A DNA stretch of 64,000 nt, taken from the NCBI GenBank assembly GCA_040388535.1, contig JAZKBR010000007.1, positions 130,862 to 194,861 on the forward strand, given 5' to 3'. Below the pieces are notes generated by a model. That model was not told the DNA's origin. It did not search any database and was given only the letters and a program-made list of their open reading frames with translations. Positions within the stretch are counted from its first letter, which is position 1. The number at the start of each line of letters is the position of its first letter. A program made the position numbers and the translations under genes. Origin of the DNA: Gemmatimonadota bacterium. Its GTDB lineage: Bacteria > Gemmatimonadota > Gemmatimonadetes > Gemmatimonadales > GWC2-71-9. Below, piece by piece: positions 1 to 64,000 of this stretch.

Positions 1-674
1 CGTCATTTGTTATCAACGGTCGCAGCAACATCGCGCCCGGCTTCGGTCGCTTCCCGGCCTCGTTCGTTCCCGCCTTCTCGGTGCTGCTTGAGCCGCGAGA
101 TCGCTTCCGGGTAGAACTTGCGAGCCAGATCATCGGGGCGATGCAGCAGACGACCCACACGCCGCTCGCGCCGGGGCTCGCGCGTGACTTTGCTGCTGCC
201 AGCGGACCGCTGCTTGCCGTCGGCACCACCGGGCTCGCGAATGCGCTCGACGCGCCGGTGCACACCGATGGCTTCCGTCTCCGCGACCGCGCGGGCAAGG
301 TGTGGGACGAGTTCACACCGACCGCGCCATACGCGGCGATGCAGGGGTTCGAGCGTAACGGACAGGACGTCCTGCTGCTGCATCACACGCAGGCGAATGG
401 GCAGCCGCTGGCGGACCTCGTGCGCGAGGCGCTCGGCCCCTACGGCTGGTTCGGTGTGCGCGGCGATCTGGCCGTGCGGGGCGAGCAAGGGCCGATGCGT
501 CAGCTGACCGTGGCGAACGCGGGCTGGCGGGTTGACCTCACGGGCGAGGGTGCCACCTCGAGGCTGGCGCGCTACCGCAGCGCGATATTCCTGGTGGCCG
601 CGATCCTGATCATGGGCCTGCTGCTCTGGCTCTACCCTCGCGTCGTCCGTCGTGAGCTCGATTCGCCTCGGTGA
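1..674 (+). CDS. BcsB-like periplasmic protein, C-terminal part (5' end outside window)
   Basis: The frame is open from the window edge (first full codon at base 3), so the true start lies upstream; the GTG at 81 is internal. About 223 residues are visible. The soluble part ends in a single hydrophobic helix (about 20 residues, AIFLVAAILIMG...) followed by a short basic tail, the layout of BcsB, the periplasmic, membrane-anchored partner of cellulose synthase BcsA. The stretch before the helix, with repeated beta-strand-like segments and a LAVRG motif, fits the C-terminal part of that family, but similarity is judged by eye only. It overlaps the next gene, a processive-type glycosyltransferase, by 23 nt, so the two are probably translated together and work as a synthase/translocation pair. 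An unrelated anchored periplasmic protein remains possible. Confidence 0.5.
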   Translation, partial: SFVINGRSNIAPGFGRFPASFVPAFSVLLEPRDRFRVELASQIIGAMQQTTHTPLAPGLARDFAAASGPLLAVGTTGLANALDAPVHTDGFRLRDRAGKVWDEFTPTAPYAAMQGFERNGQDVLLLHHTQANGQPLADLVREALGPYGWFGVRGDLAVRGEQGPMRQLTVANAGWRVDLTGEGATSRLARYRSAIFLVAAILIMGLLLWLYPRVVRRELDSPR

Positions 675-2493
675 TTACCTCGTTGAACGAGGACTGATCT
701 CGTCCCAGCAACTCACCACCGCGCTGCAGCAGCAGCAGCGGACGGGCGAGCGGCTGGGGCGCCTGCTGTTGATCTTCGGATTCGTCCGCCGGCTTGACCT
801 GGCCCGCGCCCTGGCCGCGCTCTGGGGCTATCCGTTCGCGACCGTCGAGGAAAAGACGGTCGATGCCGCCGTAGCCCAGCGTTTCCCACTCGATGCCACC
901 CTGCAGTATCGCGCCGTGCCGGTGCGCGACGACGGCGCCATGGTGACCGTCGTGGTCGCCGACTCGCCACCGGACGCCCTGTCGCAGACCCTCAACGTGG
1001 TTTATCCGGGCCGCGCGATCGACTATCGCGTTACCACGGAGTGGGACCTCGACCGTGCCATCGCCCTCGCACACCGGCGCAAGGTGGTCGACACCTCGAT
1101 CTACGGCCTCTACTTCCGCGATCAGGCCGAGAGCGCGTTTACGGTATTCACGCTGCCGCAGTACCTCACTTTCGCTGTGGCGTGCTTTGCCCTGCTGGCA
1201 GGCTTCTATTCGGCACCGCTCGAGACGCTGCTGGTGATCAACGTGCCGATCACGGCGTTCTTCCTGCTGGTGGTGGCGTTCCGCACCTGGGTCGGAGTCA
1301 GTGGCGCATCGGCAGAGACCGCGATCTCGCTCACGCCGGAAGATCTCGCGGCCATTGATGAACGCGCACTGCCGGTCTACAGCATCCTGGTGCCGATCTA
1401 TCGCGAAGCCGCCGTCATCAAGACGCTGCTCAAGTCACTTGCCGAACTCGATTACCCGGCCGACAAGCTCGACATCCTGTTGCTCTTCGAGGAGGACGAC
1501 CCGGAGACGCTTGCCGCTGCGAAGGCTGCGGCCCCTGGGGCAAACGTTCGCTTCTTCGTGGTGCCGACGGGCGACCCGCAGACGAAGCCGAAGGCATGCA
1601 ATGTCGGCCTGCTCTTCGCGCGCGGCGAGTACCTCGTGATCTACGACGCCGAGGACCAGCCCGAACCGGACCAGCTCAAGAAGGCCTACCTCGCCTTCCA
1701 GCGCGGACCCGAAGCGCTTGTCTGCGTGCAGGCCGCCCTCAACTACTACAACTGGAACGAGAACTTCCTGACCCGGATGTTCACGCTCGAGTATTCGTTC
1801 TGGTTCGACTATCTCCTGCCGGGCCTCGACATGCTGCGTCTGCCGATCCCGCTCGGCGGCACCAGCAATCATTTCAAGTCGCAGATCCTGCGCGACCTCG
1901 GCGGCTGGGATCCCTTCAACGTGACCGAGGACGCCGACCTCGGCATCCGCGCCGCGATGCATGGCTACCGCGTCGGGATCATCAACTCGACGACCTACGA
2001 AGAGGCGAACAAGGAAGTCGGCAACTGGATCCGGCAGCGCTCTCGCTGGATCAAGGGATACATGCAGACGGCGCTGGTCTTCTCACGCGACCCGATGGCA
2101 CTGGTGAAGAAGGTCGGCCTGCGGCAGACCCTGGGCTTCGGACTGCTGATTGGTGGCACGCCGCTGATTTTCCTGATCCAGCCGGTGAGCATCGTCCTCA
2201 CGATCGTCTGGATCGCGACCCGCACCGGGGTGCTCGATCCGATCTTCCCGCCGGTCGTGCTCTATCTCTCGCTCTTCAACCTGCTGATCGGCAACGCGCT
2301 GGCGATCTACATCAACATGTTCGCCGTCTTCAAGCGGCGACTGCACGTGCTGGTGCTCTTCGCGCTGCTGAATCCGTTCTACTGGATCCTGCACTCGATC
2401 GCCGCGTACAAGGCGCTGGGGCAGTTGTTCACCAAGCCGTACTACTGGGAGAAGACCACACATGGCCTCACCCGTCACGGCGCCGCCGCGTAG
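652..2493 (+). CDS. Family 2 glycosyltransferase with N-terminal MshEN (c-di-GMP-binding) domain
   Basis: 613 aa, GTG start inside the upstream gene. Residues 5-28 fit the MshEN motif RLGxxLVxxGLIxxxxLxxxLxxQ at every key position, and residues 34-57 repeat it with only the final Gln replaced by Leu; this domain binds cyclic di-GMP in MshE, type II secretion ATPases and NfrB. Two membrane helices follow (about 172-215). The GT2 catalytic domain (about 240-480) has the DAED motif (332-335), TED (425-427) and the processive-synthase signature QRSRW (462-466); a cluster of C-terminal helices (about 490-590) would form the export channel. NfrB-type enzymes carry MshEN at the C terminus, so the order here is reversed. 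With the BcsB-like partner and downstream barrel, the likely role is c-di-GMP-controlled synthesis and export of an extracellular polysaccharide. The sugar cannot be told from sequence. Confidence 0.88.
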   Translation: MSSIRLGDYLVERGLISSQQLTTALQQQQRTGERLGRLLLIFGFVRRLDLARALAALWGYPFATVEEKTVDAAVAQRFPLDATLQYRAVPVRDDGAMVTVVVADSPPDALSQTLNVVYPGRAIDYRVTTEWDLDRAIALAHRRKVVDTSIYGLYFRDQAESAFTVFTLPQYLTFAVACFALLAGFYSAPLETLLVINVPITAFFLLVVAFRTWVGVSGASAETAISLTPEDLAAIDERALPVYSILVPIYREAAVIKTLLKSLAELDYPADKLDILLLFEEDDPETLAAAKAAAPGANVRFFVVPTGDPQTKPKACNVGLLFARGEYLVIYDAEDQPEPDQLKKAYLAFQRGPEALVCVQAALNYYNWNENFLTRMFTLEYSFWFDYLLPGLDMLRLPIPLGGTSNHFKSQILRDLGGWDPFNVTEDADLGIRAAMHGYRVGIINSTTYEEANKEVGNWIRQRSRWIKGYMQTALVFSRDPMALVKKVGLRQTLGFGLLIGGTPLIFLIQPVSIVLTIVWIATRTGVLDPIFPPVVLYLSLFNLLIGNALAIYINMFAVFKRRLHVLVLFALLNPFYWILHSIAAYKALGQLFTKPYYWEKTTHGLTRHGAAA

Positions 2494-3844
2494 GGCCGTC
2501 GCGCCCTACTGGGTGCGCGCCCTGCTGGCGAGTGTGGCGGCGGCACCGCTGCTGATCGCGGCGCTCCTCCTCGCGCGTGACGGCTACCTCAGTGATACCC
2601 ACGGCGCCTTCCTGAGCAAGGTGCTCTTTGCACTCGATCGCGGCCAGCTCGAGCTGCTCGGCTTCGAGTACCCGCCGCTGCCGTTCCTGATGCTGCTGCC
2701 GTGGCCCACCGCGACGCTCGCAATGATCTTCGGTGCGCTGGCAGTCTTCTCGATCGCGTGGCTGGTGCTCAACGACTGCACCCTGCGCCGATCGATCCTG
2801 CCCTTCATCCTGCTGCTGGGTGCCCTCTGGTCTCCCATCGGCCTGCACCTCGTGGCGGGCGATTTCAACGAGGCAGTCGGGCTCTTCGCGCTCTTCGGCG
2901 GCTGGCGGCATTACCGGCGCTGGTGGGAAACGCGAAAGACGATTCACGGCCTCTATACCGGCCTCTGGCTCGGGGTCGCGTTCTACACCTCGCCGCTCGG
3001 CCTTGGCCTCGCGCTCATTGCCGGTGCGGTGCTCCCGTTGCTCTTCCCGCGGCTGCAGATCCCACCGTTCGCGTCACAACTGGTGCTGCTGGTCTTTCCT
3101 GGCATCGCGGCCACCGCGACCTGGGCATACCTCTCGTGGGTCTTCACGCGCCGGATCGCCTTTCCCTTCGCGCCCTGGGAGCCGGAGTCGCCGGGTTTCC
3201 TCGCGATCGTGGTCTGGACCGTGCCGTACCTGATGGTGGCTTGCTTCAACCTGCTCAGACCGAAGGCGACCACTGCCGGCGTGCTGCTGCCATTCGTGCT
3301 GCTGCTCGCCGCGAACCGGATCGGCTGGCACTTCTCGCTCGCCTTCGCGGTGGTGCTGCTCACTCTCGTCGCGGTGATCGCGATCCCGACCTGGCTCGAC
3401 AAGGCGCAGCGCACCCTCCTCGGCACGGCTGCCGTACTGCAAGCCGTCGCCGCGTGGGTGCTGGTGCCGTGGCCGCAGGTGTCGGCGGCGGACGCGGCCA
3501 ATCACGCCGTCGCCGCAGCGCTCGCCCCGGCACCGGCGCGGAGCGTCCTCATCGACGATCGCTACGCGATGGGCCTGCTGAAGTGGGCACCGTCGCTCGC
3601 GCCTTATCTCACGACGCGCGATACCGGATTCGAGATCGCGCTCGCCGACCCCGGTGCCGCCGTACAGTATGTACTGGTGACCCGCGACGATGATGGCCTG
3701 ACCCTTGATGTCGACCGCCGCCCCCCGGCCGGGTTCCAGGTCGACTGGAACTGGGCGGGGTACACGCTCTACCGTCGCGCCGGCGCACCGCGGCTGCCGG
3801 TACGCTATGACAAGCTCATTCCCTACGCCAAGGTGCAGCCGTGA
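2462..3844 (+). CDS. Polytopic membrane protein, GT-C-like
   Basis: 460 aa beginning inside the glycosyltransferase gene (32-nt overlap). About ten hydrophobic segments fill residues 20-345; a soluble C-terminal tail (about 360-460) follows. The first extracytoplasmic loop has an acidic site (DTHGAF near residue 47) and an EYPPLP motif, both reminiscent of the GT-C/dolichyl-phosphate-mannosyltransferase type of lipid-linked sugar transferase. I do not recognise the family further. Position between a polymerising glycosyltransferase and an outer-membrane barrel suggests a role in modifying or passing on the same glycan. The gene ends in a GTGA overlap with the next one, pointing to translational coupling. 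Confidence 0.75.
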   Translation: MASPVTAPPRRAVAPYWVRALLASVAAAPLLIAALLLARDGYLSDTHGAFLSKVLFALDRGQLELLGFEYPPLPFLMLLPWPTATLAMIFGALAVFSIAWLVLNDCTLRRSILPFILLLGALWSPIGLHLVAGDFNEAVGLFALFGGWRHYRRWWETRKTIHGLYTGLWLGVAFYTSPLGLGLALIAGAVLPLLFPRLQIPPFASQLVLLVFPGIAATATWAYLSWVFTRRIAFPFAPWEPESPGFLAIVVWTVPYLMVACFNLLRPKATTAGVLLPFVLLLAANRIGWHFSLAFAVVLLTLVAVIAIPTWLDKAQRTLLGTAAVLQAVAAWVLVPWPQVSAADAANHAVAAALAPAPARSVLIDDRYAMGLLKWAPSLAPYLTTRDTGFEIALADPGAAVQYVLVTRDDDGLTLDVDRRPPAGFQVDWNWAGYTLYRRAGAPRLPVRYDKLIPYAKVQP

Positions 3845-4659
3845 CCGGACTCCGCGTGCAACGCCCCTTCGTGGTTGCGATCGCCCTGTTTGCCCTCGTG
3901 CCGGCCGCGTTGCAAGCACAATGGACCGTCAAACCGGGCGGCTGGTTCATGTCGCACGGCTTCAATGTCGGCCGTTTTCCCGATCGCTTCTCGAGCGGAC
4001 CATTGGCAACCGAGAACGCCCTCGAGAAACGCGACTGGGGGATGTACTTCATCTACGGCTGGAAAGAAGGTCTCTCCGTCGGGCTGGGTCAGGGCTATGC
4101 GCGACTCGAAGACAAGCGCGACGGCACCTCCACCGTGACGACCGGGTTCGGCGCGACCGGACTCTTCCTGATGAAGCGCCTCGCCCAGGGCAAAGGCGGG
4201 ATTCTCTCGCTCCAGCCGCGCGTCGACATCCCACTCCTGTACAACACCAAGGATCGCCCGGTACTTGGGCCCGTCAGCACAGACGCCGAAGTCCGACTGC
4301 TCTACGGCAATGGCTTCGGTGCCCTGGGGACGCGCGGCTTTGTCACGGCGTCAGTGGGCGGGGCGTGGTGGCGCACCGGCGCGGACGAACTTCGCTACGA
4401 CACCACCGTGGGCCTCGACGCCGGACCCAAGGTGCTCCTGATGCTGCAGACCTTCAACGTCGCGGCCTTCCAGGGCGGCGGCCTCGCTTACAGCGCGACC
4501 AAGCTCGGCGGCTCGGCCGTGCTGCGCGTCTCAAAGTCGGTGGGGATCCAGGCAGGCTACTACGGCGGCATCTCCGGCAAGAACACCGCCCGCGAGCGCA
4601 CCTGGTCGGTATCGCTCTGGCTCAATCACGATGCGCCGACGGGGACTAGCGCGCGGTAG
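3841..4659 (+). CDS. Outer-membrane beta-barrel protein of the glycan cluster
   Basis: 272 aa from a GTG that overlaps the previous stop (GTGA). A typical signal peptide (hydrophobic residues about 10-23, cleavage after an Ala-rich LQAQ near residue 27) is followed by alternating hydrophobic/polar strands rich in Gly and aromatic residues, ending in strand-like SVSLWLNHD. This is the look of a 10-12 strand outer-membrane barrel. No enzymatic motif is visible. As last gene of the cluster it may be the outer-membrane exit or assembly factor for the polymer made by the upstream glycosyltransferase; that role is inferred from position only. Confidence 0.7.
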   Translation: MTGLRVQRPFVVAIALFALVPAALQAQWTVKPGGWFMSHGFNVGRFPDRFSSGPLATENALEKRDWGMYFIYGWKEGLSVGLGQGYARLEDKRDGTSTVTTGFGATGLFLMKRLAQGKGGILSLQPRVDIPLLYNTKDRPVLGPVSTDAEVRLLYGNGFGALGTRGFVTASVGGAWWRTGADELRYDTTVGLDAGPKVLLMLQTFNVAAFQGGGLAYSATKLGGSAVLRVSKSVGIQAGYYGGISGKNTARERTWSVSLWLNHDAPTGTSAR

Positions 4660-4705
4660 AGCTGAGCCGCGACTATACTCGCCGGCGCTCGGTGCAGGAG
4701 CCACC

Positions 4706-4884
4706 CCGAGCCCTCGCACCCATTCAAATCGCACCGAGGGATTCGCGGGCGTTGAGTCGTGGGTCCCTCGCAGCGGCCTTTACAGCCGTCGCTCACCAAT
4801 CCCGGCACCGCTAGCGCGATCGCGGGCGGCTGTAACAGACGCGGAGAGGGAGCCCACGAGCAACGCTGGCGAATCCGCGAACAT
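4706..4884. repeat. 179-bp perfect direct repeat, copy 1
   Basis: Identical over 179 bases to 5070-5248 (offset 364). Inside it TTACAGCCG (4780-4788) and CGGCTGTAA (4827-4835) are inverted, so a transcript could form a 9-bp stem closing a 38-nt loop. Similarity continues past the identical block with a few changes up to the 15-nt box at 4897-4911. Confidence 0.93.
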
Positions 4885-5069
4885 CCCTGGCGGGTGCTCG
4901 GTGCAGGAGCCGCGGTCGTCGGATCAGGATCCGCGCGTCCGCGATTCGGTCGCAACCGGCGGCGGGCGCGTCCGCCCGCTCGGCGGTCGCTCCTGCGAAT
5001 CGCTCGCCGGCGCAGAGAGCGCCGGCTACGGACGCGCTCCCTACTGATTCTCCTCCCGCGGCCCCCGCA

Positions 5070-5248
5070 CCGAGCCCTCGCACCCATTCAAATCGCACCG
5101 AGGGATTCGCGGGCGTTGAGTCGTGGGTCCCTCGCAGCGGCCTTTACAGCCGTCGCTCACCAATCCCGGCACCGCTAGCGCGATCGCGGGCGGCTGTAAC
5201 AGACGCGGAGAGGGAGCCCACGAGCAACGCTGGCGAATCCGCGAACAT
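5070..5248. repeat. 179-bp perfect direct repeat, copy 2
   Basis: Second copy, identical to 4706-4884, with the same inner inverted repeat (5144-5152 and 5191-5199). It is followed by the third copy of the 15-nt box (5260-5274) and a 16-nt fragment of the repeat (5275-5290), as if a third copy had been deleted from the inside. The two copies are separated by 185 bp of unrelated GC-rich sequence. Confidence 0.93.
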
Positions 5249-5323
5249 TCCTGCCGGCGCTCGGTGCAGGAGCCGCGGAGAGGGAGCCCACGGCGTAACG
5301 CCCGGCAGGCAGGCCTCCGTCGC

Positions 5324-6319
5324 TCAGCTTCGCGCCGATTGCAGCAAGCGATCGATGATGCGCGCGTTCAGCACTCCTTCGTCGGGACCGAGCAGCGGCG
5401 GAGTGCCCTGCGCCACGGCACGCGCGAAGTCTTCCATCTCCAGCTGATAGGCATTCACCGGGTCGGCCGTGAACTGTTCCTCGCCGCGCCGGGTGCGGAG
5501 CGTCACGCGCGGTGAGACCACGGCGACACCAGCGATGTCGGTGGTCTTGAAGGGCTGGTGCAGTTCGAGAACACCTTCCGTGCCGACCAGCGCCAGCCGT
5601 TGATGGAGTCCGCCGTCGAACGAGCAGGAAATGGTGGCGTGACGGCCGTCGTCCCAGCCGAGGACTCCATGGAGGGTACGATCGACATCGTGCACCGTGT
5701 CGAACGTGGCCGTGGCCATCACCTGGCTCGGTGTGTTGCCGAGGAAGAGGCGAGCAGCGTTGACGCAGTAGCACCCCACGTCCATCAGTGCCCCACCGCC
5801 CCATTCCGCGTGCAGCCGCGACGGCTCGTCGTCGGCGAGGCGGAAACAGAACGATGCTTCGAGGTGCCGCAGCTCGCCGATCGCGCCGGACGCGAGCAGC
5901 CGCTGCAGCGCATCAATCTGGGGATGGTAGCGGTACATGAACGCCTCGACGAGGACGCGGCCGGTCTCTCGCGACACTGCCAGCATCTCGGCGCACTCCG
6001 CAGCGTCGAGCCCGAGCGGCTTCTCGCAGATCACGTGCTTTCCGGCACGCATCGCCGCAATCGCGAGTTCGCGATGGAGGCCGTTGTGGGTCGCCACGCA
6101 GACCGCGTCGACGGCGGGGTCCTCGAGGAGGGCGCTGTAACTGTCATGGCTCACGAGTGGCAAGAGCGCCGTGGCGCGCGCAATGTCACGGCTCGCGGCG
6201 GCGTAGAGGGTGGCGTTGCGCGCACTGTGGATCGCGGGGGCAAGGCGATTGCGCGCGACCCGTCCGGCGCCGATGATGCCGAACTGGACCCGCTTCAGCG
6301 GAACCGTGGCATCGGTCAC
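5324..6319 (-). CDS. Gfo/Idh/MocA family NAD(P)-dependent oxidoreductase
   Basis: 331 aa, cytoplasmic. An N-terminal Rossmann fold has the dinucleotide motif GIIGAGRVARN (residues 14-24); the family catalytic motif EKP lies at 99-101 with Lys100. The second half (about 130-330) is the alpha/beta dimerisation and substrate domain of the GFO_IDH_MocA_C type. Such enzymes oxidise or reduce a hydroxyl of a sugar, inositol or biliverdin-like substrate; the specific substrate is not readable. Its ATG overlaps the stop of the upstream glycerol-3-phosphate-dehydrogenase-like gene (ATGA), so both form an operon and polyol or sugar-phosphate metabolism is likely. Confidence 0.92.
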   Translation of the reverse strand: MTDATVPLKRVQFGIIGAGRVARNRLAPAIHSARNATLYAAASRDIARATALLPLVSHDSYSALLEDPAVDAVCVATHNGLHRELAIAAMRAGKHVICEKPLGLDAAECAEMLAVSRETGRVLVEAFMYRYHPQIDALQRLLASGAIGELRHLEASFCFRLADDEPSRLHAEWGGGALMDVGCYCVNAARLFLGNTPSQVMATATFDTVHDVDRTLHGVLGWDDGRHATISCSFDGGLHQRLALVGTEGVLELHQPFKTTDIAGVAVVSPRVTLRTRRGEEQFTADPVNAYQLEMEDFARAVAQGTPPLLGPDEGVLNARIIDRLLQSARS

Positions 6320-7467
6320 GGCAGCATCTCCGTGGCAGTGGCACAGGGGAGGAGCGTTGCGCCGAGCACTTCCCCCACGGCGTCCACCACCTCTTCGGCC
6401 ATCTTGCGATAGGTGGTGAGTTTTCCGCCGGCAATCGTGAGCACGCGGCCTTCACGCACCAGATGGTGCTCCCGGGTCCGGCCGCTTTCTGTGCCGCTCT
6501 GCTTGAGCAGCGGACGAACTCCGGCCCAGCGCGCAGTGATGTCGTTCGCGCCGAGCGCCAGCCCCGGAAAGTGATGCTGGACAGCGCGAAGCAGGTAGGC
6601 CTCATCAGTAGCAGGAACGGTCAACGACTCCGGCGGCTCGCTGGTTTCGGTATCGGTCGTCCCGACGAGCACGCGCTGCAATTCCGGTTCGGGAATGCAG
6701 AACATCACTCGGCGATCATCGGGGTGGCGCAGCGCGATGGCGTGTGTCAGCGGAAAGCGCGTGTTCGCAAAGGTGATGTGAATTCCCTTGGTCCCTCCGA
6801 CGAGGTCGCGCTCCGGCAGCCCGATTGCCGCGCGCACGCTGTCGGTCCAGGGTCCGACCGCGAGCACCATGGCTCGGGCGTCGATTCGCTCGCCACGCGG
6901 CAGCGTCGCCGAGACGCCATCGTCACTGATGGCGAGACGGGCGTCGGTGTGCTCATGGATCGTGGCACCCGCCGAACGCGCCGATGCGATGTTACTCCGG
7001 ACCAGACCGATGTCATCGCCGTGCGCGTCCTGGTAAAGTGCGCCGCCGAGCATGGGCGACTGTCGCAGCAGCGGCTCACGGGAGACGACGGTGTGCCGAC
7101 TCAGCGGCCGGTGCGTGCCAAGAGCATGTCGGCCGGCAAGCAGCCGATAGAGAAGCACGCCAACACCGACCCGGAAATACTGCCAGTATTCGCCGCGGTC
7201 GGTGAGAAAGAGAAAGGGGAGCGGGCGAACGAGGTGGGGTGCGATGCGGAGCAGGATCGCCCGTTCTGCGAGCGCCTCGTGCACCAGGTGAATGTCGCCA
7301 AGCTCGAGGTAGCGGATGCCGCCATGAATGAGGCGGCTCGATCGGCTACTGGTGCCCCACCCCGCGGTCTCGCGCTCGAGCAGCGTCACGGTGAGGCCGC
7401 GCATTGCGGCATCGCGCGCCACGCCCGCGCCGACGATCCCCCCTCCAATGACCAGCAGATCCTGCAT
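6316..7467 (-). CDS. Short FAD-dependent glycerol-3-phosphate dehydrogenase (GlpD-like)
   Basis: 383 aa from the ATG at 7467. The reading frame stays open to 8250, but that part is antisense to the cytochrome gene and does not look like protein. FAD-binding GGGIVGAG lies at residues 8-15, followed by the GlpD hallmark GTSSRSSRLIHGG with RYLE, and the DAO fold ends with GGKLTTYRKMAEE. GlpD oxidises sn-glycerol-3-phosphate to dihydroxyacetone phosphate and passes electrons to quinone at the membrane. The usual enzyme has about 500 residues; here the C-terminal helical domain of about 120 residues is missing, and the stop overlaps the next start, so the short form looks genuine rather than frameshifted. 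Confidence 0.82.
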   Translation of the reverse strand: MQDLLVIGGGIVGAGVARDAAMRGLTVTLLERETAGWGTSSRSSRLIHGGIRYLELGDIHLVHEALAERAILLRIAPHLVRPLPFLFLTDRGEYWQYFRVGVGVLLYRLLAGRHALGTHRPLSRHTVVSREPLLRQSPMLGGALYQDAHGDDIGLVRSNIASARSAGATIHEHTDARLAISDDGVSATLPRGERIDARAMVLAVGPWTDSVRAAIGLPERDLVGGTKGIHITFANTRFPLTHAIALRHPDDRRVMFCIPEPELQRVLVGTTDTETSEPPESLTVPATDEAYLLRAVQHHFPGLALGANDITARWAGVRPLLKQSGTESGRTREHHLVREGRVLTIAGGKLTTYRKMAEEVVDAVGEVLGATLLPCATATEMLP

Positions 7468-7608
7468 CGGCGTGACTCGCGGTGGATGGGGAGTTGCTGG
7501 AAAATAGTCCGGTTCCCGGTCTGGCCGGGCCGCGATTGCCAGTCGGGGGCATCGCAAGTAAATACTCTGATATCGGAGTCTCCCTACCCTCACGCCTGAG
7601 TCTTGAAA

Positions 7609-8505
7609 ATGTCGATTGGTCGCGCCTTGCGAACCGCCGGCCTGGTGATTGTTGCGGGGATCGTGCTCTTCGCACTCTTCGTCGTCGTCCAGAGCGGCAG
7701 GGCCCTGAGCCGGAAGTATCCCGTCCCCGCGATTGCGCTTGCGGTGCCGACAGACAGCACGGCGATCGCGCGCGGCGAGCATCTGGTGCAGGCGGTCGGC
7801 GCCTGTGCGACCTGCCACGATGCCGACCTGGGCGGCAAGGTGTACGCCGAGATGGGGCCGGTGGGAGTAGTCGCGGGGCCAAACCTTACTCGGGGTCAGG
7901 GCGGCCGCGGGGCGGGCTTCGTCGATGCGGACTGGATCCGTGCGCTTCGCGTCGGTGCCCACCGCGACAGCACTTCCCTGTTGATGATGCCGAGTGAGGT
8001 CTACACCAACTTCAGTGACGCCGACATTGGTGCGATCGTTGCCTATCTCAAGCAACTCAAGCCGGTCGATCGCGAAATCATCACCAGTTATTTCAAGCCG
8101 CTGGGGCGGACCCTGCTCGCGGTGGGCGCACTCGACATCCTCAGCGCACCGAAGACGACCGCGCGCATCACGGTACCTGAGGTGCTGCCGACGGAGGAGG
8201 CGAGCTACGGTCGCTATCTCGTGGAGGCGGCGGGGTGCGCGGGATGCCACGGCCCGGGACTCTCAGGCGGTGCGGTGGCCGGGCCTCCCGGATTGCCACC
8301 GGCCGCCAACCTCACGCCCGCCGGGCTCGGCAAATGGACCGAGGCGGATTTCATTCACGCCATCCGCGAGGGGAAGCGGCCCGGCGGAACGGCGATCAAC
8401 CCCTTCATGCCCTGGGAGTCGTATCGCGGCATGACCGACAGCGAGTTGCGGGCGATCTGGCACTACCTGCAGAGCGTCCCATCCAGGGCCTTCGGCGGCC
8501 GGTGA
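7609..8505 (+). CDS. Membrane-anchored diheme c-type cytochrome
   Basis: 298 aa from the ATG at 7609; a TTG two codons upstream is a less likely start. One N-terminal hydrophobic helix (about 10-28) serves as uncleaved anchor or signal. Two class I cytochrome c domains follow, with heme-binding CATCH at residues 66-70 and CAGCH at 210-214, and probable axial Met residues in MMPSE and the INPFMPW segment. The protein should sit on the periplasmic face and move electrons, as in the cytochrome subunits of periplasmic dehydrogenases. No catalytic subunit is adjacent. Its TGA overlaps the next ATG by one base (TGATG), so the MOSC gene is translationally coupled. Confidence 0.9.
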   Translation: MSIGRALRTAGLVIVAGIVLFALFVVVQSGRALSRKYPVPAIALAVPTDSTAIARGEHLVQAVGACATCHDADLGGKVYAEMGPVGVVAGPNLTRGQGGRGAGFVDADWIRALRVGAHRDSTSLLMMPSEVYTNFSDADIGAIVAYLKQLKPVDREIITSYFKPLGRTLLAVGALDILSAPKTTARITVPEVLPTEEASYGRYLVEAAGCAGCHGPGLSGGAVAGPPGLPPAANLTPAGLGKWTEADFIHAIREGKRPGGTAINPFMPWESYRGMTDSELRAIWHYLQSVPSRAFGGR

Positions 8506-8945
8506 TGGCTGGCCGCGTCGAGGCACTTTGGAGCAAGCGCGCCCATGGTGGCCCAATGGATCCGCTACAGTCTGCGGTGCTGGAGGTCGGGCGCGGGGTG
8601 GCCGGCAGCGCAGGCCGGAGCAGCACGAGACAGATCACCATCATCTCGAGCGAGGCATGGCAGGCGATGATGCACGAACTCTCCGCGGACATTGCTCCGT
8701 CTGCCCGCCGGGCGAACGTGATGGTGACCGGCCTCAACCTGGCCGCGAGCCGAGGTCGGATCCTCTGCCTTGGGGCGGCGCGAATCCGGGTCCGGGGTGA
8801 AACACGCCCGTGCGAGCTGATGGATGCGGCGCTCCCAGGACTACGCCTGGCGATGGATCCCCAGTGGCGCGGTGGTGTATTTGGCGAGGTGATCGAAGGG
8901 GGCGAGGTTCGCGTGGGAGAGCCCGCCCTGTGGGCTCCCGCCTGA
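8505..8945 (+). CDS. MOSC domain protein
   Basis: 146 aa. I choose the ATG at 8505 because residues from it (GRVEALW...KRAHGGPMD) match the usual N terminus of small MOSC proteins and because it overlaps the cytochrome stop as TGATG. The MOSC core includes the RQITIIS strand, an RRANVMV segment and the conserved cysteine in GETRPC (Cys103), which in the family carries a sulfur or binds the molybdenum-cofactor ligand, followed by RGGVFGEV. MOSC domains act in molybdenum-cofactor sulfuration or in reduction of N-hydroxylated compounds. Whether it serves the coupled cytochrome is unknown. Confidence 0.82.
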   Translation: MAGRVEALWSKRAHGGPMDPLQSAVLEVGRGVAGSAGRSSTRQITIISSEAWQAMMHELSADIAPSARRANVMVTGLNLAASRGRILCLGAARIRVRGETRPCELMDAALPGLRLAMDPQWRGGVFGEVIEGGEVRVGEPALWAPA

Positions 8946-9090
8946 CCCGCTCAGACTCCGCTGCCAGCGACCGATAAAGGGGCATCTTCGTCCCGGCTCG
9001 GTACGGTTGCGCAGCATTCGGCAGCACTCAGACTCCTGGAAGTCGCTCGGCGCGCCCTGCGCCCGCGCGTGGCGTGGCCGCATCCCGTCG

Positions 9091-12000
9091 ATGCTTCGCC
9101 GCCTGGCCATGCTCGGGGTGCTGGTCGGACCGGTCGCAGGCCAGGTGCCGAACCGGCATCACCCGGAACCGGGGGGCGGCGGCTGGCAATTCAGCCGCTA
9201 TTCCACCGCCGAAGGCCTCCCGTCCGATGAGGTCACCGGCCTCCTCGAATCGCGGAGCGGTACGCTGTGGGCCGGGACAGCCCGCGGGCTGGCCTGGTTT
9301 GACGGCTGGCTCTGGCACGAACTCCCCGCCGACTCCACCGGGATCCCCCGTCGGCCACCATCACTGATTGCCGACGCTCCCGGCGACTCGGTCCTCGTCG
9401 TGGTGCACAACCTTCTTTACATCGGGACGACGACCGGGTTCACCCGGCTCGCCGTCGTCGTTGAGGGCAAGGAGAAGCAGGTCACCTCGGCCGCGACCAC
9501 CAAGGACGGGATGTTGATTCTCATCCCTCCGGGGAGCGCCGACCCGCTACCGCGACTGGTTCGCTATCGCAACAATCAATTCCAGCTGGTTACCCCGCCG
9601 GCAGAGCTGGGGAACCACGATGTCGCCGCACTCTTTCCAGGTGCTGGTGGCGTGGCGTGGCTCAACACCACGACCGGGCTCTGGTATAACGACGGCTCAG
9701 GCTGGACGCTGCGCTTTCCGAGTGGCGCCGTGCCTTTCCGCGTGGGCGCCGTGCTGCAGCGCGAAGATGGCTCCGGTCTCTTCTCTCTCGTGTCGCCTGA
9801 TGCACGCGCGGGGCTCTGGGAATGGAACGCCGGGGAACAACCGCGGCGCCGGGCCTCCGAGGGTGAAGTCCGACTGCTGCACGCATCGTTTGCGCGTGAT
9901 GGCGTCGCCGTGGCCGTGTACATGGGTGGTCAGATGCGGATTCGCGAGCACGACAGCTGGTCGACGTATGACCTGCCGGGTTCGCAAATCCTCGATGCGC
10001 GCACGGTACTCCACGACCACCTCGGCGATACCTGGATCGGGACCGGCTCGGGTCTGGTGCTCTTCCGCGGCTCATCAGGTCTCTGGGCGGGGATTCCGCA
10101 CGGTTTCCCGTCGCCGCGCGACCGGATCAACGCCATCGTGACCGATACCAACGATGGCACCTGGGCCGGCACTGCCGACGGCATCGATGTCTTCGAGGCC
10201 GACGGCAGCATTCGCCATATCGCCACCGCGCTGGGCAAGCCGGTAGGTGGAGTGACCGGGCTCGCGCGCGATTCGGCGGGGAATATCTGGGTCGCCCGCG
10301 GCTCGACGCCGGGCGGGGCGCTGCGCTGGGATGGCAAGAACTGGCGACTCTTCGGCGCGGGCGATGGACTCCTCGCCTCGCGGATTCACGACATCTCCGT
10401 CGATCGCAGCGGTCGGGTCTGGTTCCTCGGGCTCGAAGGAAGTGCCCAGTCGAGTAGCGGCCCCGGCGCGTTCGTGCTCGACGACGGCCACTTCACTCAG
10501 GTCGGTCCCGAACAGGGCCTGCCGAGCGGCAAGGTCTACGCGTTCGCCGAGGCACCCGACGGGACGCGATGGTTCGGGAGCGGAGGCGGCCTGAGCCGGT
10601 GGAGGAAAGGCGCCTGGACGCACTGGACGCAACGAACCGGCCGCACGGGCAACAGGAAATTCCGCGCGCCACTGCGTGTCTTCACGCTCGCCGTCGATTC
10701 GACCGGCAAGATCTGGTTTGGCGATCAGCAGGAGCCGCTCGCCTACGGGATCGGCACCGTCGACGCACGTGATTCGCTGGCGTTCTACACCACGGCCGAC
10801 GGATTGCTCAACAACCGCGTCTGGCGACTCGTTGCGGGCGCCGATGGCACGATCTGGGCGGCGACGGAATCGGGCCTCTCGGCGATGCACGACGGCAACT
10901 GGTTCTCGTTCGGTACCGATCGCGGGCTCGGCTATCCCCAGCTCTGGGCACTCGAAGTCGATGGCACGGCGGTCTCGGTCGGGACGCAGGGCGGCGGCAT
11001 GCGCCAGCTCGACCTCGACGCGGCGCGTCAGCCTCCGCCACGCGTCACCATTCTCGAATCGGTCACCGAGGGACGCCGCGCCTATCTCCGCTGGATGGTC
11101 GTTGCCTATCGCGGATCGCTGGCCTCTGCGCTCATCGAGACCCGCTATCGCGTCGACGGCGGCACCTGGTCCGGATGGAGCACCGATCGGGTCGCCACCC
11201 TCAATGACATGAAGCCCGGCGAGCACCGAGTCGAGGTACAGGCCAAGGGACTCTTCCTGCCGCTCGATCCGGTCTCGGCCAGCGCGGCGATTGTTGTGGC
11301 CCGGCCGCTGATGTTGCGCAAGGAGTTCGCAATTCCCGTTGGCGGGCTGAGCGTTGCCTTGCTGGTGTTGAGTATCGCCGGCATCCGCCGCAAGCGCGAA
11401 GCCGATGCCGTACTGCGCGAAAGCGAGACTCGCTTCCGCACGCTCTCGGCCTCGACGTTCGAAGGGATCGGCATCTCGGTGGACGGCTCGCTCGTCGAGG
11501 CAAATGACCAGTTGCACCGTATGCTCGGCGCAGCACCCGGCCAGCTGCGCGGCCGCCGTCTCGCCGATTTCCTCGGTGGCGATGCCGATGCCCCGGCGCG
11601 ACGCATCGATGGCAGCTCCTTCCCGGCCGAAATCCGCGAACGCACGATTCCCTATCGTGGCAGCGAGGCGCGCGTGAGCACGGTGCGCGACCTCAGCGAG
11701 CAGCAGCTTGCCGACGCGGCCCTCCGTGCATCGGAGGAGCGCTTCGAGCGGATGTTCCGCTCCAGTCCTTCGTCGATCACGATTGCGAGCTATCCCGATG
11801 GCCCGTACATCGACGTCAGTGAAGGGTTCGAGAACCTCACGGGCTGGACCCGCGCCGAAGCCGTGGGCAAAACGGCCGAAGCACTGGGTATTTTCCAGGG
11901 CCCTGCGGACCGGTCGGATCTGCTCGACTCCGTTCGGGCGACGGGGTCAGCCCGCGGGCATGAAATCACCATCACGACCCGCACCGGCGAGCGTCGCGCG

Positions 12001-13227
12001 CTCCTTGTCTCGGCCGACCTGATTCAGCTCGACGGCAAGCCGCATCTCCTCTCGGTCGCGACCGACATCACCGAGCGTCGCTCCCTCGAGGCGCAGCTGG
12101 TGCAGTCGCAGAAGATGGAGGCGATCGGCCAGCTCGCCGGCGGTGTTGCCCACGACTTCAACAACCTGCTCACGGCGATCATCGGCCACGCCGACCTGGT
12201 GCGTGACTCCTTGGTCGATACCGAGGCAGTCGAAGACATCGACGAAATCCGGCGCGCGGCGCAGCGCGCATCCGATCTCACGCGTCAGCTGCTGACCTTC
12301 GCTCGCAAGAACCAGGTCAAGCCAAGCGTCGTCGACCTCAACGACATGGTGCACCGCACGCAACGGATGCTCGGCCGCCTCCTTGGCGAGCAGATCGTCA
12401 TCGTGACCCAGACGGCCTCCGATCTGCCGCCGGTCACGATCGATCCGGGGCAGATCGAGCAGGTGCTCGTGAACCTCGCCGTCAACGCGCGCGACGCCAT
12501 GCCGACCGGCGGGCAACTGATCATCGAGACCCACGCGACCGAGCTGGGCGAGGAATACACTCGCGAGCATCCCGAGGTGCAGCCCGGCAAGTACGCCATG
12601 ATCGCCCTGACGGACACCGGCACCGGCATCCCCGCCGAGTCGCTCTCACGCGTGTTCGAGCCGTTCTTCACGACGAAGGGCGTTGGTCAGGGCACGGGGC
12701 TCGGGCTGGCCATTTGCTACGGCATCATTCGCGAGGCGGGCGGGCACATCTCGCTCTACAGCGAGGCGGGCCGCGGCACGACCGTGCGCGTCTATCTGCC
12801 GCGTGCCAGCGCGCCGGTGACCACCACGGTGGCATCGAGCTCAACCCAACCGGTGCGCGGCGGCAAGGAAGTCATTCTGCTGGTCGAGGATGAGCTGCTG
12901 GTGCGGACGCTGGTCGAACGGGTCCTCACCAATCTCGGCTACTCGGTGCTGGTGGCCGGCAACCTCGAGGAAGCAATTGCCGCGGTCGCCAGCGCTCCCG
13001 CTCCGCCACGACTGCTGATCTCCGATGTCGTCCTCCCTGGTCCCGGCGGGCCGGAGATCGCGCGCGCCGTGCGGGAGCGGGTCGAGGGAATCGCCGTCCT
13101 CTACATCTCCGGCTATACCGAACGCGCGGCCAACCAGGCGGTGGTGCTCGACGCGCCGCTGCTGTCGAAGCCGTTTACGCCGAACGCACTCGGCAGGCGT
13201 GTCCGCGAGGTCCTCGACGGTGTCTGA
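9091..13227 (+). CDS. Beta-propeller sensor hybrid histidine kinase with C-terminal receiver
   Basis: 1378 aa from the ATG at 9091, chosen because it directly begins a signal peptide ([17 protein letters not shown]). A periplasmic two-component-regulator propeller (about 35-640, repeated [28 protein letters not shown] and similar blades) is followed by a Y_Y_Y-type beta sandwich (about 650-735), one membrane helix (about 745-768), two PAS domains (about 780-880 and 890-1000), HisKA with the phospho-site GGVAHDFNN (His1021), HATPase_c with N box VNARDAMP and DTGTGIP, and a receiver with phospho-acceptor Asp1312 and KPFTP. The layout resembles BACON/propeller sensors for polysaccharide fragments. 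No DNA-binding output domain is present; the GTG of the next kinase lies inside this gene. Confidence 0.93.
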
Positions 13228-15187
13228 GACCGGGATCAGCAACAGCCATCGCGAACGGGTCCTCACTGAACTCGGTGAGCGGGTCAAGGAGCTCGAAGCG
13301 TTGCACGCTTCAGCCCGGCTCATGCTCAATGACCGGCTGGACCTGCAGACGCTGCTCGACGAGCTTGCCGCGCTCCTGCCACCGGCGTTCCAGCATTCGT
13401 CACAGGTGGCCGCTGCGGTCAGCTATGGCGCGCTCGCAAGCGCGACGCCAGGATTTGCCGCGAGCCCGGGCGCCCTGGTGGTGACCTTCGCAGGGCGTGA
13501 CGGCACCGAAGGGCGCATCGACGTGGTTCACTACCGCGGCCCCTTGCATCAGCACAGCGCGGGATTTCTCGCCGAGGAATGGAATCTGGTGCGATCGGTG
13601 GTCGATATGCTGGTGACCACGCTGAACCGGCGCGCCGCCGAACACGCTTTGCGAGTGAGCGAGGAGCGTCTGCAACTCGCGCAGACTGCCGCCGGACTCG
13701 GGCTCTGGGAACTCCACCTTGCGACAGGCGCAGTGCACTGGTCGGTCGGGATGTCGCAGATGATGGGGTTGACCGAGGCCACCGCGCCGACAACACTCGA
13801 AGCCGTCCGCGCGATGATTCACCCCGACGATCGGAATCATCTGAGCCTCAACGTGCAGCGCGCCATCAACGACCCCGCGGCGCGCGACCGGTTCGAGTAT
13901 GAATCGCGGATGTGCCCCCCCGGCGCCCCCGACGTCTGGATTGCGAGCAAGGGTCGTATCGTGCGCGACAGCAACGGCGCCCCTTCGCGGCTGCTCGGTG
14001 TGTCCGTCGATATCAGCGGCATGCGGCGACTCGAAGGCCAGTTCCAGCAGTCGCAGAAGATGGAAGCGATGGGTCGACTCGCCGGCGGCGTCGCGCACGA
14101 CTTCAACAACCTGCTGACGGCAATCAAGGGCTATTCGGAATTCGTCATCGATTCCCTCGAGCCCGCTGACGCTCGCCGCGAAGACGTCGAGCAGATTGCC
14201 GCGGCGGCCGATCGGGCGGCGGGCCTGACCCGGCAACTGCTCGCCTTCTCGCGACACCAGGCCCTCGCGCCGACGGTGGTCGATCCGACCGTGCTCATCG
14301 GCGGGATGGAGACTCTGCTTCGACGCCTGATCGGCGCCGACATCGACTTCCGCGTCACGCTCAACAGCGCCCACGGCGCCATTCGCGTGGATGCCGGGCA
14401 GTTCGAGCAAGTGATCATGAATCTCGCGGTCAACGCACGCGATGCGATGCCGAACGGTGGGGTGCTCAGCATCGAGACGTCGAGTGTCGAGTTCGATGAA
14501 CAGGTCAGCATGCCGCACAGCGACCTGCCGGCGGGGCGCTATGTCGTGATGTCGGTGAGCGACACCGGTAGCGGCATGAGCCACGACACCAAGGCCCGGC
14601 TCTTCGAGCCCTTCTTCACGACCAAGGAACAGGGGCGCGGTACCGGACTCGGCCTCGCAACCGTGTACGGCATCGTGCGGCAGAGTGGCGGGGCGATCTG
14701 GGTGTTCAGTGAACCGGACCGCGGCTCGACCTTCAAGCTCTACTTTCCCTGGGTCGGGGAAGACGCGGTGGCCGCGCGACCGACGAAGATGGCCTTGCAC
14801 TCGCTGCGTGGCAGCGAGCAGATCGTGCTGGTGGATGACGACGCGCAGGTTCGCGCACTCGCCGAGCGCGCACTGCGGTCCCACGGCTACCGGGTCCTTG
14901 CGCTCGCCAGTGCCGCGGACGCCATCACCGTGGTCGATCAGCATCAGGTTCCGGTGGATCTTCTCATCACCGACATCGTGATGCCCCGGATGCAGGGCCC
15001 CGAACTCGCCTCACGCATCCGCGTGCTGCGGCACCAGACCCGGGTGCTCTACATCACCGGGTACGCAGAGGGGCGCATCGAACTCACCGACCCGACCCGG
15101 GCGAGTGTGCTGGAGAAGCCGTTCACGCCCACGACCCTGTTGCGACGCGTGCGCGAGCTGCTCGATCAGAGCAGTCCGTCGAGATAG
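13220..15187 (+). CDS. Cytoplasmic PAS hybrid histidine kinase with C-terminal receiver
   Basis: 655 aa from a GTG overlapping the previous stop by 8 nt; a longer open frame upstream is inside the first kinase. No signal peptide or membrane helix. A short coiled-coil/GAF-like N-terminal region (1-140) precedes a PAS domain (about 150-270), HisKA with GGVAHDFNN (His293), HATPase_c ([25 protein letters not shown]) and a receiver with Asp585 in LLITDIVMP and a C-terminal EKPFTP lysine. Catalytic domains closely resemble those of the upstream kinase, so this looks like a tandem pair that exchanges phosphate or senses inside and outside signals. The receiver has no output domain; the true regulator must be elsewhere. 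Confidence 0.93.
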   Translation: MSETGISNSHRERVLTELGERVKELEALHASARLMLNDRLDLQTLLDELAALLPPAFQHSSQVAAAVSYGALASATPGFAASPGALVVTFAGRDGTEGRIDVVHYRGPLHQHSAGFLAEEWNLVRSVVDMLVTTLNRRAAEHALRVSEERLQLAQTAAGLGLWELHLATGAVHWSVGMSQMMGLTEATAPTTLEAVRAMIHPDDRNHLSLNVQRAINDPAARDRFEYESRMCPPGAPDVWIASKGRIVRDSNGAPSRLLGVSVDISGMRRLEGQFQQSQKMEAMGRLAGGVAHDFNNLLTAIKGYSEFVIDSLEPADARREDVEQIAAAADRAAGLTRQLLAFSRHQALAPTVVDPTVLIGGMETLLRRLIGADIDFRVTLNSAHGAIRVDAGQFEQVIMNLAVNARDAMPNGGVLSIETSSVEFDEQVSMPHSDLPAGRYVVMSVSDTGSGMSHDTKARLFEPFFTTKEQGRGTGLGLATVYGIVRQSGGAIWVFSEPDRGSTFKLYFPWVGEDAVAARPTKMALHSLRGSEQIVLVDDDAQVRALAERALRSHGYRVLALASAADAITVVDQHQVPVDLLITDIVMPRMQGPELASRIRVLRHQTRVLYITGYAEGRIELTDPTRASVLEKPFTPTTLLRRVRELLDQSSPSR

Positions 15188-17277
15188 AACTCCAGCCGCC
15201 ACCCGGTCGGCGCCCGCAACGCACGCGCGAGATCGATGCGCACCAGGCCATCGAGGAATGACGCACCGACGCCGGCACCGATGAGCGGCCTTCCGCTCGA
15301 GAAGTTCGCCCGGCTCCCGGCCCAGCCCGCGTCGACGAATCCGATCAGCCGTACTGCGGGGAGCGAGTTCCCGACTTCGGCACGTCCAAGCCAGAACGCA
15401 TTCCCCGAGACCACACCGCCCGCATACCCGCGCAGGCTCCCCGCGCCACCGAGGTAGAACTGCGACTGCACGGGCACATCGCCGCGAGTGGTTCCCGCGG
15501 AGAGCGTGAAGGCGCCAGCAATGGGGCCACCCGGGGTGATGAAGCCGCGCAGGGTGACCGCGCCCTTGCCGAAGTCGAAGCCGCCGGTGCCGCCCTCCAC
15601 GTTCGTTTCGGCACCGAGCGTGAAGCTGCGTGAGAGCGCCTTGCTCCCGCGCAGTGTGACCACCGCGCCGGCCTGGGTGGCGCGGTCGGCGACGATGTTG
15701 GAACGGAACCGACGATCACCATCGAAGAGATGCGGCAGGCTTGCCGAGGTTTCCACGTCGGCCGTTCGCTGCTGCTCGTAGTAGAGCCGTGCGCCCCAGC
15801 CACCGGTGGTGCTTCCCGCGGTGATCTCGGCGCCCAGGGTGCGGAAGTATTCGCCGTCATCGCGCCCGGCCAGCAGCCCCAGCATCGAGTTGATCGCGCC
15901 GAGCGGGTGGGCATCGGGATTGGCGGCCGCGAGTCGGCGATAGCCCGCCAGTGAGAAGCGGCGTGATGTCGTCTCGCGAGTGAGCGAGAGTTCGCCATTC
16001 GGGATCCCGTCGGCGAGGCCGATCCGGGCGAGCGCGTCGACGCGGAGCGGACCGAAATCGGCGCGGGCATTGGCACTCAGCGAGAGCGCCTCGATCCGGT
16101 TGTAGCGGGCGTGCTGCAGCACGGTCGAGAGTCCCGACGGAAGCTCGACATGATTCTCCCACTTGCGGTCGGGAAGTGCGCCGATGGCACCCTCGAGTCC
16201 CTTGAGTTCGCTCTCCGAAATCAGGTCACCCATGTCGAGAATCGGTGCACCGAGCTCCGGCGACGTCAACAGCGAGGCGGTGTCCTTCGGGATGACGACG
16301 ACGAGGTTGCTGTCGTTGGACCAGCGTCCGCGGGTGGAATCCTGCTCGGGCTCGCCGGCGTGGCGCTTCGGACGCGCCGCCACCCGTCCGGCTGGACGGA
16401 AGGTGCTGGCCGGGTCGGGCGCGACCCCGCCCTCCACTTCGTAGTCACGGTAGACCCGCTCGAGCCGGAACGGGACGTTCATCCAGGAGCCCATCGAGCC
16501 AACGGCATCGATCGCAACGAAGCGTGGCATCCACCAGCGATTCTCGTAAAGGCCGTATTCCAGCGTGATGAACTTCACTTCGCCGCGCGCGTTGATGTAC
16601 TTGGGGACGTCCTTCATATCGTCGGCATCGAGATCGCGACGCATCTCGAACGGGCGCGCCGGTCGGAAGGCCGCTCGCACCAGCCCGAACGTCTCGGCGT
16701 CGAACCAGAGCGTTCCGCTCATCAGCTTCCAGTCGGAACGACGCGGCGTGACTTGCAGCGCGAGGATGCGAATCTTCTTGCCACCGGGAAGGCCAATCGT
16801 CGTGCTGTCGCCGAGGGCGAAGGTGTAGTCGGCTTCACCGCCTTCACGCAGCGGATAGGAGAAGCCCTCGGGATCGCCGTCGGCCCCGACGATCCGGAGA
16901 TAGTCAGCGGAGGGGTCGAAGACGAGATCGCGACCGTTGCCGCTCAACTCGCCCGGGACGCGGTCGCCGCGTTCGGCGATCGGCGAAGAGGAGCGCGCGC
17001 CGATGAATTCAATCCGCGAGGGCGAGTCCCGCTTCCAGGAAATCTTCGCGACCATCTCCTCACGGTAGAGCATCCGGTCGCGAAGCAGGGCCTTGATGCC
17101 GACACCCATCCGGGAGGAGACGGTGGTGGTGTATGCCGTCACCAGCCGCTCATTGCGTTGCCGAGCCTGACGGGCGCGGGTGACGAGTGCCTCGGTGGCG
17201 GCATCGGCGTAGGCAGCGGGTACCTGGGCCGTCGCGGCGCCCTGGACTTGGGCAAAGAGCAGCAGGGTTGCGAGCAT
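15166..17277 (-). CDS. Outer-membrane protein with BamA/TamA-type (D15) barrel
   Basis: 703 aa. The ATG at 17277 is the last start before a signal peptide (MLATLLLFAQVQGAATAQ); the frame upstream runs antisense through the Uup gene and is ignored. Residues about 30-230 form a beta-rich periplasmic domain that resembles lipoprotein-sorting/outer-membrane carrier folds; about 330-703 is a surface-antigen barrel, including GSLRGY, the counterpart of the (V/I)RGF loop motif of BamA/TamA, and a final strand ending in aromatic/Leu residues. The family inserts or exports outer-membrane components; this member lacks recognisable POTRA repeats, so its exact job is open. The 3' end overlaps the hybrid kinase gene by 22 nt tail to tail. 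Confidence 0.75.
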   Translation of the reverse strand: MLATLLLFAQVQGAATAQVPAAYADAATEALVTRARQARQRNERLVTAYTTTVSSRMGVGIKALLRDRMLYREEMVAKISWKRDSPSRIEFIGARSSSPIAERGDRVPGELSGNGRDLVFDPSADYLRIVGADGDPEGFSYPLREGGEADYTFALGDSTTIGLPGGKKIRILALQVTPRRSDWKLMSGTLWFDAETFGLVRAAFRPARPFEMRRDLDADDMKDVPKYINARGEVKFITLEYGLYENRWWMPRFVAIDAVGSMGSWMNVPFRLERVYRDYEVEGGVAPDPASTFRPAGRVAARPKRHAGEPEQDSTRGRWSNDSNLVVVIPKDTASLLTSPELGAPILDMGDLISESELKGLEGAIGALPDRKWENHVELPSGLSTVLQHARYNRIEALSLSANARADFGPLRVDALARIGLADGIPNGELSLTRETTSRRFSLAGYRRLAAANPDAHPLGAINSMLGLLAGRDDGEYFRTLGAEITAGSTTGGWGARLYYEQQRTADVETSASLPHLFDGDRRFRSNIVADRATQAGAVVTLRGSKALSRSFTLGAETNVEGGTGGFDFGKGAVTLRGFITPGGPIAGAFTLSAGTTRGDVPVQSQFYLGGAGSLRGYAGGVVSGNAFWLGRAEVGNSLPAVRLIGFVDAGWAGSRANFSSGRPLIGAGVGASFLDGLVRIDLARALRAPTGWRLEFYLDGLL

Positions 17278-17451
17278 GGTTCCCGAAATGGCTTGAGTAA
17301 GCGGACAGGTACGGGGCGCCGAGCCCCATTGTTTCAGTTCGCACCGTCGAAGAAATATCGGCAGATCGGGCCTTCCCTGCCTACTCTTGTCTCCCGGCGA
17401 AGCCGCTACCACGGTGGCCCCGGACGGCAATTCTTTCGGAAGCGAGTCAAC

Positions 17452-19362
17452 ATGGCCCTGCTGGGCTTGCAGGAAGTGACCCTGTCCTTTGGTGGACCCA
17501 AGCTGCTCGATCGTGCCACGCTGGCGATCGAGCGGGGCGAGCGCGTCTGCCTGATCGGGCGAAATGGTGCCGGCAAGAGCACGGTGATGAAGCTGCTCGA
17601 TGGCACCCTTGCCCCGGATAGCGGTGAGGTGGTGCGGCAGGTCGGGCTCAGTGTCACGCGGCTCGAGCAGGAAGTACCCGGCGATGTCAGTGGCAGCACC
17701 TTCGATGTGGTGGCCGAAGGCCTCGGCGAAGCAGGCAAGCTCCTCGCCCGCTACCACCAGGTGAGCCACGACGTGGCCCTGCATGCAAGCGATGCCGCCA
17801 TGCGTGAACTCGGCCGGCTGCACGAGGCCCTCGATGCGGCACGCGCCTGGGAAACCAGTGAACGCGTCGACACCGTCCTGTCACACCTCGGACTAGATCC
17901 CGATGCGCCGTTCGCCAAGGCATCGGGAGGGCGGAAGCGTCAGACGCTGCTCGCGCGCGCACTCGTCCGCAATCCGGACGTGCTCCTTCTCGATGAGCCG
18001 ACCAACCATCTCGACATCGAAGCCGTGGAATGGATGGAAGAGTTTCTCATCGGCCACGGCACGACACTGGTATTCGTGACCCACGACCGGACCTTCCTCC
18101 GGCGCGTCGCGACGCGGATCGTCGACCTCGATCGCGGCAAGCTGATCGACTGGGGCACCGGCAGCTACGACAGCTACCTCGAACGCAAGGAAGCGGCACT
18201 CGCGGTCGAGGCGAAGGAGTGGAGCGAGTTCGACAAGAAGCTCGCGCGCGAAGAGGTCTGGATCCGCACCGGGATCCAGGCGCGCCGGACCCGCAATGAA
18301 GGGCGCGTACGGGCGCTCGAGGCGCTGCGACTGGAGCGGGGTGCCCGACGCGAGCGCACCGGTACCGTGCGACTCCAGGCCCAGGAAGCGGAACGCACCG
18401 GCCGGATGGTGATCGAAGCAAAGGATGTGAACTTCGCCTACGGCGCGCGGCCGATCGTGCGCGACTTCACCACCACGATCTCGCGGGGCGATCGCGTCGG
18501 CCTGATCGGCCCCAACGGTTCCGGCAAGACCACGCTGCTGCGGTTGCTGCTCAACGAACTCGCGCCCGATAGCGGGACGATCCGGATGGGGACCAATCTC
18601 GAGGTCGCCTACTTCGACCAGCTGCGCGAACAGCTCGATCCCGAGCAGACCGTGGTCAACAGCATCGGCGATGGCACCGAGTTCATCGAGATCAACGGCG
18701 TGCGCAAGCACGTCCTCGGCTACCTGCAGGACTTTCTCTTCTCCCCCGACCGCGCCCGGACCCCGATTCGGGTGCTTTCGGGCGGCGAACGGAACCGGCT
18801 CCTGCTCGCGCGGCTCTTCACCCGCCGCTTCAACGTGCTGGTGCTCGACGAGCCGACCAACGACCTCGATATCGAGACCCTCGACCTGCTCGAGGAGTTG
18901 CTGCTCAATCTCAAGGCCACCCTGCTCGTGGTCAGCCACGATCGTGAGTTTCTCGACAATGTCGTGACCAGCACCCTGGTGATGGAGGGCAACGGTCGCA
19001 TCGGCGAATATGTCGGCGGCTACTCCGACTGGGTGCGGCAGCGCGGCACCGCGGCCGCGGAACTGGTGCGAGCCACGTCTCGGCCGGCCAGCGCACCGGC
19101 AAACGGCACGCCGGCGTCCAAGCCTGCGAAGAAGAAGCGCCTCACGAGCAAGGAAGCGAGCGAGCTCGCCGGCTTGCCCGAGCGAATCGACGCGGCCGAG
19201 CGAGAACGGCAGCAGCTCTTCGACTCACTCGCCGACCCGGCCTTGCTCCGGAATGGCGCGGCCGTCGCGACGGCAAAGACCAGACTCGCTGCTGTCGACG
19301 CCGAGATTGTGACGCTCACCCAACGGTGGGAGGCGCTTGAGCTCCTCGCGCACGACGCCTAG
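17452..19362 (+). CDS. uup: ABC-F family ATPase Uup
   Basis: 636 aa, same length as E. coli Uup. The ATG at 17452 begins the first ATPase domain directly. Two ABC domains carry Walker A GRNGAGKST and GPNGSGKTT, signatures ASGGRKRQ (first, altered from LSGG) and LSGGERNR, and Walker B LLLDEPTNHLD and LVLDEPTNDLD. There are no membrane segments. The linker between domains is basic and the C terminus (about 545-636) is a Lys/Ala/Glu-rich coiled coil as in Uup, which binds nucleic acid. ABC-F proteins act on ribosomes; Uup affects transposon excision and ribosome assembly. It is transcribed divergently from the barrel gene across a 174-bp gap that contains a TACTCTTG box near 17380. Confidence 0.93.
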   Translation: MALLGLQEVTLSFGGPKLLDRATLAIERGERVCLIGRNGAGKSTVMKLLDGTLAPDSGEVVRQVGLSVTRLEQEVPGDVSGSTFDVVAEGLGEAGKLLARYHQVSHDVALHASDAAMRELGRLHEALDAARAWETSERVDTVLSHLGLDPDAPFAKASGGRKRQTLLARALVRNPDVLLLDEPTNHLDIEAVEWMEEFLIGHGTTLVFVTHDRTFLRRVATRIVDLDRGKLIDWGTGSYDSYLERKEAALAVEAKEWSEFDKKLAREEVWIRTGIQARRTRNEGRVRALEALRLERGARRERTGTVRLQAQEAERTGRMVIEAKDVNFAYGARPIVRDFTTTISRGDRVGLIGPNGSGKTTLLRLLLNELAPDSGTIRMGTNLEVAYFDQLREQLDPEQTVVNSIGDGTEFIEINGVRKHVLGYLQDFLFSPDRARTPIRVLSGGERNRLLLARLFTRRFNVLVLDEPTNDLDIETLDLLEELLLNLKATLLVVSHDREFLDNVVTSTLVMEGNGRIGEYVGGYSDWVRQRGTAAAELVRATSRPASAPANGTPASKPAKKKRLTSKEASELAGLPERIDAAERERQQLFDSLADPALLRNGAAVATAKTRLAAVDAEIVTLTQRWEALELLAHDA

Positions 19363-19397
19363 TTTCGTTGCGGTTCCTTCACCTTCAGGAGTTCACC

Positions 19398-19919
19398 ATG
19401 AAGTTCCCGGTCAAGTCCCTGGTCATTCTCGCCTGTGTTGCGGCTCCACTGCAGGCGCAGAGCGCCGATGTCGGCGTTCCGGCACTGCGTTCGCTCTGGC
19501 AGCAACTCGCGGGCTACGTGCTGGCATCGGCAGAGGATATGCCCGAGGCGAAGTACAGCTTCAAGCCGACTCCCGAGGTCCGCAGCTTCGGTGAAATCAT
19601 CGGGCACGTGGCCGGCTCGCAGAACATGTTCTGCGCCGCGGCGCTCGGCGACAAGGCGCCCGCCGAAGACGCGGTCGAGAAGACCGCGAAGAGCAAGGCC
19701 GAGCTGATCGCGGCGATGAAGGCGTCGATCGCGTATTGCACCAAGGCGTACGCCCAGACCGACAAGGCATCGGCCGCCGAGATCACCCTCTTCGGGCAGA
19801 AGCGCAACCGGATGTACGCCCTCGGGATCAACGCGACGCACGATGGTGAGCACTACGGCAACCTGATTACCTATCTGCGGATGAACGGTATGGTCCCGCC
19901 GTCGTCGAAGGGGATGTAA
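19398..19919 (+). CDS. Exported DinB-superfamily protein
   Basis: 173 aa. The ATG at 19398 has AGGAG 6 nt upstream and opens with a cleavable signal peptide (VKSLVILACVAAPLQAQ). The rest is a four-helix bundle in DinB style: an N-terminal helix with LRSLWQQLAGYVL, the FGEIIGHVAGSQNMF helix with its metal-ligand histidine, and the C-terminal helix NATHDGEHYGNLITYLRMNGMVPPSS, which carries the other histidines. DinB-like proteins are metal-dependent hydrolases or thiol transferases, most of unknown substrate. Export to the periplasm is common for this group in Gemmatimonadota-like genomes. Neighbours give no further clue. Confidence 0.88.
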   Translation: MKFPVKSLVILACVAAPLQAQSADVGVPALRSLWQQLAGYVLASAEDMPEAKYSFKPTPEVRSFGEIIGHVAGSQNMFCAAALGDKAPAEDAVEKTAKSKAELIAAMKASIAYCTKAYAQTDKASAAEITLFGQKRNRMYALGINATHDGEHYGNLITYLRMNGMVPPSSKGM

Positions 19920-19942
19920 CCGCAGCCCGGAACGTGCGACTC

Positions 19943-19989
19943 GGTACCGGCACGGCGTCCCCAGATCGAAAGGGCGCCGTCCCGGTGCC
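19943..19989. other. Imperfect GC-rich hairpin
   Basis: GGTACCGG..ACGGCG and GCCGTCCCGGTGCC arms pair with two or three interruptions around a loop near 19962-19971. There is no T-run. It may be a terminator for the DinB-like gene or a structure in the leader of the next gene. Confidence 0.4.
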
Positions 19990-20014
19990 TCTCGTCCGTC
20001 TTCTGGAGGTCCCA

Positions 20015-20368
20015 GTGACTCTCGTTCGCCGATTCTTCTCGGCCGCCACGGCCGCCGCAGCGGTACTGCTCCTCACCGGCTGTCCCGGTGCCACCGACAT
20101 CAAGAAGCTCCTCGATGACCCATCGCACTACGAGGGGAAGAGCGTGCGGATTGCCGGTGAAGTGACCAAGGCCGTCGGGGCGCTGGGATTTGGCGTCTAT
20201 GAAGTGAAGGACGGTACTGGCACGCTGACGGTGGTCAATCAGACCGGCAGTGGCGGGACGCCGCGGGTGGGAGCCCAGATTGGTGTCGAGGGAACCTTCC
20301 GGTCGGCGTTCACGGTCGGGAGCAAGACGATCGCCGTGCTGCTGGAGAAGCGGCACAAAGTGCGCTAG
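20015..20368 (+). CDS. Small lipoprotein with OB-fold-like domain
   Basis: 117 aa from the GTG at 20015, preceded by TGGAGG 5 nt upstream; the frame is open further upstream to 19934 but that part reads through the hairpin. A signal peptide ends in the lipobox LTGC (Cys near residue 24). The mature part has the strand pattern of an OB fold (DPSHYEGKSVRIAGEV..., VYEVKDGTGTLTVV, GVEGTFR), similar to tRNA_anti/nucleic-acid-binding-type lipoproteins. No catalytic site is visible. It probably sits on the inner leaflet of the outer membrane; function unknown. Confidence 0.83.
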   Translation: MTLVRRFFSAATAAAAVLLLTGCPGATDIKKLLDDPSHYEGKSVRIAGEVTKAVGALGFGVYEVKDGTGTLTVVNQTGSGGTPRVGAQIGVEGTFRSAFTVGSKTIAVLLEKRHKVR

Positions 20369-20420
20369 GCCCCACGGTTCACCCGGCGCGGGAATCGCGC
20401 CATTCGCCCACGCCTGTCAA

Positions 20421-20446
20421 CGCGGCGCCACAGTTGTGGCGCCGCG
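20421..20446. terminator. Perfect 12-bp hairpin, probable terminator
   Basis: CGCGGCGCCACA and TGTGGCGCCGCG are perfectly inverted around a 2-nt centre. It lies 52 nt after the lipoprotein stop and is followed by TCGTCGTTT, a weak T-rich tail. The remaining 168 nt up to the next gene show no feature I can name. Confidence 0.6.
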
Positions 20447-20614
20447 TCGTCGTTTCGGGCAACCCCGAGCGAGGGGGTACGGATTGGGAAGTCGTGGGCA
20501 AGCATAGGGATGACGGTGGAATAACGCCGCAGAAATCCGGCGCACGGCACGTGCGGTGGCCTCCTTGGCTCACCATCACATTCGCTCTCGCCCCGTTCTT
20601 CAAGAGAGACCCCC

Positions 20615-23600
20615 ATGATGCCCTCCCGCCTTCGGCGCGGATACCTCGGCGTGGCCGCCCTCGCGCTGGCTGCCGGCTGTACCGCGGATCCGGTGGTACC
20701 AACCAACATCCCCGGCTCCGGCACCGAGTTGGCACCAGCCGGCACCGCGAACCTCGGCGGGACCGTCGTGGTCAAGCCCAGCAGCATGAATGGCTGGTAC
20801 TTCTGGAACGACAGGAATGACGTGTTCACCGGCAGCCCGGGGGAGTTGGTCACGGGTCCGGCGTCCCCGCCTGCCGGAGTTGGCAGCGTCCGACTTGGCC
20901 CTCTCACTGATGACGGAACGACGGCGGCCGGGCATTCGGTGATTGCGACGAATGCGTATGCCGGAACACCGCTCGCGAACATCACCGACCTTTCATACGC
21001 GAGCTATCAGCCTGGCCCCACCCTGGCTGTCGCGATGCAGTTTGACGTGAAGTACCGCACCACCGACGTCGCCTATGGTGGGCGGCTGATATTCGAGCCG
21101 TACCAGAACGGGGCGGCCTCGGTCGGCGCGGGTTGGCAAAGCTGGACGCCACTCGCGGGGCGCTGGTGGGCGTCGAAGACGTCGGCCGCGGGTAGCGGTG
21201 GGGCTCAGGTGGTCGCGCTGCCCGCTGGCAACTGCGCCCAGGCGACGCCATGCACGTGGGCCGAGCTGATGGCGGCCTTTCCTCAGGCGACGATCTCCGG
21301 ACGCTTCCTGCTCAAGGCGGGCTCGAACTGGAATGGCTTCGACGGCAATGCGGACAACCTCGTCGTTGGTGTCAGTGGCCTCACCACTACCTATGACTTC
21401 GAGCAGGAAGCGCAGTGTACTGCCGTGTGCTATGCAGATGCTGTCACCGGCAATGATGCGTTCGGCGGCGGCACCGCAGCAAACGCCAAGCAGCACATCC
21501 AGGCCGCGATCAACCAGGTCAGCGCCGGCGGTGTGGTCCGCGTGCTTCCCGGCACCTACAACGAGTCGGCGCCGAACAGCGTCGCGACGTCGGTGGGTGG
21601 GACCTATCAGTTCGGCCTCTTCTTCGGCTCCTCGAAGCCCGGTATCACGCTCATGGGAGTGACCGCGGGAGACGTGCCGATCACGAATGCGGCAGCGACG
21701 CTCGCGACCATCAATACTGACGCGACCAACAATTTCGGCACCAGCGGCATCTTCGTGGAAGCGGTCAACACCACGATTCGTGGCGTCACGGTGGGGCCGA
21801 ATGTCAGCGGTGACAACAAGACCATCGAAGTCGTCGCGGACAACTTCACGCTGCAGTACGCGGCAACCGCGGTCCCTGGTGGCGGCGCAGTGTACATCAG
21901 CGAATTCGACGCACCTGCCGGCGCGGTGTCGAGCTATCACCTGCTGAACAACCGCTTCACCGATGCGACCCAGATCGCGATCTCCAGCGGCGCAGGCCTC
22001 GCGGGCCCGGCATCCGCCCGGGAAATCAAGGGCAACGCCTTCGATCTCGGCGGAGCCAGCTGGCCGTCGATCAGCTTCAACGGCAGCGGCGGCGTCCCGT
22101 GGTTCACCAAGAGCGTCGGTGGTGCCGATATCAGCGGCAACAGCTTTACCGGTGGCTCGGCCCAGTACATTCGCGCCCGCGGTACCTACATCGAGGCACA
22201 GTTCGCCTGGCAGGCGTGGTGGACAGGCAATACCTACGACAAGGCGACGGTCGCGCTCGTGACCGAAGCCCCGTTCGACGTGCGGTCATTCTCGTATACG
22301 AGTGCGCCGTATACGTTCACGAATGTGCGGCGAATCGGGTCGACGATTCAGGGAGAAGTGGATATCGCAGTGGCTGGCGACGCTGTGCTTGCCAGAGCGG
22401 GGACCTACCCCGAGGATGTCGTCGCCAACAAGGCAAACCTGAAGCTGAAGGGCGCCGGGATTGACGCTTCGGTGATTGTCGGGCCCATCGGGGGCCCGGG
22501 GTCGACCATCGCGATTGCTGCGGCCGGCATCCTGATCGACGGATTCACGATCACCCGCGCAGGCAATACGGTGGCTGACTGGAACGGCGCGCTGAATTCG
22601 GCAGGTGTCGCGGTTCAGGGTCAGACCAATTCGGTGGAGCTTCGCAATTCGAAGCTCAGCGGCCTGCGAACCGGTGTCGATATCAACAACAGCAACGGCA
22701 ATTCGATTCACAACAACATCATCGACAACAACCGCACCGGACTGATCTTCCGAAACCAAACGGACAACACATCCGTCATCAACAACTTCATTACCAACAA
22801 CTGGACCCTCGGCGTTCTGTTCCTCGATGGCAGTGGGGGCACCAACAGCCCCGTGCAATCCGCCATCAACTCGACCTTCAGCTTCAACAACATCAGCGGG
22901 AACTGGTACGGCCAGATTGGTGATCGGCAATCAGGCGGGTCCTTGCCGTCGCCGGGAACGAATCTCAAGAACTTCAGCGGCAACTGGCTAGGAAGTACGG
23001 CGCCCGTGATCAGCGGCGCGGCGAGTGTGGAGCCGGGCTATGCGGCACAAATCCCCATCGTGTTTGGTGGCGGGGCGAGCGCACCTGGCGGTCAACCCGA
23101 TCTGACGGGCCCCGCCACGGCGAACATTGTGTACATCCCATTCCAGTGCACCGGCACGGACGTTTCTCCGGCCATCGGCTTCCAGCCGGCGGGGATCCTC
23201 TCCACGCTCGCCGGCGGGTGCGTGTTCGACACCCAGGGCCCCCTGACCACCCTCACGCCCCCTGCACCGGCGCCGACCAACACGACGATCGGGATTCCGG
23301 TGAGCATCAGCGACTTGACCACCGGCAACTCGCCGCTCAAGTCGTACACCTGGACTCGTGACGGTGGCGTGCCAACAACGATCACGTTCGGCAGCAGCGC
23401 CGTGACTCAGGCGTTTGTGCTGAACGTGCCGGCCGATGCGGCCGCTGACGTCGACAACATCTGCGTCCGTGGCACCGATATCTGGAACAACGTCGGTCCC
23501 GAGGTCTGCGTGATGGCGGTGTGGTACGATCCGAATGCCGGCTTCGTGACCGGCGGGGGCTGGATCAATTCTCCGGCTGGTGCGTTCCCGGCGAGCCCGC

Positions 23601-23974
23601 TGCTCACGGGCAAGGCCAACTTCGGCTTCGTCTCCAAGTACGAGAAGGGGAAGACGATCCCGACCGGCAACACCGAGTTCCAGTTCAACGCGGCAAACTT
23701 GAACTTCAAGGGAACGGTCATGGAGTGGCTCGTGGTCTCTGGCGCCAAAGCCCAGTACAAGGGGTCCGGTACGGTGAACAACGCCGGCGACTATCGCTTC
23801 ATGCTGACGGCCATTGATGGCAGCGCACCCGGCGGGGGCGGCGCCGACAAGTTCCGCATCCGGATCTGGAATAACCTCGGCGGCGGCCTGGTGTACGACA
23901 ACCAGCTGAATGCACCCGACAGCGCCGACCCGACGACTCTCCTCGGTGGGGGCAGCATCATCATCCACAAGTAG
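20615..23974 (+). CDS. Large beta-helix lipoprotein (surface polysaccharide-binding or degrading type)
   Basis: 1119 aa. Two adjacent ATGs (20615, 20618) start a signal peptide ending in lipobox ALAAGC. After a beta-sandwich-like region (about 45-270), a right-handed parallel beta-helix fills roughly 285-780, seen as PbH1-type repeats such as NSIHNNIIDNNRTGLIF and SVINNFITNNW; this fold occurs in pectate lyase-like and NosD-like proteins. About 850-960 is an Ig-like/HYR-type stretch, and the last 150 residues open with FVTGGGWI, a domain often seen at the C terminus of secreted Gemmatimonadota and Chloroflexota proteins. No lyase triad could be assigned. It is flanked by its own hairpins, so it looks monocistronic. 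Confidence 0.85.
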   Translation: MMPSRLRRGYLGVAALALAAGCTADPVVPTNIPGSGTELAPAGTANLGGTVVVKPSSMNGWYFWNDRNDVFTGSPGELVTGPASPPAGVGSVRLGPLTDDGTTAAGHSVIATNAYAGTPLANITDLSYASYQPGPTLAVAMQFDVKYRTTDVAYGGRLIFEPYQNGAASVGAGWQSWTPLAGRWWASKTSAAGSGGAQVVALPAGNCAQATPCTWAELMAAFPQATISGRFLLKAGSNWNGFDGNADNLVVGVSGLTTTYDFEQEAQCTAVCYADAVTGNDAFGGGTAANAKQHIQAAINQVSAGGVVRVLPGTYNESAPNSVATSVGGTYQFGLFFGSSKPGITLMGVTAGDVPITNAAATLATINTDATNNFGTSGIFVEAVNTTIRGVTVGPNVSGDNKTIEVVADNFTLQYAATAVPGGGAVYISEFDAPAGAVSSYHLLNNRFTDATQIAISSGAGLAGPASAREIKGNAFDLGGASWPSISFNGSGGVPWFTKSVGGADISGNSFTGGSAQYIRARGTYIEAQFAWQAWWTGNTYDKATVALVTEAPFDVRSFSYTSAPYTFTNVRRIGSTIQGEVDIAVAGDAVLARAGTYPEDVVANKANLKLKGAGIDASVIVGPIGGPGSTIAIAAAGILIDGFTITRAGNTVADWNGALNSAGVAVQGQTNSVELRNSKLSGLRTGVDINNSNGNSIHNNIIDNNRTGLIFRNQTDNTSVINNFITNNWTLGVLFLDGSGGTNSPVQSAINSTFSFNNISGNWYGQIGDRQSGGSLPSPGTNLKNFSGNWLGSTAPVISGAASVEPGYAAQIPIVFGGGASAPGGQPDLTGPATANIVYIPFQCTGTDVSPAIGFQPAGILSTLAGGCVFDTQGPLTTLTPPAPAPTNTTIGIPVSISDLTTGNSPLKSYTWTRDGGVPTTITFGSSAVTQAFVLNVPADAAADVDNICVRGTDIWNNVGPEVCVMAVWYDPNAGFVTGGGWINSPAGAFPASPLLTGKANFGFVSKYEKGKTIPTGNTEFQFNAANLNFKGTVMEWLVVSGAKAQYKGSGTVNNAGDYRFMLTAIDGSAPGGGGADKFRIRIWNNLGGGLVYDNQLNAPDSADPTTLLGGGSIIIHK

Positions 23975-23998
23975 CCCCGCTCGCACAGGCACGACGGA

Positions 23999-24023
23999 AG
24001 GGCGCCCCAAGGGGCGCCCTTTT
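23999..24023 (+). terminator. Rho-independent terminator
   Basis: A 10-bp perfect stem AGGGCGCCCC / GGGGCGCCCT with an AA loop, followed by TTT, 24 nt after the beta-helix stop. It insulates that gene from the glucoamylase gene downstream. Confidence 0.9.
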
Positions 24024-24056
24024 GTCGTTCGCGAGATCGCCGCCTCGCGCTCCCGC

Positions 24057-24062
24057 TACCTT
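24057..24062 (+). promoter_or_regulatory. TACCTT -10-like box of a probable leaderless transcript
   Basis: TACCTT ends 6 nt before the ATG of the glucoamylase gene. At that distance transcription would begin at or next to the start codon. There is no separately spaced Shine-Dalgarno site: AAGGG abuts the ATG. No good -35 was found. Confidence 0.45.
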
Positions 24063-24068
24063 CAAGGG

Positions 24069-26468
24069 ATGACCGACCCTCTGCCCATCCCTCCCGGCGC
24101 GCCTGGCATCGATGCGCGCTGGACCTCGAGCGCCAAGGCGGGGGTCGGGACCGCGTTCTCCGATGCCTCGCGCGTCTGGTTCACGATCAGTCACGGCATC
24201 CTCAACGAGATCTACTTTCCTGACGTCGATGTCGCCTGTACTCGCGACCTCGGAATGGTGGTCACCGACGATCACGGCTTTCTCTCCGAAGAGAAGCGCG
24301 ACGCACACCACGAGGTCGAGTGGCTCGGTCCCGGCATCCCCGCATTCCGCTTTACCAACAGCTGTGCCTCGGGGCGCTACCGGATCGAGAAGACGATCTT
24401 CGCCGCGTCAGAACACCACACGATTCTCCAGCATACCCGCTTCGTGCCACTCATCGGCACACTCGACGACTATCACGTCCACGTGGTCTGCAGCCCGCAT
24501 CTCGGCAACCAGGGCGCCGACAACACCGCGTGGGTCGGTGAGTACAAGCAGGGGCACGGGCTCTTTGCCCAGCGCGCCGGCTATGCCATGGCGCTGATGG
24601 CGAGTGTGCCGTGGCGACGCCGCTCGGTGGGATTCGTCGGCGCATCCGATGGCTGGCAGGAGTTGCAGGCGAGTGGTCAGCTGGTCAACGAATATCCGCG
24701 CGCAGAACATGGCAATGTCGCGCTCTCTGGGGAACTCGACCTCCGCGCGAGTGGTGGCGAGTGCGTGATCGCGATCGGCTTCGGCCACGACTGGCCCAAG
24801 GCCGCGCATCACGCGCTGGCCTCGATGTTGGTGCCCTGGGAAGAAGTGTTGCAGCGCTACACCCGTGAATGGGAAGAGTGGCAACGCACCCTGATTCCTC
24901 TCGACGATGCTGATCCGACCCCGGACCTCTTTCGGGTCTCGATGGCGGTGATGCGCACGCACCAGTCCAAGAGTTTCTTCGGCGGCACCATCGCTTCCCT
25001 CTCGATTCCGTGGGGCTTCGCGCGGGGCGATGGCGACCTCGGCGGCTACCACCTCGTCTGGCCGCGTGATCTGGTACAGACGGCAACGGGCCTGCTCGCC
25101 GCCGGCGCCGTTGATGACGCGGTGAAGGTGATCCGCTATCTCCACGCGGTGCAGGAAGTCGATGGTCACTGGGCGCAGAATTGCTGGCTCGACGGCACGC
25201 CCTACTGGAAGGGCATCCAGATGGACGAGACCGCGCTGCCGATTCTGCTGACCGATCTCGCGCACCGCGAAGGCGCCCTGACCGAAACCGATCTGCGCTG
25301 GCTCTGGCCGATGGTCCGCCTTGCCTGTTCCTACATCGTGCGCAATGGTCCGGGCACGATGCAGGACCGCTGGGAAGAGGACAGCGGCTTCTCGCCATAC
25401 ACACTCGCCACCGAAATTGCGGCCCTCCTCGCGGCGGCCGACCTCGCCGAGAAGATGGCCGAAGGCGTACTGGCGCAATATCTCAGGGAGACCGCCGACG
25501 CCTGGAACGAGTCAATCGAGCGATGGACCTACGTCAGCGACACCCCGCTCTCGCGTGACGTCGGCGTCGCGGGCTACTACGTGCGCATCGCGCCGCTTGA
25601 CGTCCCGGAACAGGGAAGCGCGGCGGCCGGCAACACGATCATCAAGAACCAGCCGGCGGAACGCGGCAGCGCCCCCACGCATGAGGTGATTTCACCCGAC
25701 GCGCTGGCGCTGGTGCGATTCGGCATTCGTCGAGCCGATGATCCGCGGATCCGCGACACGATTGCCGTCATCGATGCGCGACTCAAAACCGACTTCGCGG
25801 TGGGCCCCGCGTGGCGGCGCTACGGTCAGGATGGCTATGGCGAGCACGAGGATGGCGGCGCCTTTGATGGCGTCGGCGTCGGGAGGCCGTGGCCGCTGCT
25901 CACGGGCGAACGCGCCGCCTATGAAATCGCGGCGGGCAATCTCGTGCGCGCCGCCGAACTGACCGCGACGATGGCGGCATTCGCCAATTCTGGCGGACTG
26001 CTCCCGGAGCAGGTCTGGGACGGCGCCAACTCCGCCGATGGCGAACTCGTCTTCGGCAAACCGGCCGGCTCTGCGATGCCGCTGGTGTGGGCCCACGCCG
26101 AGTATGTGAAGCTGCTCCGCTCGCTGCGCGACGGTGCGATCTTCGGCACCCCGTCCCAGCCGCTCGCGCGCTACGGAGGCGCAACCATGCCCACCGCGCA
26201 CTTCCCGTGGGGCTTCAACCTCAAGGCGCGCCGGATGCCTGAGGGGCGCAGCGTGCGAATCACGGTACTCACGCCAGCCGTCATTCGCTGGAGCACTGAT
26301 GGCTGGGCCACGGCGGTCGACACACCCACTCGCGACTCGGGATTCGGCACCAGCATCGCAGATTTGCCCACGGCGGAGCTGGGGCGCGGCGCAACCGTGG
26401 AATTCACGATGCAATGGCTCGAAAACCAGCGCTGGGAAGGGGAGAACTTCTCGCTCACGGTGGAGTGA
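24069..26468 (+). CDS. GH15 glucoamylase/glucodextranase-type glycoside hydrolase
   Basis: 799 aa from the ATG at 24069; the frame upstream crosses the terminator. There is no signal peptide, so the enzyme is probably cytoplasmic. An N-terminal beta-sandwich (about 1-265) precedes the (alpha/alpha)6 barrel typical of GH15 (about 290-680), with the general-acid Glu in RWEEDSGFSP (Glu436-Glu437) and the general-base Glu in LLPEQVW (Glu647), matching the two catalytic regions of bacterial glucodextranase. A short C-terminal beta domain follows. It releases beta-D-glucose from the non-reducing ends of starch, glycogen or dextran-like glucans (or trehalose in some members). A glucokinase-type gene 85 nt downstream would phosphorylate the product. 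Confidence 0.92.
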   Translation: MTDPLPIPPGAPGIDARWTSSAKAGVGTAFSDASRVWFTISHGILNEIYFPDVDVACTRDLGMVVTDDHGFLSEEKRDAHHEVEWLGPGIPAFRFTNSCASGRYRIEKTIFAASEHHTILQHTRFVPLIGTLDDYHVHVVCSPHLGNQGADNTAWVGEYKQGHGLFAQRAGYAMALMASVPWRRRSVGFVGASDGWQELQASGQLVNEYPRAEHGNVALSGELDLRASGGECVIAIGFGHDWPKAAHHALASMLVPWEEVLQRYTREWEEWQRTLIPLDDADPTPDLFRVSMAVMRTHQSKSFFGGTIASLSIPWGFARGDGDLGGYHLVWPRDLVQTATGLLAAGAVDDAVKVIRYLHAVQEVDGHWAQNCWLDGTPYWKGIQMDETALPILLTDLAHREGALTETDLRWLWPMVRLACSYIVRNGPGTMQDRWEEDSGFSPYTLATEIAALLAAADLAEKMAEGVLAQYLRETADAWNESIERWTYVSDTPLSRDVGVAGYYVRIAPLDVPEQGSAAAGNTIIKNQPAERGSAPTHEVISPDALALVRFGIRRADDPRIRDTIAVIDARLKTDFAVGPAWRRYGQDGYGEHEDGGAFDGVGVGRPWPLLTGERAAYEIAAGNLVRAAELTATMAAFANSGGLLPEQVWDGANSADGELVFGKPAGSAMPLVWAHAEYVKLLRSLRDGAIFGTPSQPLARYGGATMPTAHFPWGFNLKARRMPEGRSVRITVLTPAVIRWSTDGWATAVDTPTRDSGFGTSIADLPTAELGRGATVEFTMQWLENQRWEGENFSLTVE

Positions 26469-26553
26469 GCCGCCTGCGGGCGTGTTTCCGAGACCCGGCG
26501 CCGCCGTCCTAGAGGCGTCCCACTGGCTTCGCCCACTCAGGAGAGAGCAGCAG

Positions 26554-27219
26554 ATGCGCGTACTCGTGATCGATATCGGCGGTTCCCACATCAAGGTCGC
26601 CACTAACTTCGGCACCGAACACCGTGCCGCCGTATCAGGACCGGAGCTGACCCCCGACCAGATGGTCGCAGCGGTGAAGGAGATGACGGCCGACTGGAGC
26701 TGCGATGCGATTTCCATCGGAGTGCCCGGGCCCGTCGCGAAGAACACCCCCGTCGCCGAGCCGAAGAATCTCGGGCCAGGGTGGGTGAACTTCGACTTTG
26801 CCGGCGCCTTCGGCCTGCCGGTGAAGGTCGTCAACGACGCCCTGATGCAGGCGATCGGCAGCTACGAAGGCGGCCGAATGCTCTTCCTCGGACTCGGCAC
26901 CGGGCTCGGCAGTGCGCTGGTGCTCGACAACCACGGCTTCCCGCTCGAGCTCGCGCACCTGCCCTACCGGCGCCGGAAGAGCTTCGAGGATTACCTCGGC
27001 AACGCGGGCCGCAAACGGATGGGGAACCGCAAGTGGCGCCGGCGGCTCGTCGAGGTCGTCCGCAGGCTCCAGGCAGCTACGCTGGTCGATTATGTGGTGC
27101 TGGGTGGGGGTAACGTCGAGCACGTCGAGGAACTCCCCGAGGGCGCTCGCCGCGGCGACAACGATAACGCCTTCATCGGCGGCTTCCGGCTCTGGGATAT
27201 CGGCGGAATCGACGGCTGA
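26554..27219 (+). CDS. ROK-family sugar kinase, polyphosphate-glucokinase-like
   Basis: 221 aa; the ATG at 26554 has AGGAGAG 8 nt upstream. The ATPase-fold motifs are DIGGSHIK (residues 8-15, phosphate 1), the sugar-binding region SIGVPGP and KNLGPGW, catalytic VVNDA, and phosphate 2 LGLGTGLGSAL. The usual ROK zinc-binding CxCGxxGC motif is absent, as in polyphosphate/ATP glucokinases such as PpgK, which this resembles in size and in the ELAHLPY segment. It should phosphorylate glucose to glucose-6-phosphate in the cytoplasm with polyphosphate or ATP. The donor cannot be decided by sequence alone. It follows the GH15 gene closely, and both likely serve intracellular glucan use. Confidence 0.82.
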   Translation: MRVLVIDIGGSHIKVATNFGTEHRAAVSGPELTPDQMVAAVKEMTADWSCDAISIGVPGPVAKNTPVAEPKNLGPGWVNFDFAGAFGLPVKVVNDALMQAIGSYEGGRMLFLGLGTGLGSALVLDNHGFPLELAHLPYRRRKSFEDYLGNAGRKRMGNRKWRRRLVEVVRRLQAATLVDYVVLGGGNVEHVEELPEGARRGDNDNAFIGGFRLWDIGGIDG

Positions 27220-27242
27220 AGAGCGGCTTTCGTAGCAGTAAC

Positions 27243-27280
27243 GGGGCGAGTGCGGTGGCGATGCCACACGTTCTCGCCCC
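27243..27280. terminator. Hairpin after the kinase gene
   Basis: GGGGCGAG (27243-27250) pairs with CTCGCCCC (27273-27280), and inner TGGC/GCCA add to the stem. No T-run follows, so it may be a factor-dependent or bidirectional terminator. The rest of the 213-bp gap to the next gene is A/T-richer than its surroundings (27301-27330) and probably holds the promoter of the PEP-CTERM gene. Confidence 0.5.
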
Positions 27281-27432
27281 TGGTGTTGCGCGCCAACCCG
27301 TTGACTTATAGCGACTTACAGAAAAAAGACCGACTAGCACGCGAGTTGCCTTGGATAGTGGCCAGATGAACGCGCAACAGATCGTTGCGAAGTGTTGGCC
27401 TGACACCACAATCCTGGGTACCGAGGTTTCCG

Positions 27433-28071
27433 ATGCGTCGCTTCCGTCTGGTCCCTGCTCTCGCCCTCGCACTGCTCGTGGCGCCGACCGCTGCACGAGC
27501 TCAGCTGGGGGTGGACTTCACCTCGGCGAGTGACGCGAACAACGGCTGGTTTTCTCTCGGCTGGAGCTTCAACGTGCTGACGCCGTTCAGCGTGAGCGGC
27601 CTGGGGTTCTACGATGCCGGGAAAGATGGTCTCAACCAGTCTCATGAGGTCGGATTGTGGACGAGCGGTGGGACGCTCCTGGCTAGCGCGACGGTCAGCA
27701 GCAGCGACCCGCTCATCTCGTTCTGGCGGTTCGCCACGATCACACCGGTCAATCTTGGCGTCGGCTCCTACATCATTTCGGGCGCGAGCCACAATGAGTT
27801 GTACCCCTTGAACAACTCTGTCGGGACGGTCTTTGACTCGAAGATCACCTACGGGACCGACTGGTGGACCGGCGGAGACCCGTTGGTGTTCCCGACGACC
27901 AGCAACGGACTGAACGCAGGAAACCCGGGTTGGCTGGCGGTGAACTTCCTAGAAGAGAACCCCAACCACCCGCAGGACATCGCCCCCGAGCCGGCCACGA
28001 TGTCGCTGCTGGCCACCGGCCTTGCGGGCCTTGCCGCCGCCGGCCGCCGGAAGAAGATTCTGCGAAGCTGA
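27433..28071 (+). CDS. PEP-CTERM sorting-domain protein with DUF4082-like domain
   Basis: 212 aa from the ATG at 27433, which begins the signal peptide (RFRLVPALALALLVAPTAARAQ). The middle part has the strand pattern FSVSGLGFYDAG..., HEVGLW, LLASATV that I associate with DUF4082-type beta sandwiches of secreted proteins. The C terminus is a clear PEP-CTERM tag: PEPAT, a hydrophobic helix of about 15 residues, and a basic tail GRRKK. Such proteins are processed by an exosortase and usually exported with an exopolysaccharide; no exosortase gene is in the window. It is followed after 28 nt by the QueC-like gene, so it may share a transcript. Confidence 0.9.
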   Translation: MRRFRLVPALALALLVAPTAARAQLGVDFTSASDANNGWFSLGWSFNVLTPFSVSGLGFYDAGKDGLNQSHEVGLWTSGGTLLASATVSSSDPLISFWRFATITPVNLGVGSYIISGASHNELYPLNNSVGTVFDSKITYGTDWWTGGDPLVFPTTSNGLNAGNPGWLAVNFLEENPNHPQDIAPEPATMSLLATGLAGLAAAGRRKKILRS

Positions 28072-28099
28072 GCACACCCCTCTCTCCGCGGATTCGCCG

Positions 28100-29278
28100 A
28101 TGAAGCTGACCCGTGTAGAGCTGCGTACCTCCCCGATCGGACTGGCTCGTCGCCGTCTGGTCGGGGAGGTCGTCTTTCGCGACTCGCCCTCTCAGCGTGA
28201 AGAGATCTGGTTCGACGTCCCGGACAGCCTCGGCGACCAGCTGAGCGTGACAGGGAATCCCTGGCTCGCGTGCCTGCTCCCCCTCGCGGTCACCCTCAAG
28301 GAGCCACTCGAACTCTGCCTCCCGGTCGACCCCGCCCTGCGCGAAGGGGTCGATGCGCTGATGCAGGTATGGAAGGGGTGGTATCCCGGTGTCGCCGAAC
28401 CAGTGGCGATCGAGACCGACCTGCTCCCCGCCGGCACGCCGGACTTCACGGCCCGCACCGGAACCTTTTTCAGTGCCGGACTCGATTCGTTTTACACCCT
28501 GCTCCGACACGAACCTGGCGGCGGCGCGCACCATCGCCTTCAGATCGACGACCTGATCACCATCTGGGGCTTCGACATTCCGCTCGAGAACCCGGCGGCC
28601 TTCGATCGACTCTCCGCGCGGAACTCCGCGATCGCAGCGGCGCTGGGCAAGGAACTCGTTCCGATCGCCACCAACTTGCGCGAGTCGAGCTGGCAGCGCA
28701 CCAACTGGGGCCGGCTCGGACAGGCATCGGCGCTCGCCGCCGTCGCCTACGCCATCGAGTCGCGTTTTCAGCGGGTGCTGCTGCCATCGAGCATTCCCTA
28801 CAAATCCAATCGGCCGTGGGGCACGCATCCGCTCGTCGATCCCCTGCTCTCGACCTCCCGCATCGATCTGCGCAACGACGGCGCGGTCGCGAGGCGAATG
28901 GCCAAGGCTGCATCAGTCGCCGCGTCGGACCTGGCGATGCGGGAGTTGCGTGTCTGCTGGATGGGGCGCTCCGATTCGAATTGCGGCCGCTGCGAGAAGT
29001 GCCTGCGCACGCTGACCGTATTCGAGATCCTCGGACTGCGCGATCGTTGCGTTTCGTTTCCGCGCGATGCGTGGAGCGTGGCGGCGCTGGCCGGGTTACG
29101 CCTGCGACAGGATCTCGACCGCGGCCAGATGGAGCGCGTGCGTGAACTCGCGATCGATCGCGAGCGCCCCGAGATCGTGCGGGCCATCAACCAGTCGATC
29201 CGTCGCTACGACACGCGCCGTTCCCTGATGAAGCTCGCCCGCACCCTGCGACTCCGCCCCCCCGCCGCCCAGAGGTGA
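28100..29278 (+). CDS. QueC-like PP-loop ATPase-superfamily protein of unknown function
   Basis: 392 aa from the ATG at 28100. The variant PP-motif SAGLDSFYT (Ser125, Asp129, Ser130) corresponds to SGGxDS of N-type ATP pyrophosphatases such as QueC and asparagine synthetase. Near the C terminus Cys286-x8-Cys295-x2-Cys298-x2-Cys301 (CW...NCGRCEKC) repeats the zinc site of QueC. The extra N-terminal beta-rich region of about 110 residues is not part of QueC, which has about 230 residues. No other queuosine genes are present, so preQ0 synthesis is unlikely. QueC-like proteins of this longer type adenylate a carboxylate in various settings; the substrate here is unknown. Sits 28 nt after the PEP-CTERM gene and 4 nt before an APC permease. 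Confidence 0.78.
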   Translation: MKLTRVELRTSPIGLARRRLVGEVVFRDSPSQREEIWFDVPDSLGDQLSVTGNPWLACLLPLAVTLKEPLELCLPVDPALREGVDALMQVWKGWYPGVAEPVAIETDLLPAGTPDFTARTGTFFSAGLDSFYTLLRHEPGGGAHHRLQIDDLITIWGFDIPLENPAAFDRLSARNSAIAAALGKELVPIATNLRESSWQRTNWGRLGQASALAAVAYAIESRFQRVLLPSSIPYKSNRPWGTHPLVDPLLSTSRIDLRNDGAVARRMAKAASVAASDLAMRELRVCWMGRSDSNCGRCEKCLRTLTVFEILGLRDRCVSFPRDAWSVAALAGLRLRQDLDRGQMERVRELAIDRERPEIVRAINQSIRRYDTRRSLMKLARTLRLRPPAAQR

Positions 29279-29282
29279 TCGA

Positions 29283-30617
29283 ATGACCGCGTCCGCCACC
29301 GGCATCCTGCCTCGACGACTCGGCACCCTCGCGGCAACCGGCACGATCGTCGGCATCATGGTCGGGAGCGGCATCTTCAGGATTCCCTCGTCGGTCGCGG
29401 GTCACCTCGGTTCACCCGGGCTCTTCATGCTGGTCTGGGTCGTCGGCGGCCTGCTCGCCCTCGCGGGCGCGCTGGTGGTGGGTGAGTTCACAGCGATGTT
29501 CCCAGTCCCCGGCGGACACTACATCCAGCTCCGCGAAGGCACCGGCGAAATGTCGGCCTTCGTCTTTGCCTGGACCACGGTCTTTCTGCTGCGGCCCGTC
29601 GCACTCGGCGCGCTCGGGCTCGTCTTCGCTGCCTACCTCGGCACCCTGATTCCGGTGACCGCGCCGCACGAACGGCTTGTGGCAATGTCTTTGATTGTGG
29701 TCGTGAGCGCGGTCAACTACCGCTCCGTGGCGGCGAGCGGCGTGATCGCGACTCTCCTCAGCGCGGCCAAGGTCCTGGCGCTCGGGGCGATGGTCATCGG
29801 CATCTTCCTCGTGGTGCCCACCTCGGCCTCGAGCAACACGGTGGCAGCTGCGCCCTCGACGCTGCACGGCTTCGGGCTCGCGCTCGTGACAGTGATGTGG
29901 ACCTTTTCCGGCTGGGGCTCATCCACCTCCATCGCCGGTGAAGTGCGCAATGCCGAGCGAGTGATGCCCCGGGTGCTCTTTGGCGGTGTCAGCTTCGTCG
30001 TGCTGCTCTTCCTCGCGATCAACGCGGCATACCTGCACGCGCTCCCGATGGCCGAGATCGCCGCGTCGAAGACGGTGGCCGCTGATGCGGCGACGCGCGC
30101 CTTCGGGAATGTGGGTGGCTCGCTGATCGCCCTCCTCGTGGTGGTGGCGACCTTCGGATCAATGCACGCCACGATGTTGAGTGCGCCGCGAATGCTCTTC
30201 GCCCTGGGTCGTGACACGCCCGCGTTGCGACGCCTCGCGGCGGTTCACCCGGAATTCGAAACCCCGGGCATCGCGGTCGCGGTGACCTGCGTGCTCGGCG
30301 TGGTCTACCTCACCACCAACACCTTCGAGGAACTGGCCGGTGCGTACGTTCTGGGATCGTGGCCGTTCTATGTGCTGACTGCGGTCGGGCTCTTCCGGCT
30401 CCGTCGCCTCCGCCCCGACTTGCCGCGCCCGTTCCGCACCCCGGGTTACCCGATCGTGCCGGGGCTCTTCCTCACTGCCGCGCTGGTGATGGTAATCAAC
30501 GGTGTCTGGGCCGACCCGGTCCAGGCGCTCAAGGGCTCGGCCCTGATCCTGAGCGGCGTGCCGGTGTTCTGGCTGATGCGCCCCGAATGCCGCCCGTGGG
30601 GTCGCCCGGCGCGCTGA
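29283..30617 (+). CDS. APC-superfamily amino acid permease
   Basis: 444 aa, about 12 membrane helices. The first helix has the APC substrate-binding motif TIVGIMVGSGIFRIPSS, and helix 6 carries the FSGWGSSTSIAGEVRNAERVMPR segment typical of LAT/APC exchangers. The C-terminal PRPFRTPGYPIVP motif before the last helices is also diagnostic of the family. It should import or exchange an amino acid or amine at the inner membrane. The start lies 4 nt after the QueC-like stop, so both are almost surely co-transcribed; that suggests the PP-loop enzyme acts on, or produces, an amino-acid-like compound. Confidence 0.92.
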   Translation: MTASATGILPRRLGTLAATGTIVGIMVGSGIFRIPSSVAGHLGSPGLFMLVWVVGGLLALAGALVVGEFTAMFPVPGGHYIQLREGTGEMSAFVFAWTTVFLLRPVALGALGLVFAAYLGTLIPVTAPHERLVAMSLIVVVSAVNYRSVAASGVIATLLSAAKVLALGAMVIGIFLVVPTSASSNTVAAAPSTLHGFGLALVTVMWTFSGWGSSTSIAGEVRNAERVMPRVLFGGVSFVVLLFLAINAAYLHALPMAEIAASKTVAADAATRAFGNVGGSLIALLVVVATFGSMHATMLSAPRMLFALGRDTPALRRLAAVHPEFETPGIAVAVTCVLGVVYLTTNTFEELAGAYVLGSWPFYVLTAVGLFRLRRLRPDLPRPFRTPGYPIVPGLFLTAALVMVINGVWADPVQALKGSALILSGVPVFWLMRPECRPWGRPAR

Positions 30618-30634
30618 CAGGCGCTTCGGGCGGC

Positions 30635-30640
30635 TATCTT
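30635..30640 (+). promoter_or_regulatory. TATCTT -10-like box of a probable leaderless transcript
   Basis: TATCTT ends 5 nt before the ATG at 30646; CTGACA at 30614-30619 (15-bp spacer) could be a -35. There is no Shine-Dalgarno sequence in front of this gene, which fits a leaderless mRNA. Confidence 0.5.
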
Positions 30641-30645
30641 CTCGC

Positions 30646-31860
30646 ATGGATATTTTCGTCGCCAGGCAGCCCATCTTCGACCGCGGCCGTCGCGTGGTTG
30701 CCTACGAGTTGCTCTTCCGGTCCGGCCTCCAGAATTCCTTCGGAAACACCGACCCCACGGTCGCCTCCCTCTCGATGGTGGGGACGACCCTGATGGGGTT
30801 CGGCCTCGATGCTCTCCTCGGCGACCGGCGCGGCTTCTTCAATGCCTCGCGCAGACTGCTGGTGGAGGAGCAGTGGCGTTCATTGCCAGTCGAGAGCGCC
30901 GTCATCGAGGTGCTCGAGTGGGTCAGCCCGGATGAAGAAGTCATCGCCGCCTGCGCTGCCCTCAAGGCGGCGGGGTACCAGCTCGCCCTCGATGACTTCG
31001 TCGCCTCGCCAGAGTATGAAGCGCTGGTAGAGTACGCCGACATCATCAAGATCGACTTCCTCGCGACACCGGTGGCGGAACGCGCCGAACTGGTGCAGCG
31101 CTTCAAGCCGCGCGGAATCGTGATGCTCGCGGAGAAGGTCGAGACCTACGAAGATTTCGCGATGGCACTCGATGCCGGCTACGATCTCTTCCAGGGCTAC
31201 TTCTTCTGCAAGCCGGAGATGATGAAGGGGAAGGATCTCGCGCCGTTCAAGGGGAACATGGCGCGCCTGATCGCGGAGATGAACCGGCCGGAGCTCGACT
31301 TTCCGCGACTCGAGGAACTGATCCAGCAGGAAGTCTCACTGTCGGTAAAGTTGCTGCGCTTCCTCCGCTCGGCGAGCTTCGGCTGGCGCCACGAGGTCAC
31401 CAGCATCAACCAGGCGTTGCGGATTCTGGGCGAGAAAGCGGCGCGAAAGTGGGCCTCGCTCGTGGTGCTCACGATGATCGGCGACGACAAGCCGATGGAA
31501 CTGGTGACCACGTCGCTGGTGCGAGCCCAGTTCTGCGAAGAAGTCGGTGCGCGACTGCCGAACGTCGACCGACGCGGCGACTTCTTCCTGGTCGGGCTCC
31601 TCTCGACCATCGACGCCCTGCTCGATCGGCCGCTGCCGGAGTTGCTGCAGGAGATGTCACTGAGCGAGGATGTCCGCGAAGCGCTGCGGGGTGAGGCCAC
31701 GGCGCTGGGCGAGTGCCTCGCGATGGTCACCGCCTACGATCAGGGTGATTTCTCGCGGGCTGAATCGCTCGCCGCCGAACGCGGGCTCGATTCCGAGGAA
31801 CTCCCGGCGGCATACACCAAGTCGATCGCCTGGGTCGACGAGATCTTCGCTTCGCTCTAA
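30646..31860 (+). CDS. Degenerate EAL-HDOD signalling protein (YuxH/CdgJ type)
   Basis: 404 aa, cytoplasmic. Residues 1-200 are an EAL-like domain: FVARQPIFDRGRRVVAYELLFRS stands where active enzymes have the EAL(L/V)R motif, LDDFVAS replaces the DDFG..., and QGYFFCKP closes the fold. Loss of several metal-binding acids means c-di-GMP phosphodiesterase activity is unlikely. Residues 205-404 are an HDOD domain (SVSLSVKLLRFLRSASFGWR, ITSINQALRILG). In Vibrio CdgJ and Bacillus YuxH this pairing acts through protein contacts to regulate motility or biofilm. Its stop TAA interlocks with the stop of the convergent Mur-ligase gene. Confidence 0.92.
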   Translation: MDIFVARQPIFDRGRRVVAYELLFRSGLQNSFGNTDPTVASLSMVGTTLMGFGLDALLGDRRGFFNASRRLLVEEQWRSLPVESAVIEVLEWVSPDEEVIAACAALKAAGYQLALDDFVASPEYEALVEYADIIKIDFLATPVAERAELVQRFKPRGIVMLAEKVETYEDFAMALDAGYDLFQGYFFCKPEMMKGKDLAPFKGNMARLIAEMNRPELDFPRLEELIQQEVSLSVKLLRFLRSASFGWRHEVTSINQALRILGEKAARKWASLVVLTMIGDDKPMELVTTSLVRAQFCEEVGARLPNVDRRGDFFLVGLLSTIDALLDRPLPELLQEMSLSEDVREALRGEATALGECLAMVTAYDQGDFSRAESLAAERGLDSEELPAAYTKSIAWVDEIFASL

Positions 31861-33473
31861 CCTGAGACGCGCGCCTCGAGCAGTGCGATGACCCGGGCGC
31901 GCGCGTCGAGGCCGTGAACGGGGAGCACCAGCAGGTCTCCGACCCTGGCCCACCGCAACGCCTCCACCACCGCATCCACTTCGTCGAGCACCGTTACCAG
32001 CTGATCCTCCGCGGCGCCGAGACGGCGGAGTTCGTCGTGGATCAGCGCGGGAACCTCGCCGACATCGCGCCCGCGACGGTACCCTTCCAGCTCCTTGATG
32101 ATGATCCGATCCGGCCGCGCGTCCCACGCCGCCCGGGCGAGTGCCGCGATGGCGTCGTCGCCGCGGTTGCCTGCCTGACCCAGCAACAGCAGCAGCCGCG
32201 CCGGGGCCTGCGATCGTGCCACGGCGAGGAGACCTGCGAGCCCGGTCGGGTTGTGGGCATAGTCGAGCAGGACTTCGATGCCATCGAAGCGGTACCTGCC
32301 CAGCCGGCCGGCATTGTCCGCGGGCCGGACACCAAAGGTGCGCAGCACTTCGGCAATCGTGGCCGGTGCGACGCCGAGTCGGCTGGCGGCGAGTGACGCG
32401 GCAAGGGCGTTGGCGACGTTATAGCTGGCACTGCCTCCAACGGTGAGTGGCATCGCGGTGATCGCACCGAGATCGTGACGGCCGCTGGCATCGTCGAGTA
32501 GCAGTCGATCGCCATCGCGCCACGCGGCGACCTGGTGGGTGCGAGTGGTGACCGCAGCTCCACTCGGGGAAAACCAGACGGCGGCATGCTCGGTTGGCAA
32601 TGCGCTGTCGAGCAGAGTCGGGTCATCGCCGTTCAGCACCAGCACACCATCGCGACGGAGCCCCTTGGCCGCCACGAGTTTGACCGTGGCAAGATCGGCC
32701 AGCGAGGTGATGCCGTACTCGCCGAAATGATCCGCTTCGATGTTGGTGACCACCGCCACATCAACGCCGAGCACCCCGAGCCCGCGCCGCAGGATGCCAC
32801 CGCGCGCCGTCTCGAGCACGGCACCCTGCACGGCCGGGTCGGCAATGACGCGTTGCGCTCCGGCCGGGCCCGACCAGTCACCAACCTCCACCGCTTCGCC
32901 CGCGATGAAGACGCCGTCAGTGCAGCACCAGCCGGTTCGCCAGCCGTGTGCCGTCATCATCGCCGCGATGAGGCGAGTCGTCGTGGTCTTGCCGTTGGAT
33001 CCGGTGACGAGCGCCACGTGACGATCGGCGTGCGCGACGATCGCGAGATCGTTGCTGGGAGCGAGGATCTCGGCCTCCGCCATTGCGGCGAGCTGGGCGA
33101 TGGCGCCCGCTTCGTCACGCGGCAAATCACCAGGCGAGAGGAGCGGGGGCAGCGGTGCAAACCCCGCGCGACGCACCGCATCCGCCCACGCCCACTCGTT
33201 GACCTCGGTAGCGGTGAGGAGCCGGTCACCGGGGGCCGTAAAGGCGAGCATCAGGTGCCCGGCACGCTGCTCGGCCACCAGATGCGGCACCGGCCAGCCC
33301 AGGGCCTGGAGCAGTCGGCGAACCGTCTGCTCCCAGGCAGATGCAATCGTGGCCGCCGCGTCGGGTGGCGCGGTCCCTTCGAGCACGACACCCGGCAGGT
33401 CGAGCCAGAGACTGGGGCCGAAGAGTCGTCGCGAGTCGCTGAAATCCGGTGTGTCGGAGAGCGGAGAATCCAC
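31857..33473 (-). CDS. Stand-alone Mur-ligase-type protein of the cyanophycin cassette
   Basis: 538 aa, starting 5 nt after the cphA stop. An N-terminal region of about 155 residues (RRLFGPSLWLDLPG... start) resembles the non-catalytic N-domain of cyanophycin synthetase in places but lacks the ATP-grasp module. The Mur ligase central domain begins with P-loop TGSNGKTTTTR (near residue 160), has the ETARGGILRRGLG and TNIEADHFGEYG segments also found in CphA, and the C-terminal ligase domain has LLDYAHNPTGL. So it is a paralogue of the Mur half of CphA. It could add a residue to beta-Asp-Arg material, prime the polymer, or help CphA structurally; none is shown. Its stop interlocks with that of the EAL-HDOD gene. 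Confidence 0.85.
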   Translation of the reverse strand: MDSPLSDTPDFSDSRRLFGPSLWLDLPGVVLEGTAPPDAAATIASAWEQTVRRLLQALGWPVPHLVAEQRAGHLMLAFTAPGDRLLTATEVNEWAWADAVRRAGFAPLPPLLSPGDLPRDEAGAIAQLAAMAEAEILAPSNDLAIVAHADRHVALVTGSNGKTTTTRLIAAMMTAHGWRTGWCCTDGVFIAGEAVEVGDWSGPAGAQRVIADPAVQGAVLETARGGILRRGLGVLGVDVAVVTNIEADHFGEYGITSLADLATVKLVAAKGLRRDGVLVLNGDDPTLLDSALPTEHAAVWFSPSGAAVTTRTHQVAAWRDGDRLLLDDASGRHDLGAITAMPLTVGGSASYNVANALAASLAASRLGVAPATIAEVLRTFGVRPADNAGRLGRYRFDGIEVLLDYAHNPTGLAGLLAVARSQAPARLLLLLGQAGNRGDDAIAALARAAWDARPDRIIIKELEGYRRGRDVGEVPALIHDELRRLGAAEDQLVTVLDEVDAVVEALRWARVGDLLVLPVHGLDARARVIALLEARVSG

Positions 33474-33478
33474 GGCGG

Positions 33479-36268
33479 TCAGTCGTCGCTCTCTCGTGCG
33501 AGTCGCACCCCGCGTTCATCGCGAATCAACGTTGCCCCTTCGAGCGGGATGCGCTCCTCGCGGCGCAGCGGAAGCGGGACCACCGGGAATTCACCGGTGG
33601 TGCGCGCGGCGGGTTCGCTGCCATCGGCGCGGAAGCCGGTCACCTGATCCCACGAACGCTGCAACGAGTCCGCGAAGATCAGCACCAGGTCGCCGACCTT
33701 GGCCGATCGGAGGGCGTGATCGATGGCGAGCTGCTCGTCGGGAATCTCGGTGATGCGCTCGGCGGGCACCCCGGCGGCGACGAGCGTCCGCGCAAGCATC
33801 CGCGGGATTTCATCACCATCGCGTCCACGCAGCGAGTCATCGCGACGGCAGATGTATTGATCGAACGCACCGGCGACCGCCGTGGCGATAGCGCGAATGT
33901 CCTCATCACGACGATCGCCGGGTGCGGCCACCACCACAATGCGCTTCCCCTTGACGTCGAGTCGACGCGCCAGGTCCACCATCGCGCCAACCGCGTGTGC
34001 GTTGTGGCCATAGTCCATGATCACCCGGAACGGATGGTCGGAGTAGACATTCATCCGCCCCGGCGCCTGGAAGAACGAGGTATCGAAGGTCCGCAGCCCC
34101 TGCCGGATGCTGTCGAGCTTGATCCCGAGCGAGAAGGCCATCACCGCGGCGAACATCGCGTTCTGCACGTTGTGCAACGCGCGCCCCTCGAGCGTGGCCG
34201 GGATCAGGTGAGTCCAGAGCAGAGGAATGTGCGCTCCGTGATCGTAGAGCGTGATCATCTCGCCGTTGACCCCGGCCTCCAGGGCGCAGGCGCGACCGCC
34301 AGCGCGGATATGCTCGCGCACGAGCTCGTGCGCCGGATTGGTGGTCACGTAGCAGAGATGCTTCGACTCGGTATAGGCGGCCATCTTGAGCACGAGTGGA
34401 TCATCGGCGTTGAGTACCGCGGTATCGCGAGCCACTTCGACCACGACGCGCTTGACGTCAGCGAGTTGCTCGATGGTATCGATCCCCTTGAGTCCGAGGT
34501 GGTCCTCGCGCACGTTGAGCACGGCGCCGACGTCGACATAGCGCGTGCCCATTCCTGCCCGCAACAGGCCGCCGCGCGCCACTTCGAGCACGGCGATATC
34601 GATGCTCGGGTCGCTGAGTACCATGCGCGTCGAGGTCGGGCCGGTCATGTCGCCCTCGACGGTACGCTGACCGTTGACATAGACGCCGTCAGTGGTCGTG
34701 AGCCCGGGGGTGTAGCCGGCCATCTGGCAGATGTGCGCGAGCATTCGCGCTGTCGTGGTCTTGCCGTTGGTGCCCGTCACCGCGGCGATCGGCACCACGC
34801 TCGGCGTCCCCTTCGGAAAGAGCATCTCGATGACGGGACCCGCCACGTCACGCGGTCGCCCCTCGCTCGGCGCCGAATGCATCCGGAACCCCGGTGCGGC
34901 GTTCACTTCGCAGATGCCGCCGCCATGGGACTTGTAGCTCTCGCTGATGTCGGACGTCAGGAAGTCCACGCCGCCGACATCGAGACCGACGGCCTTGATC
35001 GCCCGGACCGCCATCTCGGCGTTGTCGGGGTGGATGATATCCGTAACATCAGTCGCGGTACCGCCGGTCGACAGGTTCGCGGTTGAGCGAAGCGGCACTA
35101 CCTGACCCGCCGCAGGGATACTCGCCGAGGTGAAATCGAGCTTCGCGAGCATCTGCTCGGCCTGGGCGTCGAGTTCCAGCCGCGTCAGCACCTTTTCGTG
35201 ACCGATGCCGCGCCGCGGATCGCGATTCACTTCCTTCACCAGTTCGGCCACGCTCGAGTGGCCATCCCCCACCACGTGCCCCGGCGTCCGCTTGGTCGCA
35301 GCGACCAGCACACCATCGACCACCAGCAACCGGTGGTCATCGCCGGTGACGAAGCTCTCGACGATGACCGATCGCGAGATCTCCTGCGCCACTGCGAAGG
35401 CCGCCCGGACCTGCTCATCGGTGGTGAGGTGAATGGCGATGCCGCGGCCGTGGTTGCCGTTGTACGGCTTCACCACCACCGGAAATCCGACGCGGCGTGC
35501 CGCGCGAGCCGCCTCATCGGCACTCTGGACCAGCTCCTGCCTCGGCACCGGAAGGCCGAGCGCACCGAGGAGCTTGTTCGTCTCTTCCTTGTCGCTGGCG
35601 AGTTCGACGGCGATGTGTGAAGTGCGCCCAGTCACCGTGGCCTGAATCCGTTGCTGATACTTGCCGAGCCCGAGCTGCACCAGCGAGAACGAATTCAGGC
35701 GCATCCACGGGATGTCGCGCGCTTCGGCCGCGTGCACGAGCGAGCCGGTGCTGGGCCCGAGCGCGCGGCGCTGGGCAAAACGGATGTAGGCGTCGCGCTC
35801 GGTGGCGAAGTCCCAGTCTGCGGGAACGGCATTCGCGGGCCGACAGGCATCGGGAAGAAGCGAGAGCAGGAAGCGAAGGGCGAGTTCGCCCGCCTCGAGA
35901 CCTTCATCGCGCTGTTCGTATTCGTAGACGACGTCGTAGACGCCATCGACCCCGGCACCACGCGTCTTCCCGAAGGTGACCTTGATCCCGGCGACATTCT
36001 GCAGTTCGATGGCGACGTGCTCGAGCACGTGCCCGAGCCAGGTCCCTTCATCCTCGGTGAGGCGACGGACGAAGCCGCCCGGCTCGCCATAGCTGCAGCC
36101 GTGTTCGCGGAGGCCGGGAAGCGCTTCGAGCAACCGGTCGATGAATGGTGCGCCAAGCCGGCTCGTCGGCCACGCCTCGAGTGCACCGAGGTCGAGTCGG
36201 AGCCGGATGACCGGGAAGTGCGCATAGAGCGAGGGGCCGACGTAGACCGCGCGATCGAGAATCTTCAT
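33479..36268 (-). CDS. cphA: Cyanophycin synthetase CphA
   Basis: 929 aa, close to the usual 870-910 of CphA1. The three-part layout is clear: N-domain (1 to about 160, with LRLDLGALEAWPTSRLG and HVLEHVAIELQ), ATP-grasp G-domain (about 210-470, with VVKPYNGNHGRGI and CEVNAAPGFRMH), and the Mur ligase M-domain with P-loop GTNGKTTTAR (499-508, Lys503), LEVARGGLLRAGMG and MDYGHNAHAVGAM. The enzyme makes multi-L-arginyl-poly-L-aspartate from Asp and Arg without ribosomes: the G-domain extends the Asp backbone, the M-domain adds Arg. Upstream genes on the same strand encode the two degrading enzymes, downstream is a Mur-type paralogue. The operon thus holds nitrogen/carbon storage and recall functions. 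Confidence 0.96.
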   Translation of the reverse strand: MKILDRAVYVGPSLYAHFPVIRLRLDLGALEAWPTSRLGAPFIDRLLEALPGLREHGCSYGEPGGFVRRLTEDEGTWLGHVLEHVAIELQNVAGIKVTFGKTRGAGVDGVYDVVYEYEQRDEGLEAGELALRFLLSLLPDACRPANAVPADWDFATERDAYIRFAQRRALGPSTGSLVHAAEARDIPWMRLNSFSLVQLGLGKYQQRIQATVTGRTSHIAVELASDKEETNKLLGALGLPVPRQELVQSADEAARAARRVGFPVVVKPYNGNHGRGIAIHLTTDEQVRAAFAVAQEISRSVIVESFVTGDDHRLLVVDGVLVAATKRTPGHVVGDGHSSVAELVKEVNRDPRRGIGHEKVLTRLELDAQAEQMLAKLDFTSASIPAAGQVVPLRSTANLSTGGTATDVTDIIHPDNAEMAVRAIKAVGLDVGGVDFLTSDISESYKSHGGGICEVNAAPGFRMHSAPSEGRPRDVAGPVIEMLFPKGTPSVVPIAAVTGTNGKTTTARMLAHICQMAGYTPGLTTTDGVYVNGQRTVEGDMTGPTSTRMVLSDPSIDIAVLEVARGGLLRAGMGTRYVDVGAVLNVREDHLGLKGIDTIEQLADVKRVVVEVARDTAVLNADDPLVLKMAAYTESKHLCYVTTNPAHELVREHIRAGGRACALEAGVNGEMITLYDHGAHIPLLWTHLIPATLEGRALHNVQNAMFAAVMAFSLGIKLDSIRQGLRTFDTSFFQAPGRMNVYSDHPFRVIMDYGHNAHAVGAMVDLARRLDVKGKRIVVVAAPGDRRDEDIRAIATAVAGAFDQYICRRDDSLRGRDGDEIPRMLARTLVAAGVPAERITEIPDEQLAIDHALRSAKVGDLVLIFADSLQRSWDQVTGFRADGSEPAARTTGEFPVVPLPLRREERIPLEGATLIRDERGVRLARESDD

Positions 36269-36289
36269 GTCGTCCCCTCGGGGAGGTAC

Positions 36290-37132
36290 TCAGCTCTTGC
36301 TGGTGGCCAGCGATCCGGCGGCAGCTTCGCGCGTGTGCAGATTGAACTGGGCGCCGCGGGTGAGGATATGCAACTGGATGCCGAGCAGCGAGACCGGCTC
36401 GTTTTCCTGGACGCGATCCATCGAGGAAAACTTCAGGCCACCACAATCCAGCACCGTCACGGAGCCGCTTCCCTCGACTTCCACGGTCTCATCCGGCCCG
36501 ATGAAGGCGGCGGTGTCTTCGTCGAGCCCGAGGCCGATCGCGAAGGGGTTGTATGCGAGCGCACTCAGCAGCCGACCAAGCCGGTCGCGCTGACGGAAGT
36601 GCTGATCGATGATCACGCGATTGGTCAGGCCCAGCCCCGGCGCGAGTGTCACGCCACGCGCCTGCGGTGACGCACCTTCGGCTCCGAATGCGATCATGTG
36701 CTCGGAGAGAAACGCGGCTCCTGCCGATGTCCCGGCGATGTTCGCGCCACTGGCGTTCAAGGTACGCAGCAGCCGCGAAACCGACGTCCCGCCGAGCAGG
36801 GTCGAGAGCCGGAGCTGGTTGCCACCGGTGAGGAAGATGCCGTCGCAGCGCGCGAGATCGGCGAGCCGACCGGCCTCTTCGCAGTCGCGGCGGGTATCGA
36901 AATCCATCACCACCACATCCGATGCGCCGAGATCTCGGAAGAGCGCTTCATAGCGCGCGCCAGTGTCGGAGAGTTGCGATGCCGTCGGGATCACGCCGAT
37001 CTGAGCATCGCGCCCACCGCAGAGCTGCACGAAGCGTTCGAGGATCAGCGGATTGCCTTCCTTCGCCTCGGCACCGCCGATCGGCACGATCCAGCCGCGC
37101 TGTTCGCCGGCGGGCACCCGGGCCGGGCTCAC
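36290..37132 (-). CDS. cphB: Cyanophycinase CphB
   Basis: 280 aa from the GTG at 37132, which overlaps the dipeptidase stop (GTGA); the longer frame to 37201 would run into that gene. Peptidase S51 fold: IVPIGGAE near the start, LTGGNQLRLS, the nucleophile elbow GTSAGAAF (Ser136), the DQHFRQRDRLGRL segment, and GLGLDEDTA. CphB hydrolyses cyanophycin to beta-Asp-Arg dipeptides in the cytoplasm; there is no signal peptide, so it is the intracellular type rather than secreted CphE. It lies between the dipeptidase that consumes its product and the synthetase. Confidence 0.94.
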   Translation of the reverse strand: MSPARVPAGEQRGWIVPIGGAEAKEGNPLILERFVQLCGGRDAQIGVIPTASQLSDTGARYEALFRDLGASDVVVMDFDTRRDCEEAGRLADLARCDGIFLTGGNQLRLSTLLGGTSVSRLLRTLNASGANIAGTSAGAAFLSEHMIAFGAEGASPQARGVTLAPGLGLTNRVIIDQHFRQRDRLGRLLSALAYNPFAIGLGLDEDTAAFIGPDETVEVEGSGSVTVLDCGGLKFSSMDRVQENEPVSLLGIQLHILTRGAQFNLHTREAAAGSLATSKS

Positions 37133-38295
37133 AGGTTGACGCCCTCGAAGTTTCCGGCCCGCTGCAGCGCGCCGCCAAGGACGTGCCAGGTTCCACCACA
37201 CATCACGTCGTGTATTCCTCCGTCAGGGTCGAGCACCACCAGATCGGCATCCATTCCTGTCGAAATATGCCCCTTGGAGGAAAGGCGCAACAACCTCGCG
37301 GGAGAACTCGTGAACGGTGCCAGCGCCACGCCGAGCGGCACCCCACGCCCCAGCAGGACACGCAGCGTCTCGGCCAGCGCGCCCGGCTCACCGATTCCCA
37401 TCGAGACGACCCGACCATCGTCGCCGAAGACCGGCAGACATCCACCACCGTCGGAACTCACCGAAAGTCGCTCGAGTGGTGCGCCGCTGTCGAGGTAGCG
37501 GACCACTGCGGTCGCGGCATCCCAGGCGTCTTCGTCGGGGGCGACCGGGAAAGCGGTGACATCGATGCGAGATCCGCCGTGCGCGAGAGCAATTGCTTCC
37601 TCGAAGAGTGCGCGGCGGCGATTCACGTGGGTCGGATTGAAGACTCGCGGTGGCAGCTCACTGGTCGCGATCGCCTGACGGATGAGCTCGAGGCCGCGCG
37701 GGCCGTCGCCGACGTGCAGGTGCATCACGCCGGCCTTCCCCGACATCAGCCCGCCAACGTGCGCTTCGCTTGCGAGCCGCAGGAACTCGTCGAGCGTGGG
37801 CTGACTCGAGCGATGATCGCTGATGGCACTCTTGAGGCCGATAATGCAATCGATCGTCGCAATGTCGCCGCGCACGGTGCCAGTGATGGTGACCGGCGGC
37901 ACGTGGTACCCGGCCGTCCAGCACCACGCCGAAAGTCCCTCGGCGCGCAAACCGTGAACCGCCGCGACCAATTCGGCCGGGTGGCGGGTGGCGTCGTCGG
38001 TGCCCAGCAATCCCACGACCGAGGTGATACCGTGGCGGGTGAAGCGGGAGAGTCCCAGCGGTGGGACCTTGGTCCCTGGCCCCGCTTCGCCACCGCCACC
38101 GGTGAGGTGGACGTGGGCGTCGATGAGCCCCGGAATCAGTCGGGCACCGGCCAGGTCGCGGCTTTCGACGCCGAGGGAGGCCGGAAGCGACGGCTGGGTC
38201 TCACCGATCCAGAGGATCCTGCCCGCGCCGATAAGGAGGTGACGGGTTCCGACCGCCTCGGGGGCATAGAGATCGGCATTGAGGAGGAGTTGCAT
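37129..38295 (-). CDS. iadA: Isoaspartyl (beta-aspartyl) dipeptidase IadA
   Basis: 388 aa from the ATG at 38295, near the 390 residues of E. coli IadA; the open frame upstream is antisense to the OmpA-like gene. Amidohydrolase fold with the metal site LIDAHVHLTGGGGEAGP, the carboxylated-lysine region LKSAISDHRS, histidines in THVNRR and the catalytic Asp in VSSDGGG. The enzyme cleaves beta-aspartyl dipeptides; here the substrate is almost certainly beta-Asp-Arg released by CphB, giving free Asp and Arg. As first gene of the cassette it is transcribed divergently from the OmpA-like lipoprotein over a 103-bp gap that must hold the operon promoter. Confidence 0.94.
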   Translation of the reverse strand: MQLLLNADLYAPEAVGTRHLLIGAGRILWIGETQPSLPASLGVESRDLAGARLIPGLIDAHVHLTGGGGEAGPGTKVPPLGLSRFTRHGITSVVGLLGTDDATRHPAELVAAVHGLRAEGLSAWCWTAGYHVPPVTITGTVRGDIATIDCIIGLKSAISDHRSSQPTLDEFLRLASEAHVGGLMSGKAGVMHLHVGDGPRGLELIRQAIATSELPPRVFNPTHVNRRRALFEEAIALAHGGSRIDVTAFPVAPDEDAWDAATAVVRYLDSGAPLERLSVSSDGGGCLPVFGDDGRVVSMGIGEPGALAETLRVLLGRGVPLGVALAPFTSSPARLLRLSSKGHISTGMDADLVVLDPDGGIHDVMCGGTWHVLGGALQRAGNFEGVNL

Positions 38296-38398
38296 CACGG
38301 CAGAGAATCTAGCCGGGGGCGCGGTGCTCCCGGTTGTGGGCGATCGGGCGCGGCCTTCGTCCCCCGGGCTGAGACACCCACCAGAACAGGAGATCGAA

Positions 38399-39052
38399 AT
38401 GAACATCAGACAGAACCGGCTCGCCGTGGCCGTGCTCCTTCTCGCCGGCTGCGCCACCAAGTCCCAGACCGGAGCGGTCATCGGGGCGGGTGGCGGCGCA
38501 GTGGTCGGCGGCGCGATTGGCAAGGCCACCGGCTCGACTGCCCGGGGTGCCATCATCGGCGCAGTGGTGGGCGGTGCCGCCGGGGCCCTGATCGGCGCCA
38601 AGATGGACCGGCAGGCGAAGGAACTCGAGCAGAACATCAAGGGCGCCAAGATCGAGCGCGTCGGCGAAGGGATCCAGGTCACCTTCGACAGCGGCTTGCT
38701 CTATGACTTCGACTCGGATGTCGTCAAGGCGGATGCCCGCACGAATCTCCGTGAGCTCGCGCTCTCACTCGACAAGTTCCCCGATTCCGACCTGCAGATC
38801 ATCGGGCATACCGACGCGCAGGGGAGCGATAGCTATAACCAAGCCCTCTCCGAGCGTCGCGCACGTTCGGCGGCGAGTTACCTGACTTCACAGGGCGTGG
38901 CGAATTCGCGGATCATCACCCGCGGCCTGGGCGAGTCCGAGCCGGTTGCCTCGAACGACACCGACGCAGGCCGGATGGCCAACCGTCGGGTCGAGGTAGC
39001 GATCTACGCCAATGCGGCGGCGCGGGCCGCAGCGAAGGCAAGCGCCAACTAA
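38399..39052 (+). CDS. OmpA-family lipoprotein with glycine-zipper domain
   Basis: 217 aa; ATG at 38399 with AGGAGA 5 nt upstream. Signal peptide and lipobox LLLAGC (Cys near residue 18), then a glycine-zipper segment (about 25-80; repeated GAVIGAGGGAVVGGAIG pattern) as in YMGG/17-kDa antigen proteins, then the OmpA C-terminal peptidoglycan-binding domain (about 100-205) with YDFDSDVV, IIGHTDAQGSDSYN, LSERRARSAASYL and NRRVEVAI. It ties the outer membrane to peptidoglycan, Pal/YfiB-like. Not linked in function to its neighbours. Confidence 0.93.
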   Translation: MNIRQNRLAVAVLLLAGCATKSQTGAVIGAGGGAVVGGAIGKATGSTARGAIIGAVVGGAAGALIGAKMDRQAKELEQNIKGAKIERVGEGIQVTFDSGLLYDFDSDVVKADARTNLRELALSLDKFPDSDLQIIGHTDAQGSDSYNQALSERRARSAASYLTSQGVANSRIITRGLGESEPVASNDTDAGRMANRRVEVAIYANAAARAAAKASAN

Positions 39053-39116
39053 TACTCCGGGCCGGGGCGCAGGGGCGGCTACTTTTCGGGAAACCCCTCC
39101 CGAACTGCGAGCCGCC

Positions 39117-41732
39117 ATGCGCTCCCGACCCACCCGGACTCCGCGCCCGCTCGTCGCGTATCTCGGCCTGCTCGCGCTCCTCGCCTGCAGCGCGCGCGCA
39201 CCGCTCTATCGCGACGCCTCGGCGCCAATCGAGAACCGGGTCGCCGATCTACTGAGCCGAATGACCCCCGAAGAAAAATTCGGACAGCTCTTCGCCGTCG
39301 CCGCCAACGTTGATCCGGCACGCGACTCGGTCCGCGACGGCCTCTTCGGCATCCAGTGGCGCGGCCCCGCCGCCGACTCGCTCCACCCCGATGCCACCGA
39401 ATACGCCACCCAGGTCAACACGCTGCAACGCTATTTCGTCGAGCGCACGCGCCTCGGCATCCCGGTGATCTTCTTCGAGGAAGGTCTGCACGGGCTCACT
39501 CTGCCGGGGGCGACCGTCTTTCCGCAGGCCATTGGTCTCGCCGCGAGCTGGGATACCGCTCTGATGCGGCGCGTGAGTACGACGATTGCGGGCGAGGCCG
39601 CGAGTCGCGGGGTGCGCCAGATCCTCTCCCCGGTGATCAACCTCGCCACTGATGTGCGCTGGGGCCGGACCGAGGAGAGCTACGGCGAGGATCCGCTGCT
39701 CACCAGCGCGATGGCGGTCGCCTTCATTGCTCCCTTCGAACGGCGCGGAGTCATCACCACACCAAAGCATTTCGTGTCCAACGTCGGCGACGGCGGCCGC
39801 GACAGCTACCCGGTCAACAGCGGTCGGCGCTGGATGGAGGAGACCGTCTTCGCCCCGTTCGAGGCCGCGATCCGGCAAGCGGGGGCGCGCTCGATCATGG
39901 CGGCGTACAACTCGGTCGATGGCGAACCCGCCTCGGCGAGCCACTGGCTGTTGACGGAGGTGCTGCGCCAGCGCTGGGGATTCAACGGCTTCGTCATTTC
40001 GGACGCCGGTGGAGTGGGCGGGGCGAATGTGCTCCACAACACGGCCGGCAGTTACGCAGAGGCCGGGGCGCGGGCGATTCCGGCCGGCCTCGATGTGATC
40101 TTCCAGACTTCGGTCGCGCATCGGCAACTCTTCTGGCCGGCTTTCCACGATGGTAGCATCCCCGCGGCTGCGATTGACGCCGCGGTATCGCGAGTGCTCC
40201 GCGCGAAGTTCGAGCTCGGCCTCTTCGAACATCCCTATGTGGCCGTGGACAGTGTCGTCGGGCCGAACGCAGCGTCACACGAGCTCGCGCGTGAGGCGGC
40301 GGCCGCGTCACTCACCTTGCTGCGGAACGAGGGCAATACCCTTCCCTTCTCATCCGCGGTGCGCACACTCGCTGTTATCGGTGCGGACGCGGCCGAGGCG
40401 CGCCTCGGCGGCTACAGCGGCCCGGGAGCGAATCGTGAGAGCATTCTCACCGGGCTGCGGAGCATCCTCCCCGCCGAAGGAGCGATCCGCTACGAACCAG
40501 GCGTGCCACGTCTTTCTGGCGACCTTGCTGCGATTCCTGATTCCACTTTCGGCGCCGGGCTGTCAGCAGAGTATTTCGATAACATCGCCCTCACTGGGTC
40601 GGCGCGGGTTCACCGCACCGACCGCAACGTGAATTTTTCGTGGCCCTTCGGCGGCCCGGATTCCACGCTCGCTTACGGCTGGTACTCGGCGCGGTGGCAA
40701 GGCGACTTCACGGCACCGCTCGGCGAGTCGACGTCACTGGTCGTGACCGGTGACGACGGCTACCGCCTCTATCTCGATGATGTGCTCGTGGTAGATCGAT
40801 GGCGCAAGGAATCATTCCACAGCGACAGCGCCGCGCTCACCCCCGGGCATCGCTACCGGCTGCGACTGGAATATTTCGAGAATAGCGGTGCCGGACAGAT
40901 CCGGTTGCAGTGGCGCCGCGGCCAGGGAGCAGCGTGGCAAGCCGCCATCGCACGAGCCGTCGCAAGCGCACGGAGCAGTGATGCCACCGTGATTGTTGCC
41001 GGGATCGAGGAAGGTGAGTTTCGCGATCGCGCCTCGCTGCGCCTGCCGGGGCATCAGGAAGAACTGATCCGCGCAGTGGCTGCCACCGGGCGCCCGTTTG
41101 CCGTGGTGCTCATCGGGGGCAGCGCGATCACGATGTCGGAGTGGGTCGGCAAGGTCGGCGCGGTTCTGTTGGCGTGGTACCCAGGCGAGACCGGGGGGAG
41201 TGCCGTCGCTGATGCCCTCTTCGGAAGAAGCAATCCGGCCGGTCGGCTGCCGATCACCTTCCCGCTATCCGAAGGTCAGCTGCCGTTGAGCTACTGGCAT
41301 CTCCCGACCGGGCGAGGCGATGACTACGCCGACCTCAGTGGACGGCCACTCTTTCCCTTCGGACACGGGCTCAGTTATACACACTTTGAATACAGCGGAC
41401 TGGTGGTCCCCGCCAGTGCGCAACGCGGCGATTCGATAACCGTCAGATTCCGGATCACGAACACCGGCACTCGCGATGGCGATGAAGTGGCCCAGCTCTA
41501 CCTCCGCACCCAGGTCTCGCGGGTCGCTCGGCCAGTGCTGGCATTGGCCGGATTCACACGGTTTCGACTCAAGGCGGGCGAGTCTCGCGATGTGGTACTC
41601 CGGCTCCCCCCGGAGCGTTTCGCCATCCTGGATCCGTCGCTCAAGCGTGTCGTGGAACGGGGCCGATTCGTCATTCTCGTGGGCGCCTCTTCCGCTGACC
41701 TCCGACTCCGGGGCACCCTCGACATCAGATAG
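39117..41732 (+). CDS. GH3 beta-glycosidase with PA14 insert (exported)
   Basis: 871 aa from the ATG at 39117, chosen because it begins the signal peptide (PLVAYLGLLALLACS, with a possible lipobox LLAC). GH3 N-terminal TIM barrel (about 35-370) with KHFVSNVGDGGR and the nucleophile Asp296 in FVISDAGG; GH3 C-terminal domain from about 400; a PA14 domain is inserted at about 480-610 (SAEYFDN..., VVTGDDGYRLYLDDVLV, YFENSGAGQIRLQW), then the fibronectin-III-like end domain with PFGHGLSYTHFEYS. Such enzymes remove glucose, xylose or arabinose from the non-reducing end of plant or microbial glycans. The arabinose genes downstream favour a pentose-containing substrate, an inference. A TACTTT box lies at 39079-39084. 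Confidence 0.92.
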   Translation: MRSRPTRTPRPLVAYLGLLALLACSARAPLYRDASAPIENRVADLLSRMTPEEKFGQLFAVAANVDPARDSVRDGLFGIQWRGPAADSLHPDATEYATQVNTLQRYFVERTRLGIPVIFFEEGLHGLTLPGATVFPQAIGLAASWDTALMRRVSTTIAGEAASRGVRQILSPVINLATDVRWGRTEESYGEDPLLTSAMAVAFIAPFERRGVITTPKHFVSNVGDGGRDSYPVNSGRRWMEETVFAPFEAAIRQAGARSIMAAYNSVDGEPASASHWLLTEVLRQRWGFNGFVISDAGGVGGANVLHNTAGSYAEAGARAIPAGLDVIFQTSVAHRQLFWPAFHDGSIPAAAIDAAVSRVLRAKFELGLFEHPYVAVDSVVGPNAASHELAREAAAASLTLLRNEGNTLPFSSAVRTLAVIGADAAEARLGGYSGPGANRESILTGLRSILPAEGAIRYEPGVPRLSGDLAAIPDSTFGAGLSAEYFDNIALTGSARVHRTDRNVNFSWPFGGPDSTLAYGWYSARWQGDFTAPLGESTSLVVTGDDGYRLYLDDVLVVDRWRKESFHSDSAALTPGHRYRLRLEYFENSGAGQIRLQWRRGQGAAWQAAIARAVASARSSDATVIVAGIEEGEFRDRASLRLPGHQEELIRAVAATGRPFAVVLIGGSAITMSEWVGKVGAVLLAWYPGETGGSAVADALFGRSNPAGRLPITFPLSEGQLPLSYWHLPTGRGDDYADLSGRPLFPFGHGLSYTHFEYSGLVVPASAQRGDSITVRFRITNTGTRDGDEVAQLYLRTQVSRVARPVLALAGFTRFRLKAGESRDVVLRLPPERFAILDPSLKRVVERGRFVILVGASSADLRLRGTLDIR

Positions 41733-41755
41733 CACCCCCGACTGGAGTTCACACG

Positions 41756-42373
41756 ATGACTCGGACCAGCACCGCCTTGCTCCTGCTGCTCATCCCTCTG
41801 GCAGGCTGCGGCGACCGTACCAACACGAAAACCGACTCCACCACGGTTGCCGGCCAGCCCGCCACACCGGCACCAACACCACCGCCTGCAAGCCCTGCCA
41901 CCGATCCGTCGGCGCACGCCCAGCCGGGAGCCTTCGTGGTGAAGGCGGACGAGTTCAACTCGTACAAGACCGGCCTGACGCTCGCGAAGTTCAATGAGGC
42001 GATCGGTGAGCAGCTCAAGCCGAAGTACGATATCAGTCCCGAGTGTGACTTCCTGCGACCCGCGAAATTCCCCAAGGGCGTCACGGCGATGATCATCCAC
42101 GACACCATCGTCCGCTTCGACATCGACAGCGCGGGGATCCTCACCAGCGAAGGCGCCGGCGTGGGGGATACTGAGGCGCGAGTCAAGGAACTCTACCCCG
42201 GGCAGGTCAAGGTGCAGCCGCACAAGTACACCGGGCCGACCGGACACTACCTTGTGGTGACGCCGAAGGGCGATGCGCTCCACCAGATGATCTTCGAAAC
42301 CGATGGCAAGAAGGTGCTGAACTATCGCGTCGGGAATCGCCCCGCCGTCGAACTTGTCGAAGGGTGTTCCTGA
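41756..42373 (+). CDS. Hypothetical lipoprotein
   Basis: 205 aa. Signal peptide with lipobox IPLAGC (Cys near residue 18), then a Thr/Pro/Ala-rich linker (about 20-55) and a globular domain without a recognised motif. The C-terminal half has a DUF-like pattern (IHDTIVRFDIDSAGILTSEGAGVGDTEARVKELYPG) seen in small periplasmic proteins that follow a metal- or ligand-tracking fold; I cannot name the function. It follows the GH3 gene by 23 nt and may be part of the same transcript. Confidence 0.8.
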   Translation: MTRTSTALLLLLIPLAGCGDRTNTKTDSTTVAGQPATPAPTPPPASPATDPSAHAQPGAFVVKADEFNSYKTGLTLAKFNEAIGEQLKPKYDISPECDFLRPAKFPKGVTAMIIHDTIVRFDIDSAGILTSEGAGVGDTEARVKELYPGQVKVQPHKYTGPTGHYLVVTPKGDALHQMIFETDGKKVLNYRVGNRPAVELVEGCS

Positions 42374-42448
42374 TCGCTGGCGACGCCTTCGGGCTCGCGC
42401 TATACTCAGCACGCTGCCACGCCTTCCTGCCTTCCCCGGAGCGCCCGC

Positions 42449-44239
42449 GTGTCTGATTCGATGAACCGTCGCGACTGGATCCGGGTAGTTGGGGCGGCCA
42501 GCGCCGCGCTGCCGCTCGTGACGCACGAGGAATCACCAGCACCGGTCGCGCCCCCGGAGCCGCTACCGGATGGCACCATCTCCGATCTGGCCTCGACGAG
42601 CGACGTGTTCATCCCGCCGCGCGGCGATGGCTACATGAAGTTCTCCTTCGATTTTCCCGAGCCCGTTGTCTCGTTCGGACCGTATCGTTTCGGCTTCATG
42701 GTCTTCACCGACGAAAACTCCTACGGCCTCGATCGCGCCTCCCTCTCGGCCCACGTGACTGGCGACACGATGGAAGTTCGCTGTGACGGCTTCGTGTGGG
42801 CGGGGGGTCAGCAACACTCGAAGGGCTCGCTCCGCGCGACCTTCCGTCGCACCGGCAGCATCATCGAATGGGATGTGACCGTAGCAATGCCTCACCCGGT
42901 CAAGACCGTGACCACAGTGATTCGCGATATCCCGCGCGGCAAGGTCGGCTTCGGTGGCGGCGGCGCGAATGACCGGAAAGATGATGAGCTCCTCGCCGCA
43001 TATCCGTTCGGCGGCGGCGACCTGCACGGCCCCGGCGCCGGCCAGAGCATGGGCACACCGCTCGCCGTAGTGCAGCCCGCCGATGGTCGCTTCATCGCGA
43101 TCTCGCCCCTCGACAATCGTGTTCGCCCCAAGCGATTCTATTTCCAGCCGGGAGAATCCGCCTATCGAGTCGAGGCGATCTACGAGCACGACGGCTGGCG
43201 CAATGACACGCAAGTCACCGTACCGCGCTACCGCATCGCCGAGGGGAAAAGCTTCGACGAGGCTGTTGCGCCGCACTACGACTTCATCGAGCGCAGCTTC
43301 CATCTCCCGCCCTGGGAGAGCCGTGCGGACATCCCGAAGTGGACCCGCGATCTCGCACTCGCAGTGACCCTGCACGGGATGCACTACACCGGTTTCATCT
43401 TCAACGACTACGCCCAGCAGCTTGCCATTCTCCGCTGGATCGCGACCCAGATCCCTCCCGAGCGTGTGCTCGTCTTCCTCGCGGCCTGGGATGGGCGCTA
43501 CTACTGGGACTATCCCAACTACACCGTACCGGCACGGATGGGTGGCGAAGCCGGCTTTCACGCCCTGATCTCCGAAGCCCGCAAACTCGGCTTCCGGATG
43601 ATGCCGATGTTCGGGACCAACGCCGCCAATCGCAAGCTTCCGGCGTGGTCGAAGATCGCGAAGGGTGCCACCTACAAGATCGAAGGCGACATCTACAACC
43701 TGAACTGGGTCGACTGGAACAACGATCGACACCAGGATGGCTGGCTGACCTACATGAACCTCGGCGCGCCCGAGTGGCGCAACTGGCTCGCGGGCCGCAT
43801 CGATGATGTCATCACTCGCTTCGGTGTCGACGCCTACTTCCTCGATATTGTGGGCGGCCACGTCAACAGCACCAACGGTGATATGCACGAGGGAACGCGG
43901 CAGCTGGTCGCGACGCTGCGGGCGAAGCACCCCGAGGTGCTCCCGGTGGGAGAAATGGGCTACGATGCACTCTACGAATTCATCGGCTTCTATCAGGTCG
44001 GCACCGGCTCCCGATTCCGGAAATACACCCGCTCGTTCCAGCACCTGAGTTCTCCGGCACCCGGGCGTGGCTCCAGCGGCGTCCACGAGAGTGGCTTCGG
44101 CCGCTTCGACAACACCTCGATGAATCTCTTTCCGGGTGCCCTTCCTACCTTGCAGGTAGTCGATGACACATTCACGAAGCATCGGGCCGAGATGACCGAG
44201 ATCATTCGTCGCGCGCGCCAGCGGGCGAGCATCACATGA
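42449..44239 (+). CDS. Tat-exported putative glycoside hydrolase
   Basis: 596 aa. The GTG at 42449 has GGAG 7 nt upstream; the ATG at 42461 is an alternative. The twin-arginine signal NRRDWIRVVGAAS (Arg7-Arg8) suggests export of a folded, possibly cofactor-bearing enzyme. An N-terminal beta-sandwich (about 45-270) is followed by a TIM-barrel-like region (about 290-560) with VDAYFLDIVGG (Asp466) and LPVGEMGYDALY (Glu502), candidates for nucleophile and acid/base as in clan GH-D-like enzymes. No GH family could be assigned by eye. Its ATGA overlap with araD argues that it supplies L-arabinose or a related sugar. A TATACT box lies at 42401-42406. Confidence 0.72.
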   Translation: MSDSMNRRDWIRVVGAASAALPLVTHEESPAPVAPPEPLPDGTISDLASTSDVFIPPRGDGYMKFSFDFPEPVVSFGPYRFGFMVFTDENSYGLDRASLSAHVTGDTMEVRCDGFVWAGGQQHSKGSLRATFRRTGSIIEWDVTVAMPHPVKTVTTVIRDIPRGKVGFGGGGANDRKDDELLAAYPFGGGDLHGPGAGQSMGTPLAVVQPADGRFIAISPLDNRVRPKRFYFQPGESAYRVEAIYEHDGWRNDTQVTVPRYRIAEGKSFDEAVAPHYDFIERSFHLPPWESRADIPKWTRDLALAVTLHGMHYTGFIFNDYAQQLAILRWIATQIPPERVLVFLAAWDGRYYWDYPNYTVPARMGGEAGFHALISEARKLGFRMMPMFGTNAANRKLPAWSKIAKGATYKIEGDIYNLNWVDWNNDRHQDGWLTYMNLGAPEWRNWLAGRIDDVITRFGVDAYFLDIVGGHVNSTNGDMHEGTRQLVATLRAKHPEVLPVGEMGYDALYEFIGFYQVGTGSRFRKYTRSFQHLSSPAPGRGSSGVHESGFGRFDNTSMNLFPGALPTLQVVDDTFTKHRAEMTEIIRRARQRASIT

Positions 44240-44952
44240 CCACGCGCCCCGATCTCGCCTCCCTCCGGAAGGAGGTCCTTGAAGCCAACCTCGCCATCGC
44301 CGAGCGCGGCCTCGCCAAGTTCACCTTCGGCAACGCGAGCGCCATCCACCGCAGCAGCGGGCTCGTCGTCATCAAGCCGAGCGGCGTCCCCTACTGGCAA
44401 CTCAAGGCCAGCGACCTGGTCGTGACCGACCTCAGCGGCACTGTGGTGGAAGGCACCCTGCGGCCCTCGTCCGACCTGATGACGCACCTGGTACTCTACC
44501 GCGCCTTTGCCGCGATCGGTGGCGTGGTCCACACCCACTCCCATTACGCGACCGTGTGGGCGCAGAGTGGCCAGGACCTTCCCTGCCTCGGCACCACCCA
44601 CGCCGACTATTTCCACGGCGCGATTCCGGTGACCGCCTCACTCGACGCCGCGGCCATTGCCACCGACTACGAGGCCAATACCGGACACGCGATCGTGCAG
44701 CGCCTCGGCAACCAGGATCCGATGACGATGCCGGCGGTGCTGGTGGCGAGTCACGCGAGTTTTTGCTGGGGAACTACGGTGACTGCAGCCGTGGAAGTGG
44801 CCGCATTGCTCGAGGAAGTCGCCGAGATGGCGTACCACACCCGCACGCTGCGCCCCGACATCGCGCCTGTCGCGAGTGAACTGCTGGACCGCCACTTCCT
44901 GCGCAAGCACGGCTCTGCGGCCACCTACGGCCAGGACGACGCTTCGCGCTAG
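44236..44952 (+). CDS. araD: L-ribulose-5-phosphate 4-epimerase AraD
   Basis: 238 aa, class II aldolase/adducin fold, cytoplasmic. Diagnostic stretches: FTFGNASAIHR and KPSGVPY (phosphate and substrate loop), zinc ligands in VVHTHSHYAT, GTTHADYFHGAIPVT, and SHASFCWGTTVTAAVE. The last two motifs separate AraD from fuculose-phosphate aldolase. It turns L-ribulose-5-phosphate into D-xylulose-5-phosphate, the last step of L-arabinose breakdown. The ATG overlaps the preceding stop, and its TAG interlocks with the TAG of convergent araB (shared CTAG). Confidence 0.92.
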   Translation: MTTRPDLASLRKEVLEANLAIAERGLAKFTFGNASAIHRSSGLVVIKPSGVPYWQLKASDLVVTDLSGTVVEGTLRPSSDLMTHLVLYRAFAAIGGVVHTHSHYATVWAQSGQDLPCLGTTHADYFHGAIPVTASLDAAAIATDYEANTGHAIVQRLGNQDPMTMPAVLVASHASFCWGTTVTAAVEVAALLEEVAEMAYHTRTLRPDIAPVASELLDRHFLRKHGSAATYGQDDASR

Positions 44953-46535
44953 TGCTGCTTGCCGTGCTCCCGCTCGGCAATCGCACGCAACCTGGGCAGG
45001 ACTTCGCCAACGCCGATGGGAGCTGAGCCTGGCGTGCCCATCGCGAAGTAGAGTTGCCGGAATATCGGATAGAGTTCCTGATAGACCGCGTGTGCCGCCG
45101 GGTCTGGCTCGACGATCAGGTAAGGTGGGCAGAGCGCGGCCTGTGCTTCGCGGATGCTGCCAAAGGTTCCGGCGGCCAGGAAGGCGAAGATTGCCGACCC
45201 CAGGCTGGTGACTGCGCGCTGGGGCACGAGCACGGGGACGCCCAGCACGTTCGCATAGACCTGGTTGAGGACCGCGTTCTTCTGCGGGATCCCGCCGCCG
45301 TGAATTACTCGACGGATCGGCACCCCGTGCTCGGCCATCCGGTCGAGAATGATGCGCGTGTGCATTGCCGTGCCTTCGATGGCAGCGAAGAGTGTGTCTG
45401 GGGCGGTGTGATTGAGATTCCAGCCGAGCGTGACGCCGCCGAGATCAGCATTGACCAGCACGGTGCGGTCGCCGTTGTCCCAGGTGAGATGCAGCAGCCC
45501 GGTCTGCCCGGCGCGATGGGCCGCCAGCTGCTCCGTGAGGGCCGAAAGCGAAGCGGCGTGGCGCGCGGCGAGCGCCTCAAAGATGTAGCCGCAACCCGAG
45601 AGACCCGCCTCTACCCCAACCAGCGCCGGATCGATCGACCCCTGCACTACCCCGCAGACTCCCGGCACACATTCCGCATCGCGCGCAATCGCCATAATGC
45701 AGGTGGCGGTGCCGATGACATTCACGACGTCGCCCTCCACGATGCCTGCGCCGATGGCATCCCAGTGGGCGTCGAAGGCACCCACGGGAATGGGAATTCC
45801 CTCACGCAGCCCGAGGCGAGTGGCCCACTCGCCCGTCAGCGTGCCCGCGATGACGTCGGAGGTATGAAATGGCGAGTCGAGCTTCGCGCGCACCCCGGCG
45901 AGCAGCGGATCGACCGCGACGAGGAACTCCTCGGACGGCAGCCCTCCAGCTTCCGGGTACCAGAGCCATTTGTGGCCGGCGGCACAGATACTCCTGGGGA
46001 CTTCCCGTGGATCGGTGATTCCGCAGAGCACGGCAGCAACCATGTCGCAGTGCTCGAGCGCGGTCACCATCTCGCCCTTCCGACCGGGGTTCTGCCGCAG
46101 CCAGTGCAGCACCTTGGCGAAGCCCCACTCCGAGCTGTAGACACCGCCACAGCGCTCGATCGCCGGCAGCCGCCACTCCTGGGCCACGGCAGTGATGCGG
46201 GCCGCTTCGGCCTTGGCGCGGTGATCGCACCAGAGGTAATAGTCATCGAGCGGCTCGAGTCCTTCACCGACGATCACCACGGTGGAGCCGGTGGTGTCAA
46301 GGGCGATTGCCGCGACATCGTGGCCGGGCACGGCCGCTGCTGCGAGTGCGCGCGACATCGCGAGTTCCAGGGCTGCCATATGATCGCGATGCGACTGGGT
46401 AGCGAAATCAGGATTCCGCGGATCGCGGCGCACCAGATACTCGGCCACGCCGGAGCCGACTGGCCCGCGCGCGCTGTCGACCAGTGCGACGCGGACACTC
46501 TGGGTCCCGAAGTCCACCCCGGCGACAATCGTCAT
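44949..46535 (-). CDS. araB: Ribulokinase AraB
   Basis: 528 aa, FGGY carbohydrate kinase. N-terminal ATPase-fold DFGTQSVRVAL, ALDTTGSTVV, YLWCDHRA, the AraB-type loop around PIPVGAFDAHWDAIGAG (catalytic Asp), and the C-terminal HGGGIPQKNAVLNQ adenosine site. It phosphorylates L-ribulose (also other ribuloses) with ATP. The gene starts 3 nt after the isomerase stop, so araB and the isomerase are one operon transcribed towards araD. Confidence 0.93.
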   Translation of the reverse strand: MTIVAGVDFGTQSVRVALVDSARGPVGSGVAEYLVRRDPRNPDFATQSHRDHMAALELAMSRALAAAAVPGHDVAAIALDTTGSTVVIVGEGLEPLDDYYLWCDHRAKAEAARITAVAQEWRLPAIERCGGVYSSEWGFAKVLHWLRQNPGRKGEMVTALEHCDMVAAVLCGITDPREVPRSICAAGHKWLWYPEAGGLPSEEFLVAVDPLLAGVRAKLDSPFHTSDVIAGTLTGEWATRLGLREGIPIPVGAFDAHWDAIGAGIVEGDVVNVIGTATCIMAIARDAECVPGVCGVVQGSIDPALVGVEAGLSGCGYIFEALAARHAASLSALTEQLAAHRAGQTGLLHLTWDNGDRTVLVNADLGGVTLGWNLNHTAPDTLFAAIEGTAMHTRIILDRMAEHGVPIRRVIHGGGIPQKNAVLNQVYANVLGVPVLVPQRAVTSLGSAIFAFLAAGTFGSIREAQAALCPPYLIVEPDPAAHAVYQELYPIFRQLYFAMGTPGSAPIGVGEVLPRLRAIAEREHGKQH

Positions 46536-46538
46536 CGA

Positions 46539-48014
46539 CTACTCGTGCCGGTCAACATGCCAGCCGAGGTAGCGCGTGGTGGCCTCGTGCACGGCGTCGG
46601 CGACGTGGCCGAAGGTCCCGGCTACGTGGTGTTCGAACCCGTTGCGGCAGATGTGATGCAACAGGCGCTGGAGGTTGGGGATCTTCACCACACCCGCACC
46701 GCCGAAGGTCTGCAGCGGGTCGGCGGTGAACTCGCCTTCGCCAACATAGCCTCGGATCCGGCCCGCGAGATCATCGGTCGAGAAGCGCGCGAAGCTCATC
46801 GCACCCGCCTTCACCTTGCCGACGACAGTGCCGTAGGTATTCTCGCGCCCCACGGTGCCAGCGATGATCTCCTGGTAGTCCATCCGGAGATCCTCGAAGA
46901 AAGCCTTGGGGAGGTTGCTGCAGTGGAAGCAGACCGCCTTGTCGGGATCCTCACCGTAGTTGTTGTTCCAGTCGAGCAGTGCGCTTGGCGTGCCGGATGC
47001 GAGCGAGAGCGCATGCATGCTGATGGTGCCACAAACATCCACCTCGCAGGCGCTGGGCAGATTTTCGTTGCTCATCATGCTCATCACGGTACAGGGCACG
47101 ACGCCGAAATACTCCTCCATCGACGTCCAGCACTGCACTGCGCTGATGGTGACATCAACTTCGGCCATCCAGTGATCGATCACGGCACCGAGCTTCGCCA
47201 TCTTGATCAGGGCACTGGCCGGCACGCCGGCAGTCGAGACGTAGGCCTGCATCGCTGCGAGCCGCTCCGTCACCACCGCGTCGGTGTCCCCGAGTCGTTC
47301 GATGCGACCGAGGATTTCGGAGAGGTCGATTGGTTCCACCGAAATACCACTCGCCTCAAGCAGCTTCTCGCTGTAGCGCACCGTCTTGAAGGCGGCGGGG
47401 CGCGCGCCGATCGCCCCGATGCGTGCGTGGCGCAGCCCGTTGACGACGCGACAGACGGCGGCGAAGCGATGCACATCGGCGAGGAAGTCAGGCGCCGAGA
47501 CGGCCTGGGTGTGCCGCGAGGTCAGTGAATAGGGAATGCCGTACTGGGTGAGCACGTTGCACACCGACATCTTGCCGCAGAAGGCATCGCGCCGGGCATC
47601 AATCCCCATCCGGCCCGGGTCGTCGGCGGCGGCGTGGACCAGCACCGGAACATTGAGCCCCGCGAGTCGAAGGGTGTCGGCCACGCCGCGCTCGTCGCCG
47701 AAGTTCGGCAGGGTCACAATGACGCCGGCGATCCGGCCGGCGTGCCGACGAAAGAGCTCGGCACACGCCTTTGCTTCATCGCGACTCTCCACCGCGCCAT
47801 GCCGCGACTCCTCCGTCGATAGCGCAATGCAGTCGTACCCGGCATCGGCGAGGAGGGCGAGGATCTGCTCGCGTCCGGTGGCCGCCAGATGGCCCGGGAA
47901 GAAGCCTCGGTTGCCCACGAGCACGCCGAAAGCGAGGCGTGGCGGCGGGCCGCCCCGACGCGCCACGGGAGTCGCCACCGGATAAGGCGACGGCTTGAAT
48001 TGCGGGAGTTCCAC
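46539..48014 (-). CDS. L-fucose/L-arabinose isomerase family protein, probable L-arabinose isomerase
   Basis: 491 aa. The GTG at 48014 has GAGG 7 nt upstream; the frame stays open to 48713 but that part is antisense to the transporter gene. The fold and motifs (LVGNRGFFPGHLA, ESRDEAKACAELF, GKMSVCNVLTQYGIPY, CWTSMEEYFG, DWNNNYGEDPDKAVCFHC) are those of the FucI/AraA-related family COG2407 rather than of classical AraA, whose typical motifs I do not find. With AraB and AraD next to it and a sugar transporter across the promoter, conversion of L-arabinose to L-ribulose is the best guess. Metal ligands are probably the Glu/Asp/His of the C-terminal half. Confidence 0.8.
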   Translation of the reverse strand: MELPQFKPSPYPVATPVARRGGPPPRLAFGVLVGNRGFFPGHLAATGREQILALLADAGYDCIALSTEESRHGAVESRDEAKACAELFRRHAGRIAGVIVTLPNFGDERGVADTLRLAGLNVPVLVHAAADDPGRMGIDARRDAFCGKMSVCNVLTQYGIPYSLTSRHTQAVSAPDFLADVHRFAAVCRVVNGLRHARIGAIGARPAAFKTVRYSEKLLEASGISVEPIDLSEILGRIERLGDTDAVVTERLAAMQAYVSTAGVPASALIKMAKLGAVIDHWMAEVDVTISAVQCWTSMEEYFGVVPCTVMSMMSNENLPSACEVDVCGTISMHALSLASGTPSALLDWNNNYGEDPDKAVCFHCSNLPKAFFEDLRMDYQEIIAGTVGRENTYGTVVGKVKAGAMSFARFSTDDLAGRIRGYVGEGEFTADPLQTFGGAGVVKIPNLQRLLHHICRNGFEHHVAGTFGHVADAVHEATTRYLGWHVDRHE

Positions 48015-48109
48015 GGGAAGACCTCGGGAGATGGAAGCGTTTCTGGCAGACGCCTCGCCCAGCTTCAGCTTCAAGTATCTCTCCCGGCAGGGCAGCCCCG
48101 CAAGCGAGT

Positions 48110-48137
48110 TTGACACGCTCAGGGGCGGAGGTAGCTT
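48110..48137 (+). promoter_or_regulatory. Candidate promoter of the sugar transporter operon
   Basis: TTGACA at 48110-48115 and TAGCTT at 48132-48137 are 16 bp apart, and the permease ATG follows at 48150. The 135-bp gap to the divergent isomerase gene must also hold its promoter and any arabinose-responsive operator; I see no clear dyad. Confidence 0.5.
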
Positions 48138-48149
48138 GAAAGCGCCTGC

Positions 48150-49268
48150 ATGACCACCCAGCCATCTGCCACCACGTCGCCCGTTTCTCCCCGTGCCGCC
48201 TCGCTCCGAGGCGTGGTGCTCGGCCTCGCCACATCTCCACGCGCGGGCCTCATCGGGGTGCTGCTGGTGCTCGCTGCGATCCTGACTGCAGCTGCGGGAA
48301 CACATCCTGACCGCGTGACCGGATTGCCGGTCAACAATTTCCTCAATGTCTACACGCTGATCCAGATGGCCACCGATGCCAGCGGCTTCGCCATCATGGG
48401 TGTTGGCGCGACCATCGTGATCATCTCCGGCGGGATCGATCTCTCGGTCGGCGCCATCTTCGCACTTTCGGAAGTCGCAATGGCGTTGGTCCTGCGCGAA
48501 GCAGGGCCGCTCCCTCCCGGTGCGACCCTGGCTCTTGGCCTGGGCACCTGCATCACGGTATCGCTGCTCTGCGGTCTCGCCAACGGTGTAATGGTGATCG
48601 GCCTCGGCGTGCATCCCTTCATCATCACGCTGGGGATGATGTGGGTGCTCCGGGGCCTGGCCTTTGTGGTGAGTCACGCTGAGAGCATCCTCGTCCCGCA
48701 GGCGCTCACACACGTCGCCAAGGCCTCACTGGGGATGGGCACTGCGCTCTATCCGGTGCCGCTGCTGGCGATGCTCGCCGTGACCGGTGCTGGCAGTCTC
48801 TACCTGACGCGTACGGTGCCGGGGCGGCACATCTTTGCGATCGGTGGCAATCGCGAGGCGGCGCGCTATTCCGGGCTCTCCCTCGACCGGATCCAGCTTG
48901 GCGTCTATGTCGTGTCGGGGCTGACAGCCGGCATCGCCGCCTTTCTCGGCGCAGCATTCTACGGCTCGGCCACCTCGTCCGATGCCAACGGCTACGAGCT
49001 CTACGTGATCGCCTCTGCCGTGGTCGGTGGCGCTTCCCTCATCGGCGGCAAGGGGAGCGCGGTGAGCGCGATGCTGGGCGCACTCCTCATCGTCACCCTG
49101 CGCCAGGCGATTCGCACGCTGCACCTCGACCAGAATTACGAATGGATCATCATCGGGACGGCGATGATCGGGGCGGTTGTCCTCGATCAGGGCGGTTCCC
49201 GGCTACTCGCTCGCCGCATGGCGCGTCGTGCCGTGCAGACCCGATCGGAGGGGGGATCTCGTGACTAG
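48150..49268 (+). CDS. Sugar ABC transporter permease (RbsC/AraH type)
   Basis: 372 aa with about ten membrane helices. Family signatures: IVIISGGIDLSVGAIF, VHPFIITLGMMWVLRG, the cytoplasmic ATPase-contact loop AIGGNREAARYSGL, and VVGGASLIGGKGS. It forms the inner-membrane channel of a CUT2-class importer for pentoses or hexoses. The binding-protein gene starts 8 nt before its stop and the ATPase gene follows, a full transporter. Divergence from the arabinose isomerase gene points to L-arabinose as substrate. Confidence 0.93.
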   Translation: MTTQPSATTSPVSPRAASLRGVVLGLATSPRAGLIGVLLVLAAILTAAAGTHPDRVTGLPVNNFLNVYTLIQMATDASGFAIMGVGATIVIISGGIDLSVGAIFALSEVAMALVLREAGPLPPGATLALGLGTCITVSLLCGLANGVMVIGLGVHPFIITLGMMWVLRGLAFVVSHAESILVPQALTHVAKASLGMGTALYPVPLLAMLAVTGAGSLYLTRTVPGRHIFAIGGNREAARYSGLSLDRIQLGVYVVSGLTAGIAAFLGAAFYGSATSSDANGYELYVIASAVVGGASLIGGKGSAVSAMLGALLIVTLRQAIRTLHLDQNYEWIIIGTAMIGAVVLDQGGSRLLARRMARRAVQTRSEGGSRD

Positions 49269-50262
49269 AGCTACGACCGCCATCACATTCCTGGCACTCG
49301 CCGCGTGCAGCGGCAAGCAGCCTCCCGCAGCGGAAGCCGCGAAGACGTTCACGATCGCGATGATCGCCAAGAGTTCGACAAACCCGGTCTTCCTCTCCGG
49401 ACGCGCAGGCGCCGATTCCGCGGCCGCCGAACTCTCGAAGAGCAGCGGCGTCAAGGTGACCATCCAGTGGCTGACCCCGCCGTCGGAAGATGGCTCGGTC
49501 CAGGCGCAGCGCATCGCCCAGGCCGTCAACGAGGGGGCGAACGCGATTCTCCTCTCCGCAAGCGATATCGGCAAGGTGATTGGGGCCGTGAATGAAGCCG
49601 TCGATCGTGGCGTGCCGGTGATGACGTTCGACAGCGACGTCCCGGGTTCGAAGCGCTTCTCGTTCTATGGCGGCGATGACGCCGAGATCGGCAAGATGGT
49701 GATGGCTGAACTCGCCAAACAGATGGGGGGCAAGGGGAAGGTCGCCATTCTCGCTGGCAACCAGAACGCGCCGAACCTGCAAAAGCGCGTGCAAGGCGCC
49801 CGCGACGAAGCGGCCAAGTATCCCGGGATGACGGTCGTGAATGCCTTCTCGCACATCGAGACACCTCAGGATGCTGCTGCCGAAGTGCTGCGCGCGCAGA
49901 ACGCCTACCCGGACATCCAGGGATGGGCAATGATCGGCGGATGGGCGCTCTTCACCAAGGCGCTGCTCACCGACCTCGACCCGAAGAAGGTAAAGATCGT
50001 CTCAGTCGACGGGCTCCCGGCCGAACTGCCGTACGTCGATGCGGGTCTCGCGCCGGTCCTCTTCGCGCAGCCGACTTTTCTCTGGGGCTACCAGTCGGTC
50101 AAGACGATCTTTGATCACGTCTATCTCAAGAAGGACGTGCCGGCCCTCGTCAAGATGGACTTGATCCGCGTGTCGACCGACAACCTCGGCAGCTGGGCCA
50201 GGCAACTGCGCGACTGGGGCTTCACCGACGTCGATCCCAAGTACCTCGCACTCGCGAAGTAA
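49261..50262 (+). CDS. Sugar ABC transporter substrate-binding lipoprotein
   Basis: 333 aa from the GTG at 49261, preceded by a GGAGGGGG tract and overlapping the permease by 8 nt. Signal peptide with lipobox ALAAC (Cys near residue 16). Two Rossmann-like lobes of the periplasmic-binding-protein type I (Peripla_BP_4) family: FTIAMIAKSSTNPVF, the hinge region with MTFDSDVPGSKRFSFYGGDD, and DLDPKKVKIVSVDGLPAELPYVDAG. Lipid anchoring of the binding protein is unusual for Proteobacteria but frequent in other phyla. Confidence 0.93.
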   Translation: MTRATTAITFLALAACSGKQPPAAEAAKTFTIAMIAKSSTNPVFLSGRAGADSAAAELSKSSGVKVTIQWLTPPSEDGSVQAQRIAQAVNEGANAILLSASDIGKVIGAVNEAVDRGVPVMTFDSDVPGSKRFSFYGGDDAEIGKMVMAELAKQMGGKGKVAILAGNQNAPNLQKRVQGARDEAAKYPGMTVVNAFSHIETPQDAAAEVLRAQNAYPDIQGWAMIGGWALFTKALLTDLDPKKVKIVSVDGLPAELPYVDAGLAPVLFAQPTFLWGYQSVKTIFDHVYLKKDVPALVKMDLIRVSTDNLGSWARQLRDWGFTDVDPKYLALAK

Positions 50263-50271
50263 GCTGCTGCC

Positions 50272-51804
50272 ATGACGACGCCGGCACTGCGATTTGCCAA
50301 CGTGGGCAAGCGCTTTCCCGGCGTCGTTGCGCTTACCGACGTCTCGTTCGAGGTCGCGCGCGGCAGCTGCCACGCGATCTGCGGCGAAAACGGCGCCGGC
50401 AAGAGCACGCTCGGGAAGTTGATTTCCGGGTTGCTGCGACCCGACGATGGCACGATCACCCTCGACGACATCGTCATCGATTTCGCGTCACCCCGCGATG
50501 CCCTGAAGGCCGGCGTCGCCATGGTGCACCAGGAACTCGCCTTCTGCGACAACCTCACCGTCGCGGAGAATCTCTGCCTCGGTGCCCTCCCCCGCCGTCA
50601 CGGCCTCGTGGACCGCCGAGTGCTGCAGGAACGTGCGACCGCGCTGCTCGCCGCTGTCGGTGGTAGCGGAATCACCCCCGAGCGACCGATGCAGGGATTG
50701 AGCATCGCCGAGCAGCAACTGGTGCAGATCGCTGCAGCGGTCGGCGCGGGGGCCCGGGTCATCGTCTTCGACGAACCGAGCAGCTCGCTCGGCGAGTCGG
50801 AGAGCGCCGCACTCTTTCGTCTCATTGCTGAACTGAAGTCGCGGGGAGTCACCCTGCTCTATGTCAGCCACCGGATGGAGGAGATCTTCCGACTCTGCGA
50901 CGCCGTCACGGTGCTGCGCGATGGCCAGCACGTCTCGACCGACCCGGTCGCCGCGCTCGACGAGGCCACGCTGGTGCAGCGGATGATCGGCCGTGCACTC
51001 GAAGCCGCCGACGCGGTGCCGGAACACCGCCCCGGACCGGAACGTCTCCGAGTGAGCGACTTGAGCAGCCCGGGGCGATTTCGGGAGATCAACTTTTCGC
51101 TGCACGCTGGCGAGATCGTCGGCCTCGGCGGGCTGGTGGGAGCAGGGCGATCGGAAATCGCCGCCGCGCTCTTCGGCCTCGATGCTGCCGCGCGTGGCAC
51201 CATCGCAGTGAACGGTCGTGCGGTGGTGATCAGGTCACCACGCGATGCGATGCGCCACGGCCTCGGCCTCGTTCCGGAAGACCGCAAGCGCCAGGGATTG
51301 GTGCTCTCGATGCGGGCCGATGAGAACGCCTCGCTCGCGACCCTGCGGCGCCATAGCCGCTGGGGATGGGTCGACCAGGCGCGTGAAAAAGCGGCGGTGG
51401 GCACACAGTTTGAGCGGTTGCGGGTACGCGCGCAGCCCGCCGACATCGCGGTGGCGCTGTCCGGCGGCAATCAGCAGAAGCTGGTGCTGGCGAAGTGGCT
51501 CGCGGCCGACTGCGAGATATTGATCCTCGATGAGCCGACGCGCGGCGTCGACGTCGGCGCGAAGGCGGAACTGCACGCCTGGGTCCGGCAGCTGGCTGCC
51601 GATGGCGTCGCAGTGCTGCTGATTTCGAGCGAGCTGCCGGAGCTGCTGACGCTGTCCGACAGGATTATCGTCTTGCGCGAAGGGCGCATTGTTGGCGAGG
51701 CGTCGCGCGCCGCAGCATCGTCCGATCGAGTCGTGCGGATGATGACCGGGCTGTCGGCGCCGGTCGCAGCAGACGTTCCTGATGCGGCCGGCCCAACGGC
51801 CTGA
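50272..51804 (+). CDS. Sugar ABC transporter ATPase (RbsA/AraG type)
   Basis: 510 aa, two fused ABC ATPase domains. The first (1-240) is canonical: Walker A GENGAGKST, signature LSIAEQQL, Walker B VIVFDEPSSSL. The second (about 250-500) has the usual degenerate Walker A GLVGAGRSE, the family motif GLVPEDRKRQG, an intact LSGGNQQKLVLAKW and LILDEPTRGVDVG. This asymmetry is normal for RbsA/AraG. It energises the permease and binding protein encoded just upstream; start lies 9 nt after the binding-protein stop. Confidence 0.94.
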   Translation: MTTPALRFANVGKRFPGVVALTDVSFEVARGSCHAICGENGAGKSTLGKLISGLLRPDDGTITLDDIVIDFASPRDALKAGVAMVHQELAFCDNLTVAENLCLGALPRRHGLVDRRVLQERATALLAAVGGSGITPERPMQGLSIAEQQLVQIAAAVGAGARVIVFDEPSSSLGESESAALFRLIAELKSRGVTLLYVSHRMEEIFRLCDAVTVLRDGQHVSTDPVAALDEATLVQRMIGRALEAADAVPEHRPGPERLRVSDLSSPGRFREINFSLHAGEIVGLGGLVGAGRSEIAAALFGLDAAARGTIAVNGRAVVIRSPRDAMRHGLGLVPEDRKRQGLVLSMRADENASLATLRRHSRWGWVDQAREKAAVGTQFERLRVRAQPADIAVALSGGNQQKLVLAKWLAADCEILILDEPTRGVDVGAKAELHAWVRQLAADGVAVLLISSELPELLTLSDRIIVLREGRIVGEASRAAASSDRVVRMMTGLSAPVAADVPDAAGPTA

Positions 51805-51805
51805 C

Positions 51806-52195
51806 TCAGCTGTCGTTGGCGATCGTCAGCTGGATTCCATCCGGGTCGATCAGCGCGAAACCCATTGGTCCCCACGACAGCGGCGCCACTTCACCATCGA
51901 TCGCGAAGCCGGCAGCGCGCATGCGGTCGGCGAGGGCGGGAATGTCCTGGTTGGTCGAGATGTAGATGCGGGTGCCGACGCCCTTCTTGCGGTCGCGTCC
52001 TTTGGCGAAATCATCCATCCCGATCCCGAGCATCGCGTTGCCGGCCTTCAGCATCACGAAGCGGAGCACCCCTTCGGCCTCCATCTTGTCAATGATCTCG
52101 AAGCCCAGGCCGTCAACGTAGAACTTGACGGATGCAGGCAGGTCGCTGGCGGTAATGCCGGGGAAGATTCCAGTGGCGTTCAGTGGTTCAGGCAT
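51806..52195 (-). CDS. Glyoxalase/VOC-fold protein
   Basis: 129 aa from the ATG at 52195. One VOC module pair: ITASDLPASVKFYVDGLGFEII at the start, MLGIGMDDFAKG in the middle, GFALIDPDGIQLTI at the end. Only part of the glyoxalase I metal set is visible, so it may bind an antibiotic, aromatic diol or act as a small sensor. It converges on the transporter operon with 1 nt between the stop codons and has no obvious partner. Confidence 0.88.
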   Translation of the reverse strand: MPEPLNATGIFPGITASDLPASVKFYVDGLGFEIIDKMEAEGVLRFVMLKAGNAMLGIGMDDFAKGRDRKKGVGTRIYISTNQDIPALADRMRAAGFAIDGEVAPLSWGPMGFALIDPDGIQLTIANDS

Positions 52196-52287
52196 CGCAT
52201 CCTCGAAGTAGTGGAAGGGCGGGACGAAAAGGTATCGCCCCGGGTATCTTCCCGCATCCTCTCCACCGTTCACCCCGGTGCCGCGCG

Positions 52288-53142
52288 ATGATTCCGTCCC
52301 GTCCGAGCATGACCGCCGCCCACGTCGCCATGCGGCGCGCAGCCCACCAGCTCATCGACACGCCGCTGGTCCTCGAAGACCCGCTGGCCCTTCGCATCAT
52401 CGGACCGGACCTCCGGACCAGGCTCGAAGGCAGCCTGGAGACGTACGAGCGGAAGATTTCGGTGCGGCATCGGCGTGCCTTCCTGGTCTCGCGCGCCCGC
52501 TTCGCAGACGAACATCTCGCCGCCGCGCTCGCGCGAGGGGTGCGACAGTTCGTCGTGCTGGGGGCTGGGCTCGATACCGCGGTCTACCGCGTCGCCCCGC
52601 AAGAGCCGCCGCTCGCCTTGTTCGAGGTCGATCATCCCGCGACGCAGCAGTGGAAGCGTGAGCGGCTCGATGCCGCGCAAATCAGCCTGCCGGCTGGGCT
52701 CACCTTTGCCCCGATCGACTTCACCGAACAGACCCTTGCCGAAGGGCTGACCGCCGCCGGCTTCGACTTCTCGCGCCCCACCTTCGTCTCGTGGCTCGGG
52801 GTGACGATGTATCTGACCGAAGCAGTTGCGCTTGAGACCCTGCGGGTGCTGGCGACACTCCCCGCTGGAAGCGAGGTGGTCTTCGACTATGTCGAGCCAC
52901 GCTGGAGCTGGAACCCGTTCTTCTGGATCATGCGGCGGCGCCAGCTCGCGCGACTGGCGAAGATGGGCGAGCCCTGGCTGAGTGCCTTCAAGCCTGATGC
53001 CCTTGCCGTGAAACTGCGCAGCATGGGCTTTAGCAAAATCGAAGACCTCGGCGGCAAGGCTCTCAACTCGCGATTTTTTGCGAATCGCAGCGACGGACTG
53101 AAGGTGGGCAGCCATGGGCACGTGGTCTCGGCGCTCCGCTAA
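52288..53142 (+). CDS. SAM-dependent methyltransferase (LCMT/TIGR00027 type)
   Basis: 284 aa from the ATG at 52288; the ATG at 52309 is a possible start too. N-terminal SMTAAHVAMRRAAHQL and DPLALRIIG are typical of the leucine-carboxyl-methyltransferase-related family; the SAM motif I is VVLGAGLDTAVYRV and FEVDHPATQQWKRERL carries the acidic ligand. FVSWLGVTMYLTEAVALETL is motif IV. Substrate unknown; many members act on lipids or polyketides. A TATCTT box at 52246-52251 may be its -10. Confidence 0.9.
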   Translation: MIPSRPSMTAAHVAMRRAAHQLIDTPLVLEDPLALRIIGPDLRTRLEGSLETYERKISVRHRRAFLVSRARFADEHLAAALARGVRQFVVLGAGLDTAVYRVAPQEPPLALFEVDHPATQQWKRERLDAAQISLPAGLTFAPIDFTEQTLAEGLTAAGFDFSRPTFVSWLGVTMYLTEAVALETLRVLATLPAGSEVVFDYVEPRWSWNPFFWIMRRRQLARLAKMGEPWLSAFKPDALAVKLRSMGFSKIEDLGGKALNSRFFANRSDGLKVGSHGHVVSALR

Positions 53143-53175
53143 CCCCAACCTTGTGCGCGAGCATCGGTCGTTGAG

Positions 53176-53589
53176 ATGCCACCCAGCGTCCTGAACCGGC
53201 TCCGCAAGCTTGCGCTCGCCCTCCCCGAGGCCAACGAAGTCGAAGCGTGGGGCACGCCGACATTTCGCGGGCCGAAGAAGCTCTTCGCCATGTACGCCAG
53301 CGCCGACAGCCACCATGGCGATGGCCGCGCTGCGGTCTGGATCAAGGCGGCGCCCGGCAATCAGGCGATGATGATCGCCGCTGACCCCGATCGTTTCTTC
53401 TCGCCGCCCTATGTCGGGCCAGGCGGCTGGATCGGCATCTACCTCGACCGTGATACAGATTGGCCGGAAGTGGCGGAGTTGCTGCGCGATGGCTGGCGAC
53501 TCGTGGCTCCGAAAAAACTCCTCGCGGCCACCGACGCTTCCGCTCCCCTCACGAAACTGCCGTCAGCGAAGCGACCTCGGCGCGGCTGA
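53176..53589 (+). CDS. MmcQ/YjbR-family protein
   Basis: 137 aa. N-terminal LRKLALALPEANEVEAWGTPTFRGPKKLFAMYA is typical of the YjbR double-wing fold, with WIKAAPG and PYVGPGGWIGIYLD following, and a C-terminal WRLVAPKKLL helix. The family is called DNA-binding by structure similarity, without shown function. The last 41 nt overlap the 3' end of the convergent metB gene, and the last 20 residues (Lys/Arg/Ser/Pro-rich) may be a product of that overlap. Confidence 0.88.
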   Translation: MPPSVLNRLRKLALALPEANEVEAWGTPTFRGPKKLFAMYASADSHHGDGRAAVWIKAAPGNQAMMIAADPDRFFSPPYVGPGGWIGIYLDRDTDWPEVAELLRDGWRLVAPKKLLAATDASAPLTKLPSAKRPRRG

Positions 53590-54733
53590 GCCCTTGCTCC
53601 AGATCGGCCAGCAGGTCGCTCGCCGACTCGATTCCCACCGAGAGCCGCAGCAGCCCGTCCGAAATACCCGCCACGTCACGAGCCGCCTGATCCATCGAGG
53701 CATGCGTCATTGTTGCCGGATGCGCCACCAGACTCTCCACTCCGCCGAGCGATTCCGCGAGCGAGAAGCATTCCAGGCCACGGACGAATTCCTTCACCGC
53801 GGCGATGCCACCCCGCAGCTCGAACGACACCATCGCCCCAAACCCGAATTGCTGGCGGACGGCAATGTCGTGTCCAGGGTGATCTTCGAGACCGGGATAG
53901 TGCACCCGCTCGACCGCGGCGTGGCGGGTGAGAAAGCGGACGACCTGCTCGGCATTCTCTTCGTGGGCGCGGATGCGGGTATGAAGCGTCCGCACGCCCC
54001 GCAATGTCAGGAAAGAATCGAACGGCGCACCGGTGAGCCCGAGACAATTGGCCCACCAGCGCAACTCTTCGAGCAGGCCCGGCTCGCGTGCGACCACGGC
54101 GCCACCGACGACGTCGCTATGGCCATTGAGATACTTGGTGGTGGAATGGAGCACGAGGTCGGCGCCGAGATCGAGGGGGCGCTGCAGCGCGGGCGAGAGA
54201 AAGGTGTTATCGGCGACGGTGATCGCGCCGACCGAACGCGCGGCGGTGCTGAGCAGCGCAATGTCGGTGAGCCGCAGCAGGGGGTTGCTCGGCGTCTCGA
54301 TGAGGAGAAGCCGGGGGCGCTCGCGTGCAATCGTGGTCAACGTTGCCGGCAAGGCGAGATCGAGAAATGCCACCCGGAAGTGTCCGCGCCGAGCCAGGTG
54401 GGTCAGCAATCGGTGGGTGCCACCGTAGCAATCGTGCGGAGCCACGATGAGTTCACCCGGCTGGACCAGCTGGACAACGAGGGTCACCGCAGACATGCCG
54501 GTGTTGGTGATCACCGCACCGGCGCCACCCTCGAGTCCGGCGAGCGCATCGCCAAGCTGGTCGCGGGTCGGATTCCCCGAGCGGGTGTAGTCGTATTCGC
54601 GCTTTCCCCCAAAGCCGTCGAAGGTAAAGTTCGAGGAGAGATAGATCGGCGGGACCACGGCGCCGTGAGCACTGTCACTACCGATCCCGGCACGGACAGC
54701 GCGGGTTGCCGGACGGTGGACTTCACGCGACAT
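53549..54733 (-). CDS. metB: Cystathionine gamma-synthase / trans-sulfuration PLP enzyme
   Basis: 394 aa from the ATG at 54733, which has GGAGG 6 nt upstream. Cys/Met-metabolism PLP fold: YDYTRSGNPTRDQLG, the loop GMSAVTLVVQ, PHDCYGGTHRL, IETPSNPLL, VADNTF, and the Schiff-base lysine in HSTTKYLNGHSDVVGG (Lys200). It joins an O-acylated homoserine with cysteine (cystathionine) or with sulfide. It overlaps the metX gene by 11 nt, so the two form the methionine operon under the SAM-sensing leader. From sequence alone metB, metC and metY/metZ activities cannot be separated. Confidence 0.9.
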   Translation of the reverse strand: MSREVHRPATRAVRAGIGSDSAHGAVVPPIYLSSNFTFDGFGGKREYDYTRSGNPTRDQLGDALAGLEGGAGAVITNTGMSAVTLVVQLVQPGELIVAPHDCYGGTHRLLTHLARRGHFRVAFLDLALPATLTTIARERPRLLLIETPSNPLLRLTDIALLSTAARSVGAITVADNTFLSPALQRPLDLGADLVLHSTTKYLNGHSDVVGGAVVAREPGLLEELRWWANCLGLTGAPFDSFLTLRGVRTLHTRIRAHEENAEQVVRFLTRHAAVERVHYPGLEDHPGHDIAVRQQFGFGAMVSFELRGGIAAVKEFVRGLECFSLAESLGGVESLVAHPATMTHASMDQAARDVAGISDGLLRLSVGIESASDLLADLEQGLSRAEVASLTAVS

Positions 54734-55637
54734 CGGAACCTCCGAGTGCCAGCGCGTGCGACACGATGTTGCCAATCACATCGACTTCCTTGAGGAAGGC
54801 GTCGTGGCCGTAGCGCGAACGGATCTCGTGGAAGGTCACCGGGCCGGCCAGCAAGGCGCGCAGCTGATGGAGCTGCCACACCGGCACCAAGGTATCTCCT
54901 TCAACCGCCACGATCGTTACCGGCAGCCGCAGCTGCGTCGGGTCGACCCGGTGCAGGTCGAGCGATTCGGAAAGCGCGAGGTAGCGTTCCACCGGAAAGC
55001 GCTCTGCAAAGCGCTCACCGCAGCGGTCGAGATAATCCTCGACCGGAAAGCGCACTCCCGACTCCTGCGCGACCGCGTCTCCGCCGAACCGTTCCGCGAA
55101 TTCTGCTGCCGTGCGATACGTGGTGATGCCGAGTGCCCGGGCGAGTGCCACCGCTTCGGTGGGTCGACCGGTCGAGATCCCGAGCTGGAGGATGCGGCGT
55201 TGCACCACCCGGATCGCGGTGGTCATCGGGTGGCTCTTGTGCGGCGCGCTGATCAGCACCAGTTGCGCGACACGGTCGGGGTAGCGCTCCGCGAATGCGA
55301 GGGCGACCATACCGCCGTAGGACGCGCCGACGATGGCGTGGACATTCGCGATTCCCTGCTCATCGAGGAGCTGCGCCAACGCATCGGCCTGATCGTGGGT
55401 GGTGGTAGGTCCGGCGGCGGCCGTGATGAAGTCGATGCCGAGGATGCGACATCGTGCCGGGTCAATGGCGCGGGATGGTCCGACGAAGTCGTCCCACCAG
55501 CCTGGCGTGGGATTCTCCGGATGCGCGGCGACGTGGTGCGTCGCAGAGATGCCGCCCAGGGCGACGATGACCGGACCATCGGGGATGCCAACAAGTTCCG
55601 ACGCGGGTGGCGCGTCCAGCTGCAGCGACAACGTCAT
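54723..55637 (-). CDS. metX: Homoserine O-acyltransferase MetX (alpha/beta hydrolase type)
   Basis: 304 aa from the ATG at 55637 with AAGGAG 9 nt upstream; the open frame further upstream runs through the riboswitch and is not coding. Alpha/beta-hydrolase fold: oxyanion region LGGISATHHVAAH, WWDDFVGPSRAID (substrate entry), nucleophile elbow GASYGGMVAL, Asp in VEGDTLVPV and catalytic His in SRYGHDAFLKE. It activates homoserine with acetyl- or succinyl-CoA; the short type with GISATHH is close to the homoserine succinyl/acetyltransferases of the MetX line, so acyl preference is open. First gene of the metX-metB operon, directly behind the SAM-II element and terminator. Confidence 0.92.
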   Translation of the reverse strand: MTLSLQLDAPPASELVGIPDGPVIVALGGISATHHVAAHPENPTPGWWDDFVGPSRAIDPARCRILGIDFITAAAGPTTTHDQADALAQLLDEQGIANVHAIVGASYGGMVALAFAERYPDRVAQLVLISAPHKSHPMTTAIRVVQRRILQLGISTGRPTEAVALARALGITTYRTAAEFAERFGGDAVAQESGVRFPVEDYLDRCGERFAERFPVERYLALSESLDLHRVDPTQLRLPVTIVAVEGDTLVPVWQLHQLRALLAGPVTFHEIRSRYGHDAFLKEVDVIGNIVSHALALGGSDVA

Positions 55638-55691
55638 CTCGGGTACTCCTTCGCACCTGCGACAGGATGTGAGCGTCGAGCCCCGGGACGA

Positions 55692-55724
55692 CAAAAAAGA
55701 CCCGAGGCAGGGACCTGCCGCGGG
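55692..55724 (-). terminator. Intrinsic terminator in the metX leader
   Basis: On the minus strand CCCGCGGCAG and CTGCCTCGGG pair around GTCC (one C/T mismatch), and TCTTTTTTG follows (A-tract 55693-55698 on the plus strand). It lies between the aptamer and the metX ribosome-binding site, so it can stop transcription before metX. The 5' arm GCGGCAGG (plus-strand 55714-55721) can instead pair with TTTGCCGC in aptamer loop 1 (plus-strand 55767-55774). Confidence 0.82.
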
Positions 55725-55730
55725 CGGAAT

Positions 55731-55782
55731 CGCACTTTTAGCATTTATTTTACGTGGTTGCAAGCAGCGGCAAATGACCACG
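55731..55782 (-). ncRNA. SAM-II riboswitch aptamer upstream of metX
   Basis: Read on the minus strand, stem P1 is CGTGGT (55782-55777) with ACCACG (55758-55753). Loop 1 contains CATTT (55776-55772), which pairs with AAATG (55746-55742) to form the H-type pseudoknot. The 3' strand carries the SAM-II signature ATAAATGCTAAAA, nearly the same as ATAAATGTAGCTAAAAA of the metX SAM-II crystal-structure RNA, and TTGCAA sits before the P1 3' arm as in that RNA. The element lies 94 nt before metX, the classical SAM-II target gene. Binding of S-adenosylmethionine should turn the operon off, here probably through the terminator that follows. Confidence 0.87.
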
Positions 55783-55835
55783 ACCCCATCAATTGTCTGA
55801 CTACGTTACCCGGTCGCTGGCGCGACGTCAAGACC

Positions 55836-55867
55836 GGGGATGACGGGCCAGACGGCCCGCCATCCCC
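55836..55867 (-). terminator. Strong hairpin after the S9 peptidase gene
   Basis: On the minus strand GGGGATGGCGGGCC pairs with GGCCCGTCATCCCC (14 bp, one G-U) around GTCT, 8 nt after the peptidase stop. No T-run follows directly. It likely separates the peptidase transcript from the metX leader. Confidence 0.6.
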
Positions 55868-55875
55868 GCTCCCGC

Positions 55876-57993
55876 TTACGAGATCGTCGGGTTCTTCAGC
55901 ACCAGGTTCTCGATGAAGAACTCCATCATCCGCTGCTGATTCATCTGCGAGTGGCCCTGGTCGGGGCCGACCTGCACATCGAAGCTCTTGCCGGCCTTCT
56001 GCAGCGACTGGATCAGCTGCATCATGTTGTTCGGATGCACGTTGTCGTCGGCCGTGCCGTAATAGAGCATCAGGCGACCCTTGAGCGAGTCGGCATACTT
56101 CATCGCCGAGCCATTCAGGTAGCCCTCCTTGTTCTCCTGCGGGATCCACATGTAACGCTCGGTGTAGATCGTGTCGTAATTGTCCCACCCCGTCACCGGC
56201 GATTGCGCGGCCGCGGCCGAGAAGACCTCGGGGTGACGCAGCAGCTCCATCACCGAGCTGTAGCCACCGTATGAGGTGCCGTGAATGCCGACGCGCGCCT
56301 TGTCGACATACGGCCGATTCCAGAGTGACTTGATCCCCTCGGCCATGTCGTCCATTTCCGTCTGGCCCAGCTTGAGATAGAGATCATCCAGCGTGCGCTT
56401 CCCCTGCCCCGGCGTGGCGCGGGTATCGAGGTTGACAATCAGGAAGCCGTACTCGGCCTGCTGATTCCCGGCCCGGAACTGTTCCGTCGCCGTGTTGGAA
56501 GCCGACGCGGGACCGCCGTAGACAGGAACCAGCACCGGATACTTCCGCGCCGGATCGAAATTGGACGGGAAGGCAATCGTGCCGTGCAGCTTGGTCTTGC
56601 CGTCGGCGGCGGTATAGGTAAACATCTCGACCTTCTTCAGCCCGAGCGACTCGAACTTGCTCATGTCGCTCTTCGCCAGCTCTGCCACCACCTTGCCGTT
56701 GGCATCCATCAGGCGCGACACCGGCGGGGTGTCGTGCGTCTGCGCAACGTCGCTGAAGAACTTCGCATCGGGCGAGAGATTCACCGTGTGGGTAAAGGCC
56801 GGATCGGTCAGCCGCTTGTCGCCCTTGCCGTCGAGCCCGACGCGATGCAGCTGCACCTTCATGTAGTTGTCGCCGTCGCGCGCGGTGTACCAGAGCGTCT
56901 TCGCTTTCTCGTCGACGCGCACGATGCTCACCGTCTCGAACTGGTTGGTCGTGATCGGATTCAGCAGCTTGCCGCTGATGTCGTACAGATAGTAGTTCTT
57001 GAAGCCGTTCCGCTCGGACTCCCAGATGAAGCGCTTGTTGTCTTCGAGCCAGCGGATCTGCGGCGTGTTCTCGACCCAGCCGGTGGGCCACTCCTCGTGG
57101 ATGATGACCCGGCACTTTCCGGTCTCGGGTGAGCAGGCCGCGAACTCGAGAATCTGCTGGCGCCGGTTGGTGCGGTTCAGCAGCAACTCGGTCCCGTCGG
57201 GCGACCAGTTCACGTTGTAGGCATAGTGACCCACGACATCGTTGCTCCACGGCTTGCCGTCGCGGATGTCGAGCTTGACCGATTTCCGGGTATTCAGGTC
57301 GTAGACGAAAATGTCGACCACCGGGTTGTCGACGCCGGCCTTGGGATAGGCCTCCACGTCGAGCGAACTCTGGATCTTGGTCTGGTTGAGCTGGAGGTAG
57401 TAGTCGGGCACCGGCTTCTCATCGAAGCGGTAGTACGCCAGCCGAGTGCTCGAGGGGTTCCACCACATCGCGCTCTGCTGCCCCAGCTCCTCGCCATACA
57501 CCCACGAGGCGGTGCCGTACTTGATGCGGTCCTTCTCGTTGCCATCGGTCGTCAGGGCGACCTCGTTGCTGCCACTCGAATCGGCGACGAAGAGATTCCG
57601 GTCGCGATACATCGCCTTCCGCTTGCCATCCGGCGAGAGCGCCGTCGTAGCCTGCCGCCCCCGCCCCGGCGCCCCAGCCGCGCCACGGAATCCGCGCCCC
57701 GGCTGGGTGACGGCGGTGCCCGGCGTGGTGGCTTCGCTGGCCTTCTTCGCGGCCAGGTCGTAGCGCCAGAGCTTGCCGTCGAAGTTGTATTGCAGCGCCT
57801 TGCCGCTGTCGACCCAGGTCGCGTTGATGGCACCCGACTTGACCGAGCCGTTGATCTGACTGGCCATCTTCTGGTACTGATCGTACCCGGGCATCGTCTT
57901 GAGGCGATCCTGGGCGTGACCGCTGACGGTGGCGAACGCGAGGAGCACCAGCGCCGCTGGCACGGCCCGGCCAAGGGACTTCCGCTGCATCAT
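55876..57993 (-). CDS. S9 family peptidase (dipeptidyl-peptidase IV type), exported
   Basis: 705 aa with a signal peptide (AVPAALVLLAFATVSGHAQ). The N-terminal eight-bladed beta-propeller (about 40-460, DPPIV_N) has blade sequences such as SWVYGEELGQQSAMWWNPSS with Glu residues matching the DPP-IV Glu motif that holds the substrate amino terminus. The C-terminal alpha/beta hydrolase has the nucleophile GTSYGG (Ser574), Asp in GTADDNVHP and His in DQGHSQM. It removes N-terminal dipeptides, often X-Pro, in the periplasm. A TATGTT box on the minus strand (plus-strand 58038-58043) may be its -10. Two ATGs stand at the start; both give the same signal peptide. Confidence 0.94.
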   Translation of the reverse strand: MMQRKSLGRAVPAALVLLAFATVSGHAQDRLKTMPGYDQYQKMASQINGSVKSGAINATWVDSGKALQYNFDGKLWRYDLAAKKASEATTPGTAVTQPGRGFRGAAGAPGRGRQATTALSPDGKRKAMYRDRNLFVADSSGSNEVALTTDGNEKDRIKYGTASWVYGEELGQQSAMWWNPSSTRLAYYRFDEKPVPDYYLQLNQTKIQSSLDVEAYPKAGVDNPVVDIFVYDLNTRKSVKLDIRDGKPWSNDVVGHYAYNVNWSPDGTELLLNRTNRRQQILEFAACSPETGKCRVIIHEEWPTGWVENTPQIRWLEDNKRFIWESERNGFKNYYLYDISGKLLNPITTNQFETVSIVRVDEKAKTLWYTARDGDNYMKVQLHRVGLDGKGDKRLTDPAFTHTVNLSPDAKFFSDVAQTHDTPPVSRLMDANGKVVAELAKSDMSKFESLGLKKVEMFTYTAADGKTKLHGTIAFPSNFDPARKYPVLVPVYGGPASASNTATEQFRAGNQQAEYGFLIVNLDTRATPGQGKRTLDDLYLKLGQTEMDDMAEGIKSLWNRPYVDKARVGIHGTSYGGYSSVMELLRHPEVFSAAAAQSPVTGWDNYDTIYTERYMWIPQENKEGYLNGSAMKYADSLKGRLMLYYGTADDNVHPNNMMQLIQSLQKAGKSFDVQVGPDQGHSQMNQQRMMEFFIENLVLKNPTIS

Positions 57994-58084
57994 GAGGGGC
58001 GATCTCCGAAGGATTTTGGCGTTGGGCGAACGACTCGAACATAGTTACGCCTCGACGGGGAGGAGAGTTGCAGCCCCTCCCCCC

Positions 58085-60739
58085 TCAATCCTGCCGTAGC
58101 GCCCGCAGCGGGTCGATCCGGGTGGCTCGCCGGGCCGGCAGCCACGACGCCAGCAGCGCCACGAGCGCGAGGACCAGCGGGACCGTTACGAAGGTGAACG
58201 GGTCCCCCGGAGTGACCCCATATAGCAGCGTCGTCATCGCCCGGGTCAGCAGAATGGCCACGGCGACCCCGATCCCGGCCCCCGACATCGCCACCAGCAA
58301 CCCGCGCTGAAGGATCGATCGGCGGACCAGCGCTGGGTCAGCGCCGAGTGCCATCCGGATCCCGATCTCGTGCGTCCGCCGGGAGACCGCATAGCTCATC
58401 ACTCCATAGACGCCAACCGCCGCAAGCGTAAGCGCCACGATCGCAAAGGTACTGAGCAGGAAGAGATAGAATCGCGGGCCACCGTTGGCAGTAGCGACGA
58501 CTTCGTCCATCGTCGCGACCGCCGAGATCGGCACCGCGGGATCGATGTCGGCAATCGTCGCCCTGATCGCCGGGATGACCGCCGTGGGGTTCCCCGCCGT
58601 CCGTACAACGTACGAGAAATAGTTGCCTCGGCCGAGGCCGGTCATGAACGAATTGTCCTGGAGGAACGGGAGATACAACTCTTCCGCCGCGGGTGCTGCC
58701 CAGTCGCTACGAATGGTATTCTTCGAGACACCGATCACCGTGATCCAGCGCGCCCCTTCTGCGGGATCATCGATGGTGAGCCGCTTGCCGATGGGATCCT
58801 CTCCTGGCCAGTAGTGATCAGCGAGGTACTGATTCACGATCACCACCTCGGGTGCGCCGAGCCGATCCTGCTCAGTCACGTCGCGACCGCGCGTCAGTGG
58901 AATCCCCATCGTCGCGAAGTAGCCCGGCAGGACAATCCGCCACGTCGCGCCCTGGCGCACCCCCGGTGCTGGCGCGGGGCGACCCTCGATCCAGAATGTC
59001 TGTCCCCAGCTATCGCCCGCGATCGGGATGTGGTTGATGGCACCCGCGGCGGTCACGCCGGGAATTGCGCGAATGCGGCGCAGCACCTCCGGGAAGAACC
59101 CGGCGCGCACAGCAGGTGGCGCCTCTCGCGTGCCCCCGACCGAAACGATCATCGTCGCGACGCCTTCCGGAACGAAGCCCGGATCAACACGCTGCAACGC
59201 GATGAAGCTTCTGGTGAGCAACCCGGCGCCCACCAGCAACACCACAGCGAGTGCGAACTGCGAACCAACCAGTACGTCGCGGGCCCGGGCACGGACACCG
59301 CCCTCACTTGAGCCGCGCGCGCCATCTCGCAGCACGGTATTGAGGTCCTGTCCGGCGGACTGCCACGCAGGGGCGACGCCGAAGATCAATCCCGTGACAA
59401 GGCCGAGGAACAGGGTGAAGCCCACAATGTGCCAGTCAAGCGTGATGGTCGCTGCGCGGGGGAGCGTCCCCGGCGCCCAGGCCACGATGGCGCGGGTACC
59501 GAGCCATGCGAGGGAGAGTCCCGCGACGCAACCGAGCCCCGAGAGCACCAGACTCTCGGTAATGAATTGCCGGATCATTCGCTCGCGGGTGGCGCCGATG
59601 GCGCTGCGCACCGCGACCTCGCGCTGCCGCGTCGCGGCGCGAGCGAGCAGCATATGAGCGACATTCGCGCAGGCCATCAATAGCAGCACGGCAACCGCGC
59701 CCATCATCACCAGCAGGGCGGGCCGCACCTGACCGACCACGGTCTCCTGCAACGTGCGCACGGTGGTGTTGGGTGGCACGTCGGGATAGAGCCGTTCAAT
59801 GCGCTTGCTGATGAGCGAGATCTCGGCCTGCGCCGCTTCGAGGGAAACGCCATCACGCAGGCGGGCGAAGACCCGGAGACTCTGCGCGCCACGGTTGGCG
59901 GCCGTCTGGCTCGTGAACGCTCTGGGTGCCCATAGCTGGGTGTTGGTGGCCCAGAACGGCGCAAACTGGAAATCCTGCGGCATCACCCCGACGACCTGAT
60001 ACGATTCCCCGTCGAGCAGGATGCTGCGTTCGATCACGGCCGGATCGCCACCGAAGCGACGCTGCCAGAGACCGTAGCTCAGCACGACGACTCGTTCGTG
60101 ACCCGGCTCGGCCTCATCGGCGCGAAAGACACGGCCGAGCAGCGGCCTGGTGCGCAACAGCGGCAACAGATCGGCGGTGACTCGAAGCGCCGGCAGCTTT
60201 TCTGCGGGCTCCTGTCCCGACAGGTTGGGCCCCCACATCTCGGCGGCGCCCATCGCCTCGAAGGAGCGGCTCTCGCGGCGCCAGTCGAGATAGTTTGCCG
60301 GAGCGACGGGCGAGCGCTCGTTGTGCAGCACCACCACCAGCCGGTCGGAATCGGGATAGTTGAGCGGGCGGAGGAGCACCGCGCTGACCACGGTGTAGAT
60401 CGCCGCCGTGGCACCGATGCCTAGCCCGAGAGCCAGAATCGCTGCGATGGTGAAGCCGGGCGTGCGGCGCAGCGAACGGAAGGCGTAGCGCGCATCACGT
60501 CGCACGGTTTCGAACCACGCCCCCGCCCGCACCTCGCGCACCGACTCCTTGACCTGCTCCACGCCGCCGAGCTCGAGGAGAGCCACGCGACGCGCCTGCG
60601 CCGGGGGCATCCCTGCGCGGATCTTCTCGTCGACGAGTGTGGCAAGGAAGCCGTGCAGTTCGGCGTCGAGGTCGCGATCGGCCGCGTCGTGATACCGGAT
60701 GTTACGCCAGAGCGCCTTCAGCGAGGTGTGGAGTGACAT
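58085..60739 (-). CDS. ADOP-type (duplicated orphan) ABC transporter permease
   Basis: 884 aa. The N terminus has the permease-prefix helical domain (DAELHGFLATLVDEKIRAGM, ARRVALLELGG, QVKESVREVR). Two FtsX/MacB-type permease halves follow: helix LGLGIGATAAIYTVVSAVLLRPL with a MacB-type periplasmic core domain, then three helices, and a second copy with core domain (about 520-730) and final helices with the RTHEIGIRMALGA motif. This is the acidobacterial duplicated orphan permease layout; its ATPase is not encoded nearby. It lies 9 nt behind the padR gene, the usual partner of this family. Confidence 0.93.
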   Translation of the reverse strand: MSLHTSLKALWRNIRYHDAADRDLDAELHGFLATLVDEKIRAGMPPAQARRVALLELGGVEQVKESVREVRAGAWFETVRRDARYAFRSLRRTPGFTIAAILALGLGIGATAAIYTVVSAVLLRPLNYPDSDRLVVVLHNERSPVAPANYLDWRRESRSFEAMGAAEMWGPNLSGQEPAEKLPALRVTADLLPLLRTRPLLGRVFRADEAEPGHERVVVLSYGLWQRRFGGDPAVIERSILLDGESYQVVGVMPQDFQFAPFWATNTQLWAPRAFTSQTAANRGAQSLRVFARLRDGVSLEAAQAEISLISKRIERLYPDVPPNTTVRTLQETVVGQVRPALLVMMGAVAVLLLMACANVAHMLLARAATRQREVAVRSAIGATRERMIRQFITESLVLSGLGCVAGLSLAWLGTRAIVAWAPGTLPRAATITLDWHIVGFTLFLGLVTGLIFGVAPAWQSAGQDLNTVLRDGARGSSEGGVRARARDVLVGSQFALAVVLLVGAGLLTRSFIALQRVDPGFVPEGVATMIVSVGGTREAPPAVRAGFFPEVLRRIRAIPGVTAAGAINHIPIAGDSWGQTFWIEGRPAPAPGVRQGATWRIVLPGYFATMGIPLTRGRDVTEQDRLGAPEVVIVNQYLADHYWPGEDPIGKRLTIDDPAEGARWITVIGVSKNTIRSDWAAPAAEELYLPFLQDNSFMTGLGRGNYFSYVVRTAGNPTAVIPAIRATIADIDPAVPISAVATMDEVVATANGGPRFYLFLLSTFAIVALTLAAVGVYGVMSYAVSRRTHEIGIRMALGADPALVRRSILQRGLLVAMSGAGIGVAVAILLTRAMTTLLYGVTPGDPFTFVTVPLVLALVALLASWLPARRATRIDPLRALRQD

Positions 60740-60748
60740 GGGTGCCCC

Positions 60749-61078
60749 CTAGCTCGCGCGAAGTGCAAAGGCGATGGCGACCGAGATCCGGCCCCATTCG
60801 GCGGTTTCTGTCTTGAGTTGCGCCCGTCCTGCGCGCGTGAGCCGGTAGTACTTGGCGCGGCGGTTGTTTTCGGATTCCCCCCACACGGCGCTGAGCCAGC
60901 CGGCCTCTTCCAACCGGTGTAGCGCCGGGAAGAGCGAGCCGGCCTTGACCTCGAAGGCATCGCGGGTGATCTGCTCGATTCGCCGGGCAATGCCGAGGCC
61001 GTGCATCTCCTCGAGAGTGAGTGCCTTGAGGATCAGGAGGTCGAGGGTACCCTGCAACAGGTTGGTCGGCGGTGTCAT
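60749..61078 (-). CDS. PadR-family transcriptional regulator
   Basis: 109 aa. I prefer the ATG at 61078, which has GGAG 7 nt upstream; an ATG four codons earlier at 61090 is possible. Winged helix: LLQGTLDLLILKAL, EEMHGLGIARRIEQIT, the recognition segment VKAGSLFPALHRLEEAGWL and wing RAKYYRLTRAGRAQL. PadR regulators repress their own operon and release on binding a small ligand. Two dyads sit directly upstream. With the permease behind it, it probably controls the ADOP transporter operon. Confidence 0.93.
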   Translation of the reverse strand: MTPPTNLLQGTLDLLILKALTLEEMHGLGIARRIEQITRDAFEVKAGSLFPALHRLEEAGWLSAVWGESENNRRAKYYRLTRAGRAQLKTETAEWGRISVAIAFALRAS

Positions 61079-61089
61079 CGGCTGCTCCA

Positions 61090-61104
61090 TATAGAGTGTC
61101 TATA
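61090..61104 (-). promoter_or_regulatory. PadR operator dyad, proximal
   Basis: TATAGA-GTG-TCTATA is a perfect 6-bp dyad ending exactly at the upstream ATG of padR. Its centre agrees with the TCTATA-type operators seen in front of padR-permease pairs. A repressor here would block the promoter or the first transcribed bases. Confidence 0.68.
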
Positions 61105-61121
61105 GGAGGGCCGGCGCCGCC

Positions 61122-61140
61122 CCTATAGCATGTCGATAGG
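61122..61140 (-). promoter_or_regulatory. PadR operator dyad, distal
   Basis: CCTATAGCATGTCGATAGG is an imperfect dyad sharing the TATAG/CTATA half-sites with the proximal site, 17 bp away from it. Two sites allow binding of two PadR dimers on the same face. Confidence 0.55.
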
Positions 61141-61238
61141 AGTAGGACACCTGGTCCGGCGAAAGGGTTGCAGGTGGGGGCAAAGGAAGCGCCGCCGCCG
61201 GGGACTCCGGCGGCGGCGCGACCTGCGGAAGGCGGGGG

Positions 61239-61793
61239 TTACTTGCCCTTGGCAGCCCGCGAGGCGGTGATCGCCTCGCCCAGCTCGGTGTAGGAGGTCG
61301 CGTCGACTTCCCGGAACGGGCGGAAGATCTTCGCGATCCGGCCGTCCTTGCCGATGACGAAGGCAACCCGGTTCTCGTAGGGGCGTCCTTCGAGCAGGGT
61401 CGCGTATGCGGCGCCAGCAGACTTGCCGGCGTCGCTCACGAAAGTGAACGGGAACTTCTCATCGGTGGCCCACGAGGCGAGCGCGGCGGCCGAATCGGTG
61501 CTGATGGCGAGGAGTGTGACATCCTTCCCGCCGCCGAAGAGGTCGGCGTACTTGTCGCGATACGCCTTCATCTGGATGGTGCAGCCAGAGGTCCGCGCCT
61601 TCGGGAAGAATGCCAGCACGACCGTGCGACCCCGCAGCTCGGAGAGATGCACCGGCTTGGCCGAGACACCGGTCATGGTGGCAGCAGGGAGGGTGAAGTC
61701 GGGCGCCATGTCGCCGACCTTCGGCCCCGCATCCTGGGCGAGGAGAGCAGCAGGTGCCAGCAGGAGTGCGGCCAGCAGGGTGGTACGGTTCAT
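61239..61793 (-). CDS. Exported peroxiredoxin (BCP/AhpC-TSA type)
   Basis: 184 aa from the ATG at 61793, with GAGGA 5 nt upstream. Signal peptide [17 protein letters not shown]. Thioredoxin-fold peroxiredoxin: [30 protein letters not shown] with peroxidatic Cys71 (the usual TPGC is TSGC here), and [16 protein letters not shown]. No second Cys is seen, so a 1-Cys mechanism with an external reductant is likely. It reduces peroxides in the periplasm. It starts 11 nt after the upstream dehydrogenase stop, and may remove peroxide formed by that oxidation step. Confidence 0.92.
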
Positions 61794-61804
61794 CGTTGTC
61801 CTCT

Positions 61805-63034
61805 TCACTTGGGGGTCGGAATCACGCGCCAGACCTTGCCGCTGGCGTCGGAGGAGATGTAGAGCGCACTGCCATCGGGTGCGGCGGCCACGCCACTCGG
61901 TCGCACCGAGATCTCGCTACCGGCACCGCTGGCGAAGGTGGTGTACTGACCGGTCGGCTTGCCGTTCTGGAACGGAATGAAGACGACGCGATAGCCGGCC
62001 TGCGGCAACGGTGCGCGGTTCCACGAACCGTGGAACGCGAGGAAGGCACCGCCATTGAAGCCGGCACCGAACGCGGTTCCGGTGTAGAACGTCAGCGCGA
62101 GCGGTGCCCAGTGTCCCGGGAACGCAATCAGCGGCTGGGTCTTCTGGCCGCACTCACCCTGCTTGATGCCATCGCCGCCATACTCGGGCGCCTGCACTTT
62201 CTGGTGGGCAATCGGATCGAAGTAGCAGTAGGGCCAGCCGAAGTCGGCTCCCTTCGTGATCATCCCGAATTCTTCCGCCGGCTTCTCGGCATTGTCACTG
62301 TCGCTGAAGCCCCAATTGGCCGAGAGCTGATCGCGACCGTGGCTGGCACCGAAGAGGATACCCGTCGTCGGCTGGACCGCGGTGGCCATCATGTTGCGCA
62401 TTCCGGTCGCCCAGCGCTCACCGTCGGTCGGCTTCTGGTTCGACTTGCTGGCATCGTAGCGCCAGATGCCGGCACGCACGGCGAGCTCGGCGCAAGGCCG
62501 CTGCCCCGGAGACCTTTCCTTGCGGTCTTCGACCTGACATGAGTTGGTGTTGGAGCCGTGATCGACGAAGAGGAAACCATCCTTCCCCATTGCGAGAGTC
62601 TTGGCGGTGTGCCCGCCCGTGGGCAGCCCTGAGACAACAACCGTTGCCGGGCCGTCGGGGGCGAGCGAGCCGCTCTTGTAACCGAAGCGCATCACCTGAT
62701 CGGCCGGAGCGAAGTAGACCGCGTCCTTGCCGACGGCGACGCCCGTGCCGGAACCGGCCACGAAGGTTGCGGTCGTGTCGGAATGGCCATCCTTGTCCCG
62801 ATCACGCAACAGGAAGAGTCCGCCGGCGCGACCCTGCGCGGCGACGAAGAGATCCCCGTTGGGAGCCACGGCGATGTGTCGCGCGCCGGGCACGGTCGCG
62901 AAGAGCGTGGCGCAGAAGCCCTTGGCCAGCGTCAGCCCGCCATTATCGGTATCGCACTTCGGCGGAGCGGGATTCCGGAAGGCGAGCAGCGCCAGCGCGG
63001 CGACCGGAAGGACCAGGAAGGAAAAGCGTCGCAT
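61805..63034 (-). CDS. PQQ-type sugar (sorbosone) dehydrogenase-like beta-propeller protein
   Basis: 409 aa from the ATG at 63034, which begins the signal peptide ([18 protein letters not shown]). Six-bladed propeller of the soluble glucose/L-sorbosone dehydrogenase family: [80 protein letters not shown] and [20 protein letters not shown]. Histidine and Arg residues in these loops match those around PQQ in the family. It would oxidise an aldose in the periplasm and hand electrons to a cytochrome. A very similar gene lies upstream on the same strand. Confidence 0.9.
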
Positions 63035-63081
63035 GGGAGCCACGGAGTCGGAGGTTCTGAAACGGGACGACCGAGCTTTCA

Positions 63082-63087
63082 ATTATA
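63082..63087 (-). promoter_or_regulatory. TATAAT -10 box
   Basis: The minus strand reads CGCTATAATTG, a full-consensus -10, 48 nt before the ATG at 63034. No convincing -35 is seen. It would drive the sorbosone-dehydrogenase-like and peroxiredoxin genes. Confidence 0.5.
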
Positions 63088-63121
63088 GCGTATCAGGCAG
63101 TCGCGGTAGCGACGGCCGGAA

Positions 63122-64000
63122 TCAGCGCCGGATCGCGAGCCGTGGTTCGATCCGGTAGATCAGGCCGTGATCGTCATCGGCGACGTAGACGATGCCGGCT
63201 GACCCCACTGCCACACCTGAAAGGCGCAGATCGCCGAGGGGACCCGACGACCGGAGCAGGACACGGGGCGTGCCGGCCGGCGCTCCGGTGGCACTGAGGG
63301 GCAGATAAATCAGGTAGTGGCCGTCCTCCGGTAGCGGGGCCCGGCTGCGTGAGCCATGGAAAGCGATCAGCATCCCCTGCCCCCAGGTCGCGGGCCAGGT
63401 GGTGGGCGCGAAGGTGAGGGCCATCGGCGCCCAGTGGCCGGGGAATCCTCCTGCGGGAGCCGTCTTGCTGGCACAGCGTGTTTCGGGCGAGGTGCTGGAT
63501 TGATATTCGGGAGCCGGGATCAGCGTCGTGCCGGTCGCGGTGTAGTTGCCCATGCAATACGGCCAGCCATAGTCCGCGCCGGTGCGAATCTCCACCAGCA
63601 GCTCGGCCGGCTGCATCGCCGACTCCTCCGCCGACCATTTCCAGATCTTGCCGAGAAAATCCCGGCCGTGGGTCACCGCCCAGACGCGTCCATTGGCGGG
63701 GTCGACGCCGATCGCCATGGCGTTGCGGAGTCCAGTCGCCTCACGACTTCGCGCCCACTCGCCGTCACCCGAGGCCGGAGGCGTGAAGCGCCAGATTCCG
63801 GCGCGAGTTCGCAGATCGGGGCAAGGGAAATTCCCCGGCGCGGCGATGTCTTCATCGGGTTGACAGTTGTCGCTCGCCGACCCGAACGAGACATGCAACG
63901 CGCCATCGCGTCCGAAGGCGATCCCCTTGGCGTTGTGGGCATAGCCGTTACCCGATTCCGGCAGATGCGTCGCGATCACCTCCGGCTCCCCGACCGGGGC
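63122..64000 (-). CDS. Second sorbosone-dehydrogenase-like protein (5' end outside window)
   Basis: About 292 residues are visible and the frame is open to the window end; the ATG at 63979 is internal to the fold. The propeller motifs repeat those of the neighbour: AKGIAFGRDGALHVSFGSASDNC, EATGLRNAMAIGVDP, WAVTHGRDFLG, RTGADYGWPYCMGNY, HGSRSRAPLPEDGHYLIYLP, and SGVAVGSAGIVYVADDDHGLIYRI. It is probably a paralogue from tandem duplication, with the same periplasmic PQQ-dependent role. The gap of 87 nt with a TATAAT box separates it from the neighbour. Confidence 0.88.
   Translation of the reverse strand, partial: APVGEPEVIATHLPESGNGYAHNAKGIAFGRDGALHVSFGSASDNCQPDEDIAAPGNFPCPDLRTRAGIWRFTPPASGDGEWARSREATGLRNAMAIGVDPANGRVWAVTHGRDFLGKIWKWSAEESAMQPAELLVEIRTGADYGWPYCMGNYTATGTTLIPAPEYQSSTSPETRCASKTAPAGGFPGHWAPMALTFAPTTWPATWGQGMLIAFHGSRSRAPLPEDGHYLIYLPLSATGAPAGTPRVLLRSSGPLGDLRLSGVAVGSAGIVYVADDDHGLIYRIEPRLAIRR

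Follow-up and report, generated by a model that had tools for sequence, protein, structure and literature searches.

A CphA paralogue lacking the ATP-grasp domain is encoded beside cyanophycin synthetase in several phyla and may modify the polymer

The cyanophycin operon of a Gemmatimonadota bacterium ends in a gene for a CphA paralogue that lacks the ATP-grasp domain, and relatives of this protein accompany cphA in other phyla. We refer to it as MurS, a working label only, coined in this analysis. By computation, MurS descends from CphA-type enzymes and retains their architecture apart from the missing domain; its catalytic Mur residues are intact, its gene is linked to cphA, it has diversified together with the partner CphA, and its lid loops are changed. 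To our knowledge, the making of cyanophycin is ascribed to a single enzyme, CphA1, and CphA2 is the only specialised paralogue described. We propose, at about even confidence, that MurS is an ATP-dependent ligase that partners CphA and joins an amino acid other than Arg to cyanophycin or to the ends of the polymer.

The window (the whole stretch of DNA analysed, 64,000 nucleotides of contig JAZKBR010000007.1) contains a tight iadA-cphB-cphA-murS operon with all four genes on the minus strand. Profile matches and the sequence itself bear out the genes, order, strand and junctions given in the preliminary description: the GTG start of cphB lies on the iadA stop (4-nt GTGA overlap), cphB and cphA are 21 nt apart, and cphA and murS are 5 nt apart. 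The features are as follows.

37129-38295, minus strand: iadA, isoaspartyl (beta-aspartyl) dipeptidase, first gene of the operon (TIGR01975, E 1.6e-110, 370 bits)
36290-37132, minus strand: cphB, cyanophycinase, GTG start (TIGR02069, E 4e-75, 252 bits)
33479-36268, minus strand: cphA, full-length cyanophycin synthetase 1, 929 aa (TIGR02068, 1108 bits)
36017-36097, minus strand: third active-site motif of CphA (N-domain, primer-making), C58 x21 H80xxE83H84, read from the sequence
31857-33473, minus strand: murS, ATP-grasp-less CphA paralogue, 538 aa, GTG start, last gene of the operon

The TIGR01975 score of iadA is above the family cut-off, and the match covers residues 131-513 of the mechanical ORF, which extends upstream beyond 38295. 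The window CphA has N, ATP-grasp and Mur domains and can be aligned over its full length with the A. baylyi, T. morbirosei and Synechocystis enzymes of known structure; the curated TIGR02068 cut-off is 850 bits. In CphA, the Mur (M) half adds Arg and the ATP-grasp (G) domain elongates the Asp backbone. The N-domain metallopeptidase (endo-cyanophycinase) site reads Cx19HxxEH and is present in most CphA1s (PMC9262961). On the other side of murS, a gene for an EAL-HDOD signalling protein (30646-31860, plus strand) is convergent with it and overlaps its end by 4 nt; hence, murS is the last gene of the operon.

The 538 residues of MurS match the Pfam models Mur_ligase_M and Mur_ligase_C, and a Pfam search of the protein for ATP-grasp gave no match. 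The best family is TIGR02068 (E 7e-94, 315 bits over the M part only, under the 850-bit CphA cut-off), and the M domain of the adjacent CphA shares 34% identity with MurS, in agreement with the CphA-type Mur module without ATP-grasp that had been described. To call the protein an extra stand-alone Mur ligase, as was done at first, is right as to the ligase but incomplete: it is a CphA without ATP-grasp, including a degenerate N domain. Three parts can be delimited.

33168-33446, minus strand: putative degenerate CphA-type N domain, residues 10-102 (HHalign 85%; structure superposition from residue 9)
32310-33020, minus strand: Mur core, residues 152-388 (conserved catalytic columns)
31860-32309, minus strand: Mur lid, residues 389-538 (residue alignment with CphA)

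The N region has a conserved pattern of its own, DSRRLxGPN...LGW...APxDALYxATEVNEWAW. Its identification as an N domain is weak on sequence alone and comes mainly from the structure models. The first ~150 residues gave no Pfam match, and BLASTP between MurS and the CphA of the same operon detected no N-domain similarity. HHalign of 36 MurS N regions against the N domains of all CphAs returned a probability of 85%, modest if taken alone, and against those of clade-A CphAs alone the value was 6%, which is not significant. An AlphaFold model of the window MurS (mean pLDDT 85, pTM 0.86) superposes with residues 9-536 on positions 1-877 of the TeCphA1 chain 7wae_A (501 of 538 residues aligned, Z 39.0, rmsd 2.9 A), and the first non-CphA chain to match this model is a MurE, at Z of at most 28.4. 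The model of a second MurS, L007 from an Acidobacteriota MAG (pLDDT 91), aligns with SuCphA1 7lgq_A over 542 of its 554 residues (Z 36.2, rmsd 3.1 A). Both structural alignments skip the G-domain core. Moreover, most MurS retain a segment resembling 'IPWMRLN..SLVQLGLGKYQ', which in CphA follows the N domain and begins the G domain; the window MurS itself is without it. On the strength of the profiles, the two AlphaFold models and the retained flanking segments, we conclude that MurS is a CphA without ATP-grasp: in the predicted structures, the N domain and a complete Mur domain stand in the CphA arrangement and the ATP-grasp core is missing.

In the phylogenetic tree, MurS form one group (UFBoot 100, 34 members). 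It lies inside the CphA M domains, with MurE falling outside, and apart from the clade of partner CphAs. The clade-A partners are not the nearest CphAs: another CphA lineage stands closer to MurS (support 93). Since MurS is a separate deep clade, a recent duplication of the adjacent cphA was rejected as its source. We assign a negligible probability to MurS being an ordinary MurE-, MurT- or folylpolyglutamate-type ligase that stands beside cphA by accident. All these enzymes have the Mur ligase superfamily fold in common, and MurE also shares Mur core, lid, P-loop and GDR loop with MurS. However, MurS is without the UDP-sugar-binding N-terminal domain and the DNPR motif of MurE and is nearer to CphA M in both sequence and fold. 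Compared with its TIGR02068 match, the NCBIfam models of the other ligases scored far lower (MurE-type at best 2e-26, FolC 2e-8, MurT 2e-6). The position of the clade and the linkage described below, which recurs in dozens of genomes, refute this reading. A grouping with MurT or FolC and a lack of co-occurrence with cphA had been named at the outset as the signs of a misidentification; scores, tree and linkage all gave the reverse. Tree grouping and linkage also uphold the initial view of the protein as a paralogue of CphA that is connected with cyanophycin metabolism.

Among 298 genomes of the window's phylum we counted 44 copies of recognisable MurS, of which 40 lie within 1.3 kb of a CphA M domain on the same contig. 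The other four are at contig ends, and every testable copy (40/40) adjoins cphA; by this computation, the linkage is obligate. The usual gene order is cphB-cphA-murS, often with iadA in front. In Gammaproteobacteria, MurS was found in eight of 17 cphA-bearing genomes (369 genomes in all, three of the copies divergent), and in Bacteroidota in one of 23 (198 genomes in all). These class and phylum counts, with those of the window's phylum, are the unbiased figures; the loci at large were collected by a MurS search, which enriches the set of partner CphAs for MurS owners. The MurS-cphA pair is also present on alphaproteobacterial plasmids (Shinella, Ruegeria) and in MAGs labelled Acidobacteriota, Gemmatimonadota and Planctomycetota, and the MurS clade spans at least five phyla. 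Recurring as it does in dozens of genomes, the pairing is far beyond chance. MurS and partner-CphA distances are strongly correlated (Mantel r 0.85, p 0.0001, n = 33 pairs) and the two trees mirror each other; therefore, the two proteins share a long history of joint diversification. Many bearers of cphA have no MurS (22 of the 23 sampled Bacteroidota), hence MurS is dispensable for ordinary cyanophycin. Comparison of cluster neighbours revealed no recurrent family beyond iadA, cphB, cphA and MurS, and none that names the amino acid; the other large neighbour clusters were discarded as antisense shadows of these four. Three divergent MurS (L111:6192-7877, L112:4411-6108 and L113:5060-6754) adjoin cphA in gammaproteobacterial genomes of 2.0-2.1 Mb; in them, GTTGDRKYL and KETxxYLRGAEP replace the usual lid motifs, and no Arg is left at the position that corresponds to R807.

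MurS is not the only partial CphA. In the window's phylum, cphA genes of a second clade are followed by a gene not for MurS but for an N-solo protein of ~350 aa, located between cphA and cphB (L078:7099-8169, L094:6372-7472, L108:7555-8625 and about 13 other loci, L076-L110). The N-solo proteins consist of a CphA N domain in which C-HxxEH, the endo-cyanophycinase motif, is intact in 13 of 13 (alignment A3), and of a degenerate Mur core in which P-loop and lid are missing; this core has a profile match to SuCphA1 555-658. Their endo-cyanophycinase site is predicted to be active through C-HxxEH. HHalign of N-solo against MurS gave 94%, with shuffled and reversed controls at or below 0.4%. Judged by its motifs, N-solo is the reciprocal of MurS, its N domain intact and its Mur part dead. 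On a plasmid of Legionella adelaidensis (NZ_LR134428.1), L026:5290-7176 encodes an N-M protein without ATP-grasp, with the N-domain HxxEH and CphA-like pocket residues intact. It adjoins genes for a cyanophycinase (cphB) and an isoaspartyl peptidase, and no cphA was found on the plasmid, to which that search was confined. Since L026 branches with flavobacterial, full-length CphAs, its origin is independent. Another independent loss of ATP-grasp is represented by L092:4422-6266 (G212:C4), a 614-aa CphA derivative lacking ATP-grasp and HxxEH, which lies away from the complete cphA cluster of its genome and also branches with full-length CphAs. Reduction of CphA has thus occurred several times, leaving proteins with a single active site or, in the Legionella case, with two. 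A plasmid of Deinococcus sp. KNUC1210 (NZ_CP092194.1) carries, within a cphA-iaaA-cphB cluster, a second CphA that is incomplete (N, part of G, Mur; L024:4651-7177) and is split by a frameshift or into separate ORFs, and 'Mur ligase family' copies resembling it occur on other Deinococcus plasmids. A CphA-like region on a Microvirga ossetica plasmid (NZ_CP016620.1, 354693-356399; query residues 1-583), annotated as 'CapA family protein', is possibly another partial CphA.

The catalytic machinery of the Mur domain is preserved in MurS. The window protein has the P-loop TGSNGKTT, E221, R224, R229, N244, D248-H249 and K265 in the core, and its lid retains DYAHNP, R437, D439, R467 and R469. Thirteen residues that serve ATP, Mg and acyl-phosphate in the M domain are identical in 34 of 34 MurS (K499, D536, E558, R561, R566, D585, H586, K602, R731, D745, H748, N749 and R777 in SuCphA1 numbering). 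K499 is essential in TeCphA1 (PMC9427784), and D585A/H586A is an M-inactivating mutation in SuCphA1 (PMC9262961). Such strict conservation argues against a mainly structural or regulatory role, in which MurS would be a subunit of CphA oligomers or a polymer tether and its own catalysis would be unimportant. We regard this role as very unlikely. It is in keeping with the N-M arrangement that MurS shares with CphA1 and with the tetramer contacts made by the CphA1 Mcore (PMC9427784); however, those contacts are with the Gcore, which is absent from MurS, and loss of catalysis is instead seen in the N-solo proteins, where the P-loop is lost and the lid absent.

Of the 108 columns conserved in CphA M domains, MurS keeps 56 and switches 19. 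Four charged lid residues, conserved in 85-98% of CphAs, are among the switched positions: R778 (G438 in the window MurS; G, D, S or P across MurS), D781 (A441; A, Q or L), D801 (L462; M or L) and D/E857 (H520; H or L). D801 aligns with the Asp of the MurE DNPR motif, R778 and D781 align with the MurE GDRDKGK loop, and D/E857 is placed beside the GKGHE loop. On the basis of the E. coli MurE literature, we take these three loops to bind the incoming amino acid. From this alignment, we infer that the four residues form a putative amino-acid pocket. The comparison of pocket residues that had been proposed divides: the ATP-site residues are kept in essentially all MurS, but those of the putative amino-acid pocket are replaced. 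A different side-chain amino acid, as first suggested, would fit the four replacements. The switch cannot be put down to loss of ATP-grasp, since the independent losers keep the CphA loop residues, four of four in the Legionella N-M protein and three of four in L092.

Alternatively, MurS could be an auxiliary Arg-adding or initiating enzyme that places Arg onto unmodified or free Asp, so that yield would rise and composition would stay unchanged; repair and the making of a starter unit, beta-Asp-Arg or beta-Asp-Arg-Asp, are variants of the same idea. The fold and catalytic residues shared with the CphA M domain and the constant linkage to cphA are compatible with it. Loss of acidic residues alone does not exclude Arg, which a tolerant Mur lid might still bind, and the selectivity of MurS is possibly relaxed rather than altered. 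We nevertheless consider auxiliary arginylation unlikely, in view of the four replaced loop residues and their retention in the Legionella protein and, for the most part, in L092. The partner CphAs also have complete M-domain sites (D801 in 40/40) and, in clade A, the primer-making C-HxxEH motif of the N domain (36/36). The HxxEH metallopeptidase motif was found in none of the 37 MurS N regions, and the priming role put forward in the preliminary description is disfavoured by this distribution. Because partner CphAs keep both their Arg-adding and primer-making sites, what MurS contributes is an additional activity, not a substitute for one of theirs.

The acceptor side of the site may have changed too. 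The position of A567 in SuCphA1, mostly Ala or Ser in CphA, is an invariant Arg in MurS (34/34; R230 in the window), and this extra Arg, which suggests an altered acceptor site, adjoins the acceptor-side motif ARGGxxR. S603 and E607 touch the polymer in SuCphA1 (PMC9262961), and both positions are changed in MurS. These differences raise the idea that MurS acts on another polymer carboxylate, e.g. the alpha-carboxylate of the Arg side chain, or caps the chain end and so controls length or solubility. We find this distinctly unlikely: ARGGxxR itself is unchanged in 34 of 34 MurS.

MurS has the N and M arrangement, the M catalytic residues and the operon context in common with CphA1 (SuCphA1, TeCphA1, AbCphA1, TmCphA1), but it differs in the absence of ATP-grasp and of the N-domain metallopeptidase motif and in the replacement of R778, D781, D801 and D/E857. 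CphA2 of cyanobacteria is likewise a CphA paralogue minus one of two ligase activities (PMC9427784, PMC9262961). It is, however, the mirror image: CphA2 kept ATP-grasp and lost the Mur P-loop and lid, whereas MurS kept Mur and lost ATP-grasp. MurS is therefore neither CphA1, having no ATP-grasp, nor CphA2, having suffered the opposite loss. Two plasmid-encoded RefSeq entries named 'Mur ligase family protein', WP_160788060.1 (Shinella) and WP_117873666.1 (Ruegeria), belong to the same family and stand in the order cphB-cphA-murS; they carry this annotation only, with no assigned function. None of the curated NCBIfam and Pfam families covers MurS. Fueser and Steinbuechel reportedly noted in 2007 second cphA homologues (cphA') in some genomes, and an earlier mention of some MurS members is thus possible. 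In the open literature we found no description of MurS or N-solo, and a 2023 survey of cyanophycin gene clusters (PMC10206079) mentions no Mur ligase gene.

MurS arose from a CphA-type enzyme through loss of the backbone-elongating ATP-grasp domain; its substrate, product and purpose we infer as follows. To judge from its conserved residues, MurS would be an active Mur-type amide ligase that works with the complete CphA encoded just upstream. Its N domain, without peptidase activity, would probably still position cyanophycin or a short end at the Mur site. There, ATP would activate a carboxylate, most likely the beta-carboxylate of the terminal Asp, to which MurS would then attach an amino acid. 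As CphA already adds Arg and the amino-acid loops differ, MurS most likely attaches some residue other than Arg. The product may be a side-chain-modified or end-capped cyanophycin, which would then be degraded by CphB and the promiscuous IadA. Tentatively, and with clearly less than even confidence, we extend this to the suggestion that several phyla make a second, chemically distinct cyanophycin, MurS adding a non-basic amino acid to the cyanophycin that its partner CphA makes, and that CphA has repeatedly been split into partial enzymes, each with a single one of the three active sites.

In many cyanophycin producers outside the cyanobacteria, a conserved, co-diversifying side-chain-ligase partner implies an unrecognised step whose product is probably a modified or capped polymer. 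The N-solo family extends the case of MurS to a general pattern, the division of CphA into single-site enzymes. MurS is also a possible tool for producing cyanophycin that carries new side chains, which the biopolymer field has named as a goal (PMC8050183). Overall, we suggest that the owners of MurS may produce a modified, as yet undescribed variant of cyanophycin, the nitrogen-storage polymer.
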